57,772 nucleotides of DNA, from NCBI GenBank assembly GCA_020851115.1, contig JADZDJ010000146.1, positions 1 to 57,772 of the forward strand, in the 5' to 3' direction. The notes under the pieces are model-generated. The model ran no database searches and was not told the origin of the DNA. It saw only the letters and a program-made list of their open reading frames with translations. Source of the DNA: Pirellulales bacterium. GTDB lineage: Bacteria > Planctomycetota > Planctomycetia > Pirellulales > JADZDJ01. The position numbers and the translations under genes were made by a program. Shown here piece by piece: positions 1-57,772 of this stretch (position 1 is the first letter of the stretch; each line of letters opens with the position of its first letter).

Positions 1-124
1 GAGGGAGGGTATCGTCGAATGGTCGCACCGCTAAATGGCGCAAGTCGGGGCAAGCATCATGCGCTGCCAGGAATTGACCGTGAATACGCTTCACGCGCTC
101 AAGAGCTAGCAAATCTTCCGCCAT
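1..124 (-). CDS. Hypothetical protein, N-terminal part only (runs off the window)
   Basis: Reading leftwards from an ATG at 124 gives 41 codons open to the window edge, beginning MAEDLLALERVKRIHGQF. The composition is that of a normal soluble protein with an amphipathic helical start. A purine-rich AAAGGCAGG lies just upstream of the ATG and could be its ribosome binding site. No domain can be recognised from this short piece and the C-terminus is outside the window, so function is unknown. It is the only sign of an intact gene left of hemG. Confidence 0.5.
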   Translation of the reverse strand, partial: MAEDLLALERVKRIHGQFLAAHDACPDLRHLAVRPFDDTLP

Positions 125-242
125 AGAACCTGCCTTTCGTTCGACGGGCCGAACCAACGGGGGCTACCAAAGGCAGAAAGACAGCCGCCCGCAGGTTCAT
201 TTTGGCCAAGGATCAGTTGGCACACCCGAATTTGCTTACATT

Positions 243-482
243 CTAAGAATCTAATCCAGGCATTCCAGTGGCCGCACGGACCAACGCCAAAATCGCCCCC
301 TTCGTGCCACCCGGCAGGTCTGGCCAGCGGTTGACAACCAGGGTCAAATCGGGGTCAATAGGTGCAGACTTGCAAATTACTGCACCACCTGTTGCACCAC
401 CTTTTTTGAAATTGTGCGTTTTTCCCGATGAATCCGCAGGTAGTTCGACTTCCGTGGGGTAATATATTCGTTTACACTCCAT
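243..482 (-). pseudogene. Fragment of an integrase-associated-type C-terminal tail
   Basis: The open frame encodes 79 residues. Its last third (IDPDLTLVVNRWPDLPGG, then KGAILALVRAATG) reads like the conserved tail I recall at the C-terminus of planctomycete proteins near tyrosine recombinases, where an acidic DPDL is followed by WP.LP and a short amphipathic helix. The upstream part GKTHNFKKGGATGGA is low complexity. No catalytic recombinase residues are present and no longer frame continues upstream, so this is at best a leftover tail. The family link is from memory and uncertain. Confidence 0.35.
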
Positions 483-505
483 CGAAAACTCGCAGCGTCT
501 TGCGT

Positions 506-536
506 CGCTTCACTTTGCAGAAGTGAGGCGTTTTTT
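506..536 (+). terminator. Intrinsic terminator-like hairpin with T-tract
   Basis: A 10-base stem (CGCTTCACTT at 506-515 pairing with AAGTGAGGCG at 521-530, one G-T wobble) with a 5-base loop is followed directly by six T residues. This is a textbook rho-independent terminator for plus-strand transcription. No intact plus-strand gene lies upstream, so it may be a relic of a lost gene or end an unrecognised transcript. Confidence 0.6.
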
Positions 537-544
537 GTTGGTGA

Positions 545-982
545 GGCGATTCGAGTCGGTTCGGCGGAATATTGCACCGCTGGTTCGTGGCCGGTCTGCT
601 TGCGCGCGACCGCGTTCGTACTACGGGCAACGCCGGCAATACGCTCGACCGATGGTATCACCGCTCGACGATCGTCGTTTGACGCTGTGAGGATCATTTC
701 GATGCCATCGCCGGAACCGGGGCGGAGGACAGTATACCGCTGTTCTGTTCGATGGCGAGAATATTGGCCAAAACGCCCAAGTAACGGCTTGAAGAAGTTT
801 GCGACGACTACATTCGTTTCGCTCGTGCGATCATTGCCAAATGGCTGTACCGGTTGGCTGAACACTACGAATACGCCGGTAGAGACCATCCGCCGTACGA
901 CAAATTTCCTGACAGTCTTCTTGCGTTGTACGATCAGGATACGGTCGCCAGGTTCTTGTCGAAAGTTGCGGAACAAGACTAA
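545..982 (+). pseudogene. Decayed hypothetical protein gene with two in-frame stops
   Basis: One frame stays protein-like from 545 to the TAA at 980-982 but is broken by TGA at 680 and TAA at 782. The last uninterrupted piece (785-979) codes for 65 residues, including ICDDY-like and AIIAKWLYRLAEHYEYAGRD segments, then PPYDKFPDSLLALYD and a terminal FLSKVAEQD. The piece before it includes DSIPLFCSMARILAKTPK. The charge pattern and helical periodicity continue across the stops in the same frame, which argues for point-mutation decay rather than chance. No family is recognised. It sits beside the tail fragment at 243-482, so the whole left kilobase may be an old insertion scar. Confidence 0.45.
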
Positions 983-1241
983 TCGCTGCGGCTGGTTTCG
1001 TTCGTTGTCGCCGCGAGCCGCGAGATTGGCTAGAACGCCTTCGCCGGACCTACTGCATTAAGACCAATCGTTTGCCCGGCCATCATTGAGACGCAGCAGT
1101 TGCCGTGATCATGGAAGGAAAGCGAGATCAATCCAAATTACCTCAGATCGCGCGGTTGAACGCTGTTTTCTGCTTACAATCTGCGAAATATAGCGTAATC
1201 CGCGATCGCCTGTCGCCGATCAAGAGTGCGTCCTGACAAGT

Positions 1242-2651
1242 ATGAAGAGAGTCGCAATCATCGGCGGTGGCATTAGCGGGTTGGCGGCGGCCCATCGCGC
1301 GGCAGAACTCGACCCATCCGCTCAAATTGCGCTGTTTGAGAGAAGCGATCGAATCGGTGGCATCATCCAAACCATCCGCGAAGATGGCTATCTGATCGAA
1401 ACCAGTGCCGATAGTTTCATCATCAATGTCCCTTGGGCCATCGACCTCTGTCGCCGGATTGGCTTTGTCGATCACCTTATCCCAACCGATGCAGCACACC
1501 GCGGCGCGATGGTCGTCTGTCGCGGCCAATTGTATGATGTGCCGGAAGGCTTTTTGCTGATGGCTCCCAATCGGCTTGGCTCCGTGCTGCGCTCGCCGAT
1601 TTTGAGCGTCCCTGGCAAGCTACGTCTGGCCTGCGAATCGCTGATTGCCGCAAGGCGCAGTGACGGCATCGACGAAAGTCTCGCCTCGTTTGCCCGCCGA
1701 CGCCTGGGGCGCGAAGCCTTCGATCGTCTCGTCCAGCCGCTGATTGGTGGTATCTACACCGCCGACCCTGAAAAGCTCAGCCTTGCTGCTACTCTTCCGC
1801 GTTTTCTCGAGATGGAACGTCGGCATGGCAGCCTGCTTCGCGCGGCGCGAGCCAATCGAAAATCCGCCGCCAACGGATCGAGCCAGCCCGACGATCTGGC
1901 CGATTCCGGCGATAGTGGTGCACGCTACAGCTTGTTTATGACTCCGCGCGAGGGGCTATCTAGCTTTGTCGATGCGATCGCGAAGCGATTGCCACCTGGC
2001 TGCGTGCGGCTGAATCTGCGAATCGACCAGATTCGTCGCGCCAACGATCAATGGCAAGTCGGAAACGAATCATTTGACGCAGCCATCGTCGCCACATCAG
2101 CACCCGTCGCAGCTAGACTCCTCTCGGAAGTTGACGCGAGCCTCGCCGCCGAACTTGCCGCCATCGAACACGTCGGCTCCGCCATTGTCATTCTGGCCTA
2201 CGACAAATCGCAAATCGTCCATCCGCTGAACACTTTTGGTTTCGTCGTCCCACAAATCGAAAACCGCCGCATCCTTTCGGCCAGCTTTTCGAGCGTGAAA
2301 TTCCCCGGCCGCGCACCCGACGGCAAAGCTCTCATTCGCGTTTTCCTAGGCGGCGCGCTACAACCAGAAATGGTTTACAAGACCGACGAAGAACTCATTC
2401 TAATCGCCAGCGAAGAGCTCGCCGATCTACTCGGCATCACCGGCCCGCCGAACTTATCAAAAATCTTCCGCTGGCACGCCGCGATGCCTCAGTATCACCT
2501 CGGCCATCTCGACCGATTGCAGCGAATCAAAGATCGCATTGCCAAGCACTCGGGTCTAGCGCTGGCCGGCAATGCGTTCACCGGTGTCGGCATTCCACAG
2601 TGCATCCGCAGCGGGGAACTGGCTGGCGAAAAAGTGAATAGCTTTGCTTGA
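1242..2651 (+). CDS. hemG: Protoporphyrinogen oxidase (HemG/HemY family)
   Basis: This 469-residue FAD enzyme should oxidise protoporphyrinogen IX (or coproporphyrinogen III in the coproporphyrin route) in haem synthesis. The N-terminus has the Rossmann dinucleotide motif GGGISGLAAAH at residues 8-18, an acidic FERSDRIGG segment that binds the FAD ribose, and a family-typical DSFIINVPWA region. The C-terminus carries LAGNAFTGVGIPQCIRSG, the second FAD-contact motif of HemY-type oxidases. Length matches the family (about 450-480). The ATG at 1242 lacks a clear Shine-Dalgarno sequence, but the Rossmann fold starts four residues after it, so the start is well placed. No other haem gene is in the window. 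A phytoene-desaturase-like amine oxidase is the main alternative and is less likely given the C-terminal motif. Confidence 0.9.
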   Translation: MKRVAIIGGGISGLAAAHRAAELDPSAQIALFERSDRIGGIIQTIREDGYLIETSADSFIINVPWAIDLCRRIGFVDHLIPTDAAHRGAMVVCRGQLYDVPEGFLLMAPNRLGSVLRSPILSVPGKLRLACESLIAARRSDGIDESLASFARRRLGREAFDRLVQPLIGGIYTADPEKLSLAATLPRFLEMERRHGSLLRAARANRKSAANGSSQPDDLADSGDSGARYSLFMTPREGLSSFVDAIAKRLPPGCVRLNLRIDQIRRANDQWQVGNESFDAAIVATSAPVAARLLSEVDASLAAELAAIEHVGSAIVILAYDKSQIVHPLNTFGFVVPQIENRRILSASFSSVKFPGRAPDGKALIRVFLGGALQPEMVYKTDEELILIASEELADLLGITGPPNLSKIFRWHAAMPQYHLGHLDRLQRIKDRIAKHSGLALAGNAFTGVGIPQCIRSGELAGEKVNSFA

Positions 2652-2738
2652 ATTCCCCCCAATTGGTTGACCCATAGAAATCCGCCTGTTAGGATCGCCC
2701 ACAGTTTGCAAAATCGCATTCATTTAACAAACAGATAT

Positions 2739-3890
2739 ATGCAGATGTCTATAATATGGCGGTTCATTTGGATCTTCGGCCAGAGAGCTTCTTTAACCAT
2801 CATTTTGTTGTTCCTCGTCGCTAATTCTATTGCGGCCGGGGTCGAGATCATGTACTCCGTGACCGACCTTAACCTTCCCAGCGAGGTTACCCTCCGTACA
2901 CATGGAATCAACGACGCTGGCGTGGTCGTCGGAGCAATTGGCATGAAGCCCTTTCGCTGGTCGCCTCAAACGGGTGTTCAGCAGTTGAGCATTCCAAATG
3001 GCTTTTCAAGCGCTAAAGCCATCGCGGTGAACAACTCTGGCCAGATCGCGGTCAGCACGATTCGATCGCTCCCTGGTGTTCAGTACGCTGGCCATGCATT
3101 TCGCTGGGAATCGGGAAGCTATACTGATCTAGGAACGCTCGGCGGGACTTACAGCACGGCGTATGGAATCGACGACTCTGGACGCGTCGCAGGCTTTGCC
3201 TATTCTCCGACCGGCATTCATGCTTATCGATCGACCACAGGTAGCGCGCTGGTCGATATCGACTCGCTCGGGGGCGGTTACAGTTTAGCATACGGGATCA
3301 ATAGCGTGGGGCAAGTCGTCGGCCAGGCCTACAATGCGGCCCAGCAATATCATTCATTCTTGTGGAATGGCAGCGGCAGCATGATTGATCTAGGAACGCT
3401 CGGTGGCTCTCAAAGCCAAGCTCAAGACATTAGCGATTCCGGTGAATATATTGTCGGCGATTCGGAGACATCTGCTGGCGCCTACCACGCATTTATTTGG
3501 AAGAACGGAGTATTCACCGATCTTGGGTCTCCCACGCCCCACAGCAGCTATGGATACGCCGTAAACAATTCCGGCACAGTAATTGGTAATTATCATTATC
3601 AAGACGATCTTGGGAATACATTTGGACGCCCATATGTTTGGGATACAATCAACGGAATGCGCGATCCAAACGACTTGCTCGACCCCGTCTCGGGGCAAGG
3701 TTGGATTCTCAACGAACTCAGCGATTTGAATAACCAAGGGCAAATCGTTGGAACAGGATGGCACAACGGTGTATTAAGCGCTTATGTGCTCACTCCCGTG
3801 GTGGTTTTCGAGCCTTCGCAGCTGCTTTTGTTTGGTTCGGCATTGCCCGTCTTGCTCCCGCTATTAAGACGGAAACGAAGCAAGTCATGA
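2739..3890 (+). CDS. Secreted HAF-repeat protein with C-terminal membrane anchor
   Basis: A hydrophobic signal segment (TIILLFLVANSIAAG) follows the chosen ATG at 2739. A longer frame starts at 2667, but its first 24 codons precede the signal peptide and look spurious. The mature part is built from repeats of the HAF type: DLGTLGG followed by YGIDDSG and VAG/VVG steps. At least four copies are visible (LGTLGGTYSTAYGIDDSG, SLGGGYSLAYGINSVG, LGTLGGSQSQAQDISDSG and a degenerate YGYAVNNSG copy), giving a likely beta-propeller. The end is a short hydrophobic helix followed by LLRRKRSKS. This resembles a PEP-CTERM sorting tail, but the usual VPEP is replaced by VFEPSQ. Probably cell-surface; substrate unknown. 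Confidence 0.75.
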   Translation: MQMSIIWRFIWIFGQRASLTIILLFLVANSIAAGVEIMYSVTDLNLPSEVTLRTHGINDAGVVVGAIGMKPFRWSPQTGVQQLSIPNGFSSAKAIAVNNSGQIAVSTIRSLPGVQYAGHAFRWESGSYTDLGTLGGTYSTAYGIDDSGRVAGFAYSPTGIHAYRSTTGSALVDIDSLGGGYSLAYGINSVGQVVGQAYNAAQQYHSFLWNGSGSMIDLGTLGGSQSQAQDISDSGEYIVGDSETSAGAYHAFIWKNGVFTDLGSPTPHSSYGYAVNNSGTVIGNYHYQDDLGNTFGRPYVWDTINGMRDPNDLLDPVSGQGWILNELSDLNNQGQIVGTGWHNGVLSAYVLTPVVVFEPSQLLLFGSALPVLLPLLRRKRSKS

Positions 3891-3919
3891 GGGGCGATTG
3901 GGTTTCGAAAAGCAGACGG

Positions 3920-5191
3920 CTATCCAACTTGCGCGAGCACATACGGCCCCTTGGGGATCACTGCAATCTTCGCCTCCGGCCCGTATTCATTGAGACTTTC
4001 CGCGACAGCGAGTTCTACCGTCGGCGCGCTCTCGACAAACAATCCATTCAGCATTTCACGCGACAGCCCGTCGCTGACGATCTTCACCTTGGCCTTTCGC
4101 CGCACTTTGGCCAGCTCTTCAAGCTGCCACTGATCCATCACGAAGTAATCCTTGCCGAGAATGCGCTCAACAAACACATCGAGCGACGGATTGTCTTTGA
4201 ACAAGCTCTGAAACTCCGGGCTGCCGATCCCTTCGCTCAAGCTCGCGGCCATGATAATCGTGCCCCCTTGCTTCACGATCGGCAACGCGCCGGTGAGTCC
4301 CTTCACGGCTTGATAGAACGTCGTATCGAGCGGGTAGCCTGCGCAGCTCGTCACCACCACGTCGACCGGTTCCGCGATCGTGTCGCGCACGACGCCGCGG
4401 ACGAATTTCACCCCGTCGAGAAATGCCGCTTCCATGTCGCCCGCGACAAACTTCAGCGGCCGACGCTGGCTGTCGATGACGACGTTCACAATAAAGTCGC
4501 AGCCGACGTGCCGGCCAATCCACGTGTTTTCTTCATGCACCGGGTTGCCGTCGAGAATTCCGCAATCGGCGTTGGGATGCTCCAAAAAGTCCGGCCCGTG
4601 CCAGACCTTAACCGTCTCGAGCGCTGCGATGCCGGGGCAAATCAACTTCCGCCCGCCGGAATAACCCGCCATCAAGTGCGGCTCGATCAATCCCGTCGTA
4701 ATTTTCAAGTCGGCCTTCACGTAGCGGGAATCGATCCAAATCGGTACGCCACGTGGGCTTTGGCCGCAATAGGTATGCTCATCCAGCACTTGCCCATGAT
4801 GATTTTCGATCCGGTAATTCTCATAAATCTGCCGACCGACCATTTCGACCAACTCATCCCCAAGATTCGGCCGATGCAGCCCGGTCGCGTTCAAGATCGT
4901 AATCTTTTCACGCGGTATTTCGGCTGCTTCGAGCGTTTCGAGCATTGGTGTGAGAATCAGCTCGTTTGGCACCGGCCGTGTGATGTCGCTAATGACGATG
5001 CACGCATCGCTCCGCCCGCGAGCAATTTCGGCCAGTGGTGGAGTCCCGATCGGTCGATCCATCACCTCACGCAAGGCCACCGCGGAATCAGCCAGCGGCG
5101 TGGCGTCTTTGTAAGTCAAAGTGCGCACAATCCGCTCTGCCGGAAGATTCACCTCCAGCCCCGTTCGGCCATATTCGAGACGCACTCGCAT
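3920..5191 (-). CDS. larA: Nickel-dependent lactate racemase family protein (LarA, DUF2088)
   Basis: This 423-residue protein should interconvert D- and L-2-hydroxyacids, using the nickel-pincer nucleotide cofactor. The residues known from Lactiplantibacillus LarA are present with exact spacing: His (ATGLH, residue 106), His (EPHLMAG, 172), the cofactor-bearing Lys (SGGRK, 182) and the Ni-ligand His (VKVWHGP, 198). These correspond to His108, His174, Lys184 and His200 with a constant offset of two. That offset supports the internal start MRVRLEY at 5191 over the upstream codon at 5287. No larB, larC or larE cofactor genes are in the window. The substrate may be a hydroxyacid other than lactate, since the family is broad. 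Confidence 0.85.
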
Positions 5192-5359
5192 CGTACAACC
5201 ATTCAAACCAGTTGGGTCTTGCCTATCCCCGTTCATCATAACTTGCTGCTCCGCTGGCAAGCTAGTAGTCGTATGCGATTCTCTCACGGCAGCGGTGATT
5301 GCAAAGTATAATCAAGGAACGATCCCGCGATCATCGCTCTTTTTGCACGTTCCCATCAC

Positions 5360-6106
5360 ATGCCACAGAATCTCGCAGAGATCGTTTACCCGGAATGCAG
5401 ATTTGGCGGATTTACGCGAGTCGATGGAACGGTCGCATATTATTCGCGAGTTCACGCACTGCTGCGTCCTGGCGACGTCGTCCTTGATTTAGGCTGCGGG
5501 CGAGGAGCGCAAGCCAACGATCCAAGCAGCTTTCGGCGGCAACTCCGTGATTTGCGTGGAAACGGACGCACAGTGATCGGCATCGACATCGACCGCAATG
5601 CGCAGACCAATCCCCTAATCGACGAATTCCGCTTGATCGAAGACGTCGAGCACTGGCCGATCGACGATGCGTCCATCGACTTGATTCACTCGGACAACGT
5701 ACTCGAACACGTTCAAGAGCCGGATCACTTTTTCACCGAGGCGCATCGAGTGCTCAAACGCGGCGGACATCTGACGCTGCGAACGCCAAATGCTTGGGGT
5801 TATGCCTCTCTGCTTGCGCGGCTCGTTCCCAATCGTTGGCATGCTAAGGTGGTGCATCGCGTGCAACATTCGTCCAGCGCGCAAGATGTTTTTCCCACCG
5901 TGTATCGTTGCAACTCACCTCGCAAGTTGCGCCGCGCCTTGGCACGGCATGGTTTTAACTCCGTGGTATACGCGATCGAATCGGAGCCGAGTTACTTGGA
6001 CTTTTCCCAATTGGCATTTCGCGTTGCCGCAGCAATGCACACGGTACTACCTCCAATCTTTCGCAGCAAGCTGGTGGCCTTCGCCTGCAAGACGGCGGAG
6101 GCTTAA
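5360..6106 (+). CDS. Class I SAM-dependent methyltransferase
   Basis: This 248-residue protein has a Methyltransf_11-type Rossmann core: motif I VVLDLGCGRGAQ near residue 40, the acidic IGIDID strand 2 end near residue 75, motif IV SDNVLEHVQEPDHF around 115, and the HRVLKRGGHLTLRTPN strand that follows. The C-terminal half (YRCNSPRKLRRAL and later) resembles lipid or sugar O-methyltransferases acting on surface polymers, but the acceptor cannot be read from sequence. It converges with the deacetylase gene on the other strand; the two stop codons overlap at a TTAA tetranucleotide (6103-6106), so no terminator separates them. Confidence 0.85.
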   Translation: MPQNLAEIVYPECRFGGFTRVDGTVAYYSRVHALLRPGDVVLDLGCGRGAQANDPSSFRRQLRDLRGNGRTVIGIDIDRNAQTNPLIDEFRLIEDVEHWPIDDASIDLIHSDNVLEHVQEPDHFFTEAHRVLKRGGHLTLRTPNAWGYASLLARLVPNRWHAKVVHRVQHSSSAQDVFPTVYRCNSPRKLRRALARHGFNSVVYAIESEPSYLDFSQLAFRVAAAMHTVLPPIFRSKLVAFACKTAEA

Positions 6107-6792
6107 ACAAAATCTCGCAAGCTGCGCACACCGATCGGCTCGCGGCTCCAGAACGGCTCGGCGTAGCGAGTGCCGATCGACCAGCCCCAGTAGGCTGCCT
6201 GGTCTCGCAGGCGGTCGATGAAGGTGGGCGGATCGGTCGGCCGGCCAGCGATGAACTGGCTGGCATAGCATTCGAGCGCGGCCCGCTTGCGATCCCAATA
6301 TTCGCTAATATCGACAACGAACGTCGGCGGATCAACCACTCGCAAGTGAACGCACGAGTAGTAAAACACCCGCTCTGGATGAAATGGCTCGCCAGACATG
6401 TCGGACTTCGTGAGCTTCGACCAGAAGCGAGCGGCTTCAATCATCGACGTCGCGGCAATGTGGTCGGGATGGGCATCGACCCAATACGGCGCGAAAAGCC
6501 ACTTCGGCCGAACTCGCCGAAACACCTCCGCCAGCTTCCGCCGCGCGTCGAGCGTATGCTCCAAACTGCGGTTCGGCAAATCCAGATTCTCTCGCCAATG
6601 TAGGCCAAGAATCTTCGTCGCCGCCACCATCTCTTGCCGTCGCAACTCGGGCGATCCAAACGGCGTCGGCTCGCCACTGGTCAAGTCCAGTACGCCGACG
6701 CGCAGCCCTTCGCTGATAAAGCGCAGGATCGAACCGGCCATGCCGAGTTCGGCGTCGTCGGGGTGCGGGGCAATGATGAGCAGGTCGAGCAT
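6103..6792 (-). CDS. bshB1: PIG-L family deacetylase, BshB1-like
   Basis: This is a 229-residue zinc-dependent N-deacetylase of the LmbE/PIG-L fold. The metal-binding AHPDDAELGMAGS motif is at residues 9-21 and the third ligand motif DAHPDH lies near 107. ENLDLPNRSLE, SGEPTPFGS and the C-terminal GTRYAEPFW stretch are features I associate with BshB1, which removes the acetyl group from GlcNAc-malate in bacillithiol synthesis. Length fits BshB1 (about 230). No bshA or bshC is in the window. The same enzyme type can act on other GlcNAc conjugates, so the exact substrate is inferred. Confidence 0.8.
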   Translation of the reverse strand: MLDLLIIAPHPDDAELGMAGSILRFISEGLRVGVLDLTSGEPTPFGSPELRRQEMVAATKILGLHWRENLDLPNRSLEHTLDARRKLAEVFRRVRPKWLFAPYWVDAHPDHIAATSMIEAARFWSKLTKSDMSGEPFHPERVFYYSCVHLRVVDPPTFVVDISEYWDRKRAALECYASQFIAGRPTDPPTFIDRLRDQAAYWGWSIGTRYAEPFWSREPIGVRSLRDFV

Positions 6793-7107
6793 GGGTCAAA
6801 ACAGGATCATCAAGTGCCGCCACGGTGCGATTTGCGCTGATCGGTGACTGTTCTTGTCGGCCGCACAATTGCCGACGTTTTCCGGTTGCTACCGCTCGTA
6901 TCGTCAGCGCGCCCTTCTACAATTGCCGTTGTGGGTTTTTCGTCAGCGTCCGACGCCATCAGCGTAGCCAATCGTACTACTCGTGCGGAACGAGATAGCT
7001 CCAGGCGGTGCGGCCAACCTCTCGTGCGGCCGTGCATGCCATTGCTAAAATCATACCGTCTCGAAAGGCACCAGCCAACTTGAATGTCCAAGCCAAATCG
7101 TGCTTGC
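6793..7107. other. Intergenic gap, no gene seen
   Basis: This 315-base gap lies between the deacetylase start and the end of pyc. Overlapping open frames exist on both strands (for example 6810-7091 minus), but they have no recognisable protein pattern or ribosome binding site. It should contain the promoter of the minus-strand deacetylase gene; no convincing -35/-10 pair was found. Confidence 0.5.
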
Positions 7108-10100
7108 TCATTCCATCCGTACTACCAACTCTCCGGCCTCGACCGGAGTGCCAGGTTTGACCAGCACGTCCGCAATTCGACCATCATGTTCAGCGTAAAG
7201 CGTGGTCTCCATCTTCATCGCTTCGAGCGACAGCAGCTTTTGCCCCTTCTTGACGCGATCGCCGGATTTGATCGGCACGGTCACGACCAGGCCGGGCATC
7301 GGAGCGGCAATTTGCTTTGGATCGTTCGCATCTGCCTTCGGTCGTTGGACGAACTGTACGCCTGCGCTCTTATCAACTACCGACACGCTGCGCGGCTGGC
7401 CGTTTAACTCGAAGAAAACGGTTCGTGTGCCATCGTCGTGCGGCTCACCGGCGGTCAGCAGTTTAATAATCAGCGTCTTGCCAGGCTCGATGTCGATTGT
7501 CAATTCATCACCCGGTTGCGGGCCGTACAAAAAATACGGCGTCGGCAAGATGCTCGTGTCGGAAAATTGCGCCTGGTGCGTCGCAAAATCTTGATACACG
7601 CGCGGATAGAGCAAATGCGAAACAACTTGCTGCTCGCTCGGCTTATGCCCAAATTGCTTTTCGAGCGCCGCCGCAGTCGCCGCAAAATCGGCTGGCGGCA
7701 GCGTTTCACCAGGGCGGCCTGTTACGGGCGTTACGTTTCGCAGAATGCGTTCTTGAACCTGTGGCGGAAACCCGCCTGGCGGCTGTCCCATGCGTCCGGC
7801 AAGCAAATCGACCACACTTTCCGGATAGGCTAACTCGCGCGACGGATCGAGTACGGCATCGACCGTTAGATTGTTCGTGACCAAGAACAACGCCAAGTCG
7901 CCAACCGATTTCGACGTCGGCGTCACTTTCACGATGTCGCCGAGCAGTTGGTTCACCTCCGCATACATCCGACAAACTTCGTCCCAGCGCGGCGCCAAGC
8001 CAAGCGCCCGAGCCTGTTCGAGCAAGTTGGTGAATTGTCCGCCGGGCATTTCGTGTAAATATAAATCAGCGTCGGGTGCTTTCATCTCGCTTTCGAACGG
8101 AGTATAGAACTCGCGGACGGCGCTCCAATAGTGCGCCAATTGTCGGAGATGTTCGGCATCGATGCCGGTATCGCGAGGCGTAAATCGCAGCGATTCGACG
8201 ATGGCGTTCAAATTCGGCTGCGATGTCAGCCCCGACATCGGCGCCAGCGCGCCGTCGCCAATATCCAACCCCACTTCGGCAGCTTTCAGCACCGATGCCG
8301 CCGAGACGCCGCTGGTGTCGTGCGTGTGGAAATGGATCGGAATGCCGATTTCTTGCTTCAGTGTTTCGACAAGCTGCTGGGCTGCATATGGTTTGCACAA
8401 TCCGGCCATATCCTTAATGGCCAGAATATGCGCCCCCCTCCGTTCGAGTTCCTTCGCCAAGTCGACGTAATACTTCAGGCTGTATTTGGGCCGGGCGGGA
8501 TTCAAGAAATCTCCGGTGTAGCAGATTGCTGCCTCGCAAATTCCACCGTGCTCATGAACGGCGTCCATCGCCACTCGCATGTTTTCGGTCCAATTCAGCG
8601 GATCGAAGATGCGGAAGATATCCATGCCCGCCTGGACGCTCTCCTTGATGAAGGCATTCACGACATTGTCGGGATAGTTCGTGTAGCCCACTGCATTCGA
8701 CGCTCGCACCAGCATTTGGAAGAGAATGTTCGGAATCCGTTCGCGTAATTCGGCCAGTCGCTGCCAAGGGCATTCCTTGAGAAACCGCATGGCCGAGTCG
8801 AACGTCGCTCCGCCCCACATTTCGATCGAGAACAATTCTGGGGCCAGTCGCGCATAGGCCTCGGCCACCTGCAACATGTCGAACGTCCGCATCCGCGTTG
8901 CCAGCAACGACTGGTGGGCGTCGCGGAAGGTGGTGTCGGTGACCAATAATCGATCTTGCTCCAACACCCACGCCACGAATTTCTGTGGCCCAAGCTGTTG
9001 CAGCTTTTGCCGAGTCCCTGCTGGGGGCGCTTGCTTCGCGTCGTACGGCGGAACGGGCGATGCAACCCGCCGCGTTGATTTGGGACGATCCTTGACCAAT
9101 GGATTGCCGTTGACGATTGTTTCTCCCAGGAACTGCAGCAGCTTGGTCGCTCGATCGCGTCGCACCGGCATGTCGAACAATTCCGGCGTGTCGTCGATAA
9201 ATTTGGTGGTGCAATCCCCGGCCAACAGCGTCGGGTGCGTGACCAAATTGATGAGAAAGGGAACGTTTGTCTTCACGCCGCGGACGCGGAACTCTTGCAA
9301 GCAGCGTTCCATTCGCGATGCCGCATCGATAAATCGACGCGCACGGGCCGTCACTTTTACCAACAGCGAATCGTAGTAGGGCGTCACCACGGCCCCGGAG
9401 AACGCCGTTCCGGCATCGAGTCGAATGCCCATGCCGCTGGCCGAGCGATAGGCAATAATTCGGCCATAGTCGGGCACAAACCGATTCTCGGCATCTTCAG
9501 TCGTCACGCGACATTGCAGTGCAAAACCGACCGATCGGACATCCTCTTGCCGTGCCAACCCAATTTCCGGATCACTCAACTTCTGCCCTTGGGCAATCAG
9601 AATCTGGCTCTTCACAATGTCGATCCCCGTGACTTCCTCGGTCACCGTATGTTCGACTTGAATTCGCGGATTGACTTCAATGAAGTAAAACTGATTTGTA
9701 TCCGCATCGACGAGAAACTCGACCGTGCCAGCATTTTCGTACTTTACCGCGCGTCCGATTGCCAGCGCGGCCTCGCAAAGTTGCTCGCGCACTTTCGAGT
9801 CGAGATGCGGCGCTGGGGCAATTTCGACGACCTTTTGATGCCGGCGCTGGACCGAACAATCGCGCTCGTACAAATGCACCAGATTGCCGTGGCGATCGCC
9901 AAGCAATTGCACTTCCAAATGCCGCGCCCGCCGGATGTACTTCTCGATGAATACATCGCCGTTGCCGAATGCCGCCGCCGCTTCGCGCTGCGCGGTTTCC
10001 AAATTCGGAGCAAGTTCGTCGGCGGCATTCACGACGCGCATCCCGCGCCCGCCGCCGCCGTGCGCAGCTTTGAGCATAATGGGGAAACCGAGATCGGCCG

Positions 10101-10551
10101 CCACTTCTTGGGCATCGGCCAAACTCGCAATCGCTCGGGCGCTCCCGCCCAAAATAGGAACTCTCGCTTTGGCGGCAATTTCGCGGGCCGCAGTCTTGTC
10201 TCCCAATTGTTCGAGCAATTCGCGCCGTGGGCCGACAAAGGTGATACCTGCTTGGTCGCACGCCTGCCGCAGCGCAGGGTTCTCCGACAGAAATCCGTAG
10301 CCGGGGTGGATGGCGTCGATTCGATGTGCAACCGCCAAGGCGATGATCGCCTCGATATCCAAATAGGAACGAATCGGCTCTCCCGCTTTGCCGACCAAAT
10401 AGGCTTCGTCCGCCTTAAAGCGGTGCAGTGCGTAACGATCTTCGTGCGAATAGATCGCCACCGTGCGAATCCCCAACTCATGGGCGGAGCGGAAGACGCG
10501 GATGGCAATTTCACTGCGGTTTGCAACCAGCAGCTTGCGGATGGTTTTCAT
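7108..10551 (-). CDS. pyc: Pyruvate carboxylase
   Basis: This 1147-residue single-chain biotin enzyme carboxylates pyruvate to oxaloacetate with ATP and bicarbonate. Domains run in the usual order. First is a biotin carboxylase (residues about 1-450) with the ATP-grasp glycine loop KAAHGGGGRGMRVV and EVNPRIQVEHTVTEE. Next is a carboxyltransferase TIM barrel from about residue 540, starting VTDTTFRDAHQSLLATRMRT and including SIEMWGGATFDSAMRFL and the metal-site HFHTHDTSG. Last is a biotinyl domain with EAMKMET, the Lys near residue 1113 carrying biotin. Length matches bacterial Pyc. The ATG at 10551 lacks a Shine-Dalgarno sequence but begins the conserved KLLVANRSEIAIRV strand. It is divergent from the YhcH gene across 200 bases and refills the C4 pool used by fumC. 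Confidence 0.97.
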   Translation of the reverse strand: MKTIRKLLVANRSEIAIRVFRSAHELGIRTVAIYSHEDRYALHRFKADEAYLVGKAGEPIRSYLDIEAIIALAVAHRIDAIHPGYGFLSENPALRQACDQAGITFVGPRRELLEQLGDKTAAREIAAKARVPILGGSARAIASLADAQEVAADLGFPIMLKAAHGGGGRGMRVVNAADELAPNLETAQREAAAAFGNGDVFIEKYIRRARHLEVQLLGDRHGNLVHLYERDCSVQRRHQKVVEIAPAPHLDSKVREQLCEAALAIGRAVKYENAGTVEFLVDADTNQFYFIEVNPRIQVEHTVTEEVTGIDIVKSQILIAQGQKLSDPEIGLARQEDVRSVGFALQCRVTTEDAENRFVPDYGRIIAYRSASGMGIRLDAGTAFSGAVVTPYYDSLLVKVTARARRFIDAASRMERCLQEFRVRGVKTNVPFLINLVTHPTLLAGDCTTKFIDDTPELFDMPVRRDRATKLLQFLGETIVNGNPLVKDRPKSTRRVASPVPPYDAKQAPPAGTRQKLQQLGPQKFVAWVLEQDRLLVTDTTFRDAHQSLLATRMRTFDMLQVAEAYARLAPELFSIEMWGGATFDSAMRFLKECPWQRLAELRERIPNILFQMLVRASNAVGYTNYPDNVVNAFIKESVQAGMDIFRIFDPLNWTENMRVAMDAVHEHGGICEAAICYTGDFLNPARPKYSLKYYVDLAKELERRGAHILAIKDMAGLCKPYAAQQLVETLKQEIGIPIHFHTHDTSGVSAASVLKAAEVGLDIGDGALAPMSGLTSQPNLNAIVESLRFTPRDTGIDAEHLRQLAHYWSAVREFYTPFESEMKAPDADLYLHEMPGGQFTNLLEQARALGLAPRWDEVCRMYAEVNQLLGDIVKVTPTSKSVGDLALFLVTNNLTVDAVLDPSRELAYPESVVDLLAGRMGQPPGGFPPQVQERILRNVTPVTGRPGETLPPADFAATAAALEKQFGHKPSEQQVVSHLLYPRVYQDFATHQAQFSDTSILPTPYFLYGPQPGDELTIDIEPGKTLIIKLLTAGEPHDDGTRTVFFELNGQPRSVSVVDKSAGVQFVQRPKADANDPKQIAAPMPGLVVTVPIKSGDRVKKGQKLLSLEAMKMETTLYAEHDGRIADVLVKPGTPVEAGELVVRME

Positions 10552-10752
10552 TCAAAGACAACAAATTGAACGGAGGAAACGGCCCGTCACCCCGCGTTGA
10601 ACTCTCGACTGGCAACCGACTTATGTTACACTAGCACGCGACTGACGCTAAGGGTATCGTAGGCTCTGCGAGCCAAGCAGAACCTCAAGCGGGAAATTGT
10701 ATTCCCGTCAGGGCGTCGGTTGGCTTGCGACAACTACCCAGGAACCCCACCG

Positions 10753-11217
10753 ATGATCCTTGGCCGGCTGGAAGAGGCACATGAATATTCGCGATTGCAC
10801 GGAGGCTTTGAGGCAGCGTTCGATATCTTACGCAGCACGCCGTTTCAAGAATTGCCTCCGGGGCGGCACGAGGTGATGGGGAACGATTTGTTCCTCATGA
10901 TCGACCACAGCGAGCAAAAAGGCCACGACGGGGCAATTCTTGAAGCCCATCGAAAGTATATTGACGTACAATTTATCGTGCCCCGGGCCGGAGCGATTGC
11001 GGAAGAGTTTGGTTGGAAGCCGGTCGCGGCTTGTACCGAAGCGACGATGCCATACGACGAAGAGAAAGACGTCGGCCTGTTTGGCGATAAGCCCGACCTG
11101 TGGTTTTGCCTGCCGCCGGGTAATTTCGTGGTCTTCTTTCCCAGCGACGCCCACGCACCGCTGGCCGGACAGGGAAAGATACTCAAAGCGATCGTGAAAA
11201 TTGCGTTAAAGTGGTAG
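10753..11217 (+). CDS. YhcH/YjgK/YiaL family protein (DUF386)
   Basis: This 154-residue protein has the pattern of the YhcH/YiaL cupin family: PPGRHEVMGNDLFLMI, then EAHRKYIDVQFIV, VPYDEEKD-like acidic stretch and FFPSDAHAPL near the end. The His and Glu residues of these motifs would bind a metal. Family members are linked to sialic acid or other sugar-acid catabolism and often encoded beside sugar isomerases; here the gene stands alone. The ATG at 10753 is chosen because AGGA lies 9 bases upstream and the family starts MILGRL. A longer frame from 10720 has no such support. Confidence 0.85.
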   Translation: MILGRLEEAHEYSRLHGGFEAAFDILRSTPFQELPPGRHEVMGNDLFLMIDHSEQKGHDGAILEAHRKYIDVQFIVPRAGAIAEEFGWKPVAACTEATMPYDEEKDVGLFGDKPDLWFCLPPGNFVVFFPSDAHAPLAGQGKILKAIVKIALKW

Positions 11218-11229
11218 AGGAAGGGTGCA

Positions 11230-11302
11230 GGGTTCAGGGTTCAGGCAGGGAAACTATTGTTTGCCGTTGCGAGCGATTACTTCCTTCTTGAACCCTGAAC
11301 CC
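11230..11302. repeat. 16-base imperfect inverted repeat with internal GGGTTCA duplication
   Basis: GGGTTCAGGGTTCAGG at 11230-11245 is complementary, with one mismatch (a G-T pair in RNA), to CTTGAACCCTGAACCC at 11287-11302, leaving a 41-base loop. The left arm is itself two tandem copies of GGGTTCAG. It lies between the YhcH stop and the next start, so it can fold at the 3' end of the YhcH mRNA. There is no T-tract after it, so it is not a classical terminator. Confidence 0.65.
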
Positions 11303-11316
11303 CGAACCCGCTAAGC

Positions 11317-12063
11317 ATGCGTCTCCTGAGTTATAACATCCATAAAGGCATCGGCGGGCGGGATCGTCGGTATCGGTTGCAGCGCGTGATCGACGTTGTT
11401 GAGGCTGAAAATCCCGACATCATTTGCTTGCAAGAGGTCGATCGGCACCATCAACGCTCGCAGTTCGACGATCAGCCGCGGCTGTTGGCAGAATATTTCA
11501 AAGCGTCCGGCCAACTATTTCAGCCCAATGTCCACTTGAAAAGCGGCGTCTACGGCAACTTGATCCTTTCTCGCTGGCCGCTGGCGAAGAAGCATCAAAT
11601 TTCGCTCAGGCTGGAAACCAAAAAGCCCCGCGGGGCACAAATTGCGGTGATCGAAACGCCGGAGGGGCCGCTGCATCTGATTCACTTTCATTTGGGCCTG
11701 AGCGAGCGCGAGCGGCATTGGCAAGTTGCCCATTTGCTGAATCATCACCTGTTTCGCGAATCGAGCAATTTGAACACACTGATCGTCGGCGACTTCAATG
11801 ACTGGCGCAACACCTTACACGGCAAGCAACTTGCGTATCACGGCTTTCAACAACTCACCGTTCCAATTTCGCGGTTCCGTTCTTTTCCTGCCTATTTGGC
11901 CATGGGCGCTCTCGACAAAGCCTTTTTTCGGGGCAGATTCTACGTCCGCCAGACCCACGTCGTCCGCAGTAAACTGGCGAAGCGGGCCAGTGACCACCTG
12001 CCGCTGGTCGTCGATTTTCACTTGGACGAAACGGTCTTCAACGGCCACGGGCGTGTCGGGTAG
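11317..12063 (+). CDS. Endonuclease/exonuclease/phosphatase (EEP) family protein
   Basis: This 248-residue protein has the full set of EEP-fold catalytic motifs: the first-strand Asn in LLSYNIHKG, metal-binding Glu in IICLQEVD, His in IHFHLG, Asp-Asn in IVGDFNDW, and the final SDHLPLVVDF with the Asp-His pair. Proteins of this small single-domain type hydrolyse phosphodiester or phosphomonoester bonds in nucleic acids or lipids; the substrate is not predictable. There is no signal peptide, so it is probably cytoplasmic. The next gene downstream is weak, so it is likely monocistronic. Confidence 0.87.
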   Translation: MRLLSYNIHKGIGGRDRRYRLQRVIDVVEAENPDIICLQEVDRHHQRSQFDDQPRLLAEYFKASGQLFQPNVHLKSGVYGNLILSRWPLAKKHQISLRLETKKPRGAQIAVIETPEGPLHLIHFHLGLSERERHWQVAHLLNHHLFRESSNLNTLIVGDFNDWRNTLHGKQLAYHGFQQLTVPISRFRSFPAYLAMGALDKAFFRGRFYVRQTHVVRSKLAKRASDHLPLVVDFHLDETVFNGHGRVG

Positions 12064-12283
12064 AGAATTCGAGTTCTATCCGCCAGAAAGCCAGAAGGCG
12101 TCACCGCGCCTGTGATTCGGGATAACGGGCCGAGAAACCTGGAAACCGCCTATCAAAATTTGATCTAGAATTTTGCATCGATTTCGATCACAATATCGGG
12201 CGCACGAGGGGTGGCCCCCCTTGTTGCGATGAGGCAACGGATCGTCTTGCCAGCCCCGCCCACGGCCCCCTGCCCAACGTTCG

Positions 12284-12484
12284 ATGATCGCCGAAGCCAA
12301 ACCGCTTGCTCCTGAATTCTCCATCGAGCGCCGTCCGAACGGCGTGTTGCTGGTTCGTATTCCCTCCAGACGCGACTGCGCAAATCCCTTGCCAGATGCA
12401 GTCTTCACATTCCGCATCGGCGACCCGCAGTACGACTACTGGAAACGACAGGCCACGCAGTTAGATAGCCAATGCAACGCGTAA
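12284..12484 (+). CDS. Possible small hypothetical protein (66 aa)
   Basis: This is a short frame with a protein-like composition: FSIERRPNGVLLVRIPS followed by DAVFTFRIGDPQYDYWKRQA. The alternating hydrophobic and charged pattern and the GDPQYDYW segment look like a small beta-rich domain. No ribosome binding site precedes the ATG and no family is recognised. It could be the remnant of a longer gene, because 12064-12283 upstream holds nothing else. Confidence 0.35.
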   Translation: MIAEAKPLAPEFSIERRPNGVLLVRIPSRRDCANPLPDAVFTFRIGDPQYDYWKRQATQLDSQCNA

Positions 12485-12804
12485 GTCCGTCTCAAAGAAT
12501 TCAACCCTCCCCAAGCCAACCGGTTCGGCGCGCCAGCGAGGGAACCGTAGACTCAATTCTACCATGTGTATCCGAGTCGCAGCGCTCGCGCTCTATTAAA
12601 CTTGGATGGTTCACAGCTATTAAGCCGGCAGTTGAGGAGCAAAACGGCGACACCGTCGGAATAAGACGACTTAAGCAATTCGACCGACGAAGAATAACCT
12701 TTAACCCAACATCCCATTTTAGTTGAATTCCTCATACCACCTGTTTAACTGGCGGTGCTGATTACATCGCATGGTGGACAGAAGCAATCCCAACAAGAGT
12801 GATC
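12485..12804. other. Intergenic gap, no gene seen
   Basis: About 320 bases upstream of the 3' end of the large minus-strand dehydrogenase gene. The sequence is richer in A and T than its surroundings near 12660-12730. No open frame with protein character, hairpin with T-tract or repeat was found. Confidence 0.45.
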
Positions 12805-15800
12805 TTATTGCCTACTATTACCCCGCCGACTAGTTAAATGCGAATTTGGCGGCTGGTTCAGGTACGAGAATAAGTGGGCGATTTCTTCGAGCGTCAGATG
12901 ATTTAGCAACCCATCAGGCATCGCCGATTTTTTACTGGGTGAAATCGACTCCACTTCGTTATTCTTAATCGTCGTTTTTTGCCCGTTGGAACTTAAGATG
13001 ATCATCGAGCCATCGGCTTGCGGCGAAACCAATCCCGTCATCACTCGGCCATCGGTGGTTTGCACCGTCTTGCTTGCATACTGATCGGAGATGACCTGCG
13101 AAGGGAACAAGATAGATTCCAAAATCTCTTTGCGTTGAAAACGTTGGCTGACCGTGGTGAGTTCGGGACCGATTCCCTCGCCTCTCTGGCCGTAACGATG
13201 ACATTGAATACACTGCGCTTTGGCGAACACTTGCTCGCCGATCTCGGAGTTGCCGACACTCGCTTCAGGACCGCCAAGATAGGCCATTAGCTCATCGTAC
13301 GTCCACCGGTTTTCAGATGTCTCGACCGGCAGCGACGGCTCAGGTTCGTTCGGATAGGTTTCCACAAACCATTTCTGCCACGCGGCCAACACGCTTGCGG
13401 CCTGATCTCCCGGCTCGCCAAATTTCTTGCCAGACCACTTTTCTAGCACCTTGACTGCAGCTTGGCCCCCTTCGTCGCCGAGCTTCAATCCACCCAAGAT
13501 TGCCTGGCGATAAGGTTCGGCTTTGTCCGGTTTTTGTTCCATCCGGCTCAGGGTCAGCAGCACCTGTTGCGACAGCGGACCCTCGAGAATCGGTAGCGAA
13601 CGGACCAGCAACTCCCAGTTGTCCGGGACCGGCGTCTGAGTAAGCGAAATAGCGATGTGGTTGCGGCGGTCGGGATATTTTTCGTACACCTGCCTTAGGT
13701 ATGCCATTGCCTCCGGATCGGCCGATCGCGCTAGCACGGCGGCCACGCCGATGCCCAGACGTTTGGCCGCTTCGCGATCGTCACCCGCCATTTGGTGATC
13801 GAGATTAATGATCTGTTGGATCGTCTGCGGCGGCAACTTCGGCGGCAGGCCGGCGATTACCGCCAGGGCCGAACTGGGCCATTTTGCTCCGTCGGCTAGC
13901 ACCATGCCACGCTCTTCCTCATTCAATTCCACAAAAAAATCGCGCGATATGTTGTCGATATAGCCACTGAAGCTGTGCCCACCGGGCAGCGTACGAGCCG
14001 TCTCGTAGAACTTGAGCAATTCAAGCTTTTGCGTCGTCGTCCACCCCTTCATAAACCGCGCATAGAGAGCGATCTGTATTTTGTCTTCTTGAGGAAGGTC
14101 GGACGAGAGCTGTTCCATCATCCGCGTCGCGGCCGAATTGCCTTGCAAGGATACGACGAGGCGAATCAGTTCGCGATTCATCAATGGATTCTGGGTTGGA
14201 TATTCGATCGCAATTTTTGTGCTCAACTCCGGCACGTCTTCGGCTTTCAACTGGCCGCGCAGCAGAGCCAGTTGCATCAACCGGAGCATATCGAGAAATT
14301 CAGGATCAGCGATGAAGCCATTCATCAGCGAACTGCAACGGTTGAGAATTGCCAAGCACGTTTCGCGATCGGCGTCGACAGTGGTTAACGCGAGTGCGCC
14401 CTGCAGGAAAGCACGCTGATTTTGTTCGTTCAGAATTGCTTCGCGGTAGCCGTCCGCCGGAAGCGATTCCAGCAAACGTGTGGCGGCATAGGCGACGTGC
14501 CGGTGAGAACTGCCAAGGAGCGGCAGCAATTCCTGGATCGATGGTTGCTGATGGGCACGCACCAGCGCTTCGCAGGCCACTCGTTGCACTCGCGGATTGT
14601 GGTCAGCGAGCATTTCGGTGAGCTTCTGGCGCGTGGCGTCGTTGGGATGAATCCCCATCAGGTATGCCGCCGTAGAGCGCACTTCCGCGTCAGCATCGCC
14701 ACCCAGTTTTGCCAAGAACTCGCCGTCGGGAAATGGGCCGAAGAGGTGCATCAATTCGATGGCACGGCAACGGTCGGTCGACCTATTTGCACCATTTGAA
14801 GCAATGCGCGGCAATTCCGTGTCCCACGTATTGCCGATCTTTTGCTTGATCGCGGCGATTTTCTGTCGTGCGTACGCACTGTGAAGCTGCGGCTGGCGAA
14901 GTGCTTGTTGAATGCCTTGTCCGAGGTCTGTCACTGCCGCAGGCACTTTACCTTTCCAAACGATGCGGAAGATTCCGCCTTCGGTTCCGCGGCCGCCAGT
15001 GCAAAAGTACAGACCACCATCGGGGCCGACTTCCATATCGGTGACGTTCAGTGGCTTGCCCGTGGCAAAGGTTTCCACGTCCGCCGTGTAGCTGCCTCGC
15101 TCCGATTTGACTTTCAGCGCGATAATTCGTCCTGCCGCCCAATCGCCGACAAACACGGCGTCGTGATAGCGGATTGGAAACATCAGGTGGTCGTACACGG
15201 TCACGGCCGTCGGCGAGCCGCGGCCGGTTTGCGCCAGCGACGGCAAACTGTCGTAGAAATATTCCGGCCATGTGCTCCAGCCGCTGCGCCAGCCGTACTC
15301 ACCGCCGGCAACGATGTGGATCGCCCGCGTCGGCCGATACCAGGGCAGACCGACGTCCCATTCCATGTCGGAATCGTAGGTGAAAAGTTCTCCCTCGCGG
15401 TTGAAAGCAATGTCGTAGGCATTGCGAAATCCGCCGGCAAACAACTCGACGAAGCTACCGCTGGCGTTCATGCGAACCACGGTTCCGCCGGGGGCCTTGA
15501 TCCCCGCAGCATGGCCACGTGGGTCTTCGTATTTTGGTGTCAGCAAGTCTCCTTCGTACCAATGATGCAGCGGACTGGTATCCCTGGCGCCGCTGGATTC
15601 GCGGTCTTCTGAGTCGACGGAGATTTCAGCGAGTTCGGTTGTCTTCACATCTGAGGCCGGATCGGTTTCCGTATGTGTGCCGTCGGTAGCTTTTGGGGAT
15701 GTCGCCGTTGGGCTCCGATCCACCTGCGTGTGGTTTCCCGCCATCACGTACAGCAGGCCGTCAGGACCGAGCGTGACGGCATGAGGACCATGCTCTGCCG

Positions 15801-16752
15801 CTTCGCCGGTAAACTTCAGCAGTGTTTCGACTTGATCCGCCTTGCCGTCACTATCCGCGTCGCTCAGCCGATATAGCCCCAATCCGTCGCTTCCTTTACC
15901 AACCGCGAACACCTGACCATTCAGCGCGAGCAGTCCTTGCACATCTTTCACTTGGTCGCCAAATTGTTCGGCTTGGTCGGGTGTCCCGTCGCGATCGGAG
16001 TCGCGAATCAGCAGGATTCCACCACCGTCGCCTTCGCGCGAAGCGTAGATCTCACCAAATTCGTTGAAGGTCATCGCCAACAGCGAACCTGTGTCGGCTG
16101 GTGAGACGACGGTTTCGACGCGAAATTCTTGATTCGTCTGGAACCGGCCAGCAGGCGCTCCTTCTGCGGATTGCACCTCGTCGAGCCAAGGCGCTGTGGA
16201 ACCCATTGGGCCGATCTCGCGCGCCGGCAGCCACTGTGAATCGTTAAAGTAATGCTTCGTCCACTGGGGAAACTCCTGGACGCTTGTTCGCCAGGATTTG
16301 TCGGAGGAATAGGCCACATGCGTGCCGCCAACATCTTTCGCGACAATCCGTGCGGCTAGTCCTGCGCTGCCCAGTTCCTTATTTGTAACCTTGACCGCTA
16401 TTGTGTTCCGGCCTGGCGTAAGATATTTGGTGATATCGAAGGAGTTCAACCGCCGCCAATTGTCACCCTCGCCCACTTTGCGACTATTGACAAACAGCTC
16501 ATAGGCATCGTCGCAGGTGATTTGTATTTCGCCACTTTCGGGCTGTCCCATCGGGATCGATTTGCGAAAGTAACAAATTCCCTCCGGTGCGTGTTTATCG
16601 ACCGGCTGCGAGGGCGTCCAAATCCACTTGACATCTCCGTCCGCAGCATGCGCAACGGGAATTGCAATGGTCGCGCCAATTGTAAAGTACGCGGCCAGCG
16701 ATGATGCGATACTGAGTATGATTCGACGCGTCCATGCGCCATGCCAGACCAT
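12805..16752 (-). CDS. PVC-type membrane-bound dehydrogenase with HEAT repeats and CxxCH haem domain
   Basis: This is a 1315-residue exported protein of a kind expanded in planctomycetes and verrucomicrobia. Residues 1-36 are a signal peptide ending VAHA. A beta-sandwich at about 45-190 (YELFVNSRKVGEGDNWRRL, then GRNTIAVKVTN) resembles carbohydrate-binding lobes of rhamnosidases. A beta-propeller at about 205-630 resembles soluble glucose dehydrogenases (GPDGLLYVMAGNHTQ, FRNAYDIAFN, VGDWAAGRIIALK). Alpha-helical HEAT-like repeats occupy roughly 640-1150. The C-terminal cytochrome domain has CIQCH at 1181-1185, then the conserved GIGPELTTVSQRF and SILFPSQVISDQYAS. TGAGG lies 8 bases before the ATG. 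It probably oxidises a sugar or similar substrate in the periplasm and passes electrons to the haem. Substrate unknown. Confidence 0.93.
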   Translation of the reverse strand: MVWHGAWTRRIILSIASSLAAYFTIGATIAIPVAHAADGDVKWIWTPSQPVDKHAPEGICYFRKSIPMGQPESGEIQITCDDAYELFVNSRKVGEGDNWRRLNSFDITKYLTPGRNTIAVKVTNKELGSAGLAARIVAKDVGGTHVAYSSDKSWRTSVQEFPQWTKHYFNDSQWLPAREIGPMGSTAPWLDEVQSAEGAPAGRFQTNQEFRVETVVSPADTGSLLAMTFNEFGEIYASREGDGGGILLIRDSDRDGTPDQAEQFGDQVKDVQGLLALNGQVFAVGKGSDGLGLYRLSDADSDGKADQVETLLKFTGEAAEHGPHAVTLGPDGLLYVMAGNHTQVDRSPTATSPKATDGTHTETDPASDVKTTELAEISVDSEDRESSGARDTSPLHHWYEGDLLTPKYEDPRGHAAGIKAPGGTVVRMNASGSFVELFAGGFRNAYDIAFNREGELFTYDSDMEWDVGLPWYRPTRAIHIVAGGEYGWRSGWSTWPEYFYDSLPSLAQTGRGSPTAVTVYDHLMFPIRYHDAVFVGDWAAGRIIALKVKSERGSYTADVETFATGKPLNVTDMEVGPDGGLYFCTGGRGTEGGIFRIVWKGKVPAAVTDLGQGIQQALRQPQLHSAYARQKIAAIKQKIGNTWDTELPRIASNGANRSTDRCRAIELMHLFGPFPDGEFLAKLGGDADAEVRSTAAYLMGIHPNDATRQKLTEMLADHNPRVQRVACEALVRAHQQPSIQELLPLLGSSHRHVAYAATRLLESLPADGYREAILNEQNQRAFLQGALALTTVDADRETCLAILNRCSSLMNGFIADPEFLDMLRLMQLALLRGQLKAEDVPELSTKIAIEYPTQNPLMNRELIRLVVSLQGNSAATRMMEQLSSDLPQEDKIQIALYARFMKGWTTTQKLELLKFYETARTLPGGHSFSGYIDNISRDFFVELNEEERGMVLADGAKWPSSALAVIAGLPPKLPPQTIQQIINLDHQMAGDDREAAKRLGIGVAAVLARSADPEAMAYLRQVYEKYPDRRNHIAISLTQTPVPDNWELLVRSLPILEGPLSQQVLLTLSRMEQKPDKAEPYRQAILGGLKLGDEGGQAAVKVLEKWSGKKFGEPGDQAASVLAAWQKWFVETYPNEPEPSLPVETSENRWTYDELMAYLGGPEASVGNSEIGEQVFAKAQCIQCHRYGQRGEGIGPELTTVSQRFQRKEILESILFPSQVISDQYASKTVQTTDGRVMTGLVSPQADGSMIILSSNGQKTTIKNNEVESISPSKKSAMPDGLLNHLTLEEIAHLFSYLNQPPNSHLTSRRGNSRQ

Positions 16753-17170
16753 AATAATGCCTCATCCGCCAAACGAGAGGAAAAAGTATTGAATGCCGCG
16801 CGCAATTCGCCCCAGCGCTCCTGCGACAAGCGACGGAAGGTTACTAGGTTTTGGAAACCTACGCAACACGGCTTAGGTTGCTAGCACGAATGGGGTGCAT
16901 TTCGCACGTTGCGAATTGGCACGTTGAAATTGCCGAGCAATCGCGCGACGATAGCTTTCAGATCGTGAATTCTGAGCCCTGATTTCACTTCCCCTCCGGC
17001 AAGAAAGCTAGCCATAAGTTACGAATCCGCAAACTTTTACTGTTCTTCCAGGCACTTTTTGAACGGAAAACGGCGGAGTTTGCAACGAACCGAACTGGTA
17101 AGATCGCAAGTGCTACAATGCAGCATTCGGTCAAGAAACTGGCTTGCCTTTTGCCAAACACTAGCGATTG
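16753..17170. other. Divergent intergenic region upstream of nadB
   Basis: About 420 bases separate the divergent dehydrogenase and nadB genes. Both promoters must lie here, but no -35/-10 pair of good quality was found. Open frames on either strand continue the antisense of neighbouring genes and look like shadows. Confidence 0.45.
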
Positions 17171-18847
17171 ATGGATTCCATGGATACCGCCTCCCGCTAT
17201 CTCGTTCCTTTTCACCCCAAACGCGTGCCGCATCATTTTGCGGACGTGCTGATTGTCGGCGGCGGTCTGGCCGGATTGCGGGCGGCCAATGCGATTGATC
17301 CGAGCCTGTCGGTCTTGGTGATCACGAAAGAATCGCTGCGGCAATCGAACAGTACTTACGCTCAGGGCGGCATCGCGGGAGTGCTCGATCCGGAGGATCG
17401 ATTTGAAGATCACATTGCCGACACACTCGCGGCCGGCGGCAAGCTCTGCGATCGGACGGTCGTGGAGACGGTGGTGCGCGAGGCGCCACAGCGAATTCGC
17501 GAACTAATCGCGTGGGGAACCCACTTCGATCTCGAGGCGGGCGAACTGGCGCTGGGGCGCGAAGGGGGTCACAGCCACGATCGTATTGTCCACGCGTTGG
17601 GCGATGCCACCGGCAAAGAAGTGATGCGAGCCGTGATCGAGCACACTCGCACACTAGCGAACGTGCAAACTTGGGAGAACACCTTTACGATCGATCTGCT
17701 GACCGACGGGGGCGCATGTTGCGGCGCGCTGGTTTGGAATGCCCATCACGGCAAAACGATGGTCTGGGCCAAGCAGACGATTCTTTGCACCGGCGGCTGT
17801 GGGCAGGTTTTCCGAGAAACGACCAATCCCGAAGTCGCCACGGGCGATGGCTTGGCCGTGGCGTGGCGAGCAGGAGCCCAGGTGCGCGACATGGAATTCA
17901 TGCAGTTCCATCCGACCGTGCTGTACATCGCCGGCAGCAGTCGCAACTTGATTACCGAAGCCATGCGCGGCGCCGGCGGGCGGTTGATCGACCGCAATGG
18001 CCGCCGCTTTATGCCGGACTATGACGATCGCGCCGAACTCGCCCCGCGCGACATCGTCAGCCGGAGCATTGTTTCGCAAATGGAAAAGACTCGACATCCG
18101 AACGTCTATCTCGACATGAGCCATCTCGATGCGCGGATGATCCGCGCTCGTTTTCCCGGCATGGCGGCGATTTGCGGCGAATTCGGGCTGGATATGACAC
18201 ACGACCCGATTCCGGTGCGACCGGGGGCGCATTACATGATTGGCGGCGTAACGATCGACTTGGAAGGACGCACCACGCTGCCGGGACTTTGGGCGGCGGG
18301 CGAAGTCACTTCCAGTGGATTGCATGGCGCCAATCGCTTGGCCTCCAACAGCCTGCTGGAAGGCCTGGTGTTCGGCGTGCGCGCCGGTCAAGGCGCAGCG
18401 GCCGAAGCCGCCAAAGTGCCCGATTCGTTTCTCGTGCGTCCGCTCGAAAATCTGCCGCGAGCGGATCAAGCGGAGCCGCTCGACCTAGCCGACATTCGCA
18501 ATTCGCTGAAAGCGTTGATGTGGCGGTCCTGCGGCGTGCGCCGCGATGGAGGGCGATTGGCGGATGCGGTCGACGATATCGACCGCTGGTGCGGCTATGT
18601 GTTGGGGCGGCAATTTGCCGATCCCAAAGGCTGGGAATTGCAAAACATGCTGACGGTGTCGCGGCTGATGATCCGCGCCGCCTTGGAACGCGAAGAAACC
18701 CGCGGGGTACATCTGCGCACCGACTTTCCCAATACCGACGACGATCATTGGCAGCGACATTTGGTCTTTTGCAAAGCGTCTGCAATATTCCACGACCGGC
18801 AGCCAACCGTGGCAACGGCGCGGTCATCGGACGACGACCGAGTCTAG
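17171..18847 (+). CDS. nadB: L-aspartate oxidase
   Basis: This flavoenzyme of about 558 residues oxidises L-aspartate to iminoaspartate, the first step of de novo NAD synthesis. The FAD fold is at the N-terminus (LIVGGGLAGLRAANAI). NSTYAQGGIAGVLDPEDRF and the substrate-binding GREGGHSHDRIVHALGDATG follow. The family signature PGAHYMIGGVTIDLEGRTTL and GLWAAGEVTSSGLHGANRLA give the second FAD contact. The HGANRLASNSLLEGL segment separates NadB and SdhA-type enzymes from other flavoproteins. The C-terminal helical domain ends with a retained RLMIRAALEREETRGVHLR. ATG at 17171 and 17180 and a TTG at 17168 are all possible starts. No nadA or nadC is in the window. Confidence 0.94.
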   Translation: MDSMDTASRYLVPFHPKRVPHHFADVLIVGGGLAGLRAANAIDPSLSVLVITKESLRQSNSTYAQGGIAGVLDPEDRFEDHIADTLAAGGKLCDRTVVETVVREAPQRIRELIAWGTHFDLEAGELALGREGGHSHDRIVHALGDATGKEVMRAVIEHTRTLANVQTWENTFTIDLLTDGGACCGALVWNAHHGKTMVWAKQTILCTGGCGQVFRETTNPEVATGDGLAVAWRAGAQVRDMEFMQFHPTVLYIAGSSRNLITEAMRGAGGRLIDRNGRRFMPDYDDRAELAPRDIVSRSIVSQMEKTRHPNVYLDMSHLDARMIRARFPGMAAICGEFGLDMTHDPIPVRPGAHYMIGGVTIDLEGRTTLPGLWAAGEVTSSGLHGANRLASNSLLEGLVFGVRAGQGAAAEAAKVPDSFLVRPLENLPRADQAEPLDLADIRNSLKALMWRSCGVRRDGGRLADAVDDIDRWCGYVLGRQFADPKGWELQNMLTVSRLMIRAALEREETRGVHLRTDFPNTDDDHWQRHLVFCKASAIFHDRQPTVATARSSDDDRV

Positions 18848-18885
18848 CCGGAGACAGCAGAAGACGCGCGGAGGAAGAAAATGGC

Positions 18886-20511
18886 TCACTCGGCGACGCG
18901 CCAACGCGTGTTAAACAGCCAGATCATCGCCAATAGCAGAGCGATAATCAGTATGCTGGTAAACCCTAAGTAGGAACAATAGAGCGGCAAGTCGCCAGCG
19001 CGATCGGGCATGTCGTTGGAGTCGAATCTCATCGGCACGGCAAACGCGGCGGCGAATGGACTGGTCGAACTCACCGAGCGGACGATCGTCGTGGCGTTGG
19101 ATTTCGGAAAGAACGTCTCGGCGAAAAATCTCGTCGCCAGCGGCAAGCAAAACAGCGCGATGATGATGACATAGGTCGTCATCAGGCTGTGCGCGGTCTT
19201 GCGGAACAGAACCGAGCAAAACATCGCAACGGTGGCCGTGGTGAGGCACGTCATGGCGATGACGACAACGTATGCTACCAACGATGGAAGGTTGGCCCAG
19301 TAATAGGAAACCATCAAGCATGCCAGCAGCACCGGCCAGAGTAAAAACGAGGTCAGCACGCTCGAGACGCGCAGCCCGGACACCAGTTTGCCCCACAGAA
19401 TCTGCCACGGCGAAATCGTTGTCGTCAGGAGCAAATCGAGCGTTTGCCGTTCGCGCTCGCTGGTGACGCTGCCGGCGGAAAACACCGGGCCGACGAGCAT
19501 GTTGAACACCACGACATACGCGATGTAAATCGGCGACCAGGCGGCATGCCAATAGAGACAAACAGCCATCAGCGGGATGGCCAGAAACATGCTGACTTGG
19601 ATTACCAGCCGCAACATCAAGGTGCCTTGGGCGAAAATCTCACTCCGCATTTCCTTGTCGTAAACCGGGTTTGCCCCGTCGGCCAGCAGCGTCGTCCGCT
19701 TGGCCGGGGCGAACAGGCGGTCTGGGAATTGATCGCGCTGAATCACCAGTCCCACGGTGCTTGTGGCTTCTCGATCGAGGTCCACGACTTCGTTCCCTTC
19801 GCTGCCAACATCGGGCGGATGCAACAGTCGGTGCGACGTGGCGGCAAACAGAGCAATGCAAATGGCCGCGGCCATTCCCGGTGCAAAGGTAATCGCCAGA
19901 AACAATCGCACTTCGCCCGATCCCTGAAAGGCGCGCCAAAACAACACGCCAACTATCGACAGCGGCAGGATCAATAAATACGACACGACGAGCGAAGCCG
20001 CGGTTCGCTGGAAATAGCTGCTACATGCGACGCTGATCATGCCAAAGGTGACGACCGACAGCACCAGTGCTAAATAGGCGGCGAGCACTTCATAGATCGA
20101 GACCCCGCCCAGCGGCAGGCAGAGCATCACGATCGGCAGTGACGAGAGAATCAGAATCGCCAGATGTGCAAGCGACGAAAACAACTTGCCAACGACAATG
20201 GCCGCGGGTTTGAGCGGACTGGCCAACAGCATTTCGTACGTCTTGCGTTCTTTTTCGCCGGTGATGGTCCCGGCCGCAAAGCTCGGCGCCATCAGCGAGG
20301 CGATGACGTATTGTCCCAAGAAGAATAAATCGACTAGATCTTGCGTCTCTTTCGACTTGCCCGTCATGTCCATTTGCAAATCCTGCGGCCAAGCCAAAAC
20401 GACAACCGCCCCCAGCAGCGCATTATAGACAAAGAGCAAGACAAACGCCCGAGTCGTCCGCAGATTGACGAGCAGTTCGCGCTGCAGGACGGGGTTTTCG
20501 AGGACGTACAT
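18886..20511 (-). CDS. ABC-2 type transporter permease, tandemly duplicated
   Basis: This 541-residue integral membrane protein contains two copies of the ABC-2 permease core. Copy one has PSFAAGTITGEKERKTYEML and the following SPLKPAAIVVGKL. Copy two has PVFSAGSVTSERERQTLDLL and SPWQILWGKLVSGL. Each is followed by a run of hydrophobic helices, about twelve in total, and the two copies are separated by a soluble stretch at residues 230-290. The E.ER.T motif is the coupling loop that contacts the ATPase. No ATP-binding protein is encoded next to it, so its partner must lie elsewhere. Substrate unknown; related proteins are annotated for Na+, copper or drug export or gliding. Confidence 0.85.
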   Translation of the reverse strand: MYVLENPVLQRELLVNLRTTRAFVLLFVYNALLGAVVVLAWPQDLQMDMTGKSKETQDLVDLFFLGQYVIASLMAPSFAAGTITGEKERKTYEMLLASPLKPAAIVVGKLFSSLAHLAILILSSLPIVMLCLPLGGVSIYEVLAAYLALVLSVVTFGMISVACSSYFQRTAASLVVSYLLILPLSIVGVLFWRAFQGSGEVRLFLAITFAPGMAAAICIALFAATSHRLLHPPDVGSEGNEVVDLDREATSTVGLVIQRDQFPDRLFAPAKRTTLLADGANPVYDKEMRSEIFAQGTLMLRLVIQVSMFLAIPLMAVCLYWHAAWSPIYIAYVVVFNMLVGPVFSAGSVTSERERQTLDLLLTTTISPWQILWGKLVSGLRVSSVLTSFLLWPVLLACLMVSYYWANLPSLVAYVVVIAMTCLTTATVAMFCSVLFRKTAHSLMTTYVIIIALFCLPLATRFFAETFFPKSNATTIVRSVSSTSPFAAAFAVPMRFDSNDMPDRAGDLPLYCSYLGFTSILIIALLLAMIWLFNTRWRVAE

Positions 20512-21072
20512 GGGGTAGCAATAACGAAATCCGAATGGCCAATGACGAATGGCGTTCCAACATCATACTTTCAACGCCAGCGCCCGAAAATTCTCACGCC
20601 CGCTGGAGATTGAAAATCGGGGTTTCATGCGTCATTGTCCTAACGCGGCCGATGGCCGCAACCAAAACGCGTAAGGGTGGCAAGGGGATAAACCAACATG
20701 GCGTCCAACTGGCATCATGGATCGTGCTATCCAATCTCCATCACGAGGTGAACGCCCTGAAGGACGGCAGCCGCATTGTCGCCAAGTTCGTATTCTCCAT
20801 GGTATCCAACTTGTCGTGTTTTTGGCGAGTGACTTTCCAGAGAGATTAGCCGTATGGCGAAGACGCCCCCTTGAACCGTTTTGCCGACGCAGTATTGAAA
20901 ATGCGTTGCAAGAATTTTCGCTACTGGTTGAATCGGCAACCAGCACCGTTGGTGGAACATGCCAAGCAGGCGACCCAGCCAAGTGGCCTGCGAGGCTCCT
21001 CCGGGATAATCGTCGGCGGCTACTTGAGATCGCCTATTGCAGCGACCGATTGCCAATGCACGGGGACTGAAG
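20512..21072. other. Intergenic gap, no convincing gene
   Basis: About 560 bases between the permease start and the end of the large surface-protein gene. Frames on both strands (20717-21070 plus and 20727-21056 minus) are open but rich in Arg, Cys and His with no recognisable pattern, as expected of shadows in GC-rich DNA. A short segment at 20530-20560 repeats the phrase AATGGC with variations. The permease promoter should lie near 20512-20600, but no clear pair was seen. Confidence 0.4.
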
Positions 21073-24000
21073 TCAACCGCGCCGACGACGGCATTGCCAG
21101 CAGCCGAAGGCGCTCACGAGTCCGAGCACGATTCCACACGGTTCCGGCACCGTCGCGATTACGCTGGCCGCCGGGGTAGTTGGAAAGTTCGTCTGCCACC
21201 AGGTAAAGTCTGCGCCGTCCACATCGCCGTCGCCATCAGCATCACCGGTGCTTCGGGTGTGGCCGCTGGCCGCGGGAAAGTTGGCCTGCCAGACGACAAA
21301 ATCCGCGCCATCGACGTCATAATCACCATCGAAGTCTCCGAGAATTGCCGGCGGGCCAATGACTTGAATGGTTCCCTCATGGTCGCCAAACATGGATTTC
21401 CATGCCAGCGGTCCAGGGAGATCGGGCAATTCGATCGCCGAAAACGAGCCGTCGATGCTGTCGGCAAGGAGCAGTGTAAACGAATCGTTAACAAAGGGCG
21501 TGAAACCATCGGCAAGCGACACTCGTAGGAGACCGTCCAAATGTAGTGAGCCGCTGACGGACAGCACATCGTATTGACTTCCTGGCGCTGTGCCGCCGAG
21601 TTGGAGATCGAGTACGGAGCTTGTCCCCAGCGCGACATTGCCTCCCATGTTCATCGCTGCTGCGCTAATCCCAGGCGACACCTTGCCGTGAAATTCGATA
21701 TTGCCGGGGCCGCTAATGCCCGATCCGGAATAGTTGCCCAAAAAAGTGGCCGACGAACCGCCCGACACATTGAACAAGGCGTCGGCATCGCTAGTGACAT
21801 CGTTCCAAAATGTCACGTTCGATCCGCTCAATACGCGAATTCCACCGAGCAATGTTGCTTGATTATGCACACCGCCGAATACTTCCGAAGTTCCTCCGGA
21901 GAAATTCATTTGGCCGGCGTTGGCTATTCCCGTGCCTCCGGCGAAAATCGCCCCATGCCCGCTGATGATACCAGCCGCGTTCACCAGTGGCTGAAAAAAA
22001 TCGATCGTGCCTGCTTGCAAGTTGATGCGACCCGTATTGACGGCGCCGCCGATGAACGTCAGCGTTTTGTCGGCTTCTGCTCGAATCTCGCCGCCGGCCA
22101 AGTTATTCATGGCGGCAACAATTCGCCCCTCGCCGCGCAATAATCCAAAATTGTTGACGGCGGACGCATGCAGCGTTGCGGCCGGGCCGGTGAGATTCGT
22201 TTCCCCCGAGTTGTTGAAGGCTCCGGTCGTAAACGAAGCTCCGCCATCGATCGCAAAATAGGCAGCCGACTGTACCTCTGTTTTTACGACTGGATTGAGT
22301 ATGCGTCCGGCTCCGAGAGTCCATGCGCTTCCCAGCGGGCCCGTCGATCCAATCGTCAAGCCTTGAGCGCCGGTGATTCGCAGCGTGCCGCCAGTAAAGG
22401 CAAATGTGCCGTCGTTCACCAGTTGCCCGGTCGTCAGCGATCCGCCTGCCAGCGTGAGTGTATTGAGCGGATGGATGGTCGTTGTGCCGTCGAGTGTTAC
22501 ATACTGATTCGTTGCTATCGTGGGGCTTGGACCGAATGGCTGATCGGCTCCGGTGTTCAAATTGCCGAAAAACGTCACTGCGCCGGAGGTGAGTTGAATG
22601 GCTCCGCCATCGGCGTTCAGTGTACCTAGGTGGGCCGAACCGCCAGTCATCTGAATCATCCCTTGAGGGCGAAGCGTCGTGGAGCTTCCGGATGCGTCGA
22701 GCGACGTTCCCGCAGGCAAATTCACTTGCCCGCCGCTGGCCACGACCAGCCCACCGGGAGCTTCCAGCGAATTGCCGTCGGATAGGTTGACCTGCGAATC
22801 GTATTGAATCGCGAGAGTTCCGTGTATTTGAAGTTCAGAAAGTGGGCCGATCAGGTTATAAACGCCTCTGGCGCCCGTGGCATAATCGCCGGCGATTTCC
22901 GCCCGGCCGCCGTTTTGGATCGCAAACTGTTTGTCCGGCGCTAGCTCGAAGGTGCTGCCGGCCGCGACATTCAGCAGGCCGCCGTCAATGAGAACATTTC
23001 CGCCTGCCGTGAAGTCGCCTTGGCTCGATGCACCACCGATATTGATCGTGGCTGTTTTGAGGATCGCTACCGCGGCGCCGTCGAGCGAAACCAATCGAGC
23101 ACCGTCCGAAGAAGTTCCGACATTCACCGTGACCAATCCCGTAGAATTGCTGCCGAATGTAGCATTTGCGATACGCAACAATGAATCGGCACCCTGAACT
23201 TCGAAATTGGCAGAGCTATTGCCGCCCGCTATGGGTGCTACGATGATCGAATTGATTGTCAAACTCGCGCCGGAAGTAATGTTAACGTTCGCGACATTCC
23301 CGCTGAGTTGATCGGCCACCGACACAAAGTCAAAATTGCCTTGTGCCCGATGGCTGAAGGTGACATTCGCTGAATTGCTATCGCGGCCCCATCGTCCGAC
23401 GGACCCAGATGCAGACGAGGATTCGCCGTCGATCAGCAGGACGCCATTCCCTTGGGTGCCAACATCGAGTTGCCCTGAAAAGTTCAACGTGCCGCCATTC
23501 GCGACCGACATTTGGCCGCCATCGACAATGGATATCGATCCATTCCACCTCGAATTTGGGCCGGTGACTGTCACCACGGAGTTCAACGGAGTGGCAAAAC
23601 CATCGCACCAGACGTCTCCGCCATTCTCCACGGTGATGGAGCTCCCGTTACTAAGGTGAAATCGATCGCCTGGTATCGCGAGCGTGCCGCCGTCGATCAG
23701 GACGTTGCCTCCGACGGAGATCTCGCTCTCTGACAAAAATCCTGTGCCGAGCGCAGCTCCGGCATTGACCACTAGTTCATTCCCAACGTTAAGATAAACT
23801 GGTGTGCCCAAATCGTTTCCAAGTTGCAGCACGGTTTCGGCTCCCGAAATCGTCACATGGTGATTGCCTCCCGGGGCGGTCACATTAAGTGTCTTGACGC
23901 CCCCCACGCTCATCAACGTGACCTCTCCTGCGGTCAACGCCAGATCCTTGATTGCGGCTGGGGCGCTGGAGAAGGCGATGTTATACGGAGCCTGAAGGCT

Positions 24001-25323
24001 TCCAACAGCCAAGAGAACCGAGTCTGACACGCCCGGAGCAGAACCGTCTAACCAACGGGAGTCGTCGGACCAGTCGCCATCGACGGCGGCTTTCCATGTA
24101 TCCGGTGCAGTCGCATTGACCGAAACGATTCCGCTGGAGTTCAGTTGCGACAGATCCCACCTTAGCCCGCCATTCAATGCCGGTAGGACGAGCGAAGAAA
24201 ACCCGCCTTGAATCGCAGAGCCGAGAATGTCAAACGAATCTCCCGGCTGCGGCGAATAGTTGTTCGTCAGCGATAACTGTAACGATCCATGAAAGCTGGT
24301 CGTACCAGTGGTAGTTAGCTTGCCGTACAGCGACGATGAAGCCAATTGGACGTCTAATTCTCCCGAATCTGAGTAATTTCCCTGCAACACAAGCCCCGAT
24401 GACGACGGTTTCAGATGCACGGTGCCGAAATTGAAAAAATTCTCGGCGATCACTGTGCCATCTCCAGTGAATGATCCGTGATTTTCCAATTGCCACCCGA
24501 CATCGAGTTTGGCTTGATTGGTTAGGGCGAGGGTTGCCCCTGACCCGACATAGAAATATTCGGTGTTCATCCACTGCGATCCAGCACCATCGATTGTCGC
24601 ACTGCCATGTGAGTAGATGGATCCCGACCTGCTCGAAACGCTGCCACCTGTGGTAATCGACAAGGCGCCTTCGCCGTCGTTTCCAATATGAAAGTATTCA
24701 GCATTATTCCACGTTGATCCCGGCCCCTCGACATTGACGAAGCCGTGGCTGTTGTCTCCGGCGCCGAGAATTGCCGGAAGGTGATTGTTTACGACGGCAC
24801 CGTTTTGAATGTTGAGCGTACCGGTTCCACCCGAAACGCCAATGGCAAATTCCTGATAGTCTTCGCCAACGATGTTGAGAGAGCCTGCCAACACATCGAG
24901 CCTGCCGTTGGAGTTGACTCCGGATCCGATCCGCAGTTCTGTGGCGTTCAGACTCGCTAATTGAGTCTTGAGAGTCGCCGACGATGCGCTCCAAGCGGCA
25001 ATCGAAAGATCGCCTGCAAAAAAGTCGCGCGGGCCGTCCAGCGATTGGAGTGTGACTTCGCTCGTCGTGATGTAGGTCGCTCGTGCGGTGGCGTCTGCAT
25101 TGAACGACACCGTAAAGGACACATCGCCGCGATCGAAGATGGCGTCGTCGTTGACTCCAGGGACTGGGCCGTTCCAATTCAGCGGATCGCCAAATAAACC
25201 GCTACTATCGGTGTTCCATTCGCTCGCGTACAAGTTGAATGCAATCGTTGGCGTGGCGACCGCACAAACAATTGCAACGGCGGCGCGCAGCATGCGCGCC
25301 GACGCCGTAAGACGCCTCTTCAT
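21073..25323 (-). CDS. Giant secreted beta-strand-repeat protein with dockerin-like and PEP-CTERM C-terminus
   Basis: This 1416-residue protein has a signal peptide (MKRRLTASARMLRAAVAIVC and on to residue 33). A very long region of short beta-strand repeats rich in Gly, Ser, Thr and Asn follows (LNIQNGAVVNNHLPAILG and similar), matching the autotransporter-associated or pectate-lyase-like solenoid type. Near residues 1330-1385 are two EF-hand-like repeats (GDFDGDYDVDGADFVVWQ and DADGDGDVDGADFTWWQ), the Ca-binding pattern of dockerins. The end is a PEP-CTERM anchor: VPEP at about 1392, a hydrophobic helix and a basic CRRRRG tail. There is no outer-membrane barrel, so it is not a true autotransporter. 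AAGGGAG lies 9 bases before the ATG. Likely a cell-surface adhesin or matrix protein. Confidence 0.85.
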   Translation of the reverse strand: MKRRLTASARMLRAAVAIVCAVATPTIAFNLYASEWNTDSSGLFGDPLNWNGPVPGVNDDAIFDRGDVSFTVSFNADATARATYITTSEVTLQSLDGPRDFFAGDLSIAAWSASSATLKTQLASLNATELRIGSGVNSNGRLDVLAGSLNIVGEDYQEFAIGVSGGTGTLNIQNGAVVNNHLPAILGAGDNSHGFVNVEGPGSTWNNAEYFHIGNDGEGALSITTGGSVSSRSGSIYSHGSATIDGAGSQWMNTEYFYVGSGATLALTNQAKLDVGWQLENHGSFTGDGTVIAENFFNFGTVHLKPSSSGLVLQGNYSDSGELDVQLASSSLYGKLTTTGTTSFHGSLQLSLTNNYSPQPGDSFDILGSAIQGGFSSLVLPALNGGLRWDLSQLNSSGIVSVNATAPDTWKAAVDGDWSDDSRWLDGSAPGVSDSVLLAVGSLQAPYNIAFSSAPAAIKDLALTAGEVTLMSVGGVKTLNVTAPGGNHHVTISGAETVLQLGNDLGTPVYLNVGNELVVNAGAALGTGFLSESEISVGGNVLIDGGTLAIPGDRFHLSNGSSITVENGGDVWCDGFATPLNSVVTVTGPNSRWNGSISIVDGGQMSVANGGTLNFSGQLDVGTQGNGVLLIDGESSSASGSVGRWGRDSNSANVTFSHRAQGNFDFVSVADQLSGNVANVNITSGASLTINSIIVAPIAGGNSSANFEVQGADSLLRIANATFGSNSTGLVTVNVGTSSDGARLVSLDGAAVAILKTATINIGGASSQGDFTAGGNVLIDGGLLNVAAGSTFELAPDKQFAIQNGGRAEIAGDYATGARGVYNLIGPLSELQIHGTLAIQYDSQVNLSDGNSLEAPGGLVVASGGQVNLPAGTSLDASGSSTTLRPQGMIQMTGGSAHLGTLNADGGAIQLTSGAVTFFGNLNTGADQPFGPSPTIATNQYVTLDGTTTIHPLNTLTLAGGSLTTGQLVNDGTFAFTGGTLRITGAQGLTIGSTGPLGSAWTLGAGRILNPVVKTEVQSAAYFAIDGGASFTTGAFNNSGETNLTGPAATLHASAVNNFGLLRGEGRIVAAMNNLAGGEIRAEADKTLTFIGGAVNTGRINLQAGTIDFFQPLVNAAGIISGHGAIFAGGTGIANAGQMNFSGGTSEVFGGVHNQATLLGGIRVLSGSNVTFWNDVTSDADALFNVSGGSSATFLGNYSGSGISGPGNIEFHGKVSPGISAAAMNMGGNVALGTSSVLDLQLGGTAPGSQYDVLSVSGSLHLDGLLRVSLADGFTPFVNDSFTLLLADSIDGSFSAIELPDLPGPLAWKSMFGDHEGTIQVIGPPAILGDFDGDYDVDGADFVVWQANFPAASGHTRSTGDADGDGDVDGADFTWWQTNFPTTPAASVIATVPEPCGIVLGLVSAFGCWQCRRRRG

Positions 25324-25649
25324 GGCACTGCTCCCTTAAAAAAAGTCCCTTTGCCCCTAGGTCTGATTCCACGAGAGGGTGGGCAAGATGCCTGTTCCGG
25401 GCGTTCAATATACCCGACCGTGGGGAGAATGCAAATAGATTTTTCAGCCAGCGGTCGCTCGGTTTTTCTTGCCGCGGCAAGTCGCCCACGGCTTGCGTTC
25501 AACCAGTTGAGTCCGACGTCGGTCATTCATTTCCAATCCGGCTGGCCTGCCCAAACCTGCGGGTAAAGTCCTAGCTTATACCACGGCGATGGTTACAATC
25601 CTCGGTAGGGGAATCTGGATGTGAGAAGCATGGTTGTCTGGATTGTGCC
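25324..25649. other. Divergent intergenic region with a 14-base perfect palindrome
   Basis: This 326-base gap separates the surface-protein gene from the small plus-strand gene. It contains CTTGCCGCGGCAAG at 25468-25481, a perfect palindrome that could be a regulator site, since both flanking genes start away from it. A TTTTT run lies on its left side, but no terminator geometry results. No open frame with protein character was seen. Confidence 0.5.
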
Positions 25650-26114
25650 ATGACACTGGGAACAACGAAGTCTCGATACAAGCTGCTCGCCTTCGCCGCA
25701 TTGCTCGCCGCAGCATGTGCCGCGCTGGCGTTCGTTCTGCTGAGCCACCACTGGACGGCAAGCCCGTCGAGCAATTCGATTCTGGTGATCAAGCCATATT
25801 GGTACAATGGCACTTGGGTATTCGACGACCCAGACGTCAAGCTCAAGCGAGAACCGTTCGTTGCCGGCGTGCCAGAGATGATCGACGTGCTGATTAGAGA
25901 CATTCCTCAAGCGAAGGACGGATTTCGTTTGACGTTCTCTGCGAATCCATTTCCAGGACACCAGTACAAGCTAACCTGGCTCCGCGGGGATCAAACCGGG
26001 AATTTCTACAAACTCGACGATCCGCCAATGGAAGGTTGGATTTGCCCGGCGATGTTCAAGTATTACCGCGAAGCGCCCAAGGCGTTGTACGTGAAGGCGG
26101 ATGCGCTGAAATAA
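25650..26114 (+). CDS. Small membrane-anchored protein resembling DUF6717
   Basis: This 154-residue protein has one N-terminal transmembrane helix (LLAFAALLAAACAALAFVLL, residues 13-32), then a soluble domain beginning LVIKPYWYNGTWVFDDP. The rest includes REPFVAGVPEMIDVLI, FSANPFPGHQYKLTWLRG and a late WICPAMFKYYREAPKALYV. This order matches what I remember of DUF6717, a family of unknown function that uses the PYW.NGTWVFDD and EPFV.G.PEMID pattern. It probably faces the periplasm. The identity is from memory, not a search. The ATG has no obvious ribosome binding site. Confidence 0.7.
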   Translation: MTLGTTKSRYKLLAFAALLAAACAALAFVLLSHHWTASPSSNSILVIKPYWYNGTWVFDDPDVKLKREPFVAGVPEMIDVLIRDIPQAKDGFRLTFSANPFPGHQYKLTWLRGDQTGNFYKLDDPPMEGWICPAMFKYYREAPKALYVKADALK

Positions 26115-26127
26115 AGCTCAGCATGCT

Positions 26128-26595
26128 CTACCGGCGTGTGCGCAAACGCGACTGCACGGGTGGCATCGGTGATAGTTGCCAGCCTTTGAGTTCCGAGGTG
26201 AGCGATTTTAATTGTTCGGGGTCGAATTCAGAGATCGGCGAGTTGCGGAATTGGCGCTCCAGCTCGCGCTGGTTGGTGATGATCGAGTCGGTCATGAACT
26301 TGTCAAACGTCTGGTCGGAGCTTGCTCCGCCCATCCGCAGGAACCAATCGATCGGGGCGCTTCGCTTGCCGGAGCCGAGCGAAGCGAGCATCGGTACGGC
26401 GATCGCGATTACGCAGAAAATCGCAGCACCGGCGGCGGCGATCGAGACATATTTGGTGGATTGTTCCAAGGGGTGCGGCCGTTTGGAAACTGGAGCCGCG
26501 GCAGACTCCGCTGCTTTCAAGGCCGCCGACGCTTCGGCGCGCGTTCGTTCGGCCTGCTCGGCGTATTTGGTGGATAGGAGTTCAACTTCGGCCAT
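26128..26595 (-). CDS. Hypothetical single-pass membrane protein
   Basis: This 155-residue protein starts at MAEVELL because GAGGGGG lies 7 bases before that ATG; a longer frame from 26619 adds eight codons without support. Residues 1-40 form an Ala/Glu-rich probable coiled coil (TRAEASAALKAAESAAAP). One transmembrane helix follows (YVSIAAAGAAIFCVIAIAVP). The C-terminal 75 residues carry FDKFMTDSIITNQRELERQF and a basic end SRLRTRR. It ends convergently 13 bases from the previous plus-strand gene. No family recognised. Confidence 0.6.
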   Translation of the reverse strand: MAEVELLSTKYAEQAERTRAEASAALKAAESAAAPVSKRPHPLEQSTKYVSIAAAGAAIFCVIAIAVPMLASLGSGKRSAPIDWFLRMGGASSDQTFDKFMTDSIITNQRELERQFRNSPISEFDPEQLKSLTSELKGWQLSPMPPVQSRLRTRR

Positions 26596-26646
26596 GGCGA
26601 TACCCCCTCGAATCAACAAATCAACAAACGACTCACCTAGGATAGT

Positions 26647-27230
26647 CTAGCTTATTTCCGTATGCTGAATCTCCTTGAGTAAGACGCATCGGTGATACGC
26701 CTCGCTCAGTTGCGTTTCGATCTGTGATAATCTGGCGATGAACGAGAGCGCCGCGTTGGCGCGCAGCGGATCATTGTCGCGCGCCTGATACCAGTAGCGC
26801 CGCGTATGAATCCCGCAGGCGACTTCGCGCACCTGGTTTCCCGCGTAGATTCCGTCGTATTCCAAGTAGACGTCCGCTTGCAAATAACCTTTGAATCCCG
26901 CCAAAAAATGCTCTGGCTCGTCGCGCTCGAGCGAGAACGTAAAATCGTAGACCGCGTAAGGATGCAGCCAATCCCCCAGATACGGCCAGAACTTGCAAGT
27001 CCGTGTCGTCCCTCGGCCGGGTTCGATCATCTTAATCGAAGTGTCGTTGGTGTGAATCGCTTTCGATTGCCCGTGAACTGCTGCGCGACAGCTTGATGGC
27101 GCGCTTCCGCTTCCGTGAGCTTGGCGCTCGCGTGATCGAGCTCGTGCTGGGACTGCGCGAGTAGCGCTTTCAATCGCTGGTTTTCACGCTCAAGTTCGCT
27201 GGCCTGCTTGCCGAGTGATATGCAGCACCA
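26647..27230 (-). pseudogene. Truncated, frameshifted IS66-type transposase remnant
   Basis: The frame 26647-27030 encodes a slice of an IS66 (DDE) transposase core: IHTNDTSIKMIEPGRG just upstream in frame (first catalytic Asp region), then TCKFWPYLGDW, EHFLAGFKGYLQADVY with YDGIYAG, and EVACGIHTRRYW where the second Asp and the W-H-R region of IS66 proteins fall. It stops after LSFIARLSQIETQL, so the catalytic Glu part is gone. In another frame, ending in TGA at 27027-27029, 27030-27215 encodes a coiled coil (SELERENQRLKALLAQSQ, then EAEARHQAVAQQF), the typical IS66 N-terminus. The zinc-binding middle is missing, so an internal deletion plus frameshift joined the two ends. Confidence 0.75.
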
Positions 27231-27289
27231 GCCAAAAGGGTTTCAGCTTTTTTTGCAAAAAAAATTTACCCAGCGGAAGTTGCTCCAGC

Positions 27290-27532
27290 TCACGTGGTCA
27301 AGCTGAATCGTTTGCGGCGCCCCGCAGCAACATCATCAGTTCGTCGCCCCCTCTCGACGGTGAACGACGAGAGTGCCTCGCGCATCAATGTTAACAGTAC
27401 CTCGACATCCAGTGGCAACTGTAGTTCTCTACTCGCGGCAACTGCTTGCCGCGCGATCCGCCGAACGTTGCCGCGCGGCTTGCTAACTCGAGGAAATACA
27501 CATTCCCGGAATGTAAACTCCGGGAGAAGGAG
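27290..27532 (-). pseudogene. Possible N-terminal remnant of a second transposase
   Basis: A frame open from 27532 down to the TGA at 27290 reads NVRRIARQAVAASREL, QLPLDVEVLLTLMREAL and SSFTVERGRR. The helical LPLDVEVLLTLMREAL piece recalls the start of mutator (IS256-like) transposases, but the identity is weak. It has no start codon with a ribosome site and ends within 50 residues of the recognisable part. It abuts the IS66 remnant across a poly-T/poly-A inverted repeat (seven T, GC, eight A at 27248-27264), suggesting a patch of decayed insertion sequences. Confidence 0.3.
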
Positions 27533-27752
27533 CTACCACTTTTTCAACTAAGTTCGGGACATTTCCTATCGAAGCCCGGATGTGGCATTTTGAAAGTCTT
27601 TATTACGCTACACCGACAGATCAAGAAGTCCTGAAAATTCCGCAAGAATTCATTGGCAACGGTTGGCGGATTGGAATATTCGAGAGTTGGGAGTAGTCTA
27701 TTTGGAATTGCCCTGCAAAATCGGCTGATTTCTCTTCTTTCGTGAGAAAACT

Positions 27753-28583
27753 ATGCTTCGAGCGATCCTATCGAGTCTTGTCGCAACTCAAATCGTTGGC
27801 GGTACAGCGGCGTTTGCCCAACTTGGCGGTTACAGCCCCTACGCTGCGCAACAACAACCCCCAGTTTCCGCGGACGGTAAGATCAATTGGAGCACGTTCT
27901 ATAAGTCGGCGCAGCTTGAAGCCAAATACGAATGGCTGTGGCAAATGGGTGCGTGCGGCAATACGAACAAGCGAATTACCATACCGGTAGCGCAAAACAA
28001 ACTCGATGTCAACAAGCTGCTAGAGGGAGCCGTAGAAGGCGAAGTCGTAAAGCTGGGCGACGGTGTCTTAACGATGATCGACAAGGATCGTCGACCTCTG
28101 GGGGTCGTTCTTCATCCTGCCGGCGTTACTCATGTTGAAATCACCGGCCCCATGCCGGCAACAAGGCTAAAAAAAGGAATGAACGTGCGGTTTGAAACTA
28201 GCGTCGATCAGCATGGTCACAGTGAACAGCCTTTGATCAAGCTCGACGTGATTACGCTTACGAAAAATTCGAGACCGTCGACGATTCGACCCAACTCAAA
28301 GCAAATCATCGTCGGGCAGGTGATCGATCTTCGCGACGGGCAATTGCGAGTCAGGGTGCGGTCGGGCGCGCTGACGCGACTGATTGTGCCGCTCGAAGAA
28401 AATGCCGTTGCCAATTTGGATGCGTCCGACATCCGGCTTGCCGCCTCCGGCGATCAGATCGAAGTCAAGGGACATCTATGGGATGGCGTCGGTTCGAATA
28501 TGGGCCCCACGGTGTTTGCCGATGAAATCATCCTGAAGCGGCCTCTCTCTCCAAGCCACGCATCTCTGACGTTTGCAAACTGA
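27753..28583 (+). CDS. Secreted hypothetical protein
   Basis: This 276-residue protein has a signal peptide ending TAAFA before QLGGYSPY. A Pro/Gln-rich linker (YAAQQQPPVS) comes next, then a globular part with two similar beta-rich blocks: GAVEGEVVKLGDGVLTMIDK with KKGMNVRFETSV, and IIVGQVIDLRDGQLRVRVRS with GDQIEVKGHLWDG. Both blocks read like small OB- or SH3-like barrels, so the protein may be an internal duplication. No catalytic motif or known family is recognised. It probably acts in the periplasm. It stands alone, downstream of the transposase remnants. Confidence 0.7.
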   Translation: MLRAILSSLVATQIVGGTAAFAQLGGYSPYAAQQQPPVSADGKINWSTFYKSAQLEAKYEWLWQMGACGNTNKRITIPVAQNKLDVNKLLEGAVEGEVVKLGDGVLTMIDKDRRPLGVVLHPAGVTHVEITGPMPATRLKKGMNVRFETSVDQHGHSEQPLIKLDVITLTKNSRPSTIRPNSKQIIVGQVIDLRDGQLRVRVRSGALTRLIVPLEENAVANLDASDIRLAASGDQIEVKGHLWDGVGSNMGPTVFADEIILKRPLSPSHASLTFAN

Positions 28584-28715
28584 CCGAAATAGCCGTTCTT
28601 AACCTGCAGTCGGGATAAACCAAACCCCGATCCACGTTTTGCGAGCGTTCCACAACTGCTTGCGGATGGGCGCAGCTCGGAATAACAGGTTCCATTCTCG
28701 GCAGCGCATCATTCA

Positions 28716-29309
28716 TTACCGTGTAGAGCACGGCAATTTGGCTCTCCAATGATCTGCCGCGCTACGTAGCGTTTCGGCATCAGCCTGCATTCCGGCAGCG
28801 AGCGCGGCTAGCTGCTGGGCACTGGCAGCCGCGAATAACTCACGTTCTTTGAGTGGTTGACGGCCGGTAGTACTCGTGCTTGAGACGACGTCGCCCCAAT
28901 AAAACCAGCGATCGCCGGCATCATACTTGGCGATCACGCGACATTCCAGCCATGCAATACAGCCGTTGACGATCGGCAGGCCTGTTGCCGTCGATGTAAA
29001 TGGTACTCCATCAAACTTGTCCGTATTTCGACCTGATTTCAGCGCAAATCGCCAGGCGAGGTCAATTTGGTCGGCCGAGATTAGATGCGCCACGAATCCG
29101 CCGACGCCTTCGATCAACTCGGCAGTGAAATGGTTCGGTGCAATGCCCACGACCACCACGGGACGACCTGGATCGATCGATGCTTGTGACACCCAGGTTG
29201 CGACCAGTCCGCCGCGACGGCCATCGCTGGAAGCGGAGGTCACAATCCATATTTCACGGTCGATGAGCTTGAATACGTCGTCAAAATGATGAATTCCTCG
29301 ATTGTTCAT
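28716..29309 (-). CDS. Flavin reductase family protein
   Basis: This 197-residue protein shows the FMN-binding split-barrel pattern: IWIVTSASSDGRRGGLVATWVSQASID in pieces (strand, turn, then the SQASID substrate-side loop), RPVVVVGIAPNHFTAELI and GGFVAHLIS, then late DRWFYWGDVV. Such proteins reduce or bind flavin and may serve an oxygenase or respiratory partner. The start at MNNRGIHHF (29309) is preferred because the longer TTG frame from 29354 lies inside the upstream gene. It follows the inositol monophosphatase gene by 25 bases on the same strand, so the two are probably co-transcribed. The true electron acceptor is unknown. Confidence 0.8.
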   Translation of the reverse strand: MNNRGIHHFDDVFKLIDREIWIVTSASSDGRRGGLVATWVSQASIDPGRPVVVVGIAPNHFTAELIEGVGGFVAHLISADQIDLAWRFALKSGRNTDKFDGVPFTSTATGLPIVNGCIAWLECRVIAKYDAGDRWFYWGDVVSSTSTTGRQPLKERELFAAASAQQLAALAAGMQADAETLRSAADHWRAKLPCSTR

Positions 29310-29334
29310 GGGAGAAAATTTTGCAGCGAACTGC

Positions 29335-30114
29335 TCAGGTACGCTCTTCCCCAACGAGATTCATCATCTGAGAGTGCAATTCACGGGTGCCGGTGGCCAC
29401 GAATCGCGGCCGGTAGATGTCGAGCGGGCCGCCGTCAGGGTTCGTAATGACCCCACCTGCTTCCTGAAGCATCAACGCCCCTGCGGCCACGTCCCAGGCT
29501 TGTGTGTGACCGCCCCAGTAGGCATCGAATCGTCCGGCTGCCACATAACACAAATTGAGGGCTGCCGAGCCGGTACGGCGCACCGCTTGGCAGCGGGCAA
29601 TAACTCGCTCGAATTCAGCCAATTCTCGAGATTTTGGCAATACTCGGGGCGGAAAACTGACGACGACGACGGCGTGGGCGATATCTGTGGTTTGGCTGAC
29701 GGATATTGGCCGGCCGTTGAGAAGCGCCCCGTGCCCCAATTCGGCCGTGAAACATTCGCGCGAAACGGGGTCGAAGACCGCACCGCAAACTAGCCGCCCA
29801 CGATGCTCCAATGCGATCGAAACGCAATAATGCGGTATCTGGTGGACATAATTGGTCGTGCCGTCCAGCGGATCGACCAGCCAGCGATACTCGGCATCCT
29901 CTGGGTCTATCGGTCGCCCTTCTTCTCCCAAGAAAGCGTGGCCGGGAAAGGTCGTCAGCAAAATGCGGCGAATTTCATCTTGCGAGGCGAAATCGGCCTC
30001 GGTTACCAGGTCGGCCGGAGCCTTTTCGCGGGCTTGAAATCGCCCAATCCAATCGAGCAACACCTGGCCTCCTGCCCGAGCTGCCCGTTCGCAAGTCTTT
30101 AAGTAGTCAGACAT
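29335..30114 (-). CDS. Inositol monophosphatase family protein (SuhB-like)
   Basis: This 259-residue Mg/Li-sensitive phosphatase has all family motifs: FLGEEGRP (Glu metal ligands), WLVDPLDGTTNYVHQIP (the DPLDGT metal site) and QAWDVAAGALMLQEAGG (third metal Asp). The start MSDYLKTCERAA at 30114 is chosen over a 20-codon longer frame because GGGAG lies upstream and the family begins with this helix. It probably hydrolyses inositol-1-phosphate or a similar sugar phosphate such as histidinol phosphate; the two cannot be told apart here. First gene of a likely two-gene unit with the flavin reductase. Confidence 0.88.
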   Translation of the reverse strand: MSDYLKTCERAARAGGQVLLDWIGRFQAREKAPADLVTEADFASQDEIRRILLTTFPGHAFLGEEGRPIDPEDAEYRWLVDPLDGTTNYVHQIPHYCVSIALEHRGRLVCGAVFDPVSRECFTAELGHGALLNGRPISVSQTTDIAHAVVVVSFPPRVLPKSRELAEFERVIARCQAVRRTGSAALNLCYVAAGRFDAYWGGHTQAWDVAAGALMLQEAGGVITNPDGGPLDIYRPRFVATGTRELHSQMMNLVGEERT

Positions 30115-30275
30115 AAGGTATCGTGGCTCCCGTGCCAAAGTCCCACCCCGGCAAGTTCTCGAATTGTACTGCATTTCTTGGTCAATTTACTATTCCAGCC
30201 TCACCAAATCGGGCTGACGGACCTCCCATCCTTCTGCTTTTTAACAAAGAATTACAAAAAACTTTGACCAAAAGC

Positions 30276-30303
30276 TGGACATTTCATTACGATCTGATAT
30301 GAT
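30276..30303 (+). promoter_or_regulatory. Strong sigma70-like promoter
   Basis: TGGACA at 30276-30281 and TATGAT at 30298-30303 each differ from consensus at one position and are 16 bases apart. Transcription would start near 30310 and run to the terminator at 30438-30474. It is one of the best -35/-10 pairs in the window. Confidence 0.55.
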
Positions 30304-30320
30304 CGGCGTTGGCAGATTGA

Positions 30321-30404
30321 ATGTGGGCCAAATACCAGTGGGAAACATTCGGCCATTGCACCTTGTCATTGCAATTGCCTTATTTCGATTATCCTGCTGA
30401 ATGA
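30321..30404 (+). CDS. Possible 27-aa peptide inside the candidate RNA
   Basis: An ATG at 30321 opens 27 codons (MWAKYQWETFGHC at the start, FDYPAE at the end) closed by TGA at 30402. There is no Shine-Dalgarno sequence. It could be a leader peptide if the terminator is an attenuator, or chance. Confidence 0.2.
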   Translation: MWAKYQWETFGHCTLSLQLPYFDYPAE

Positions 30405-30437
30405 CCCGTTTGTATTTCGGCCTCTTCTCTGTTCCGG

Positions 30438-30474
30438 CCCCGCCGTCTTACGCAAGTGAGCGGCGGGGTTTTTT
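30438..30474 (+). terminator. Strong intrinsic terminator
   Basis: CCCCGCCG at 30438-30445 pairs perfectly with CGGCGGGG at 30461-30468 across a 15-base loop and is followed by six T residues at 30469-30474. The orientation is plus strand. Confidence 0.85.
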
Positions 30475-30660
30475 ATTTGGTTTTGGTTCAATGCCTGATC
30501 GTAGTATCCGAATCGGCGTTGAATGAAACTGCAGGAGGCGCATCCTTTCGCCGCAGGCGTCGATACAGCTCTGCCGGTGAAGGAATTTGCCTCCTACCGT
30601 AGTGAATTGTCTGCGATAACGATTTCGATTTGAACTGCGAATAGGATATTCTTTGCCGCC

Positions 30661-31443
30661 ATGTGTGTTGGTCAATGGCAACTTGAAGGACACGTTGCCA
30701 GACTCAAGCTCGACGACAGTGAAGTGTCGGTCGATGTCACGCGACCCAGTCACGGCCTGCTCTGGCAACCGGTTCCGAGTCGCAACGGCTTGCTCAATGT
30801 CTTGGGAATTGCGACCGGCGGCGACGAACCCTTGCCGTCATCTGTCATCGACCCGTTCGCGCGTGGTTGCGATCTTGTGGTGACCTATGCCGAACGCCAA
30901 CCGCGCCAGGTTCGCGCACAAGTCTACTGGAGGAATATTCCTCCAAGCGACTTTGCCTTGGAGAATCAAGCGTTGCACATTGTTGCCGCATTTGATCTGA
31001 TCCTGTCGGTCAACACCAGCGCGCTGGACGACGACCCGCAGTCTGTCGTCAGATCCGTCATTTCGCCCGCAATGGAAGTGTTCAATGTTCGCCTGGAACC
31101 TGGCCGTCGTCCGCGGGTCGAACCCTTGGTGGGAATCACTGCACGCCCCAGAAATGAAGCTAGCACGCCAACGGGAACTTTTCTCGTTCGACTGCCAAGT
31201 TGCGGGTTGAGTTACGTGGAAATCGTGCATCCGAGCGACTATCAATTAAGTGACGTCGTCAAAGGCGATGGCGCACCGCCGCGAATCCAATTGTCCCATC
31301 AACTGTTCACCCAACGATTGGAAAAGGGCGTGATCCTACGGGCTCGAGTGCGTGCGGCACTCGTTGAGCGCCAGCACGACGAAGCCGCGACGATTGCCGG
31401 CTTTGAGCGATTTTCGGCGCTCGAACCGCCGCTGACGGTGTAA
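30661..31443 (+). CDS. Hypothetical protein upstream of the SbcD/SbcC-like pair
   Basis: This 260-residue soluble protein without signal peptide or membrane helix has many short beta-strands, for example RPSHGLLWQPVPSRNGLLNV, RGCDLVVTYAERQPRQVRAQ and LHIVAAFDLILSVNTSALDD. Later segments GTFLVRLPSCGLSYVEIVHP and VILRARVRAALVERQHDE suggest two similar beta-sandwich halves. No catalytic motif or family is recognised. It lies 158 bases before the nuclease-like gene in the same direction and 186 bases after a terminator, so it may head that transcription unit. Function unknown. Confidence 0.65.
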   Translation: MCVGQWQLEGHVARLKLDDSEVSVDVTRPSHGLLWQPVPSRNGLLNVLGIATGGDEPLPSSVIDPFARGCDLVVTYAERQPRQVRAQVYWRNIPPSDFALENQALHIVAAFDLILSVNTSALDDDPQSVVRSVISPAMEVFNVRLEPGRRPRVEPLVGITARPRNEASTPTGTFLVRLPSCGLSYVEIVHPSDYQLSDVVKGDGAPPRIQLSHQLFTQRLEKGVILRARVRAALVERQHDEAATIAGFERFSALEPPLTV

Positions 31444-31601
31444 GTCCTGATTCATGAATGCCATTTCCTTGGTCTGTCCGACCATCGGGCCAGCGTTCTC
31501 ACCTAGAATTCGCGTAGCCTTCCAATCCGTGATTTGCTAGACTCCTTGGGCGGAAATTAACCATATGGGCTGTCGTTTTTCTCTGCGCACGGAGGCGTCG
31601 T

Positions 31602-32861
31602 ATGTCGCAGCGGCCGTTTCGCTTTCTCCATGCTGCCGATCTGCATCTGGATGATCCGGTAGCAGGCTTGGCCGACATTCCGCCGCACCTTGTCGATTTG
31701 CTCGTCGATTGCCCGTTGGCGGCCGCTCGGCGAGTGTTTGATGCGGCGATTGAGCAGCACGTTGATTTTGTCGTACTGGCCGGCGATATCGTCGACTTGA
31801 ATCGCGCGGCGTCGCGCGAATTGACTTTCCTGGTTGAGCAATTCGAGCGACTGGCCCAGAAAAACATGGCCGTTTACTGGGCGGGCGGAGCAATTGATTC
31901 CGCCGATTGGCCGCCGAATTATTCGCTTCCTGGAAATGTGATGCACGCATCCCGGCTGCACGTTCAGCGACACCGCCACACGATCGACGGCCAGCCGATT
32001 TGCGAACTCGTTGGCCGCAGCCATGATCGGCATGGTTCACCAATGGCGCGCGAATTCGCCGGCTCGAGCGACGATCTGTTTTCGATCGCCGTGGTTCATG
32101 CCAAATTTGCCGCAGGCCTGGGTGATTTGGGAATTGAATATTGGGCGCTCGGCGGTTTGCACGGCCCCACGACCTTGCATCAATCGGCCCAATCACTCTC
32201 GCACTATCCAGGCTCGCCTCAAGGGCGCAATGCGAATGAAGCCGGCGCACATCTATGTACTCTCGTGCAGGTCGATGAGCAGCGTCAAGTTCGACTGTCG
32301 CCGATCGCCACCGACGTGATCCGCTGGGAATCGCCGGTCCTCGCGCTCGACGTCGCAGCCGATCGCACCAAATTGGAACGCGCACTGCACGATCGCACAG
32401 CACAAATGATCGCTGAATCTGGCGGAGCGACGCTGCTCATTGAATGGCGAGTTTCGTGCGATGGCGCTATTTTCAACGATCTGCGCCGCGGAAAGCTTAC
32501 GGCAGAATTGCTTGGGGCGCTGCGGCGGGAGTTTGGAAATCACTCGCCGGCAGCTTGGACCGTGGCCATTCAGCCGGAACTTCCCCCCGGATTGCCGATT
32601 CGAGGAGAGAATGAAGAGACTCTTCGAGGCGATTATCTAAGAGCGATTGCAGAGCTATTGCACGACAAGCCTATGACCGATAGTCATTCCATCCACCTGG
32701 ATGCCGATTCGCTACTGTCCGAAGACAACGCTGCCTGGCAACTTCCGCAGCTCAATCATCTAGCCGCCGCATTAGCTGCTCCCGCTCCGCGCCGGCGTGT
32801 CTTGCAGCAGGCCGTCTGGCTGGGAACCGATTTGCTAAGCCCCGAGGAGTCCGCACGATGA
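31602..32861 (+). CDS. SbcD/Mre11-like metallophosphoesterase (YhaO type) with altered motifs
   Basis: This 419-residue protein has the calcineurin-like phosphoesterase start RFLHAADLHLDDP (motif I at residues 8-18) and VVLAGDIVDLN (motif II, about 58-66). Motif III, normally GNHD, reads GGAIDS at 95-100, so the Asn and the catalytic His are absent. Motif IV keeps its His (VVHAKF, 164-169). Motif V, normally GH.H, reads GGLH (184-187). The YWALGG and HYPGSPQGRN segments are typical of the YhaO branch. The stop overlaps the next start by four bases (ATGA), so it is co-translated with the SbcC-like ATPase. It should form the nuclease half of a DNA repair complex, but the altered ligands question its nuclease activity. 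Confidence 0.85.
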   Translation: MSQRPFRFLHAADLHLDDPVAGLADIPPHLVDLLVDCPLAAARRVFDAAIEQHVDFVVLAGDIVDLNRAASRELTFLVEQFERLAQKNMAVYWAGGAIDSADWPPNYSLPGNVMHASRLHVQRHRHTIDGQPICELVGRSHDRHGSPMAREFAGSSDDLFSIAVVHAKFAAGLGDLGIEYWALGGLHGPTTLHQSAQSLSHYPGSPQGRNANEAGAHLCTLVQVDEQRQVRLSPIATDVIRWESPVLALDVAADRTKLERALHDRTAQMIAESGGATLLIEWRVSCDGAIFNDLRRGKLTAELLGALRREFGNHSPAAWTVAIQPELPPGLPIRGENEETLRGDYLRAIAELLHDKPMTDSHSIHLDADSLLSEDNAAWQLPQLNHLAAALAAPAPRRRVLQQAVWLGTDLLSPEESAR

Positions 32862-35800
32862 AGCTCACCGACATCCAAATCGATGGCTTCGGTGTATGGC
32901 AGGGGCTGGAGCTGCGCGATTTGTCGGATCGCTGCACCGTCTTCTACGGAGCAAACGAAGCCGGCAAGTCGACACTGCTGCAATTCCTGCGGGCGGCACT
33001 ATACGGATTTTCGCCCGCGCGACGGGCTCGCTATTTGCCGCCGGTGCGCGGCGGCATTGCGGGGGGAACGCTATCGGTCGTCGATCGCGCGGGCAAACGA
33101 TTTCGCATTTTTCGGCAAGACCATGCCGACCAGCCTTTGGGAGCCATTACCCTGGAAGCAGCCGATGGCACAACGAAGGCCAACTTCGATCTCCGCGGTT
33201 TGCTGCACGATGTGGATGAAACCACGTTCAATCACGTGTTCGCGGTCGGCCTGAGCGAAATCCAGGAACTGGGCACACTGACCGACATTGATGCGGCGAA
33301 ATGGATGTATTCGCTGACCGCCGGTCTCGACCGAGTTTCGCTTGCCGAAGTGGTAGGCGAACTGGAAACGTCTCGGACGCGAATTGCAGCGGTCGACGGA
33401 TCGCGCTGCGAAGTGTCCGATTTGGTCGCCCAGCGCGATCGGCTGGAACGCGAACTTTCGCAGCTCTCCCTGTTGCCGCGCGAACATGCACGGCTAGCAG
33501 CGCAACGCGACGACTGCGGTGCGTCGATTGCCGAAGCAGAGCGAGAATTGACTGCGAGAGAATCGGAGCATCGCGCTGCGGTGGCTACTGCGGCTGTGTA
33601 CGAATTGTTCCATCGTCGCACGTTGCTGGGCGCGCAAATCGCCGCGCTTTCGCCCCCCGAACCATGGCCCGCCGGTTCGCTGGAGCGGATGAATCGGCTT
33701 ACCGAGGCGATGAAACGTCGTCGTCGCCAATTCAAGAAGCTTTCTGTTCGACGCCAGCGATTGTCGTCCCAAGAGGCGAAGATCGCCGACAATGAATCGC
33801 TGTGTCGCCTGGCCCCGCGAGTCGCCGCGCTCGCCGAGCACGAGTCCTGGATTCTTTCGATCGAACAAGAACTAGGCGAAGCCCAAGCGACCGTGGCGCA
33901 GTGGACTGATCAGCAGCAATCGCAACAAGCGAAACTGAAAAACTCGGCCACCAATTCTACGATAACTTCAATGAATGTCGACGATCGCGGCTGGGCTATG
34001 CTGCGGTCACTCGGCGAACATTTGGTTAAAGCTCGCCGCCGTGCTAAAGCGGCCGATGCACAGCAAAGCTCGCACCGCGGCAATGCGGATTCGGCTCACC
34101 AACAGTTAGCATCGGCCCTCGCTTCGCGCGGCCAGCGCGATTTGACCGCGGCCATCGAAGCGGCGGGCCTTCGCGTCACGCAACTCCGCCGCCGTGTGCA
34201 GTTAGAAGATCGAATCGAACAGCTTACCGGCGCTAAAGCCGATTTGGAAAATGAAATTTCCATGCTGCACAATCGCCGCGTGATGCCGCCGTGGCAGATT
34301 TGGGGCCTTGGAGCGCTATTCGCATTAGGCGTGATAATGATCCTTGGCGGCTGGTTCTTTGCCTCGTGGGGCTGGACGACGATCATGGTGGGTGTCATCG
34401 CCCTGCTTGTCGCCGGCGGAACGAAAATCAGCCGCGACCTGACAATTTCCAAGCAGCTTGCCGAGGCCGAAAATCAAGTGCAGCTTGCCGTCACTCAGTT
34501 TGACGACGACACGGCTGAGCGAACTCAACTCGATCGCGCACTGCCAAAGCAGAGCAGCGATTGGGCTACCCAGCTCGCCGCCGCTCAGCGAGACTTAAGC
34601 CACCTCGAACAATTGCTGCCGCTGGATTTGCAAATCAAGTCGGCCGCGCAGTCGGCCAGCGACGCAGACCAACGCGCGCAACAAGCCAAGAAGCGGTATC
34701 GAAAGTCGCTGCGCCGCTGGCGGGCCGCGCTAGCCTCGCAAGGGCTGCCGACAGAACTCATGCCCACGCAAGTCCGCGAAATGTCCGTGGCCGGCAACCA
34801 ACTTCGCGGCGTTGCGGGGCGGCTCCAGGAAGCGCGCAGCGATTTCGACCGTCACCGTCGAGAACTCGTCGGTTTGGCGGCGCAAATTGAACAGGTCTTC
34901 CTCGCCGCCGGCATCACGCCGTCCTCGGAATCCGCCAGCCAGCGGTTGAAGCAATTGCGCAGCGAGCTAGCTGAGCACGAAACCCGCCGACAACAGCGCG
35001 AGACTTGCGAACGGCTGCGCCGAAAATTGCGGCGGCGACAATCGGTAATCCGGCGCCGCATCGAACGCGCGATCCGCCGTCGTAGACTGTTGCTGCGAGA
35101 TTGCCAGGTGACCGACGTGGCGACCTTTCGGCGACGTGCTGAAGAATCGTCGAAGCGGATTGCCCTCATCGCGGATCACGACGACGCCGGTCGAGAGATT
35201 GCCTCGCGGCTGGCGGGTGTGACAACCGAAGATGCGGCTGAAGCGATCCTTGCTGAAAAAACCGCTCCCGAAGTCGATGCGATCGTGTCGGCGGCAGCAC
35301 AGCGTTTGACCGAAGCGCGCGACCGGCATCGGCAGCTTTGCGAGCGCCGCGGCCAATTGAACGAACAAATCCGCGCGATTGCCGCCGATCGCCAGCCGGC
35401 CCTGAAACGATTGGAGTTGAATCAAATTGAGCGAAAGCTATTCGACGCTTTCGAGCGTTGGCAGGTGCTGACAATCACTCGTGGCGTACTTCTCTCCGTC
35501 AAAGCGGACTACGAGCGTAACCGCCAGCCCGAAACGCTGCGGGAAGCGTCGCAGTATTTGAGACAACTCACGCGTGGGCGCTACAATCGTGTATGGACGC
35601 GTTTCGGCGAAAATGTATTAACTGTGGATGACGCTCAAGGCCGGCCGCTGCCGGTCGATCGGCTCAGCCGTGGCACGCGCGAGCAGTTATTTCTGAGTTT
35701 GCGCCTGGCATTGGTCGGGTTATTTGCGCGGCAAGGCATCGAATTGCCGATGATCCTGGACGATGTGCTGGTCAATTTCGATTCCGATCGGGCGGCGGCA

Positions 35801-36520
35801 GCAGTGCGTGTGCTCAGAAAATTCGCCGACCGAGGACATCCATTGCTGATCTTCACCTGCCACGAGCACATCGCTCGAATGTTCAAACGAAAAGGCGTCG
35901 ATGTGCGCAGGTTGCCGGATCACGCCATTGGCGGGCGCGACCGTCCCTACGAAATCGAACCTGCTCCTGCACGCCGCGTTCGCCCGCGGCCGTCGAACGA
36001 CATTCCTTCCTCGGAGCCAGGGCCGCTTCCGCAGTTCGATTTACTTCCCAGGGAAGAGCATTTCATTGTCACGGCGGAAGCGCCGGTAGGACAGGTAGAA
36101 GTGCGATTGGTCGAGCCGCCCGAACCACTATCGACGATTGAAGCGGAGGTGGAATCTAATATCCAGCGGCTTGTTCCGGCGCCCCAAAGCGTTCGCAAGC
36201 CTAAACGCCGGCTCGACCCGCCACACCGCGCTCCCCGCTGGGCTGCCATCCGCCGCGGTTGGAATGCCGAGGAGTTCACAGGCGAATTGGACGACCAAAT
36301 CAATCCGCTTTGGATGCCTGATGCACGCTCGCAGGAAGAGGAAAACTCGCCCGATTCATCACCCCCTACCGCTGCTAACGCAAATCCTCCCATGCGCATC
36401 ATTCATTCTCGTCTTGGCCCACGCAGCTTCAAACTGCTCACCGACGAAGAATACGACGAGTCGCCGATCATTGCCGAGCTTCCGGACGACGATCTCGAAG
36501 CCGATAACAAGTTGGCGTAA
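32858..36520 (+). CDS. SbcC/Rad50-like ATPase of the YhaN type with mid-coil membrane hairpin
   Basis: This is a 1220-residue ABC-type ATPase. Walker A YGANEAGKSTLLQFL is at residues 30-44. Long coiled coils (LVAQRDRLERELSQLSL and many more) run to about residue 475. Two hydrophobic helices follow at about 480-520 (QIWGLGALFALGVIMILGG and TTIMVGVIALLVAG). A second coiled-coil arm leads to the signature LSRGTREQLFLSLRLAL near 936 and Walker B PMILDDVLVNFD near 963. Residues from about 1020 form a Pro/Arg/Glu-rich tail with no recognisable domain. The helical hairpin sits where Rad50 has its zinc hook, so the coil tip could insert in the membrane. Overlap with the upstream phosphoesterase shows the two work together, probably on DNA ends. 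Confidence 0.88.
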   Translation: MKLTDIQIDGFGVWQGLELRDLSDRCTVFYGANEAGKSTLLQFLRAALYGFSPARRARYLPPVRGGIAGGTLSVVDRAGKRFRIFRQDHADQPLGAITLEAADGTTKANFDLRGLLHDVDETTFNHVFAVGLSEIQELGTLTDIDAAKWMYSLTAGLDRVSLAEVVGELETSRTRIAAVDGSRCEVSDLVAQRDRLERELSQLSLLPREHARLAAQRDDCGASIAEAERELTARESEHRAAVATAAVYELFHRRTLLGAQIAALSPPEPWPAGSLERMNRLTEAMKRRRRQFKKLSVRRQRLSSQEAKIADNESLCRLAPRVAALAEHESWILSIEQELGEAQATVAQWTDQQQSQQAKLKNSATNSTITSMNVDDRGWAMLRSLGEHLVKARRRAKAADAQQSSHRGNADSAHQQLASALASRGQRDLTAAIEAAGLRVTQLRRRVQLEDRIEQLTGAKADLENEISMLHNRRVMPPWQIWGLGALFALGVIMILGGWFFASWGWTTIMVGVIALLVAGGTKISRDLTISKQLAEAENQVQLAVTQFDDDTAERTQLDRALPKQSSDWATQLAAAQRDLSHLEQLLPLDLQIKSAAQSASDADQRAQQAKKRYRKSLRRWRAALASQGLPTELMPTQVREMSVAGNQLRGVAGRLQEARSDFDRHRRELVGLAAQIEQVFLAAGITPSSESASQRLKQLRSELAEHETRRQQRETCERLRRKLRRRQSVIRRRIERAIRRRRLLLRDCQVTDVATFRRRAEESSKRIALIADHDDAGREIASRLAGVTTEDAAEAILAEKTAPEVDAIVSAAAQRLTEARDRHRQLCERRGQLNEQIRAIAADRQPALKRLELNQIERKLFDAFERWQVLTITRGVLLSVKADYERNRQPETLREASQYLRQLTRGRYNRVWTRFGENVLTVDDAQGRPLPVDRLSRGTREQLFLSLRLALVGLFARQGIELPMILDDVLVNFDSDRAAAAVRVLRKFADRGHPLLIFTCHEHIARMFKRKGVDVRRLPDHAIGGRDRPYEIEPAPARRVRPRPSNDIPSSEPGPLPQFDLLPREEHFIVTAEAPVGQVEVRLVEPPEPLSTIEAEVESNIQRLVPAPQSVRKPKRRLDPPHRAPRWAAIRRGWNAEEFTGELDDQINPLWMPDARSQEEENSPDSSPPTAANANPPMRIIHSRLGPRSFKLLTDEEYDESPIIAELPDDDLEADNKLA

Positions 36521-36559
36521 CCGCGGATGTAACAGAATGTCTCATCGGTTCGCGTTGAA

Positions 36560-37465
36560 TCATGGCATTTGCAAAATGCCTAGAGCAATCAGCTTCTCGC
36601 GGCATTCGTCGCGTTCCCGCGAGCGGGAAAGGCCAACCCAAGTCGGATCCTGCACTGCCAGCAAGTCTTCCTCAGTGCCGAGCATTCGCCCGGCGGCGGC
36701 AAGTCGTTCCATCAGCCGTGCGATCGTCTCGCGATCGAGCCGCGTGAGGTACATCGCCTCGAGCCGATAATCGACGAACGCCTCCCACACGAGCGGATAA
36801 AGCGGCTGCAAAATCTTCTCGCCGATCGTCGTGGCGTAGCAGCGAATCTCGTACTGCGCGTGCAAATCCATGCGCAGGGCCAAAAAATGGAGCAAATTAT
36901 GTAGATCAATCTTCCAATACGCCTCGGTATAGGTCGAAAGCGGCAAGTCCTTGCGCGCTTGCTCTCGCGCCACTCCGGCGGCAATTCGTTCTTCATACAG
37001 TTTGCGCGCTGCAGATTGAAACGCGGTTTCGGCAGCCGACAACTGAACTCCAATTTTGTCCTCCAAAGCATCGCCGCTCCCTTGCCGATTCGTTGCGGCT
37101 TGCGATCGCCATTCGTCGGGCTTCGTTGTTTGCGTGGCGTCGATCGCGAGTGAATAGCGGGTGCTGTACTCATTCACATTCGCCGTGCGATGCCGGATCC
37201 ACTGTCGCCAGCCATCCATCGGCACGCGTACCAGCAGCTTGATCTCGGCCATCTCGAACGGCGTGCTGTGCCGGTGCCGCATCAAGTAGCGAATCAGCCC
37301 GCGATCGTCCGACAGCTTGCGCGTCCCTTCTCCATAACTCACTCGTGCCGCCTGAACCACCGACTGATCGTCCCCCATCACGTCCACGAGACAAACAAAT
37401 CCGTCGTCGAGCACCCGAAATTTCTTCCAGCGGAGTTCGTCGGCAGCGGCGGCGTTAGTTGACAT
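36560..37465 (-). CDS. thyX: FAD-dependent thymidylate synthase
   Basis: This 301-residue enzyme makes dTMP from dUMP with methylenetetrahydrofolate, FAD and NADPH. The ThyX signature RHRTANVNEYSTRYS is at residues 91-105, preceded by HSTPFEMAEIKLLVRVP, which also contacts flavin and nucleotide. It is longer than the usual 220-270 residues because of a C-terminal helical extension (DPTWVGLSRSRERDECREKL). The start MSTNAAA at 37465 replaces a longer TTG frame from 37519. No thyA is in the window. Confidence 0.92.
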   Translation of the reverse strand: MSTNAAAADELRWKKFRVLDDGFVCLVDVMGDDQSVVQAARVSYGEGTRKLSDDRGLIRYLMRHRHSTPFEMAEIKLLVRVPMDGWRQWIRHRTANVNEYSTRYSLAIDATQTTKPDEWRSQAATNRQGSGDALEDKIGVQLSAAETAFQSAARKLYEERIAAGVAREQARKDLPLSTYTEAYWKIDLHNLLHFLALRMDLHAQYEIRCYATTIGEKILQPLYPLVWEAFVDYRLEAMYLTRLDRETIARLMERLAAAGRMLGTEEDLLAVQDPTWVGLSRSRERDECREKLIALGILQMP

Positions 37466-37721
37466 AGACGGATTGATCTGCAGAGGCACAGGGAGGAATG
37501 GATTCTCGTGAAAAATCAATTAGTGCGGTAGGCCGTGATCCCTTCGAGCTTTGAGTAAATTCCTTTCAACGGATTTCATTCTGACGCCAAGATGTTCGAG
37601 TTGAGCCTGAGCAGCTTCTCAAGCCTTTAGAGTTGTCTTGTTAGCACGCTTCTGCCTTCTTCCACGCCCCTTATCTATTCTTTTTTCTCTCTCCACGTCT
37701 CTACGGTTCAAATTCTCTGAA

Positions 37722-38927
37722 CTACAAGGCCGATTTATAGATCTCCACCATCTCCTCGACCGTCGGATACCGAGGGTTCACTCGTAAAATTCGCTTGATC
37801 GTCGCCGCTTTTTCGGCGAACGTCCTCAATTGATTTTCGTGGACTCCCAGGTCGCGCAGCCGCCGAGGGATGCCGATCGCTTGTTTCAGTTGTTCGACCG
37901 CGAAAATCGCTTCCTCAGCCGCGGCCGATTCGCTCATTCCGGCCGCACTTCGGCCCCAAAGTTGAGCAATTTTTGCGAATTGCGGCACTCGGGCGGGGAG
38001 ATTATAACGCATCACGAACGGCAAGAGCAGGCCATTCCCTGCGCCGTGCGAGCAATGCGTCGCCCCGCCGACGGGGTATTCCAGCGCATGCGTCAGCGCC
38101 ACGCCGACGTTGGCAAACGCCAACCCGCCAAGCAGCGCTGCCAGCGACATTCCGGTCCGTGCCTCGAGGTTCGCCGGTTCATCCACTGCCCGCAACAAGT
38201 GCTGGCCGACGAGCGCGATTGCTTTCTCGGCGAAAGCATCGCCGAGCGGGTTACGTCCTTGATAAATGGTCTTTTCACCGACAGGCAGTGGAAATCTTTC
38301 ATTGTCGATTGCCGTGTACGCTTCGATCGCGTGAGTCAGCGCATCGATACCGCTCTCGGCCGTTACATGCCGCGGGCAAGACATCGTCAGCCGCGGATCG
38401 ACGATCGACAACTTCGGCCGCATGAAATTGCTGACAACTGCGACTTTGAGCTGATTCTCCTGATCGGTTAATACGCCCGAACCGCTTACTTCGCTCCCTG
38501 TGCCGGCCGTCGTCGGAACGCAAATCGTCGGCGTCACCGGCCCGGGAACAAGCTCTTCTCCCAAATAATCGCGCGGGTGGCCGCCGTGAGTGAAAACCAC
38601 GGAGGTGACCTTCGCCAAGTCCATATTGCTGCCGCCGCCTAAACCGAGGATCGCGTCGGGCTTGACCTTCATCGCCGATGCAATCGACCGTTCCGCGGCC
38701 GCAATGGACGGCTCCGGCTGGCCATCGTCAAAAACTTCGACCTCAACACCAGCGGAAGCGAGCGGAATTCGCACTTCGTCCAGCAATCCCGCGCCAACGA
38801 GCGTCCGATCGGTGATCACCAACACACGCTCCCATCGATGCCGATTCGCCTGCTCGCCAAGCCGCGCAATCGCTCCGGGACCAAAAATAACCGCGCCGGC
38901 GGAATGAAATGTCCAAATGTCGGGCAT
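37722..38927 (-). CDS. Iron-containing alcohol dehydrogenase
   Basis: This 401-residue protein of the type III (Fe-ADH) family has an NAD-binding GLGGGSNMDLAKV segment and the VPTTAGTGSEVSG nucleotide loop. Metal ligands are in ESGIDALTHAIEAY (Asp and His) and in ALTHALEYPVGGATHCSHG (two further His). It oxidises or reduces a short-chain alcohol or aldehyde, perhaps a lactaldehyde or butanol-type substrate; the exact one is not predictable. Its ATG follows the stop of the small gene at 38931 by only three bases, with AAGGTGA in that gene's end as ribosome site, so translation is probably coupled. Confidence 0.88.
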   Translation of the reverse strand: MPDIWTFHSAGAVIFGPGAIARLGEQANRHRWERVLVITDRTLVGAGLLDEVRIPLASAGVEVEVFDDGQPEPSIAAAERSIASAMKVKPDAILGLGGGSNMDLAKVTSVVFTHGGHPRDYLGEELVPGPVTPTICVPTTAGTGSEVSGSGVLTDQENQLKVAVVSNFMRPKLSIVDPRLTMSCPRHVTAESGIDALTHAIEAYTAIDNERFPLPVGEKTIYQGRNPLGDAFAEKAIALVGQHLLRAVDEPANLEARTGMSLAALLGGLAFANVGVALTHALEYPVGGATHCSHGAGNGLLLPFVMRYNLPARVPQFAKIAQLWGRSAAGMSESAAAEEAIFAVEQLKQAIGIPRRLRDLGVHENQLRTFAEKAATIKRILRVNPRYPTVEEMVEIYKSAL

Positions 38928-38930
38928 GAT

Positions 38931-39194
38931 TTACTTCACCTTCGCCAACATTTCTTCGAGCAGCGTCGCCAACAGTGTCGGATTGTCTTGCTTGATAATA
39001 TTGTCGATTCGCGTTTGCGGCACTTTCATTTTTTCGAGCAACTTGGCAATATCCTTCCACCGCTTGGCCCGTGCTTTGCCTTCAGCTAAAAAAATTTCAG
39101 TCACCTGCTCGCCCAGGCGCTGCAAATGCACCGTGTCGAGGTTGTTGTAATAGTTATTGATTACTTTCTGTTGATATTTGGAATATTCGGGCAT
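38931..39194 (-). CDS. Small conserved-looking hypothetical protein (87 aa)
   Basis: The chosen start MPEYSKYQQKVINNYYNN gives a helical 87-residue protein with VTEIFLAEGKARAKRWKD and KVPQTRIDNIIKQDNP. Similar small proteins beginning with the same Tyr/Asn-rich helix are, to my memory, common in planctomycetes, with unknown role. The frame stays open upstream through a heptanucleotide repeat as far as an ATG at 39326. It reads repeats of SPVTSHQ there, which are repeat-derived and probably not translated. It directly precedes and is coupled to the alcohol dehydrogenase. Confidence 0.65.
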   Translation of the reverse strand: MPEYSKYQQKVINNYYNNLDTVHLQRLGEQVTEIFLAEGKARAKRWKDIAKLLEKMKVPQTRIDNIIKQDNPTLLATLLEEMLAKVK

Positions 39195-39206
39195 CGTTGG
39201 AGTGGT

Positions 39207-39290
39207 CTGGTGACTGGTGACTGGTGACTGGTGACTGGTGACTGGTGACTGGTGACTGGTGACTGGTGACTGGTGACTGGTGACTGGTGC
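39207..39290. repeat. Heptanucleotide tandem repeat, 11 perfect copies plus one imperfect
   Basis: CTGGTGA is repeated eleven times without error from 39207 to 39283, then a twelfth copy ends in C at 39290. Because 7 is not a multiple of 3, gain or loss of a copy shifts any reading frame crossing it. It lies 12 bases upstream of the ATG of the small minus-strand gene and about 205 bases from the murJ start on the other strand. Confidence 0.97.
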
Positions 39291-39495
39291 GACGTTGAAA
39301 GTAGACATTTCGCGGCGGTTCGACAAGTGCTAATTTTCTTGATTGCCGTCCCATTCGAATAGGTCGCGCCAACAGGGCGGGCGTCGGTACCGAAAGTGCG
39401 TAAACCAGCGGAAAAAATCAACTGCACCAACGCCTAACCCTTTTCGCGGTATCCATACCAATCCCTCCTTCCTTTCGTCTTTACGATCAACCACC

Positions 39496-41166
39496 ATGTC
39501 CGCAGGCGGCCAAGATCCTCACCCACGCCACGCGCTGCTCTCCGGCACGCTCGTCACCAGCCTTGGCTCGTTCACCAGCCGAGTGCTTGGGCTACTGCGT
39601 GACAGAGCCACAGCATCGCTCTTTGGGCTGGCCGCCGGCGGTGTGATGGACGCCTTCGTCGTGGCCTTTCGCATTCCGAATCTGTTCCGCCGGATGTTCG
39701 GCGAAGGTGCACTGACCGCGAGCTTTCTTCCCGTGTTCGCGCAAACGCTCGAACGCGACCGCAAGCAAGCCTGGCGCGTGGCGGCTTCGACGATGGCGTG
39801 GATCGTACTCGTCCTTGCCGGCTTGGTCGCCGTCGGCGAGATCGGATTTGTGATTTGGGCCGCCGCATCCACAGAACCACGGGAAATGCTGCTGGCCGGA
39901 TTGTCGGCAATGCTGTTGCCTTACGTCATTCTCGCTTGCCTGCTAGCCATCGCCTCGGCGTCGTTGCAAACGATGGGCAAGTTTGCTGCGCCGGCTTTCA
40001 CCCCGGCAGTGCTCAATGTTGTTTGGATGGTCGGTACGATTTGGATCGCACCTCGACTGAGCAATGACCCGGCGGCGCAAGCCCGTATATTGGCGATCTG
40101 TGTCCTGGCAGGCGGTCTGGCGCAGTGTCTCTTGCTTTGGCTGGCGCTGCGAACGGCAGGATTTCGCTTGACTGTAAATTTCGCCGCTACACGCAACGAG
40201 CTGCGCCAAATCCGCTGGAATATGTTGCCCACGCTCTTTGGACTAGCGGTTACTCAGATCAACACGCTGCTTGATAGTTTGCTAGCGTGGGGGATGGCTG
40301 CCGCGCCCGACGGCCCGCAAAATATAGGCTGGCTCGGCGGAATTCCCTATCCGATGAAACAGGGGGCCGCCTCGGCCATTTACTTCGGCGAGCGGCTATA
40401 TCAATTTCCGCTGGGAATTCTCGGCATTGCCGTGGCGACCGTGGTCTTTCCACTGCTTGCGCGTCATGCCGCCCGCGGCGATTATGCGGCCGTGCGTAAT
40501 GACCTCGTCCGCGGAATGCGCCTGGTCATGCTGCTCGCCTTGCCCGCCACGGCCGGTCTGATTCTGCTTGCCGAGCCGATCGCCCAATTGCTGTTTCAAA
40601 CCGGCAAATTTACTTCGGCCGACACGCAACGAGTAGCCCAAATGATTGCAATCTACAGCAGCGGCGTATGGGCCTACTGTGGCGCTCCGGTACTGATCCG
40701 CGGCTTTTATGCGGTGAACGATCGGATCACGCCGGTCCGGGCAGGCTTGATCGCGGTTACAATCAACACCGTTTTAGACATTACACTCATGTGGCCGCTG
40801 GCGGAATTGGGCATGGCCGCCTCGACAGCGATTGCCGCGGCCCTGCAACTCGTGATGCTACTGGCGATGTTCTCTCGCAGTCACGTCGCGATGCCGTGGC
40901 GGATGATTCTTGTTTCGCTCGCACGAATGCTGGTTGCCACATTCGCCATGGCGCTCGTTGGCTGGCTGGTACTGCGAGCTTTGCCTCCTGTCATCTCCGC
41001 ATCGCATCAAATGAACTGGACCGTGATTGTGCGAGTCGCCGCGCCGCTGTTAGCGTGCGTGGTCACGTATCTCTTGCTGATTGCAATCTTCGGACGTGCC
41101 GAGTGGCGACAACTAATCTCGCGCGAGTCGGCAAGCGAATCGCTTCATCGCAATATCTGGCAGTAG
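39496..41166 (+). CDS. murJ: Lipid II flippase MurJ
   Basis: This 556-residue multi-pass protein of the MOP superfamily flips the peptidoglycan precursor lipid II across the inner membrane. The N-terminus SGTLVTSLGSFTSRVLGLLR and DAFVVAFRIPNLFRRMFGEG is the most conserved MurJ block, and ALTASFLPVFAQTLE follows. About fourteen hydrophobic helices are visible, with PMKQGAASAIYFGERLYQFP and RGFYAVNDRITPVRAG also typical. The start MSAGGQDPHP at 39496 is chosen because upstream codons to 39343 form a low-quality extension. Its presence fits reports that planctomycetes make peptidoglycan. No other cell-wall gene is adjacent. Confidence 0.92.
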   Translation: MSAGGQDPHPRHALLSGTLVTSLGSFTSRVLGLLRDRATASLFGLAAGGVMDAFVVAFRIPNLFRRMFGEGALTASFLPVFAQTLERDRKQAWRVAASTMAWIVLVLAGLVAVGEIGFVIWAAASTEPREMLLAGLSAMLLPYVILACLLAIASASLQTMGKFAAPAFTPAVLNVVWMVGTIWIAPRLSNDPAAQARILAICVLAGGLAQCLLLWLALRTAGFRLTVNFAATRNELRQIRWNMLPTLFGLAVTQINTLLDSLLAWGMAAAPDGPQNIGWLGGIPYPMKQGAASAIYFGERLYQFPLGILGIAVATVVFPLLARHAARGDYAAVRNDLVRGMRLVMLLALPATAGLILLAEPIAQLLFQTGKFTSADTQRVAQMIAIYSSGVWAYCGAPVLIRGFYAVNDRITPVRAGLIAVTINTVLDITLMWPLAELGMAASTAIAAALQLVMLLAMFSRSHVAMPWRMILVSLARMLVATFAMALVGWLVLRALPPVISASHQMNWTVIVRVAAPLLACVVTYLLLIAIFGRAEWRQLISRESASESLHRNIWQ

Positions 41167-41258
41167 TCAAGATGTGCGGAATTCGGCGTTGCGAGCATTT
41201 GTAGCGCAAGATTTGCCTGCAGCGCTAGACGGGCAAAAAAGCAGTTGTGCCGGGCAAT

Positions 41259-42536
41259 TCATTTCTTATTCGAGTCCCGTATCGCATATAACGCATCAAA
41301 CGTCCGCAGGTACAGGGTGCCGTTGGAAGCGGCCGGGGAGGCTGAGATACTCTCTTGCATGTCGTTGCTTGCTAGTATCTTGAATTCTTTTCCCGGCTTG
41401 ACCACCGTTATGTGGCCGTCGCGGGACGTGATTAGAATCTTGCCATCGGTGTACATCGGACTGGCGCGATGGCGGTCGGGATGCGTGCGCTTCTTTTGGT
41501 AATACTCCTTACCAGTAGCCGCATCGATGCAGCTCACAAGCCCACCTTCATCGCAAAGATAAACGAGGCCATCGTAAATCAGTGGCGAAGGCACATCGGG
41601 CGTACCCGACAATTTGCTCCATAAGTGGCCGGCGCTCGATTCGGTAATATCGCCGTGACTGCCTGGCGACAGCGCAAGCACCGGGCCTTTCTTCGCCGAT
41701 GGAACGACAATAATGCCCGGCGCAGTGGTTGGCGATGCTACTAACCGCAACGTGGGATTGTATCCACCGATGTTCAATCCGCCGCTCCGCCAGATCTCGG
41801 CGCCGTTTTTCAAGTCGTGGGCGACGATGTAATCGGCCCCGTGCGTGAGTAGAAACTCTTGTTTGTCGTCGCGATAAATTACCGGAGAGGCGTAACTTTC
41901 GCGACACTCGTCGCGGGCGTCGCTATTGCGCGTCTGCCGCCAGATTTCGTTGCCGGTGAGCTTGTCGAGGGCCACCACGTTCGCGCTGCCGCTGTGCAAC
42001 AATTGCAGATACAGCCGGTCGCCGTCGAGTAACGGAGTGCTAGCCATGCCCCACATGATGTTGAATTTGCCGTACCGGTCCTGGACGTTAAACTTCCAGA
42101 CTGCGCGGCCGTCGAAGTCATAGCAAGCCAGATCGCCGGTGCCCATAAAGGTCCAGACGTGCTTGCCGTCGGTGCAAGGGGATGGGGAAGCGGAATTGCC
42201 TTCGTCGCCCCGCGATGATTTATTTCCCGTGGCAACCACTTTTCGCCAGATTTGATTGCCCTCGGTGCTGCATTTCAACAGCACCAGATCGTTCCCATCC
42301 ACAGACGTCAGAAAAATGCTGTCGCCCCACACGACGGGTGTCGATCCAGCCGGCCCCGGCAGCGTTAGCCGCCAAGCGACGTTTTCAGTCTTGCTCCAGG
42401 TGGTCGGCAGCCCGGCTTCGCCACTCACGCCATTGCTCCGCGGTCCTCGCCACTGCGGCCAGTTCTCGGCATGAGTCGAGTCAACCAGTGACAACAAAAC
42501 TACCCACCAAATTACAATTTCAACGTAGCAGCGCAT
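41259..42536 (-). CDS. Secreted PQQ-like beta-propeller protein
   Basis: This 425-residue protein has a signal sequence (VIWWVVLLSLVDSTHA) followed by NWPQWRGPRSNGVS, the usual start of planctomycete PQQ-like propellers. Repeated blade motifs of the form W....P....G....D..G follow, for example GSTPVVWGDSIFLTSV, ALDKLTGNEIWRQ, CIDAATGKEYYQKK and SPMYTDGKILITS. The blades usually bind neither PQQ nor metal in this subgroup, so it may be a scaffold or assembly factor rather than an enzyme. AGAGG lies 8 bases before the ATG. No quinoprotein partner is adjacent. Confidence 0.85.
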   Translation of the reverse strand: MRCYVEIVIWWVVLLSLVDSTHAENWPQWRGPRSNGVSGEAGLPTTWSKTENVAWRLTLPGPAGSTPVVWGDSIFLTSVDGNDLVLLKCSTEGNQIWRKVVATGNKSSRGDEGNSASPSPCTDGKHVWTFMGTGDLACYDFDGRAVWKFNVQDRYGKFNIMWGMASTPLLDGDRLYLQLLHSGSANVVALDKLTGNEIWRQTRNSDARDECRESYASPVIYRDDKQEFLLTHGADYIVAHDLKNGAEIWRSGGLNIGGYNPTLRLVASPTTAPGIIVVPSAKKGPVLALSPGSHGDITESSAGHLWSKLSGTPDVPSPLIYDGLVYLCDEGGLVSCIDAATGKEYYQKKRTHPDRHRASPMYTDGKILITSRDGHITVVKPGKEFKILASNDMQESISASPAASNGTLYLRTFDALYAIRDSNKK

Positions 42537-42803
42537 AGAAATACCTCTATCGCCCCGGTAACAATCAACAACAACAATGATGTGCCACCTTTCCTAGGGA
42601 AAGGCGCAAGCATAGGTGCCTCCCAATTGTATCCATTTCTACCCACGTTCCGCTATGAGATGGCTCGTTCTCCGCGGTGATGCAATTATCATGTGATTCG
42701 TGCAAGTCCATTGGTTCAGATTGCGTTCAAGCTCTGGCTTTACGTGACCACTGTGATTATAACGAATGTTAGCCAGGGGCCTGGCGAATCTTTGGAGCGG
42801 CGA

Positions 42804-44708
42804 ATGAGCGGTTGGCGGCGGTGCAGCGTCTTAATGTGGAGGATTGGCTGCGGCCAATTCGCTTTCAGGGTAGGTCTTGCAGCCATAGTCATCAGAGTGA
42901 TTTGGGCAGGATCGGCCTCGGCCATCGATCTGGATGGCATCTCCGCCCCTGCGGCGATCGACCAGCCGCAGATTAACGTCCTGATTCGAACCGCGCCGGG
43001 CGGCAATCCCATCGTCGGTGATGTGTCCGATCCCCTCAATCCGTTCAATCCCGATCCAGTGCCGTCGATCAATTTTCAGGCCTACCTGGACACCGGCGCA
43101 AGCGGCATTTTGCTAAGTAACAATACGGCGCTCGGCTGGCAGTTGGCAAACGACACCTACAACGGCACGCCGATTATTTACGAAGATGTTGGCGTCGCCG
43201 GTTCTGACCCGTTTCACGTTTCGCAGCCGCTGTATTTTGGGTTCGCTCCTTATCAACCGGCGGCGAATGCGGCCGTCGAGTATCAAGCCGTCTACAACCC
43301 GCAAATTGCCGCGCACTATTCGCAAGAAACCGGACCAGTGCGGGCACAAATCGGCCCGGTGAGCAACGGCACCGACAGTCTTCCAGAAAGTATCGAATTA
43401 CAATTTCTACTCGGCGACCTCAACGTTGTCGGAATGCCGGCGATGACCGGCAAGACCATGGTCATCGACCCGAGATTTTCAAATCAAACCATGCTGCAGA
43501 TTCAGCAGGTTGGCTTTGAAAACTATCTTTTCAGCCATCTCGAAACGCTCGATAGCGAGCTATTTTTGCGGACCTATCTTTATAATCCGGGCACCCCATT
43601 TCAACAGGCGACGGCCGATAGCAATCCAGGCATTCCCGCCACGAATTTGCATGTTAAGCTGAGCTATGGCGCCTTCGACCGATTCACGACGCTGACGCCC
43701 AGCGGCGCAATGGGACCGGCACTGGCCCACAATCCGTTTCTTGGCCCCGATCCGGTGCGGCAATTGGCCGCCGACCCCGGTAGCTTGTCCCCCGACAATT
43801 CGCCGCCGGTGAAAATCGGGTTTCAGGCTGATCCATCGCATTTTTATTCGGCACAGGGAAGCTTCCTGCTCGACACCGGTGCCGGGGCTTCGATGATCTC
43901 CAAGAATATGGCTGCACAACTGCATGTGCGCTATCAAGCAGGCACCGAAGGAACTGACAATCCGAAGCTGGAGGTTTTCGATCCGGCAAATCCTACCGCG
44001 CCGGGCACCCTGGTTCCCAATCAATTCAAACTATCGGTCGGCGGCATCGGCGGCACGACCAATGCAGCTGGATTTTACCTCAGTTCTTTGCTAGTGCCTA
44101 CGATGGAGGGGAGCGTAACCAACGACAGCGACCCGCACAATCTCAACTATCTAGAAGCGCCTGTCCTGGTTTCGGACATCACGTTGAAAGATCCGACAAC
44201 GGAGCAAACCCTGACCCTCGACGGCATTTTTGGGATGAATTTTCTCGTCGGCAGCCTGTCGCTCGATCTCGAGACGTTTAACTTCGGCGATTTCGCACCA
44301 GGCGCATTTGACTGGATTACTTTCGACGAAACCAATGGAATTTTGGGTTTGGCGCTGAACAGCGCCTTCCAAATGCCGCTGCTCCCTGGCGATTTCGACG
44401 TCGACGGCGACGTGGATGGGGCCGATTTCGTCGCTTGGCAAATTCACTTCCCCACCGCCAGCGGCGCAACTCTGGCGACAGGCGACGCAGATGGCGACGG
44501 CGACGTGGATGGGGCCGATTTTGTCGCGTGGCAAACGCATTTCCCAACAGTGCCTGCCGTCGGCGCGGCGCTAGTGCCGGAGCCGGGGACTTTCGCTCTT
44601 TTCGCAGTTGCAATCGCAGGACTGGCTATCTTCGCAGCACGGCCACAAATTTTGCGGTCGAAGGTCCGCGCTTCGTTTCTTCTCTGCGACTGGACCATGA
44701 AACGGTGA
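42804..44708 (+). CDS. Secreted aspartic-protease-like protein with dockerin-like and PEP-CTERM C-terminus
   Basis: The start at 42804 has GGAG six bases before it. The 634-residue product has a signal peptide ending GSASA. Two aspartic protease active-site motifs are present: YLDTGASGILLSN (Asp at residue 96) and FLLDTGAGASMISKN (Asp at 357). The second is followed by FGMNFLVGSLSLDLE, matching the Gly-rich flap-side motif GILGMDFL of clan AA enzymes. This suggests two lobes as in pepsin or a retropepsin dimer. The C-terminus has two EF-hand-like repeats (GDFDVDGDVDGADFVAWQ and DADGDGDVDGADFVAWQ), then ALVPEPG, a hydrophobic helix and a basic tail. Probably cell-surface anchored; activity unproven. 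Confidence 0.75.
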   Translation: MSGWRRCSVLMWRIGCGQFAFRVGLAAIVIRVIWAGSASAIDLDGISAPAAIDQPQINVLIRTAPGGNPIVGDVSDPLNPFNPDPVPSINFQAYLDTGASGILLSNNTALGWQLANDTYNGTPIIYEDVGVAGSDPFHVSQPLYFGFAPYQPAANAAVEYQAVYNPQIAAHYSQETGPVRAQIGPVSNGTDSLPESIELQFLLGDLNVVGMPAMTGKTMVIDPRFSNQTMLQIQQVGFENYLFSHLETLDSELFLRTYLYNPGTPFQQATADSNPGIPATNLHVKLSYGAFDRFTTLTPSGAMGPALAHNPFLGPDPVRQLAADPGSLSPDNSPPVKIGFQADPSHFYSAQGSFLLDTGAGASMISKNMAAQLHVRYQAGTEGTDNPKLEVFDPANPTAPGTLVPNQFKLSVGGIGGTTNAAGFYLSSLLVPTMEGSVTNDSDPHNLNYLEAPVLVSDITLKDPTTEQTLTLDGIFGMNFLVGSLSLDLETFNFGDFAPGAFDWITFDETNGILGLALNSAFQMPLLPGDFDVDGDVDGADFVAWQIHFPTASGATLATGDADGDGDVDGADFVAWQTHFPTVPAVGAALVPEPGTFALFAVAIAGLAIFAARPQILRSKVRASFLLCDWTMKR

Positions 44709-44795
44709 CGCGTTTTCCGACCGCAGCCGTCAGGAACCAGTGGATCGGTTCCGCTTCAAGGCGGGTGCAGTTCGGATTCGCAAACTCACCATCGA

Positions 44796-45545
44796 TTAGT
44801 TACGCTCCAAGTCCTCGGCGCGCGGCAAATCTTCGCGACTACGTAAATTAAAGACTTCGAGAAATCGGCGCGTGGTGAAGTATTTTGTCTTGATTGGCTT
44901 TTCCGTAGCGCGCTCGACGCGCAACAATTGGCGTCGAACCAATTGCGAAAGAACTTGGCCGCTCGGCTTTCCTCGCAGCTTGGAGACTTCGTCGGCAGTC
45001 AGCGGCTCGTTGTACGCCACCAGCGCAAGCACTTCGATGGCGGCCGGCGAAAGTCTGGCCGATCGGGTGCGGCCGAAGAAGCGATCGCGCAGCGGGCCGA
45101 ATTCCCGACGCAGCGTGAGACGATAGCCAGGTCCGTCGGGGGCAACCGTATAGGGACATCCATTGGCCGCGTAATCGGAGTCCAGATCTTGTACGAGGTC
45201 GTCGATTTCCTCGGCGGTCACGCCGCGCATCAGTCCGGCGATTTGCTGGCCAGTGAGCGGAACGTTATCCGGCCGGCCCACAAACAGCAGGGCTTCCAAA
45301 ATCGTCCGCGGACTGATCGCACAGTCGTCATCGGCCGATGATGCAGACTCTTCAGCTGTTCCCGTGTCGCCGGCGGCTTGCGGCAGCACTTGGGCGACCG
45401 CTTCTGCCAATCTATCTGACGGCGCATCGAGCGGCGTTGAATACGGATCGCTACCGTGACCCAACATCTCGGCAAAAGCCTGATTGAGCTGATCGAGCGA
45501 CAGCCCCGATTCGTCTTGACCAGATCGTGGAGATGAACTCGACAT
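44796..45545 (-). CDS. scpB: Segregation and condensation protein B
   Basis: This 249-residue protein forms the SMC-ScpAB condensin with ScpA and Smc. The first 75 residues are acidic and of low complexity. The winged-helix part then begins ISPRTILEALLFVGRPDNVP. The most conserved block is RLSPAAIEVLALVAYNEPLT with KLRGKPSGQVLSQLVRRQLL, and the end is KYFTTRRFLEVFNLRSRED. Neither scpA nor smc is in the window. The C-terminal length and motifs match the family well. The start at 45545 lacks a ribosome site, and a slightly different start is possible. Confidence 0.9.
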   Translation of the reverse strand: MSSSSPRSGQDESGLSLDQLNQAFAEMLGHGSDPYSTPLDAPSDRLAEAVAQVLPQAAGDTGTAEESASSADDDCAISPRTILEALLFVGRPDNVPLTGQQIAGLMRGVTAEEIDDLVQDLDSDYAANGCPYTVAPDGPGYRLTLRREFGPLRDRFFGRTRSARLSPAAIEVLALVAYNEPLTADEVSKLRGKPSGQVLSQLVRRQLLRVERATEKPIKTKYFTTRRFLEVFNLRSREDLPRAEDLERN

Positions 45546-45655
45546 CGAAAGGAACTATAGGGAAGGCAATCTTGCCGAGCAAGACCGCATTGACGGATTC
45601 GATCCGCAGCCTACACGATTGGTAGATCAAATGCTTCTTCCAGGCGACTCTCCAC

Positions 45656-45685
45656 AATCGATCGACCTCCAACGGTCGATCGATT
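45656..45685. promoter_or_regulatory. 11-base perfect inverted repeat between scpB and fumC
   Basis: AATCGATCGAC (45656-45666) and GTCGATCGATT (45675-45685) are perfect complements across 8 bases. The site lies in the 381-base divergent intergenic region, so it is well placed as an operator or as an mRNA hairpin for scpB or fumC. There is no T-tract. The inner TCGATCGA is also self-complementary. Confidence 0.5.
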
Positions 45686-45926
45686 GCTCGAAGTTCGATT
45701 GCACCGCGCAGTATTGCCGCATATAACAAGGTTTCCTCTCGCAATACCCATTGCCGTGGTGAAGAGAATTCGTCATTCTGCGTTATTTGTATGGCGATGG
45801 CATTCATCCGGATCTTCTCGCTGCGTGCCTGAAGATTACAGTCAAGCCTGCCAGCGATGCACGGCAAGAATGCTACCACCCAAAACCAAACGAATGATCC
45901 AACCAAACAACCAAGCTAACAATCAC

Positions 45927-47348
45927 ATGGATTTCCGTACGGAACACGATTCGATGGGAGATGTGCGCGTACCCGCAAGGGCATATTACGGCGCACAGAC
46001 GCAGCGAGCCATTGAAAATTTTCCAATTTCTGGTCGCCGATTGCCAGCCGAACTGATCCACTCGCTGGGTCTCGTGAAGTACGCCGCGGCAGTCGCCAAT
46101 GGTGATTTGGGGAAGCTCATGGGCAGCGGAAAAAACCCGCTCGGCGAACGGCAAGTGGCGGCGCTCGTGCAGGCTTGCCGCGAAGTTGCCGAAGGAAAGT
46201 TTGACGACGAGTTCCCGATCGATGTCTTTCAAACCGGCTCGGGCACATCGAGCAACATGAATGCCAACGAAGTGATCTCCAACCGCGCCATCGAAATCGT
46301 CGGCGGTGATCGATTTGCCGAGAACAAGTCGATTCATCCGAATGATCACGTCAATATGGGGCAATCGACCAACGACATGGTCCCCACGGCGATCCACGTA
46401 GCCGTCGCGGTGGCGATCGAAAAACAGTTGCTACCCGCACTCGCTCAGCTAGAACGAGTGCTCGCACAGAAGGCTGCGGAGTGGGACAAGATCATCAAGA
46501 TCGGCCGCACTCACTTGGCCGATGCCACGCCCTTGCGGCTAGGGCAAGAAATTAGCGGCTTTACGCGACAATTGACGTTATCGATCAACCGTGCAAAGCA
46601 CGCCTTGGAAACTGTGCTTGAACTTCCCGCCGGTGGCACAGCCGTCGGCTCCGGCATCAATACGCATCCAGAATTCGGCCGCCGCGTCGCCGCGGCTCTT
46701 CAAGCCGAAACAGGAATTTCATTCACGGAAGCAGTCAATCACTTCGAGGCCAACGCACAGCGCGACGGTTTGGTCGATTGCAGTGGCCATTTGCGGACCA
46801 TCGCCGTCACGTTGTTCAACGTCGCCAACAACATTCGTTGGCTCTCCAGCGGCCCTCGTTGCGGTTTTTACGAACTTAGACTTCCCGATCGACAGCCTGG
46901 AAGTTCGATCATGCCCGGCAAAGTAAACCCTGTGATGTGCGAGAGCCTGATGCAAGCCTGCGTCTGGGTCATGGGCAACGATCATACGATCGCTTTCAGC
47001 GGCGCGACGGGCGGACAGTTCCAACTCAACATTATGATGCCGGTGATGGGCCTGGCCGCGATCGATGCCGCAACGCTGCTGGCTAGCGCCGTCCGGGCTT
47101 TCGTCGATTTATGCGCCGAGGAAATGGAAGCCAACGCGGAGGTCTGCGAAGCCTCGGTTGAAAAAAGTCTGTCGATGGTCACCAGTCTCAACCCACTCAT
47201 TGGCTACGAGAAGGCGGCTGCGCTGGCCAAAGAAGCCTTCAAAACGGGTAAGACCATCCGCGACTTGTGCCGCGAAAAGGCGATCGTGACCGAATCCGAC
47301 TTGAATCAAGCGCTCGATCCGTGGAGGATGACAGAGCCACACGGTTGA
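45927..47348 (+). CDS. fumC: Class II fumarate hydratase
   Basis: This 473-residue enzyme interconverts fumarate and malate in the TCA cycle and needs no iron-sulphur cluster. Conserved blocks include VFQTGSGTSSNMNANEV, HPNDHVNMGQSTNDMVPTA and KIGRTHLADATPLRLGQE, with PAGGTAVGSGINTHPEF following. The family signature is GSSIMPGKVNPVMCE (about residues 325-340). The SSNMN, NDMVP and GSSIMPGK residues form the active site. The start MDFRTEHDSMG at 45927 is preferred over the upstream frame from 45684. FumC was chosen over aspartase because the N-terminal MDFRTEHD and HLADATPL patterns fit FumC, though the two families are close. Confidence 0.93.
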   Translation: MDFRTEHDSMGDVRVPARAYYGAQTQRAIENFPISGRRLPAELIHSLGLVKYAAAVANGDLGKLMGSGKNPLGERQVAALVQACREVAEGKFDDEFPIDVFQTGSGTSSNMNANEVISNRAIEIVGGDRFAENKSIHPNDHVNMGQSTNDMVPTAIHVAVAVAIEKQLLPALAQLERVLAQKAAEWDKIIKIGRTHLADATPLRLGQEISGFTRQLTLSINRAKHALETVLELPAGGTAVGSGINTHPEFGRRVAAALQAETGISFTEAVNHFEANAQRDGLVDCSGHLRTIAVTLFNVANNIRWLSSGPRCGFYELRLPDRQPGSSIMPGKVNPVMCESLMQACVWVMGNDHTIAFSGATGGQFQLNIMMPVMGLAAIDAATLLASAVRAFVDLCAEEMEANAEVCEASVEKSLSMVTSLNPLIGYEKAAALAKEAFKTGKTIRDLCREKAIVTESDLNQALDPWRMTEPHG

Positions 47349-47464
47349 AGATTTTCAAGTGGTCGGCGGCCCAATGTCACTGGTAACCAAGAACACCATC
47401 GGGGCATCGCACCACGAACCACTGAATACTGGCAACAAACAACCACACTCATGGAGGTTTAATG

Positions 47465-48643
47465 ATGGTACTGCAACAATTTGATCGATTTTTCGCGGCA
47501 GTGACACTCGCTGCATTATCCCTCGCATTTGCCCCGGAGGCCTCGGCCCAACGAATGTCGCATCCGGTGGTTCGGCAGCCGCAGTTTCCAACGCAACTAC
47601 CAGAAACCAACGACGCAAAGGCGACTCGGTCGGAGGATATCCAATCGCAACTGAGCGCTCCCGATCGCAAGATTCACGACCAATCGTTGAAAACGGTGTC
47701 AATTGAGACTCCGGAAGATTGCACCACAATCATCGACGCCATCCAGCAAGGAATTGACGAAGGGGCCAGCAGTCGTTACGCGGCCTATGGGCGAACGCTA
47801 AAGGCATGGACACACAATCGCCGCGGTGAGTTGTTAGTGAAGGAGGGAAAAGAGGTGGAGGCGCTAAAGGATTTTGAGACGGCCGTCGTTCTCAATCCAC
47901 TGCTCTGGAAAGCGGTTCAGAATCGAGGCGTCAGCAGGGGCTTGATGGGAGATAAAGCTGCCGCGATGGTCGATTTCAATCGCGTGATCGAATTGAATCC
48001 ACAATATGCCAATGCCTGGTTCAATCGAGCTAACCTGAAGCTCGAGCAAAACGATTTCGCTGGGGCGTTGCAAGATTTCAGCCAAGCGATTCGCCTTCAA
48101 CCTGCCGATGCGGCCTTTTATCAAAGTCGCGGGCAAGTGTTGTACAAGCTCGGGCGCGCTCGCCAAGCGATCGCCGACCTCAGCCGCGCAGTGCAGCTAA
48201 ACCCCAACGATGCCGCGACACTTGTGGATCGCGGCGATATCTATCGGCAGGGCACAGGCCAATTTGATTTAGCGGCTAGCGATTATATGGCCGCCTATCG
48301 TATCGATCCGAAATTGGGGCGAGCATATCTCAGCGCGGCATGGCAAATGGCGACTTGCCCGCAAGCGCGCTATCGCAATCCAGAAAAGGCGATTGAAATC
48401 GCCAAGATTGCAATCGAACTCGACGGCGAACCGGATTATCGCTATCCCGACACGCTGGCCGCCGCCTGCGCCAATGCTGGGCAATTTACGGAAGCCAAAG
48501 CGGCCGCCACTCGCGCCGTGGCTGCCGCTCCCGAAAAAGTGCGATCCAAGGTTGAGCAGCGACTGAAAATCTACCAGCGCAACCAAGCCTACCGCGAAGG
48601 GGGCCCGGCCGAAACGGTTCGCGCCGCCACGAGAACGAAATAA
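47465..48643 (+). CDS. Secreted tetratricopeptide repeat protein
   Basis: This protein of 392 residues has a signal peptide (RFFAAVTLAALSLAFAPEAS). An unstructured region is followed by at least five TPR units, for example EVEALKDFETAVVLNPLLWK, YANAWFNRANLKLEQNDFAG, AAFYQSRGQVLYKLGRARQA and NDAATLVDRGDIYRQG. TPRs bind protein partners, so this is an adaptor in the periplasm. The ATG at 47465 is chosen over 47462 because GGAGG (47453-47457) then lies 7 bases upstream. It follows fumC by about 115 bases on the same strand but probably has its own signals. Confidence 0.85.
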   Translation: MVLQQFDRFFAAVTLAALSLAFAPEASAQRMSHPVVRQPQFPTQLPETNDAKATRSEDIQSQLSAPDRKIHDQSLKTVSIETPEDCTTIIDAIQQGIDEGASSRYAAYGRTLKAWTHNRRGELLVKEGKEVEALKDFETAVVLNPLLWKAVQNRGVSRGLMGDKAAAMVDFNRVIELNPQYANAWFNRANLKLEQNDFAGALQDFSQAIRLQPADAAFYQSRGQVLYKLGRARQAIADLSRAVQLNPNDAATLVDRGDIYRQGTGQFDLAASDYMAAYRIDPKLGRAYLSAAWQMATCPQARYRNPEKAIEIAKIAIELDGEPDYRYPDTLAAACANAGQFTEAKAAATRAVAAAPEKVRSKVEQRLKIYQRNQAYREGGPAETVRAATRTK

Positions 48644-48759
48644 CCACCCGTCGGCAATTCTCTGGAACACCCGCGAGGCACGAATCGCATCGTCGCCCGC
48701 CTACAGGCTTTTCTGATTTCAGACGCACGAGATGAATCGCCACCCATCGAGATAGGTCG

Positions 48760-48909
48760 TCATTGCACCGCTGAGTACTCCATCAAGAAATTGCCTGTAG
48801 TGGTGGACGCAGCCAAGGCCGAAACCGTCCCGGTTGGGATTGCGAACGGTGTCCCATCCATCAAGGAGGGGAGGTCGATCGGCAAGGGTGAATCGTGCCA
48901 CGCCCGCAT
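48760..48909 (-). CDS. Possible small protein coupled to the diguanylate cyclase gene
   Basis: A 49-codon frame starts at the ATG sharing one base with the stop of the GGDEF gene (TAATG). It reads MRAWHDSPLPIDLPSLMDG with FAIPTGTVSALAASTTTGNF and a final EYSAVQ. Roughly three quarters of its third codon positions are G or C, as in the neighbours. An alternative frame on the same strand is also open here, so reality is uncertain. No family recognised. Confidence 0.3.
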   Translation of the reverse strand: MRAWHDSPLPIDLPSLMDGTPFAIPTGTVSALAASTTTGNFLMEYSAVQ

Positions 48910-49832
48910 TATCCGCCGACCTTTTGTAATTCGCCTGCTTCTCCAAGCGAATAAGTCTGATTGCGACCGCCCTGCTTCGACTTATATAAAGCCCGATCGA
49001 CTCGCTGGACGATGATTTCGGCCGTGTCTCCTTCGCGGACGGAAGTGACGCCGATGCTGAAAGTGATGGCGACTCGCTGCTTGTTGGTGCCGACGTCGAA
49101 ATTGTGCCACTCCACTTCCAAACGAATTCGGTCGGCCACGTTTTGGGCGGTTTCGATCGACGTGCCAGGAAGCAGCAACACAAACTCATCGCCGCCGTAA
49201 CGTGCCACGTAGTCGCCGGCGCGCAAGCACGACTTCAGCAGCGCCCCGACATGATTAACCACCAAATCGCCGGCCGTATGTCCGTGTGTATCGTTAATCC
49301 AGTTGAAGTGATCGATGTCGCACAGGATCAGCGAGAATGGCGCGCCGCTACGTTTGAAGTTGCGCAGCAGATAATCGAGCCCCTCATCAAACGATTTGCG
49401 GTTATCGACGCCCGAAAGTATATCGGTGCGGGCCTCGACGCGCGTGCGATCGAGTTCGCGCGCCTGCTCGTCCATGCGATAGCGGGCAACGACTAAGTCG
49501 TCTTGTAGACGTAAATTGGCTTCGACCACCTCAGTCACCTTTTCCAACAGCTTGGTCTGCATCAGTTCCATCTTGCCGTCGCCCAACAAGCACTCGACGC
49601 TTTTGCCCACGGCGGCGATTTCGGTATTGCGGCTGCCAACATCGGTATTCAATTGTTCGGTGCTTTCCATCAGGGTGACCAACGCTTTGAGCGTCGCTTC
49701 GCGCTCTTCTTGAGCCAGCCTTCGCTCGCGAATTAGCACTGGCGCGCGACCCCAGTAGAAGCCGATGAATACGCCGATAAGCACACTCGGCAACACCCAG
49801 ACAACGATATAGAATAGGAGTTCCATCGACAT
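48909..49832 (-). CDS. Membrane-anchored GGDEF diguanylate cyclase
   Basis: This 307-residue protein starts with a transmembrane helix (LLFYIVVWVLPSVLIGVFI), then a coiled coil rich in Glu (ERRLAQEEREATLKAL). A GGDEF domain follows at about 145-300. It contains DILSGVDNRKSFDEGLDYLL, the metal site LILCDIDHFNWIND, the active site RYGGDEFVLLLPG and the product-inhibition I-site R-A-G-D five residues before GGDEF. All residues for cyclic di-GMP synthesis are present, so it should be an active, product-inhibited cyclase. The coiled coil probably sets dimerisation. Its signal is unknown since no periplasmic sensor domain is visible. Confidence 0.93.
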   Translation of the reverse strand: MSMELLFYIVVWVLPSVLIGVFIGFYWGRAPVLIRERRLAQEEREATLKALVTLMESTEQLNTDVGSRNTEIAAVGKSVECLLGDGKMELMQTKLLEKVTEVVEANLRLQDDLVVARYRMDEQARELDRTRVEARTDILSGVDNRKSFDEGLDYLLRNFKRSGAPFSLILCDIDHFNWINDTHGHTAGDLVVNHVGALLKSCLRAGDYVARYGGDEFVLLLPGTSIETAQNVADRIRLEVEWHNFDVGTNKQRVAITFSIGVTSVREGDTAEIIVQRVDRALYKSKQGGRNQTYSLGEAGELQKVGG

Positions 49833-50365
49833 GGTGAAGCTCGCAGCGAATCATCCGGAAACGAGACGGAGCACCACACCAGGAGAATGCAAGCCGGTTC
49901 ACTGTGAACCCTCTTCTCCCTTGCTCGCGGCCGGGCGTCTATTCTGCACTGTTATCCATGGCGCGCTTCCGAGTCCGATATTGCGCCACGAATCACTGGG
50001 CAGAGTATACTTTCCCCTCCAATCTAGCTTAGAAAACTGCCTTCAATCTGGCGGTAGCGGCCAATAAAATCGACAGATTTGGCAAAGTAACGCCAATTTC
50101 TGCGGCCTCAGCGGGTTACTTGCGGCTGAAGCGATCAGGCTGCACAGGTGTGATTTTGAGCAGAATCGGTTCCATGCGCTGGTGCCGGTCGCCATTCGCC
50201 GACGCGCTCCCCCTTTAAGTCTGCTCCTTAGCACCCAGCCGACAAGTCGGTCTCAGCAGCTTCGCGACGACATGAGCAATTCTCCAGTCGCGATTGACGG
50301 AACGGATCAGATCCAAAATACTCTTTCCCTTCCGTTGTGTCGCACGCCAACTTGGAAAATTAAAA
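49833..50365. other. Intergenic gap, no gene seen
   Basis: About 530 bases between the cyclase start and the end of the 189-residue gene. Open frames (50182-50610 plus) overlap the neighbouring gene as antisense and are judged shadows. Small hairpins occur (GGTTCAC-TGTGAACC near 49895-49911, for example). A promoter for the cyclase must be near 49840-49950 but no strong pair was found. Confidence 0.4.
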
Positions 50366-50935
50366 TCAGAATGGCGCTCGCGGAAGGTTCCTTGGGTACG
50401 GCGGATCTTCGTGCGGAGGCAAGGGGACGCTGCTTTCCTCGTCCCACTGTTCGCGCTCCTCGGGACTGGCGTAGTACCGCAGCCACAATTCGGCATCGCC
50501 ACTGGCGTCGGAACAGTCCCAGTGCAAATAGCTGCTCGAGTTTTCGATTTTCTTTTCCGGCGAGGGAAGGATGTCTCGCCAGATCAGCGTGTACAACTCA
50601 CGGTCGGTGAGGTGGTCGGTGAAGTCGAGTACAATTCGCGATTCAAACAGCTTGTGGATCGTATTCCACAGGGCCTCATGCACTTCGTCATCGTTTAGGC
50701 GATCGGGCGACGGTAGCCTCAGTTCCGGGCTGAACCACTGAAAAATCGGCAGGATCGGCGCCCGCTCCCACGCGATCATCGATGCCAGAAACTCGTTCTC
50801 GACCGGCGTGGGCACTTCCTCATGGTTGAGCTGCAGGACGGCTTCATCTAAGTAAGGTTCGATTTCATTGCGCAATTCGGCGTTACGCAATAAGTGTTCG
50901 ACTTCCTCGGGATGAGGATGATGAACCGATGACAT
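50366..50935 (-). CDS. Hypothetical protein, acidic
   Basis: This 189-residue soluble protein has no signal peptide or membrane helix. Segments include EVEHLLRNAELRNEIEPYLD, ENEFLASMIAWERAPILPIF, HEALWNTIHKLFESRIVLDF and DRELYTLIWRDILPSPEKKI, and then ELWLRYYASPEEREQWDEES with a Pro-rich end. The helical, Trp- and acid-rich content is that of a compact planctomycete-type hypothetical. No function or family is known to me. It stands alone. Confidence 0.65.
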   Translation of the reverse strand: MSSVHHPHPEEVEHLLRNAELRNEIEPYLDEAVLQLNHEEVPTPVENEFLASMIAWERAPILPIFQWFSPELRLPSPDRLNDDEVHEALWNTIHKLFESRIVLDFTDHLTDRELYTLIWRDILPSPEKKIENSSSYLHWDCSDASGDAELWLRYYASPEEREQWDEESSVPLPPHEDPPYPRNLPRAPF

Positions 50936-51255
50936 GGCGATAATCCTTCAAACAAGCGGCGCGGGTCATGCGGCCGATGTACAGTGATGTAGATCTTCGT
51001 CTCGACGGATTCCAGCCGCCGGAATTCTACCGAAAGTGATGCATTCCCGGCAGCCAATAGCCGCCGCCACGACGGAAATCGTTGTGTCACATTCGGTCAC
51101 AAACTTTGACTGTACACACGATTTCGCTCGATGCAACTACAATTGCCATCGACGACTGAAGTTTCGCTGAGGCGTCCTTCCGCAACATCGTCAAAACTGC
51201 GAGACTCTCGGCTGGCAAGTTCGCCCAACCGTTAAAGTCCGCGCCATTGGAAGTC
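50936..51255. other. Intergenic region upstream of lhgO
   Basis: 320 bases between divergent genes. TTGTG and CACAA (near 51083-51103) form a short inverted repeat with an 11-base centre, too wide for a CRP site. TTGACT and TACAAT elements near 51110-51145 are 26 bases apart, too far for one promoter. No gene seen. Confidence 0.4.
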
Positions 51256-52458
51256 ATGAACAGCGTAGATGTGCTTATTGTCGGTGGAGGCATCGTGGGA
51301 TTGGCGACCGCCTATGACCTAACTCGCCGCTATCCTGGCCGCAAGGTGGTGCTGTTGGAAAAAGAGCGAGAGTTGGCGTTTCATCAAACCGGCCGCAATT
51401 CGGGCGTATTGCACTCGGGAATTTACTATAAACCCGGATCGCTACGGGCGCAGAACTGTCGTAGCGGCAAATTGGCGATGGAGCAGTTTTGCGCTGCCGA
51501 GGGTGTGGCTTATGAAATCTGCGGCAAGGTGATTGTTGCAGTTGCCGAGGACGAAATCGCGGCACTCGAGCGAATTTTGGACCGCGGCAAAGCCAACGGA
51601 GTGAAGTGCGAACTGATCGACAAGTCACGGCTGGCCGAATTGGAACCTCATGCCCAGGGTGTCGCGGCAATCCATGTGCCGGAATCCGGCATTATCGATT
51701 TTCCTGGTGTGTGCCAACGGTTGGCAGCGCGGACGATGGAAGCGGGCGGAAGCATCGTCCGTAATGCGCGCGTCACCGCGATGCATCCTCAAAGCGGAAG
51801 CATATGTGTATCAAGCGAGGGGGGCGACTTTGACGCAAAGTATGTGGTGACTTGTGCCGGCCTTCAATCTGACCGACTGGCGAGGATGAGTGGCCAACAA
51901 GTCGAAGCGAAGATTGTTCCTTTTCGCGGCGAGTACTATGAGCTAAAGCCCCAGGCTCAACATTTGTGCCGCAATTTGATTTATCCGGTCCCGGATCCCA
52001 AGTTTCCATTCTTGGGTGTGCATTTTACGCGGCTAATTCACGGCGGTGTCGAATGCGGGCCAAACGCAGTGTTGGCGTTCGCCCGCGAAGGCTACCGCAT
52101 GAGAGACATCTCGATCAAGGATTTGGCCGAATCACTGACGTACCCAGGCTTTTTGAGATTGGCGGCAAAGCATTGGCGGACGGCGAGCAAGGAACTATGG
52201 CGTAGCTTCAGCAAGAATGCGTTCACCCACGCGCTCGAGCGGCTGGTGCCAGAAATTCGCACAGAAGACTTGACCGTCGCCCCGAGCGGAGTTCGCGCGC
52301 AGGCGGTGGCGCGCGACGGCTCGATCATCGACGATTTTTGGATTTTAGAAACCGAGTGCGTCGTGAACGTTTGCAATGCTCCCTCGCCGGCGGCCACTGC
52401 CGCTTTGAATATCGGCAAACTGGTCGTTGACAGGCTGGCGAAGCGATGGAGTTCGTGA
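51256..52458 (+). CDS. lhgO: L-2-hydroxyglutarate oxidase
   Basis: This 400-residue FAD enzyme of the DAO fold oxidises L-2-hydroxyglutarate to 2-oxoglutarate. The Rossmann motif IVGGGIVGLATAYDL is at the N-terminus. NSGVLHSGIYYKPGSLRAQN is the LhgO-specific block, with GKVIVAVAEDE next. Later VPFRGEYYELKP, FPFLGVHFTRLIHGGVECGP and NVCNAPSPAATAALNIGKLV match the family. The start MNSVDVLIV at 51256 has GGAAG upstream and avoids the TTG at 51247. GlpD-type or D-amino acid oxidases are less likely because of the HSGIYYKPGS motif. Electrons likely enter the membrane quinone pool. Confidence 0.9.
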   Translation: MNSVDVLIVGGGIVGLATAYDLTRRYPGRKVVLLEKERELAFHQTGRNSGVLHSGIYYKPGSLRAQNCRSGKLAMEQFCAAEGVAYEICGKVIVAVAEDEIAALERILDRGKANGVKCELIDKSRLAELEPHAQGVAAIHVPESGIIDFPGVCQRLAARTMEAGGSIVRNARVTAMHPQSGSICVSSEGGDFDAKYVVTCAGLQSDRLARMSGQQVEAKIVPFRGEYYELKPQAQHLCRNLIYPVPDPKFPFLGVHFTRLIHGGVECGPNAVLAFAREGYRMRDISIKDLAESLTYPGFLRLAAKHWRTASKELWRSFSKNAFTHALERLVPEIRTEDLTVAPSGVRAQAVARDGSIIDDFWILETECVVNVCNAPSPAATAALNIGKLVVDRLAKRWSS

Positions 52459-52745
52459 GCAACTGAAGACTTGTCAGCTAAGAACCGTTACCCCGCACCT
52501 GAAGCATCCAGTCGATTCGTGAAGTGAATCGCGCGCTGCAGGATCTATCGCGCGCTCACGGAGACCAGTCATCCCCACCTGGACACTTCCTCGTAAAAAT
52601 CGCAAGATAGTCATCCCAATTACGCAGGTCGGCGTCACTTGCCAAGCAAGTTTTAAAAACTATCGACGCGAACTGCCGGTCAACGGCAAGTCAGCGTGAT
52701 TGCCACAAGTCAAATTCAAATCAATCCAATCTTGAAAGGTTCGAT

Positions 52746-53792
52746 ATGCCGCTAGTTCCAATGCGCCAGTTGCTCGATCATGCCGCCGAATTTGGCTATG
52801 GCCTAGCGGCATTTAACGTCAACAACATGGAACAGATTCAGTCGATTATGGAAGCTGCCAACGAGACCGATTCGCCGGTCATCATTCAGGCTTCCCGCGG
52901 CGCTCGTGTTTATTCACAAGATAACTATCTCCGTCACTTGATGATCGCCGCCGCCGAACTATACCCAAGCATCCCGATCGCCATGCACCTCGACCACGGT
53001 AACAGCCCGGCGACCTGCCGCAGCGCCATTGGACACGGCTTCACCAGCGTGATGATGGACGGCTCTTTGAAAGACGACGGCAAGACGCCGACCGATTATG
53101 CCTACAACGTGTGCGTCACGCGAGAAGTTGTCGATCAAGCCCACGCGCAAGGTGTTTCCGTCGAAGGCGAACTCGGCTGCCTGGGTTCGCTCGAAACGGG
53201 CCACGGCGAAAAGGAAGACGGCCACGGAGCGGAAGGTGCGCTGTCGCACGACCAGTTACTGACCGATCCCGACGAAGCCGAGCGATTCGTCGCCGACACC
53301 GGCGTCGACGCCCTGGCCGTCGCCATCGGCACTAGCCACGGCGCGTACAAGTTCACCCGCAAACCCGACGGTGAAGTCCTCGCAATGAGTCGCCTTGAAG
53401 AAATCCATCGCCGACTTCCCAATTGTCACCTCGTCATGCACGGTTCCTCCAGCATACCGCAAACGCTGCAGGAGGTGATCAACAAGTACGGCGGCAAGAT
53501 GACGCAGGCCTGGGGGGTGCCGGTCGAAGAAATCCAGCGCGGCATCAGGCATGGCGTGCGAAAGATTAACGTCGACACCGACAACCGCATGGCCATGACC
53601 GGCGCGATCCGCAAAGTCCTCTGGGAAAGCCCCAAAAAGCTCGACCCGCGCGATTACCTGAAATCCGCCCGCGAGGCAATGAAGAAAGTTTGTATCGACC
53701 GCATGATCGCCTTCGGACAAGCGGGCAACGCCAGTAAGATCAAGCCGATTTCGCTCGAAAAAATGGCAGAGCGATACGCGCTAATGGTTTGA
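52746..53792 (+). CDS. fba: Class II fructose-bisphosphate aldolase
   Basis: This 348-residue zinc-dependent aldolase acts in glycolysis, gluconeogenesis or the Calvin cycle. Conserved segments are [20 protein letters not shown], the zinc-site [22 protein letters not shown] with the following [10 protein letters not shown] insertion loop, [25 protein letters not shown] and the basic [16 protein letters not shown]. The length and the long [10 protein letters not shown] loop match the Calvin-cycle subtype (about 347 residues). AAAGG lies 8 bases before the ATG. It stands alone, 287 bases after lhgO. Confidence 0.94.
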
Positions 53793-53892
53793 TTCGTAGC
53801 GTACTTGCCTCACTTCTCCGCGAGGACGAAGCGATGGTCCCAGCTTGCCTCAATCCTTGTCTCAATCTCGGCGACATTGAAGCGGTTGAGCA

Positions 53893-54567
53893 TCATCGTT
53901 CTTGTCCTGTTTGTGCGATCGAGCGGTGAGGCCTCCGCTGCGGCGATTCGCTTCGCACCAGCAGTGCCGAAAGTGCAATCAGCAGTCCGACGAGCGCGCC
54001 TGCCGCAGCCGCTGGAAGCCAGAATGAGAGCGCCTTGCGATCGTGCGCCCGTCCAATGGCATTGAACGTGGAATGGGGTGCAACGAACCGTGCCATCGGA
54101 TGCCGGCTTTCCAGTGTTGTTGCATAAATATCCATCAGCGGTCCGTGGATCAGCTTTCCTGAGTCCGATTGCATGATGGGGCTCAACGAATCCGTTGAAT
54201 ACGTTGAATACTCTGGAGCAAGCCTCCAAACTTGCACGCTGATATACGACAAGGCTGGTTCCAGCGCGTCGATTTCGGTTCGCACTTCATTGGGATCGAC
54301 CGCTCGTGGCAATTTCGAGTAGTACCAACCGGCGACCGCGGCACAAAGTCCCATGATCGCACACCCCAAAAATAGCAATCCTTTGCGGAGGTTCCAAGTC
54401 GTACCGGGGCGATCGATTTCCGCGGCCGGTTGTAGCTGCCGCAAATGACGCATCGTCGGAATTTCAATCGACTGGCCGCAGGCACAGCGGATCGACTGGC
54501 CGGCTTGAGCGGCCGACACAGTCTGGTGCTGGCCGCAGGCAGGACAAGGGAGGAGATAGTTGGACAT
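53893..54567 (-). CDS. Zinc-ribbon membrane protein of unknown function
   Basis: The start MSNYLLPCPACGQHQTV at 54567 places a zinc ribbon of CPAC and CAC spacing at residues 8-30, the common planctomycete N-terminal ribbon. A transmembrane helix (LLFLGCAIMGLCAAVAGWYY) and a longer soluble part with YSTYSTDSLSPIMQSDSG follow, with a second hydrophobic helix near the end (LPAAAAGALVGLLIALSALL). The 224-residue product therefore has two helices enclosing a loop of about 90 residues. A 32-codon longer frame from 54663 has no ribosome site. No known function. Confidence 0.65.
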   Translation of the reverse strand: MSNYLLPCPACGQHQTVSAAQAGQSIRCACGQSIEIPTMRHLRQLQPAAEIDRPGTTWNLRKGLLFLGCAIMGLCAAVAGWYYSKLPRAVDPNEVRTEIDALEPALSYISVQVWRLAPEYSTYSTDSLSPIMQSDSGKLIHGPLMDIYATTLESRHPMARFVAPHSTFNAIGRAHDRKALSFWLPAAAAGALVGLLIALSALLVRSESPQRRPHRSIAQTGQER

Positions 54568-54682
54568 GGCGTGGAAATAGGGATGATCTGGGAGCGGAAT
54601 TTCGGATAGGAGTAGAACCCGGCGAGCATGCCAATCTCGCGTCGATGGTTCTATGCCGCACACATTCTATCTTACATCCACA

Positions 54683-55468
54683 TCACTTCTGCATCTCCAT
54701 CCCCTCTTTGGCCCACCAGGGCAGCGTAATTGCCCCTTCAATCGCGAGTGTGCTGCCGGTGATATAGTCACTCGCGGGATCGCAGAGGAACACCACGCCG
54801 CGAGCAATTTCTTCGGGTCGCGCAAGCCGCCCCCACGGCAATTTGGCTCCGGCTTTGTCGATCGCTTCGTCGCTGGCGAATTTTCGTTCCCCGGGAGTGT
54901 CGGTCCAGCCGGGATGAATGGTGTTGACCCGGATGCGATGCTCGGTCAACTCAATGGCTGCCGTGCGACACATTTGATCAATTGCGGCTTTGGCCATGCC
55001 GTAGGCCATGGATGTGGGGATGGCAAGGACCGCGTGGGGCGAGCTGATGCTCACAAAACATCCACCGCGCCCTTGGTGAATCATCTGCCGTGTTACGAGG
55101 TGCAGCAGATGAAACGCGCCCCACATGGTCACGTCGAGTGTGCGGTGGAAGCCACTTAAATCGGCGTTGAAAAAAGGATGCCGATCGCTATATGCGGCGT
55201 TGCTGACGGCAATATCGAGATGGCCCCACTCGTCGACGGCCCGCTCGACAGCGGCCGACATCGCCTTGTAATCGGCCACGTCGGCTTGGCAAAGCAGCGC
55301 CTTGCGGCCGGCAGCCCGAACCGCGGCTGCGGTTTGCTCAGCGTCTTCCGGTTCGGTGAGATAATTGATCGCCACGTCGGCCCCGGCCTGCGCCAGAGCG
55401 CTGGCGATCGCACGGCCGATGCCGCGGCCTGCGCCTGTAACGATGGCGGTCTTTCCCGTTAAGATCAT
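54683..55468 (-). CDS. Short-chain dehydrogenase/reductase
   Basis: This 261-residue SDR has the NAD(P) motif TGAGRGIGRAIASAL at residues 11-25, DIAVSNAAY for strand 4, and the catalytic Ser (SISSPHA) with YGMAK (Tyr and Lys). The proline-glycine HPGWTDTPGER and the final ITGSTLAIEGA are typical of the glucose 1-dehydrogenase or 3-oxoacyl-ACP reductase branches. The substrate is not predictable. The start MILTGKTAIV at 55468 is preferred because it directly precedes the Rossmann fold; the longer frame from 55561 adds 31 atypical residues. Confidence 0.88.
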   Translation of the reverse strand: MILTGKTAIVTGAGRGIGRAIASALAQAGADVAINYLTEPEDAEQTAAAVRAAGRKALLCQADVADYKAMSAAVERAVDEWGHLDIAVSNAAYSDRHPFFNADLSGFHRTLDVTMWGAFHLLHLVTRQMIHQGRGGCFVSISSPHAVLAIPTSMAYGMAKAAIDQMCRTAAIELTEHRIRVNTIHPGWTDTPGERKFASDEAIDKAGAKLPWGRLARPEEIARGVVFLCDPASDYITGSTLAIEGAITLPWWAKEGMEMQK

Positions 55469-55659
55469 TTTGCGACTTCGACTTCCATAGATCGGGCTTG
55501 AATATCGTACGTTTACTGAAACAGGTCGCCTGGAATTACCGACCCAAGTTGTGTTCTGCACTGCCCGCGAGCAAACAACGCGCGATTCGGCGAATCCGTC
55601 ATTATCCGACCGAGCGAATTATATCGTAGCAAGCGATTGTGGAGTGGGCGAGGAGGCGT

Positions 55660-55968
55660 ATGCCAGCACGGATGTCCATTTTTCCAAGGAGGACAGCGGA
55701 AATTGCAAATCCGAGAAATCAACAAAAGTTACTGTGGAGCAAATTTTTCGACGTTTCTCATTCCATCCTTGCTCGCGCGGTGAACATCCGGATCTCACAA
55801 TGCGAGAAAATTGAATTCGTACGGTTTGAATCCGAGGGTATTGTACTGCATTTCAAGGTTCCTAGACGCTTTTTCTCGGCCTACTCCAACATCGGTGAGA
55901 TTCGAATCGAAGTGCGCACTGCACCTGCGATTGGGTTGGATTGCGATTCAGTGGTGGCTGAACGATGA
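55660..55968 (+). CDS. Possible hypothetical protein with strong ribosome site
   Basis: A perfect AGGAGG (55651-55656) precedes this ATG, though only by 3 bases; GTG at 55639 and ATG at 55672 are other starts. The 102-residue frame has protein-like stretches such as LWSKFFDVSHSILARAVNIR, EKIEFVRFESEGIVLHFKVP and SAYSNIGEIRIEVR, the latter alternating hydrophobic as in a beta-sheet. It lies alone between two minus-strand genes. No family recognised. Confidence 0.4.
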   Translation: MPARMSIFPRRTAEIANPRNQQKLLWSKFFDVSHSILARAVNIRISQCEKIEFVRFESEGIVLHFKVPRRFFSAYSNIGEIRIEVRTAPAIGLDCDSVVAER

Positions 55969-56023
55969 GCGAGGTCGATCGTGGTCTCGAACAATTTCGC
56001 GGTCGGGGCCTCTGTACTGATTG

Positions 56024-57340
56024 TTACGTTGTGAAGGCCGCAAGCAGCCGCTGCAATCGGCAGCGATAACTATAGTGTTCCACTTCAAGTGCGTGTCGTG
56101 GGGTATGCAGGTAATGAATTCCCCCGGCGAGATCGACGTCGAATCGCGACTTTAGCTGCCGGAACTTGTCGGCTCGCCCCTCCTGACGCTGCTGCAATTG
56201 AATGAACTGGGCAATCAGTTGAGCTTGGTAATGAACCAGGCCCCAGATGCCGCTGTCGGGCTGAATCATGCCGGCGACGAAAAGGTTGTCGTATCGGGGG
56301 TGAAACACGTTCAGAAAAAGTTGCGGCTTTCCGTATTGCCAATTGAGATGCTCGCGGTCGATGAACGGAAAGCTAAGCTTGAAGCCGGTCGCGTAGACGA
56401 TCAGGTCGATCGGCTCGATACTGCCGTCGATGAACCGCACTCGCTCACCGCAGAGTTCGGCCACATCGGGCTTGGGCTTGATGCGGCCGTGACCGGCAAA
56501 ATACGTCATTTGCGAGTTGACAATCGGGTGCGACTCGAATAGCTGATGATCGGGAGGCGGCAGGCCATATTCTTCCAGTGGTCCAATCGCAATGCGGATC
56601 GCCCGCGCAGCCAGCCGGCGGCGCAGCCAGAGCGGAACTCGCCAGCGCAATAGGAATTCGCCGCAGCGGTCGGCGGGGATGCCGCGGATGAACTTTGGCA
56701 CAAAATGATAGCCGCGGCGCATGCTGTGAAAGGTCGCTGTCGCACATTGAGCCGATTCGACGGCAATATCGCATCCTGAATTCCCCCCGCCGACGACGAG
56801 CGTTCGCTTCGCAGTCAATACTTCTGGCGTCTTATATTGCGACGAATGCAATACCGCCCCGTCAAAGCAGCCGGGATAACTCGGCCAATTCGGATCCCAA
56901 TGATGGCCATTGGCAATCACCACACCGCGATAGCAGCGGCGCTCGCCGGTCGATAGCGTCACAATCCAACGGCTTGCGGTGGCATCCGCGGGTTCCACCT
57001 GCTGCACACTGGTGTTGAACCGAATTGCCTCATGGAGGCGAAATTGCTTGGCATAGGCGCGTAGATACTCTTGCACCTGCTGCTGACTGGGATATTCCGG
57101 CCAGTCTGCTGGCATCGGAAAATCGGGATATTGCGTGAGTGACTTCGAGCTGACCAAGTGTGTCGAGCGATAAACGCTGCTCGATGGCCGGCCGTAATAC
57201 CAATTGCCGCCGACGCCGTCTTCGCGCTCCAGGGATTCTGCATGAATGGCCGCCTCACGGAAGTTCTTGAGGACCGCCAATCCAGACGGCCCAGCGCCGA
57301 TAATGCAATAGCAATCTGCCGGTTGCTCCGAATGGGCCAT
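56024..57340 (-). CDS. Flavin-containing monooxygenase family protein
   Basis: This 438-residue two-dinucleotide-domain flavoprotein has FAD motif IIGAGPSGLAVLKNF near the start and the FMO fingerprint FDGAVLHSSQY (F.G...H...Y form) at about 160-170. NADPH motif LVVGGGNSGCDIAVES and the ATGF motif (IVYATGFKLSFPF) follow. It should hydroxylate or sulphoxidate a soft nucleophile using NADPH and oxygen. Baeyer-Villiger enzymes share these motifs, but the FMO fingerprint fits here. The substrate is not predictable. It converges with the preceding small gene. Confidence 0.9.
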   Translation of the reverse strand: MAHSEQPADCYCIIGAGPSGLAVLKNFREAAIHAESLEREDGVGGNWYYGRPSSSVYRSTHLVSSKSLTQYPDFPMPADWPEYPSQQQVQEYLRAYAKQFRLHEAIRFNTSVQQVEPADATASRWIVTLSTGERRCYRGVVIANGHHWDPNWPSYPGCFDGAVLHSSQYKTPEVLTAKRTLVVGGGNSGCDIAVESAQCATATFHSMRRGYHFVPKFIRGIPADRCGEFLLRWRVPLWLRRRLAARAIRIAIGPLEEYGLPPPDHQLFESHPIVNSQMTYFAGHGRIKPKPDVAELCGERVRFIDGSIEPIDLIVYATGFKLSFPFIDREHLNWQYGKPQLFLNVFHPRYDNLFVAGMIQPDSGIWGLVHYQAQLIAQFIQLQQRQEGRADKFRQLKSRFDVDLAGGIHYLHTPRHALEVEHYSYRCRLQRLLAAFTT

Positions 57341-57772
57341 TAGTGCTTTCGGAATTAAAAAGACTAGGATTGTGTTATTGCGCCAATGTCTTCATTGAGC
57401 GACAGCGCAAGGGGCCTCTTGGCTGAATGGGCTAAGAAATGGCGGCCAGCCGAGCAGCCAGGCGGTCGCCATTTTGTGCCCTGCGCCGCCTTGACCAGAC
57501 GCAAGATACGCTGAAAAATAGACTTGCACAATCGCGGCGATCCTTTTGAGCGGCAGCATGGATAAAAATCGTGCCGCCCAGGTAAAAGGGTCGCTAGACA
57601 TCGTGGCTATTAGGACGCGAGAACTTTCATCGTGTCGTCCGCAAGGTACGGGTAAGCGTCTTTGCCGGACGAGGTTCTTGCAATCCTCTTTTGTGCGAGA
57701 GGAATCGCTGATTGTCCTGATTTACGGAAATGCGGCCTAGGAGTCTGTCCGCTTACCTCCAATTGGCCTGGA
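57341..57772. other. Window end, no convincing gene
   Basis: This 430-base stretch has a 69-codon minus frame (57392-57601) with hydrophobic parts (RFLSMLPLKRIAAIVQVYFS) but no ribosome site, and a plus frame 57546-57740 without pattern. Either could be a small gene, but neither is supported. Confidence 0.35.

Follow-up and report, generated by a model that had tools for sequence, protein, structure and literature searches.

Probable conversion of an Mre11/SbcD-type nuclease into a structural or regulatory pseudoenzyme in Planctomycetia

We analyzed the gene at positions 31602-32861 (+ strand) of the window, that is, of the whole stretch of 57,772 nucleotides from a Pirellulales bacterium. 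Its product is probably the phosphoesterase-fold subunit of an ancient, second complex of the Mre11-Rad50 type in Planctomycetia, a nuclease which became a pseudoenzyme with a structural or regulatory role. We found what characterizes a pseudoenzyme: the fold was kept, the catalytic residues were gone and the gene was under purifying selection. From the residues lost we infer that the protein no longer acts as a nuclease.

The open reading frame is initiated by ATG and its 419 codons encode a phosphoesterase-type protein of 419 aa. Relatives were collected by querying genome contigs with a family alignment, which returned 80 loci, while a single-sequence query of the same contigs returned no match. 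Nearly all of these loci were titled as Pirellulales-type planctomycetes, and among them were Blastopirellula marina, Rhodopirellula solitaria, Stieleria sedimenti and Roseiconus nitratireducens. The features of the gene are as follows.

31602..32861, + strand: putative pseudo-Mre11/SbcD phosphoesterase-fold protein, 419 aa (Pfam Metallophos, AF2 model, PDB comparison)
31638..31646, + strand: motif I DLHLD, D13 and H15 (presumed metal-1 ligands) kept (relatives: D 77/80, H 73/80)
31785..31787, + strand: motif II GDIVD, D62 (presumed bridging ligand) kept (relatives: D 69/80, N 10/80)
31890..31895, + strand: motif III GGAIDS, A97-I98 replacing the metal-2 Asn and the proton-donor His (relatives: N 1/80, H 0/80; profile alignment)
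32097..32099, + strand: motif IV VVHAK, H166 (metal-2 ligand position) kept here (relatives: H 36/68, Y 19/68)
32100..32153, + strand: shortened motif IV-V loop without the conserved H..YAP stretch (motif IV His and last motif V His 21 residues apart; 34 in canonical proteins)
32154..32162, + strand: motif V ALGGLH, G185 (metal-2 His lost) and H187 (presumed metal-1 His kept) (relatives: G 74/80, H187 66/80)
32622..32834, + strand: C-terminal helices, residues 341-411, with near-invariant L346, R347, L401 and G408, and L412 just after (AF2 model, conservation)

The 419-aa protein matched Pfam Metallophos above the cut-off (26.6 bits) and did not reach the SbcD equivalogs TIGR00619 (18.2 vs 77.65 bits) and NF041754 (20.2 vs 750 bits). 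The label "SbcD-like", given in a first-pass annotation of the same DNA, should be read at the level of the fold, where it is valid, the profile match to SbcD being weak. We compared an AF2 model built from 68 sequences (pLDDT 91.4, pTM 0.88) with the PDB. Mre11/SbcD structures were placed on top with Z of 25.0 to 21.4, while other phosphoesterases reached 18.4 at most. The best match was 4tug_A (Z 25.0, rmsd 4.1, 286 aligned), and the matches included 1ii7_A (Z 23.8, 273 aligned) and SbcD of E. coli, 4lty (Z 23.3, 286 aligned). In the model, the Mre11/SbcD fold is complete and covers the nuclease and capping domains (2-330). Helices 341-411 would, by position, be the counterpart of the Rad50-binding domain of Mre11, placed according to the general architecture of Mre11 (PMC3950489).

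We scored eight active-site residues, of which seven bind metal in Mre11/DP1 and one donates the proton (PMC4996933); the literature confirms the seven ligands, and H85 of P. furiosus Mre11. Five of the eight were left in the window protein, including all four classical metal-1 ligands. Its motif III reads G96-A97-I98-D99 vs G-N-H-D, with the flanking G96 and D99 retained. Profile-profile alignment (hhalign) with the canonical paralogues, at E 1.3e-60, set GNHD over GaID and GHIH over GGlH, and misalignment as a cause of the apparent residue loss was thereby ruled out. The assignment of motifs was also checked by alignment against P. furiosus Mre11, where we take metal 1 to be held by D8, H10, D49 and H208, and metal 2 by D49, N84, H173 and H206. 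Following what is established for Mre11, D13, H15, D62 and H187 are presumably the metal-1 ligands, and the lost positions the metal-2 ligands and the acid. The first-pass annotation had read motifs I (DLHLD) and II (GDIVD) as kept and motifs III and V as GGAIDS and GGLH, and both the translation and the profile alignment bore this out. Like the Mre11/SbcD nucleases of bacteria and archaea, the protein has a phosphoesterase and a capping domain, C-terminal helices and an adjoining gene for a Rad50-type ATPase; unlike them, it has neither the motif-III Asn-His nor the first motif-V His, its IV-V loop is shorter and it stays below the SbcD cut-offs.

We further searched 392 planctomycete genomes and obtained 83 distinct homologues. 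The numbers of active-site residues were bimodal: 40 homologues had 8/8, 43 had 5/8 or fewer and none had 6 or 7. In these genomes, degenerate members were confined to the class of the window, where they occurred in its own order and outside it. One branch of the phosphoesterase tree divided the degenerate from the canonical rows (SH-aLRT 89), and the tree of the partner ATPase, an independent gene, grouped the degenerate loci likewise (SH-aLRT 98); deeper nodes were weakened by long branches. A fixed deletion also separated the two sets, motif IV and the last His of motif V being 34 residues apart in 16/16 canonical rows and 21-23 apart in the 68 degenerate ones (alignment-based count). These results confirmed that the residue loss marks a lineage-wide class, a possibility raised in the first-pass annotation, and not a single-sequence oddity. 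The annotation had also mentioned YWALGG-type sequences in other planctomycetes, which were found among the 80 loci, and had named absence of the GNHD His from all planctomycete homologues as support, which held for the degenerate class (0/80 named relatives; canonical paralogues keep GNHD). We rejected frameshift, sequencing error and chance, because the motif changes are clade-wide (motif-III His 0/80, first motif-V His 0/80).

The canonical planctomycete paralogue (DYWALGHIH type, L036 and others) shares with the window gene full-length homology (hhalign E 1e-60) and the same order with an ATPase; it differs in having 8/8 active-site residues and, in this class, an ATPase without a transmembrane segment. 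We take this paralogue to be YhaO-like, and the pair presumably resembles YhaO-YhaN of Firmicutes. In family f5, a third paralogue group was observed, still more degenerate and with its own ATPase (L061, L062, L073, L079, L080, L094). That ATPase has a Walker A of the form G.NG[AS]GK and no transmembrane segment; in several cases Walker B lies near residue 640-680, and the C-terminal region is helix-hairpin-helix-like in appearance.

The partner gene and the surroundings of the pair in the window are listed below.

32858..36520, + strand: Rad50/YhaN-like coiled-coil ABC-type ATPase, 1220 aa, translationally coupled (Pfam AAA_27 48.6 bits; ATGA overlap)
32948..32971, + strand: Walker A GANEAGKS of the ATPase (sequence)
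34301..34420, + strand: predicted two-segment transmembrane region mid coiled coil, at the position of the Rad50 zinc hook (hydropathy; 65/65 readable Pirellulales partners)
35663..35770, + strand: ABC signature LSRGTREQLF and Walker B MILDDV of the ATPase (sequence)
30661..31443, + strand: upstream 260-aa gene of no known family, whose place in the system is doubtful (located before the pair in two same-family genomes only)

At 32858, the stop of the 419-aa gene and the start codon of the ATPase share 4 nt (ATGA). The ATPase has the features of the Rad50/SbcC type, namely Walker A, signature, Walker B and a long middle region, so the coupling to an intact SbcC-like ATPase claimed earlier was upheld. 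The CxxC zinc hook was absent from the window ATPase and a hydrophobic segment was found in its place. Among the 80 loci, 76 had a Walker A ATPase directly downstream, and the remaining four stop at a contig edge. Signature and Walker B were present in 58 of 62 full-length partner ORFs, and all 65 readable partners had a hydrophobic, transmembrane-type segment mid-protein. The partners ranged from about 1050 to 1500 aa in length; the window ATPase (35950-36517) and its relatives carry a long, apparently disordered C-terminal tail past the ATPase head.

ATPases of the canonical paralogues were without the hydrophobic segment in the same class (L032-L041, L071 and others) and had it in other planctomycete classes. 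Its occurrence in those other classes makes an ancestral origin of the segment probable, and the canonical paralogue may have turned soluble and the pseudo-nuclease version remained at the membrane.

In the comparison of neighbourhoods, the phosphoesterase and the ATPase were common to 74 loci. The upstream 260-aa gene, which lies 158 bp before the pair, had homologues in L193 and L194 (41% and 38% identity) and none beside the pair in the other fetched loci. It is very improbable that the pair is an SMC-like module that arose from Mre11-Rad50 and works against phages or plasmids. PADLOC gave a weak match of the ATPase (43.7 bits) to LmuB, which Lamassu defence combines with an LmuA effector. 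This match would suit such a module, but most of it fell in the coiled coil, within ATPase residues 531-1010, and the neighbourhoods held no third conserved gene. Moreover, the pair is near-universal in Pirellulales outside one family, and the clades of phosphoesterase and ATPase match. The pair is vertically inherited, and therefore a housekeeping role is favoured over defence.

We assessed the distribution of the gene by a hand tally in 197 genomes of the order that were at least 90% complete, with presence set at E <1e-70 for the degenerate profile and E <1e-60 for the canonical paralogue. The degenerate gene was present in approximately 138 genomes, the canonical paralogue in approximately 65 and both in approximately 62. 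Approximately 76 genomes, about half of the carriers, had the degenerate gene without the canonical paralogue. Over the cut-off, the genome of the window (98.8% complete) contained neither an SbcC nor a further SbcD or AAA_27 protein. In one family of the order, f108, the degenerate phosphoesterase was missing, and the canonical one was also missing in nearly all sampled genomes.

The dN/dS of close pairs was 0.01-0.15; the gene is under purifying selection; the first-pass annotation had deduced selection from the coupling to the ATPase. Near-invariant positions of the family included structural glycines, tryptophans and, at the C-terminus, L346, R347, L401, G408 and L412. The lost catalytic residues, together with the canonical paralogue present in the approximately 62 genomes with both genes, could suggest a decaying duplicate that is heading for loss and is held only by operon structure. 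Such decay is hardly credible and largely refuted by the low dN/dS, the many invariant positions, ORFs that are intact across Pirellulales and the sister order, and the approximately 76 genomes in which no canonical paralogue was present.

The pattern of loss within the active site was uneven. Of the presumed metal-1 ligands, D13 was retained in 77, H15 in 73, D62 in 69 and H187 in 66 of the 80 relatives, while at the metal-2 and acid positions the motif-III Asn was retained in 1, and the motif-III His and the first motif-V His in none. Three quarters of the Pirellulales retained the metal-1 ligands as a set, and their loss was joint as well. We analyzed co-loss on a tree of 80 rows built without the tested columns; it was a quick tree with few loss events, on which losses coincided on branches above chance (H15/D62, p ~0.0007; D62/H187, p ~0.005; H15/H187, p ~0.01). 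Losses of the motif-IV H166 did not coincide with metal-1 losses (p = 0.25 and 0.60). A stricter test of independent pairs had too few pairs to decide. In the family of the window itself, one relative has DHDH and another DHNQ. The half-site behaves as a unit in Pirellulales, kept or lost whole.

A complete metal-1 site exceeds the need of a pure scaffold, and it may signal residual or altered catalysis. We consider it unlikely that a one-metal or rebuilt site still hydrolyses a phosphoester, of DNA or another substrate, with a new acid or base residue. The unit-wise fate of the four ligands in Pirellulales and a motif IV that is either His or Tyr would suit such an enzyme. It would also be suited by residues which the family conserves as its own and which could be neighbours of the active site, namely W93 in VYW (67/68), D99 (66/68) and H217 (62/68; Lys in 15/16 canonical paralogues), the last being the candidate for a nearby His that would fill the metal site. 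Against it, the proton-donor His, required in Mre11 and DP1 (PMC4996933), is gone in 80/80, the metal-2 site is gone and the motif IV-V loop is shorter by ~12 residues. In the sister order of the class, the metal-1 site was intact in 0/31 degenerate rows, and therefore the shared function cannot depend on it. Several Pirellulales lineages have also lost the site and retained the gene pair.

The same dispensability of the site in several lineages makes it quite improbable, more so than one-metal hydrolysis, that the half-site is a sensor or switch in which binding of Mn or Fe alters how the subunit is coupled to the ATPase. Co-conservation of metal-1 ligands without catalytic residues would agree with a switch, as would the metal-linked rearrangement near the partner interface of VPS29, but VPS29 in fact binds its partner independently of metal (PMC3101248). 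The first-pass annotation had offered two options, a non-nucleolytic adaptor or a different metal geometry. They turn out to be compatible, since most Pirellulales members appear to keep one full metal site without the rest.

Conversion of a nuclease into a pseudoenzyme, which we prefer, would have precedents in the fate of the same fold elsewhere. VPS29 of retromer has the metallophosphoesterase fold and retains metal-binding residues without activity, serving as a scaffold (PMC3101248); unlike the window protein it is eukaryotic, has no Rad50-like partner and can still coordinate two metals. Eukaryotic DNA polymerase B-subunits are likewise inactivated phosphoesterases kept as structural subunits of a DNA machine (PMC4996933), in another complex and with another domain architecture.

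We propose that the pseudo-Mre11 would bind the ATPase through its conserved C-terminal helices, dimerise the ATPase heads and shape or gate access of DNA without cutting it. In Pirellulales, a single metal ion in the residual D-H-D-H site might steady the fold or a conformation. The coiled-coil apex of the ATPase, with its predicted insertion, would tie the complex to the membrane, and, by ATP-driven opening and closing of the heads, the complex could hold DNA close to the membrane, sense it or move it.

An open-access literature search, in which absence is weak evidence, found neither a report of a bacterial Mre11/SbcD without activity nor one that treats planctomycete SbcD. Whether Mre11 is required mainly for its nuclease activity or for clamping Rad50 structurally has long been asked, mostly with the help of point mutants. 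This lineage kept the complex and the ATPase and seems to have dropped the nuclease chemistry stepwise, with the steps legible in the sequences. It offers a natural separation-of-function system with cultured members, among them B. marina, R. solitaria and S. sedimenti. In summary, we tentatively suggest, as a reading that could well prove wrong, that a nuclease-free, membrane-anchored Mre11-Rad50-like machine may be a core complex of much of the class, and in many species the sole one of its family, working in DNA tethering, sensing or chromosome-membrane tasks, with a one-metal site that would be structural or regulatory and is kept or discarded as a unit.
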